Source: Chloroflexota bacterium
Lineage (GTDB): Bacteria; Chloroflexota; Anaerolineae; Anaerolineales; Villigracilaceae
Assembly: GCA_021823555.1 (NCBI GenBank)
Contig: JAKANW010000240.1
Location: 1 to 5,680 of the forward strand
Direction: 5' to 3'
Length of the DNA stretch: 5,680 nucleotides
The translations under genes were made by a program, and so were the position numbers. Shown here one piece after another: positions 1 through 5,680 of the stretch (positions are counted from its first letter, which is position 1; each line of letters begins with the position of its first letter). A model generated the notes under the pieces. It was not told the DNA's origin. It saw nothing but the letters and a program-made list of their open reading frames with translations, and ran no database searches.

Positions 1-260
1 GACTCCACAAATTCCGTTATCTCATCCGCAAAATAGGAAGCCAGGTCAAGGGCAAGCAGTTTGCCCGCGCCAAGCGCGTCAGCGTAGGAAAAGCCGCCAG
101 GAAGGACGAGCAGTTGAAAGTCCCGAAAGAGCGTTTTGCGAGACCGCAATTCATTGAGCGGCATACCAATCGGATCCGCATCGGCAAGGGTCAGCGCGTC
201 CATCACGTCAAAATCACGATTCGAGCCGTAGGCTTGGAGAACGAGAGCTTTTGGTTTCAT
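1..260 (-). CDS. purQ: PurQ, FGAM synthase glutaminase subunit (3' end outside window)
   Basis: PurQ is the class I glutamine amidotransferase subunit that hydrolyses glutamine and feeds ammonia to PurL for conversion of FGAR to FGAM in the cytoplasm. Read on the minus strand from ATG at 260-258, the first 86 codons begin MKPKALVLQAYGSNRD and contain LPGGFSYADALGAG at residues 53-66, the family's glycine-rich oxyanion-strand motif (usually GGFSYGD, here Ala replaces that Gly). The window ends before the catalytic Cys and the His/Glu pair, so activity cannot be judged. The start codon overlaps the purL stop in an ATGA, and no clear Shine-Dalgarno lies upstream, so translation is probably coupled to purL. 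The identification is from visible motifs and context; the alternative of another GATase is unlikely because of the purL link. Confidence 0.95.
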   Translation of the reverse strand, partial: MKPKALVLQAYGSNRDFDVMDALTLADADPIGMPLNELRSRKTLFRDFQLLVLPGGFSYADALGAGKLLALDLASYFADEITEFVE

Positions 261-3073
261 GGCTTATCAGAAGTGGAATTGAAAGCGCTGACGAGAGCCT
301 CGACAGGTATTCCAACGTCAGCAATTTTGAGCATGGGCTGCTTCGTGACCACACCAATTTGGGCGAATGGTAAATTTTCAAAGTATTGTTCAAAGGTCGG
401 CGCATCAGCTGGGACGACTTCAACAAGCAGGCAGCCATTGACTTCATTGAAGAGCGCGGTCGAGGGTAAATCCAGTTCCAGGCCGAGGCGACCACCGATA
501 CACATCTCTGCGGCAGCAACGGCAAGGCCTCCGTCGCTCAAGTCGTGAGATGATTTCACCAAACGATTTTGAATTGCCCGGTGCAATGCTTGATAAACCC
601 GTGGAGTGGATTGGGACACATCGGGGACAGTTTTTGGTTCTGATGCAAAATCACCGATTAGATAAAGAAGGTTGCCTGCCGCTTTCAAATCCATCGTGAC
701 TGCCATGTTGACATCGTGAATGAGGCCGATGGCCGAGACCAACAGCGTGGGCGGGATGGCATGACGCTGGCCGTCCGCGCCGAGATATTCGTTGTTGAGG
801 GAGTCCTTGCCACTGATGAATGGTGCGCCATAAAAAAGGGCCGCATCATGACAACCGCGGCAGGCTTCGACGAGAGAGCCGAGGGTTTCAGGGCGAAGCG
901 GATCGCCCCAACAGAAATTATCGAGGATGGCGATCCGTTCGGGATCTGCGCCGACGGCGACCGCATTGCGAACAGCCTCATCAATCACCGACCAAGCCAT
1001 TTTGTAGGCATCGCGCTGGCCGTATTCTGGATTGATCCCGTTCGAGAGTACGATACCTTTGACTCCTTTTGTGCCAATTGGTTTTATGACTGCCGCATCA
1101 GAGGGCGCATCGGCTTCAACACCCGTCAGCGGCTTAACTACTGTTCTGCCCTGCACTTCGTGATCGTAGACGCGGATGACCGCGGCCTTGCTGGCAATGT
1201 TTGGATGGGAGAGAAGTTTGAGAAGCGTGTCTTTGAGGGCGATATTTGATATTCGAGATTCGATGTTCGGCACATCGAAGATTGGCCGATCAATTTTTGC
1301 TTTTAGTTGTCGTTGTGGAATGCCGCCATGCAAGAATTCATTATCCAGGTCAAGCGCCACTTTATCGTTGTGTCTGACTACCAAGCGGCCAGAGCCGGTG
1401 AATTCTCCGATGTCGGTCAGTTCGGTATCGAAGGTGTCGCACAGTTCTTGCAGAGCAGACAGGCTTTTTGGCGGGACAGCCAATACCATCCGTTCCTGTG
1501 CTTCGGAGAGCCAGATTTCCCATGGAGCCAGGCCTGGGTATTTGAGCCTTACATTTGAAAGCTCAACATCTGCTCCGATGGCCGATGCCATTTCCCCAAC
1601 TGCGGAGGAAAGCCCGCCCGCGCCGCAATCGGTGACGTCATTGTAGAGTCCCATGTCGCGGGCACGCACGATGACGTCAATCAATCCCTTTTCGACGATC
1701 GGGTCGCCGATCTGCACGGAGGCACCAGAAACCTCGCCTGTTTGCGCGTCCATGGTCATCGAGGAGAAGGTCGCGCCGCGCAAGCCGTCGCGTCCCGTGC
1801 GCCCACCGAGCACGATCACGCGGTCTGCGACCTGAGGAGCTTTGTGATGTTTGCCTTTGGGGGCGATGCCCACGCATCCGCAAAAGACCAGAGGATTCGC
1901 AGTGTAACCTTCATCATAAAGGATCGCGCCATTGACTGTTGGAATGCCGATCTTGTTGCCATAATCCTGCACGCCAGCGACAACGCCCGATTGAACGCGA
2001 CGCGGGTGCAGGACGCCTTCAGGCAGGGACGCGGGATCAAGGTCCTGTGGGCCGAAGCAAAGGACATCCGTATTCGCTATCGGTTTTGCGCTGACCCCCA
2101 GCACATCGCGAATGACCCCGCCGACGCCTGTGTTCGCGCCTCCGAACGGCTCCACCGCTGACGGGTGGTTGTGCGTCTCGGCTTTGAAGGAAATCTCGAA
2201 TTCATCGTCAAAGTCAATGATGCCAGCGTTATCCACAAAAGCGGAGATGACCCAGGATGCGTTGATTTGGTCGGTGGCGGATTTGAGATAGGTTCTTATC
2301 AACGAATCAATTTGATATTCAGTCCCATTTGCATTTACATCAATCCTGGCTTTGAAGGTTTTGTGGACGCAATGCTCGCTCCAGGTTTGAGCAATGGACT
2401 CGAATTCCACATCTGTGGGATCGCGTCCTTCCCTGGTGAAATAATTTTGAATGACCCGCATCTCGGCCAGGTCCAATGCGGCGCGCCGCCCTTTGGAAAG
2501 CGCAAGCAACTCGTCATCATTCAAGCCGCGAATGAAAATGGTCTCCACCACACCGCTCGACTCTGTCTCCTGAGGAAAGGAAGGAATGATCTCGCCAACC
2601 GTCCAATGTTGGATGACATTGTTGGCAAGCAAACGCTGCGCCAGTTTTTCGGCAGTGGCTGAGTCCGCTCCTTCGATGATGTAGCGCATACCCGTTGCCG
2701 CGCGGCAGAGGCCATCCAGGCCAAGTTCGTATGCAGCGCGGACAATCTGCTCGGCAACAGGGTCAGTCACGCCGGGGTGGAAGGCAACCTCGATCATAAC
2801 GGTATCAGGCTTGAGGGCGGTCTGAGACACCCCCCTCGGGGACCTAACGGCAGGCAATTCCATCCAGGATGCGGATTGAGTCACAGGGTCCGTTAAAAGA
2901 CTGAGGGCCAACTGTTGACATGTGTCCTGTGACAGTTGACCCTCGATAAAGTAGAGGCTCTGGCGCTGGATGCGCCGGAGGTCGTTGAACCCCAGCGCGT
3001 GCGCGTCGGCCAAATAAATGTCGGCGCGCGGGTCTGGAAATTTAAATTGGACAACGAAACAGTACATTGACAT
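257..3073 (-). CDS. purL: PurS-PurL fusion, phosphoribosylformylglycinamidine synthase synthetase subunit
   Basis: The protein carries out ATP-dependent amidation of FGAR to FGAM, using ammonia from PurQ. From ATG at 3073 it is 938 residues, about 200 longer than small-type PurL (~740). The extra N-terminus holds two PurS-like stretches: residues ~3-75 (weaker) and ~92-163 (clearer, with FHPGVTDPVAEQIVRAAYELG and LLANNVI). PurL proper follows, with WSEHC (231-235), AETHNHPS (298-305), PFGGANTGVGG (309-319), DCGAGGLSSAVGEM (482-495), SGKDSLNNEY (754-763) and SHDLSDGGL (842-850); all signature motifs of both AIRS-like halves are intact. I chose 3073 because AGAGG sits seven bases upstream and the longer reading's TTG at 3130 lies inside the -35 box. 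ATG at 3067 is also possible. The stop overlaps purQ. A two-copy PurS module resembles the N-terminal domain of large-type PurL, where it replaces the separate PurS dimer (family knowledge); that no free PurS is needed here is inference. Confidence 0.96.
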   Translation of the reverse strand: MSMYCFVVQFKFPDPRADIYLADAHALGFNDLRRIQRQSLYFIEGQLSQDTCQQLALSLLTDPVTQSASWMELPAVRSPRGVSQTALKPDTVMIEVAFHPGVTDPVAEQIVRAAYELGLDGLCRAATGMRYIIEGADSATAEKLAQRLLANNVIQHWTVGEIIPSFPQETESSGVVETIFIRGLNDDELLALSKGRRAALDLAEMRVIQNYFTREGRDPTDVEFESIAQTWSEHCVHKTFKARIDVNANGTEYQIDSLIRTYLKSATDQINASWVISAFVDNAGIIDFDDEFEISFKAETHNHPSAVEPFGGANTGVGGVIRDVLGVSAKPIANTDVLCFGPQDLDPASLPEGVLHPRRVQSGVVAGVQDYGNKIGIPTVNGAILYDEGYTANPLVFCGCVGIAPKGKHHKAPQVADRVIVLGGRTGRDGLRGATFSSMTMDAQTGEVSGASVQIGDPIVEKGLIDVIVRARDMGLYNDVTDCGAGGLSSAVGEMASAIGADVELSNVRLKYPGLAPWEIWLSEAQERMVLAVPPKSLSALQELCDTFDTELTDIGEFTGSGRLVVRHNDKVALDLDNEFLHGGIPQRQLKAKIDRPIFDVPNIESRISNIALKDTLLKLLSHPNIASKAAVIRVYDHEVQGRTVVKPLTGVEADAPSDAAVIKPIGTKGVKGIVLSNGINPEYGQRDAYKMAWSVIDEAVRNAVAVGADPERIAILDNFCWGDPLRPETLGSLVEACRGCHDAALFYGAPFISGKDSLNNEYLGADGQRHAIPPTLLVSAIGLIHDVNMAVTMDLKAAGNLLYLIGDFASEPKTVPDVSQSTPRVYQALHRAIQNRLVKSSHDLSDGGLAVAAAEMCIGGRLGLELDLPSTALFNEVNGCLLVEVVPADAPTFEQYFENLPFAQIGVVTKQPMLKIADVGIPVEALVSAFNSTSDKP

Positions 3074-3080
3074 GACTTGG

Positions 3081-3087
3081 CCTCTGA
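3081..3087 (-). promoter_or_regulatory. Ribosome binding site of purL
   Basis: The minus strand reads TCAGAGG here, followed by seven bases and ATG at 3073. This AGAGG core is the only good Shine-Dalgarno near the beginning of the reading frame and decides the start in favour of 3073 over the TTG at 3130. Confidence 0.7.
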
Positions 3088-3101
3088 GAGATGTGCGGGT
3101 G

Positions 3102-3130
3102 ATTTTACTTCCGTAGACTTGTCTAGTCAA
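3102..3130 (-). promoter_or_regulatory. Sigma70-type promoter of the purL-purQ operon
   Basis: On the minus strand TTGACT (3130-3125) and TAAAAT (3107-3102) are separated by exactly 17 bases; each box matches five of six consensus positions. Transcription would start near 3095, giving a leader of only about 22 bases before the purL ATG, too short for a riboswitch. The -35 box lies inside an imperfect palindrome at 3117-3132, which could be an operator. Seen directly in the sequence; promoter activity is inferred. Confidence 0.75.
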
Positions 3131-3132
3131 GT
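3117..3132. promoter_or_regulatory. Imperfect palindrome over the purL -35 box (possible operator)
   Basis: ACTTGTCTAGTCAAGT matches its own reverse complement at 14 of 16 positions (ACTTG arms around a CTAG centre). It covers the -35 hexamer, where a bound dimeric repressor would block RNA polymerase. I do not recognise it as a known PurR box, so the operator role is a guess from position and symmetry only. Confidence 0.35.
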
Positions 3133-3316
3133 ATTTCAGAACTGATATCTACGGATCGATTCACTCGACTTCCCCACAATCTCCACTTAGTTTTTCACAA
3201 TCAACTCTTGACGCTTCGATGTGAATGTCAATTCTATCGAGTAGTGCCCCTGAGATGTACTTTTTGCTTCGGCATTATCGCGGGCGCACAGGCGCAGGTT
3301 TGAGTGAATCGCCGTG

Positions 3317-3338
3317 GTATCCGCACGGGCAGGGATAC
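3317..3338. repeat. Small inverted repeat (hairpin)
   Basis: GTATCC (3317-3322) and GGATAC (3333-3338) form a perfect six-base-pair stem around a ten-base loop. No T-run follows on either strand, so it is not an intrinsic terminator. Its function is unknown and it could be chance. Confidence 0.3.
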
Positions 3339-3469
3339 ACACAAACAGACATATTTTTCATGCTCTGTAGTGCGTAACAGGGTAATCGTGAGGGCATTTT
3401 TTGATGAATAGCGGGAGATAAAGGGCTTGGTTGTATTCAAAGGCGGCGACGGCCTGTCCTGCAAAAGCG

Positions 3470-3485
3470 TGTAACATTTTCCCAC
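3470..3485 (+). promoter_or_regulatory. TGTAACATTT motif, copy 1 (possible Crp-family site)
   Basis: TGTAACATTTTCCCAC shares its first ten bases with the site at 4566-4581. The left half resembles the TGTGA half-site of Crp-family proteins, but the right half is poor. It lies about 44 bases upstream of the centre of a possible promoter for the kinase remnant. Confidence 0.25.
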
Positions 3486-3506
3486 TGACTATCAGTTCTA
3501 AAAATA

Positions 3507-3535
3507 TTGCTCACGCTTCGACAAAGCAGTACAAT
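3507..3535 (+). promoter_or_regulatory. Possible promoter upstream of the kinase remnant
   Basis: TTGCTC (3507-3512), a 17-base spacer and TACAAT (3530-3535). The -10 box is good (five of six), the -35 weak (three of six). It would transcribe toward the kinase remnant and the Crp/Fnr gene, for which no better promoter is visible. Confidence 0.35.
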
Positions 3536-3617
3536 GAAATCAGCGATTTTGTGAAATAAAGTGACTGTCACCTCGTACTATGATTGGGGAGGGTTTGGCC
3601 TTCATCGGGGCGCGGAA

Positions 3618-3840
3618 ATGAATTTATCCTATCACTACCCCCCCCTACATCTGGCCGATGCTGGCTTCGGCTGTCTTTGCAGCGATCCTGGGCATCTATT
3701 GCTGGCGGCACCGCACCATGCCTGGCGCACTGACGTTCATGTTTAGCTACCTGTTGGCCGGGTTTGCGTCTGTTGGATTGGCCATGACCTGCCTCGTTGT
3801 AGAAAGTGATACAAAGCTCTTCTAGTTCAGACTTGAACAC
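3618..3840 (+). pseudogene. Remnant of a histidine kinase N-terminal 7TM domain (two lesions)
   Basis: Starting at ATG 3618 the frame reads MNLSYHYPP, then goes wrong. If one C is removed from the eight-C run at 3638-3645, it continues PPYIWPMLASAVFAAILG and then ALTFMFSYLLAGFASVG, two membrane helices ending ESDTKLF at a TAG (3823-3825), after which FRLEH still follows in frame. This is the pattern of the N-terminal 7TM sensor region of LytS-like/HisKA_7TM kinases, which start with Y-x-Y-x-P-Y-I-W-P and have KLFW after the second or third helix, so the TAG most likely replaces TGG (Trp). Homology stops at ~3840, right before the Crp/Fnr gene; the remaining helices, kinase core and any output domain are absent. 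The family call rests on motif recognition. Either lesion could be a sequencing error, but the missing remainder could not be explained that way. Confidence 0.7.
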
Positions 3841-3848
3841 AGGTTCTT

Positions 3849-4547
3849 ATGCTAAATGCTGATCAACTTCGCAAATATCCACTCTTCTCAGGCCTCAGCG
3901 ATGATGAATTAGCCAAACTGGCGCCCTGTCTGACAAAACGCCAATATGCCAAGGGCGCTTATCTTTTCCATCCCGGCTCCCCGGTTTTAAATATGTACGT
4001 GGTCGAATCGGGGCTGGTGCGCGCCTTCTTCACTAATTCGCACGGCGAGGAGTTCATGCTGGACCTGATTGGCCCGCGCTCCGCGGTTGGACTGCCGCTC
4101 ATGCGTGAAGATCAAACCCGCATGCTGGGCGCTTCTGCCGTGACGCCATTGGTCTCGCTGGTCATGGCGCAGCAGGATCTGATCCGTTTCTCGCAACGCT
4201 CTCCCCAATTGATGCGCAATGTTTCCGATCTGGTTCATGGGTCGATGGAAAAACTCCTGATCCATATTCGTTCGTTAGTCACGCTCGGTGTAAATGGTCG
4301 TCTGGCAGGCGTTTTTCTATATCTAAGCCGGAGCGATGGAGATTTGAACGTCAAGACCGAAATTGACCTGCCGTTGAGTCAAACGGATTTAGCCAATTGG
4401 ATAGGCGCCAGCCGCGGGCACTTGAACCGGGCCATCAGCCACCTGGAGGAATCCGGTTTGATCTGCGTGCAGGAGCATAAGCTTGTCATCCTCGACCGGC
4501 CGGGTCTGGAACGCGCCTCGGAGGAACTGCTTTCCGAAACCATGTAA
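3849..4547 (+). CDS. Crp/Fnr-family transcriptional regulator
   Basis: This 232-residue cytoplasmic DNA-binding protein has the usual length and layout of the family: an N-terminal cyclic-nucleotide-binding-type beta-barrel (~10-125, beginning LRKYPLFSGLSDDEL), a long dimerisation helix (~120-150) and a winged helix-turn-helix (~150-222) with the recognition helix in ASRGHLNRAISHLEESGLI. The phosphate-binding cassette GE-x-x-x-R-[ST]-A of true cAMP receptors is not seen at the corresponding place (IGPRSAVGLPLM), and only two cysteines (27, 206) are present, too few for an Fnr [4Fe-4S] cluster, so the signal is unknown. ATG 3849 follows AGG with five bases between, a weak ribosome site. The gene begins nine bases after the end of kinase homology and lies upstream of the NHLP-clan gene, whose promoter region carries a Crp-like site; control of that gene is inference. 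Confidence 0.95.
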   Translation: MLNADQLRKYPLFSGLSDDELAKLAPCLTKRQYAKGAYLFHPGSPVLNMYVVESGLVRAFFTNSHGEEFMLDLIGPRSAVGLPLMREDQTRMLGASAVTPLVSLVMAQQDLIRFSQRSPQLMRNVSDLVHGSMEKLLIHIRSLVTLGVNGRLAGVFLYLSRSDGDLNVKTEIDLPLSQTDLANWIGASRGHLNRAISHLEESGLICVQEHKLVILDRPGLERASEELLSETM

Positions 4548-4565
4548 GAAATCACACAAGTTTTC

Positions 4566-4581
4566 TGTAACATTTCGCACA
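4566..4581 (+). promoter_or_regulatory. Crp-like 16-bp site, copy 2 of TGTAACATTT
   Basis: TGTAACATTTCGCACA fits the Crp-family layout of five-base half-sites six bases apart, with eight of ten half-site bases agreeing with TGTGA/TCACA. Its centre (4573.5) is about 40 bases upstream of the start predicted from TAGAAT at 4602-4607, the spacing of class II Crp activation. The adjacent Crp/Fnr gene makes it a natural candidate regulator. No binding is shown. Confidence 0.45.
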
Positions 4582-4601
4582 ACGTAACGGGGGAAAATCC
4601 T

Positions 4602-4607
4602 TAGAAT
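4602..4607 (+). promoter_or_regulatory. -10 box of the NHLP-clan gene
   Basis: TAGAAT matches five of six positions of TATAAT. No -35 hexamer is found 16-18 bases upstream, as expected for a promoter that needs an activator at the Crp-like site. A start near 4614 would give a leader of about 50 bases. Confidence 0.45.
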
Positions 4608-4616
4608 GGGGGCAAG

Positions 4617-4632
4617 TTTGAGGTTTCTCAAA
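4617..4632 (+). repeat. Hairpin in the leader of the NHLP-clan gene
   Basis: TTTGAG and CTCAAA form a perfect six-base-pair stem with a GTTT loop. It has low G+C and no T-run after it, so it is not a convincing terminator for the Crp/Fnr gene. If transcription starts near 4614 it would sit at the very 5' end of the mRNA and might stabilise it. Confidence 0.35.
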
Positions 4633-4664
4633 GCCCTATTTGTTTTGAAACAAGAAGGAATCCT

Positions 4665-4946
4665 ATGTCGAATCGAGCTGTTGAATCCATAATGGGCAGG
4701 CTCATGCTGGACGCTGAGTTCAGCCGCGCACTGTTGGCCTTCCCCGACCAAACGCTGGAAGATTTTGATCTTACCGAGGCGGAAAAAGACATCTTGAAGA
4801 GAATCGATAGCGAAACGCTGGATTTCCTGATAATGACCCTGGCGGAACGCATACCGACTCTGGCTAAACGCTATGTAGCCTTCGAGAAGGGTCTCGATCA
4901 GGGTGAAACTGGCCTTGCCAATGAAATAACTTCACAAGGAGATTGA
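4665..4946 (+). CDS. NHLP-clan (Os1348/Franean1_4349-like) RiPP-precursor-type small protein
   Basis: A 93-residue acidic, cysteine-free protein. Residues 5-65 follow the pattern of the Os1348/Franean1_4349 group of nitrile-hydratase-leader-like peptides: A-V-E-x-I-x-G-R-L (5-13), D-x-E-F-x-x-A-L-L near 16-24, then P-D-x-x-L, D-L-T-E-x-E-K and I-D-x-E-T-L-D, ending in a helix closed by ERIP. Such proteins are considered leader-bearing precursors of ribosomally made, modified peptides. The ~30 residues after that would be the core or a C-terminal extension (GLDQGETGLANEITSQGD at the end); they have no Cys and only a few Ser/Thr. The ribosome site AAGG is six bases before ATG 4665. The next gene starts one base after the stop, an operon arrangement. 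No maturase, peptidase or transporter is visible, so the RiPP role is inferred from the leader only. Confidence 0.78.
   Translation: MSNRAVESIMGRLMLDAEFSRALLAFPDQTLEDFDLTEAEKDILKRIDSETLDFLIMTLAERIPTLAKRYVAFEKGLDQGETGLANEITSQGD
4936..4941 (+). promoter_or_regulatory. Strong ribosome binding site for the gene at 4948
   Basis: AAGGAG lies six bases before ATG 4948, inside the last codons of the NHLP-clan gene. This strong site, plus the one-base gap between stop and start, shows that the downstream start is genuine although the rest of that gene is missing. Confidence 0.75.
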
Positions 4947-4947
4947 A

Positions 4948-5142
4948 ATGAAAACGAAATTGAATTTCTTGATGATTCTCGCCCTGCTGGTGATGATGAT
5001 GGGCGGCAGGTTGTACTCGCTGTTGATCTTGACCAACATGCGCCTCAACGCCGGGGCGCAAACTTCCCATCCCATTTCGGTGTATTCCGAGCCTGGCACG
5101 GGTTCAATTTGTCCCTGGGTGCTGATGAGATTACGCGAGTAA
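4948..5142 (+). pseudogene. Truncated gene with signal-peptide/membrane N-terminus, fused to antisense GH1 sequence
   Basis: The start is well supported by AAGGAG and the one-base distance to the preceding gene. The first ~14-20 residues, MKTKLNFLMILALLVMMMGG, have a basic n-region and a hydrophobic core, as in a signal peptide or a single membrane anchor. From about 4989 onward the DNA is the opposite strand of a GH1 glucosidase gene, so residues after ~14 up to the stop at 5142 are antisense read-through and not native protein. The original product cannot be identified; by position it would be a secreted or membrane protein co-expressed with the NHLP-clan peptide, for example an immunity, export or processing partner (speculation). 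Confidence 0.6.
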
Positions 5143-5483
5143 AAATTGACTCCGAGATAATCCAGCCTTTGCGCGATGAGCGCCATGTCCCCGTCTTTGA
5201 TCTTCGGCATACTCTCGCCAGCCATTTCATAGGTGCCTGCCGGATAATGCCCTTTGAAGATTGGATCAAGGAAGAGAGTTTCACTTCTTTCAAAAGCAAG
5301 GTTTGCGGCGGCAACATCTTCGGGCGAATCGGATGCCGCGTCCTGCATCCAAAGATTCAAAACAATGCCAACTTGTAAATTCGGATTGACCGCGCGGATG
5401 GCCTGCAAAGCGAGACCATGCGCGGCGAGCAGATTGTGCCCCACTTGAAATGCCGCCTTCGCATCCTGCCGACCCGGGGCATG
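4989..5483 (-). pseudogene. Internal fragment of a GH1 beta-glucosidase gene, truncated at both ends
   Basis: Read on the minus strand from ~5483 to ~4989, about 165 codons follow family 1 glycoside hydrolases: HAPGRQDAKAAFQVGHNLL, LAAHGLALQAIRAVNP, VGIVLNLW, SDSPEDVAAANLA, FLDPIFKGHYPAG, KIKDGDMALIAQRLDYLG, VNFYSR, YTEMGWEV and NLPPIIIT. The acid/base Asn-Glu-Pro of the family lies upstream of this stretch, and the nucleophile of the I-T-E-N-G motif would be the very next residue; here Ser follows Thr, then unrelated sequence. The piece therefore contains neither catalytic Glu and cannot be active. No stop interrupts it, so the fragment is fresh, whether from assembly joining or a recent rearrangement. 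The left boundary is certain within a few codons, the right one within about 25 bases. Confidence 0.88.
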
Positions 5484-5680
5484 GCGAGAATCCGCTCCTC
5501 TCCATGGGGAGCCTGCCCCAGGGCCTCGGTCAGGTCGCCTCCCGCCTGATGCCTCTTTACATGACTGCCGTCCCTCCAGAGACGGCTTGCCGAAACATCG
5601 TAGATATCCCCCCGGTAGGCCAGATAGGCCGGTCTTCCCTCCCGGCCATCGAAGCCGGCAAGCGCTTCCGCCGTCAGCTC
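5357..5680 (-). CDS. Cytochrome b5-like heme-binding domain protein (N-terminus outside window, C-terminus fused to GH1 DNA)
   Basis: The minus-strand frame entering at 5680 is open for 107 codons to TGA at 5359-5357. Residues 1-73 of this partial read match small prokaryotic cytochrome b5-like domains: LAGFDGREGRPAYLAYRGDI, YDVSASRLWRDGSHVKRHQA, GGDLTEALGQAPHGEERILA and then PRVGRM, the usual domain end. His40 or His44 and His59 (window numbering) are the likely axial heme ligands. Such domains carry electrons or bind heme/steroids, alone or attached to membrane or redox proteins; the missing N-terminus prevents a choice. From about 5480-5460 onward the frame runs through GH1 DNA in the wrong frame, so the last ~35 residues are not native. 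G+C is 65% over 5481-5680, higher than the rest of the window. The gene is easily missed because it has no start inside the window. Confidence 0.82.
   Translation of the reverse strand, partial: ELTAEALAGFDGREGRPAYLAYRGDIYDVSASRLWRDGSHVKRHQAGGDLTEALGQAPHGEERILAMPRVGRMRRRHFKWGTICSPRMVSLCRPSARSIRIYKLALF

Follow-up and report, generated by a model that had tools for sequence, protein, structure and literature searches.

A putative Crp-regulated cassette joining a nearly core-less Os1348-family protein to surface proteins in Anaerolineales

The closest described counterpart of the small protein considered here is Os1348 of Pseudomonas sp. Os17 (NF038399, 6lk7), with which it has the domain family and a predicted fold in common. 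The Os17 protein is reported to be small and without TOMM-precursor motifs, and its gene to be followed by genes for an acetyltransferase, a peptidase-like protein and a SagB-type dehydrogenase (PMC7726476); this context differs from that of our locus, with its upstream Crp gene and downstream surface protein. NHLP/TOMM precursors are distant clan kin, and 8tb1 is a weak match of our protein in both sequence and fold. Haft 2010 (PMC2887384) names as precursor features Gly-Gly and, towards the C-terminus, an abundance of heterocyclizable residues, whereas in the group described below Gly-Gly occurs in 3 of 84 aligned rows and Cys is nearly absent. Clusters with the daptide HExxH protease (NF041824) offer a further comparison: related M50-type proteins adjoin sister clades of Os1348 proteins with 141 and 143 bits, below the cut-off of 300, and among the five genomes of our clade the protease part is unmatched in three.

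In public records, some family members are named "Franean1_4349 family RiPP" and "Os1348 family NHLP clan protein". A search of the open-licence literature found no paper on the NHLP clan, the Os1348 family or the Franean1_4349 family by name, and nothing on sortase/adhesin proteins of Anaerolineales or, in this context, on daptides; PF14407 occurs in PMC8939145, and for nitrile hydratase leader peptides in Chloroflexi a lantibiotic paper was the one match.

We analysed 5,680 nt of the forward strand of contig JAKANW010000240.1 (Chloroflexota bacterium GCA_021823555.1, Villigracilaceae); this whole stretch is referred to as the window. From the letters alone it had been predicted that a Crp/Fnr regulator and a Crp-like site precede a possible RiPP precursor gene of the NHLP clan, and that a membrane or secreted gene is translationally linked to the latter. 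As shown in Table 1, the regulator gene lies upstream, and the 93-aa open reading frame, the AAGGAG and an ATG one base after the stop codon are all present in the sequence.

Table 1. Positions of features in the window
Feature	Positions	Strand	Basis or remark
Start of PurQ-like gene, after PurL	3-260		by eye
PurL	257-3130	-	PurS domain near N-terminus, single protein; ~75% identity to nearest Anaerolineales-type proteins
HisKA_7TM-like gene remnant	3618-3825		PF16927 22.6 bits, under 28.6 cut-off; apparently broken near C run ~3640 (by eye); ends early
Crp/Fnr-family regulator, 232 aa	3849-4547	+	Pfam PF13545 and PF00027
Distal Crp-like dyad	4542-4559	+	overlaps regulator gene end; 23 bp upstream of proximal dyad
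Proximal Crp-like dyad CTGTAACATTTCGCACAA	4565-4582	+	best matrix site in window, 12.8 bits; aligned in relatives
-10-like box TAGAAT	4602-4607	+	28 nt after dyad centre
Os1348-family NHLP-clan protein, 93 aa	4665-4946	+	NF038399 51.4 bits, cut-off 40
AAGGAG ribosome-binding site within 3' end of Os1348 ORF	4936-4941	+	sequence
True start of downstream secreted-protein gene	4948-4988	+	~13 codons, hydrophobic after KxK
GH1-like piece	4989-5055	-	60% DNA identity to same G003 gene as next piece (40/67 columns)
Foreign GH1 beta-glucosidase piece	5056-5485	-	97.7% DNA identity to genome G003 (420/430 columns)
Cyt-b5 domain piece, open at window end	5486-5680	-	PF00173 26.9 bits, cut-off 23.7

The Os1348-family protein and its relatives

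Membership in the NHLP clan, for which a search against the NCBIfam models of the clan had been suggested as a check, was borne out: NF038399 matches above its cut-off (Table 1), and 6lk7 is the closest solved structure both by sequence (2.5e-7) and by fold. The description of the protein as Os1348/Franean1_4349-like holds for its first half; the score against PF14407 Franean1_4349 (29.5 bits) stays under the gathering cut-off of 48, although PF14407.12 is listed as precomputed for this protein in the protein table. An AlphaFold2 model made on 84 aligned rows reached a mean pLDDT of 77.7 and a pTM of 0.56. A Foldseek search with this model gave the Os1348 crystal structure as the top match with a probability of 0.99 but an E value of 0.27, and no structure at E <= 0.001; borosin proteins and then, weakly, a proteusin precursor were its further neighbours.

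To describe the C-terminal part of the family, we used the same 84 rows (81 distinct), taking as the tail everything after residue 63 and counting Gly-Gly from residue 51 onwards. The tails have a median length of 10 residues and contain 0.3% Cys, 9.7% Ser, 4.2% Thr and about 20% Lys plus Arg. The window protein has a tail of 30 residues with neither Cys nor Gly-Gly. Thus neither of the two features of an NHLP-type precursor, a C-terminal core rich in Cys, Ser and Thr and a Gly-Gly cleavage motif in front of it, was found in these proteins as a group, and comparison of the rows shows that Os1348 proteins of the window clade have almost no recognisable core peptide.

Relatives were reached through family and profile searches with PurL as an anchor, as the window protein, used as a lone query against 5.8 billion proteins, returned only itself, and a single-sequence scan of genome contigs gave no relative. 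In the order of the window, the Os1348 model matched in 185 of 400 genomes at E <= 0.001, with 24 above the cut-off. Within one family of 152 genomes the window protein alone matches in 8, and the 84-row profile scores above 80 bits in 4 (G348 twice, G317, G056, G307 twice); a second family contributed one genome of 147 with a member above 80 bits (G247). When the first alignment served as the query of a protein search, 90 proteins, mostly of 66-105 aa, were collected. No Os1348 relatives were found in the viral contigs searched, and no additional member in the 10 genomes of the order of G636. In a tree of 37 Os1348 domains, for which the tool warned of few columns, the window falls with the relatives into a clade of nine rows (support 97/92) that also takes in a long-branch outsider, G697b, adjoining the window row. 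All locus comparisons below refer to a small sample from one order: six loci of five genomes (G056, G317, G348, G307 C46, G307 C82 and G247, with G056, G317 and G247 being draft genomes), or seven loci with the window.

Regulator and tandem operator

Six of the seven loci (the window, G056, G317, G348 and both G307 loci) have an upstream Crp/Fnr gene in the same orientation. At the remaining one, G247, a decayed Crp gene was found, with frame fragments that retain the same recognition helix and the C-terminus. The intergenic regions of the loci align on repeats of CTGTNAC-N4-GNNACAG. For scoring, we built a matrix from 11 sites of the six other loci with the window held out; the training sites themselves score 19-26 bits. 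The Crp-like site proposed in the original prediction is supported by this matrix, which ranks it first among the single sites of the window (Table 1), and its score was equalled in 10 of 200 first-order Markov resamples, while the distal dyad taken alone is weak (7.2 bits). As a tandem with 23-bp spacing the two sites reach a score of 20.0 vs. 6.6 for the next pair, which none of the 200 resamples attained. A second dyad 23 bp upstream is present at six of the seven loci, namely the window and five relatives; G307 C82 has one dyad only. When the tandem pattern was searched with up to three mismatches, it found an Os1348 promoter in all five genomes; the other matches were the lipoprotein site of G348 and, in another part of G247, a single weak site, and the control gave a single match. 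By manual count, the tandem of the window itself exceeds the three mismatches allowed in this search.

The distance from the dyad centre to the -10-like box is 28-30 nt at all seven loci and 28 or 29 nt at six of them, a spacing expected by chance in 7% of cases per locus; in G307 C46 and in G247 the box agrees at only four of six positions. A second operator in G348, located before a surface lipoprotein gene, has its dyad centre 29 nt before a -10-like box. Spacing of this kind is the geometry of a class II activator. As in CRP/FNR class II promoters, the dyad of the window is centred about 41 nt upstream of the start of transcription, the start being inferred from the box. It differs from these promoters in being a local and tandem system with mostly TGTAAC sites, in the altered recognition helix of its regulator, and in the replacement of two of the three cAMP-contact positions inspected.

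These positions are the Glu, Ser and Arg of an aligned signature, which we take to be the cAMP-contact residues by their roles in E. coli CRP. The regulators of the window, of G056 and of four relatives in the alignment carry Leu or Thr in place of the pocket Glu, and Met, Val, Pro or Leu in place of the Ser; every Crp compared, outgroups included, retains the Arg. The outgroup Crps of G522, G564 and G636 retain GE(L/I)...PRSAGA. The pocket Glu and Ser that mark a cAMP-responsive CRP are thus lacking in the regulators of the window group.

The recognition helix reads SRGHLNRAI in the window and SRGxxNR throughout its group vs. (S/T)RE-xVN in the outgroup Crps. The operators of the group are mostly TGTAAC, with TGTGAC, TGTACC and TGTCAC as exceptions occurring once each. 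The base pair by which TGTAAC and TGTGAC differ is the one touched by the Glu of SRE in E. coli CRP, so a joint change of helix and operator may have taken place. The correspondence between the two groups is partial, since the group has a TGTGAC of its own, at the distal site of G056, and since inspection of G564 and G636 revealed no clear TGTGAC dyad; clear TGTGAC sites are present in the outgroups G522 and G223.

Downstream genes and sister clades

The right part of the window is best read as a chimera in which pieces of at least two organisms were put together during assembly. The minus-strand GH1 piece, nearly identical to a gene of G003 (Table 1), aligns only with a mid-family portion (positions 174-344 of 427), whereas PurL of the window and G003 have only 74% identity. 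The warning that the window is scrambled where partner genes should appear therefore proved apt, with GH1 and Cyt-b5 pieces from about 4989 onwards. As antisense GH1 sequence begins inside the 64-aa open reading frame that follows the Os1348 gene, this frame was rejected as a small membrane protein. The junction at ~4988/4989 was placed by the GH1 alignment, and about MKTKLNFLMILAL is all that is left of the downstream gene; its ATG agrees in position with the surface-protein starts of the relatives, and its signal-peptide character is deduced mainly from them. Of the proposed linked membrane or secreted gene, the window frame itself thus turned out to be mostly an artefact, but a secreted gene does occur at five of the six relatives.

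At these five loci the gene downstream of Os1348 encodes a secreted surface protein, the signal sequences being judged by eye, and four of the products are giants of 1540-2871 aa. That of G056 (2871 aa) has DUF285, fn3 and a C-terminal sortase domain; that of G317 (1613 aa) a DUF5122 propeller and Ig-like domains; that of G307 C82 (at least 1708 aa, the gene being cut by the contig end) DUF285; and that of G247 (1540 aa) choice-of-anchor Q, Flg_new and a C-terminal sortase domain. There is no Pfam domain that all four share. The gaps between the Os1348 stop and the giant genes are 32, 5, -4 and 68 nt vs. 1 nt in the window, and G317 carries ACAAGGAG at the position equivalent to the AAGGAG of the window. 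The fifth protein, a 624-aa FecR/Ig-like lipoprotein of G348, is encoded at a distance of 330 nt from the second Os1348 gene, behind an operator of its own, and is therefore not regarded as coupled; a CHASE2-cyclase gene follows, and then one for an M50-type protein that has a cNMP domain and a PqqD match under the cut-off. Neither of the refuting outcomes named in the original prediction, a lack of NHLP-clan matches or unrelated genes after the homologues, was observed, with a reservation for G307 C46, where regulator, operator and Os1348 protein are present and no secreted gene comes next. Separately, a second surface protein (1646 aa, C-terminal sortase domain) is encoded just upstream of the G056 Crp gene (L135 340-5280).

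We recognised no maturation enzyme in the fetched stretch of five of the six relatives, mostly by eye, with the G307 C82 stretch ending inside the surface gene and the window being cut; in G348 the M50-type gene further down is compatible with peptide processing. The M50-type protein was also considered as a hidden maturase acting in trans. Among 17 genomes searched, 15 matched, of which G348 and G307 did so over the whole length and the other 13 only from residue 838 on, in the cyclic-nucleotide-type part; the two genomes with no match were G247 and G009. The protease part found no match in G056, G317 and G247 at E <= 1e-10.

Other Os1348 clades of the phylum adjoin an M50-type protein and a 70-aa Cys-rich protein, so RiPP systems may still be present within the wider family. 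Some sister domains are fused to long repetitive tails: L181 (4831-5628) with VPAIDRGGEELTG units, L183 (5326-6279) rich in Gly and Ala, L217 (5250-5765) rich in Ala, and L218 (7408-8574), a protein of 388 aa. These four are possible repeat-core precursors, and the fused genes of L181, L217 and L218 lie near an M50-type gene. A Cys/His-rich protein of the MNCWHC..AHG.CRFCGRAVC type, 70 aa long (92 in L181), recurs near M50-type and Os1348 genes (L182 1637-1849; also L144, L181, L218, L221, L223 and L225); it has no NCBIfam match, and C5HCH is below the cut-off.

In 20 further loci, a Crp gene lies upstream in three (L217, L218, L220), a cyclase-seed match close by in seven and an M50-type gene close by in seven, and six have none of the seed families among the genes listed. 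In a phylum-wide sample, a small stand-alone Os1348 gene directly follows a cyclase-seed match on the same strand at all 14 loci fetched (L292-L305), out of 18 genomes with matches among 281 searched. The three cyclase-seed-matching proteins that were scanned, with L292 representing the 14 loci, showed cyclase, AAA and TPR domains. At their C-termini, the Os1348 proteins of L292-L305 carry motifs resembling (L/I)(S/T)Kxx(G)xG(F/L). Pairing with Crp genes here and with cyclase genes there suggests a part in signalling for core-less Os1348 proteins.

Interpretation of the locus

Gene order, the operator with its -10 spacing, the lack of a core and the kind of gene downstream are all shown by comparison of the loci, and as far as such comparison reaches the cassette is real and conserved. 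We consider it probable that the window holds the left part of a cassette composed of a Crp regulator, a tandem operator and class II promoter, a core-less Os1348 protein and a surface protein, with the Os1348 protein belonging to the switch. A leader-like protein without a core, encoded between its own switch and a surface gene, is more readily understood as a helper or regulator than as an antibiotic precursor. The regulator, with its partly changed cAMP-contact residues, would bind both dyads (at about -41 and -64) and turn on the transcript. The Os1348 protein would be made first as a folded, helical and probably dimeric product that remains in the cell as a partner; its cutting and maturation into a peptide would not be expected. 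It would most likely feed back on the regulator and so tune the expression of the surface protein, the translationally coupled, secreted downstream member of the cassette. The next option would be a cytoplasmic partner of that coupled protein.

The RiPP precursor with new maturase partners that was originally proposed finds no support in this clade, in which tails are almost core-less and a surface protein comes next in five of six relatives. It could still be rescued as a leader with a short core, the enzymes being encoded elsewhere and the surface protein an unrelated operon partner. Clan membership points that way, as do the fold neighbours (Os1348, borosin and, weakly, proteusin precursors), the M50-type proteins resembling daptide_HExxH below the cut-off beside sister clades, and the long repetitive tails of some sister proteins. 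Short tails poor in Cys and Gly-Gly, the unmatched M50 part in G056, G317 and G247 and the recurrent surface genes argue against it, and we hold such a precursor to be unlikely.

That the Os1348 protein is a small chaperone for export or assembly, which binds the surface protein during synthesis or else at its C-terminal part, would fit both the tight coupling (1, 5, -4 and 32 nt) and the very large size of the exported partners. Yet the four giants have no Pfam domain in common, sister Os1348 genes are paired with cyclase genes, and G307 C46 manages without a surface gene, which leaves an export helper rather unlikely. The same G307 C46 locus, together with the differing kinds of surface protein, could be taken to mean that a Crp-Os1348 unit merely happens to lie beside surface genes with no functional link; with a secreted surface gene next in five of six relatives and a second operator before the surface lipoprotein of G348, chance adjacency is very unlikely.

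Beyond this locus, we tentatively propose, with low confidence, that core-less NHLP-clan proteins of Chloroflexota are partners of switches and not peptide precursors, the switches being Crps that have moved past cAMP sensing in the order of the window and class III cyclases elsewhere. The switch of the window clade would then govern giant surface proteins, some of them with a sortase domain of their own. The small size of operator, regulator and partner makes them suitable for in vitro work. If the whole clade consists of regulatory or assembly partners of surface proteins, RiPP counts from genome mining would be too high, and, if true, the cassette would open to testing a new mode of control of giant surface proteins in Chloroflexota.
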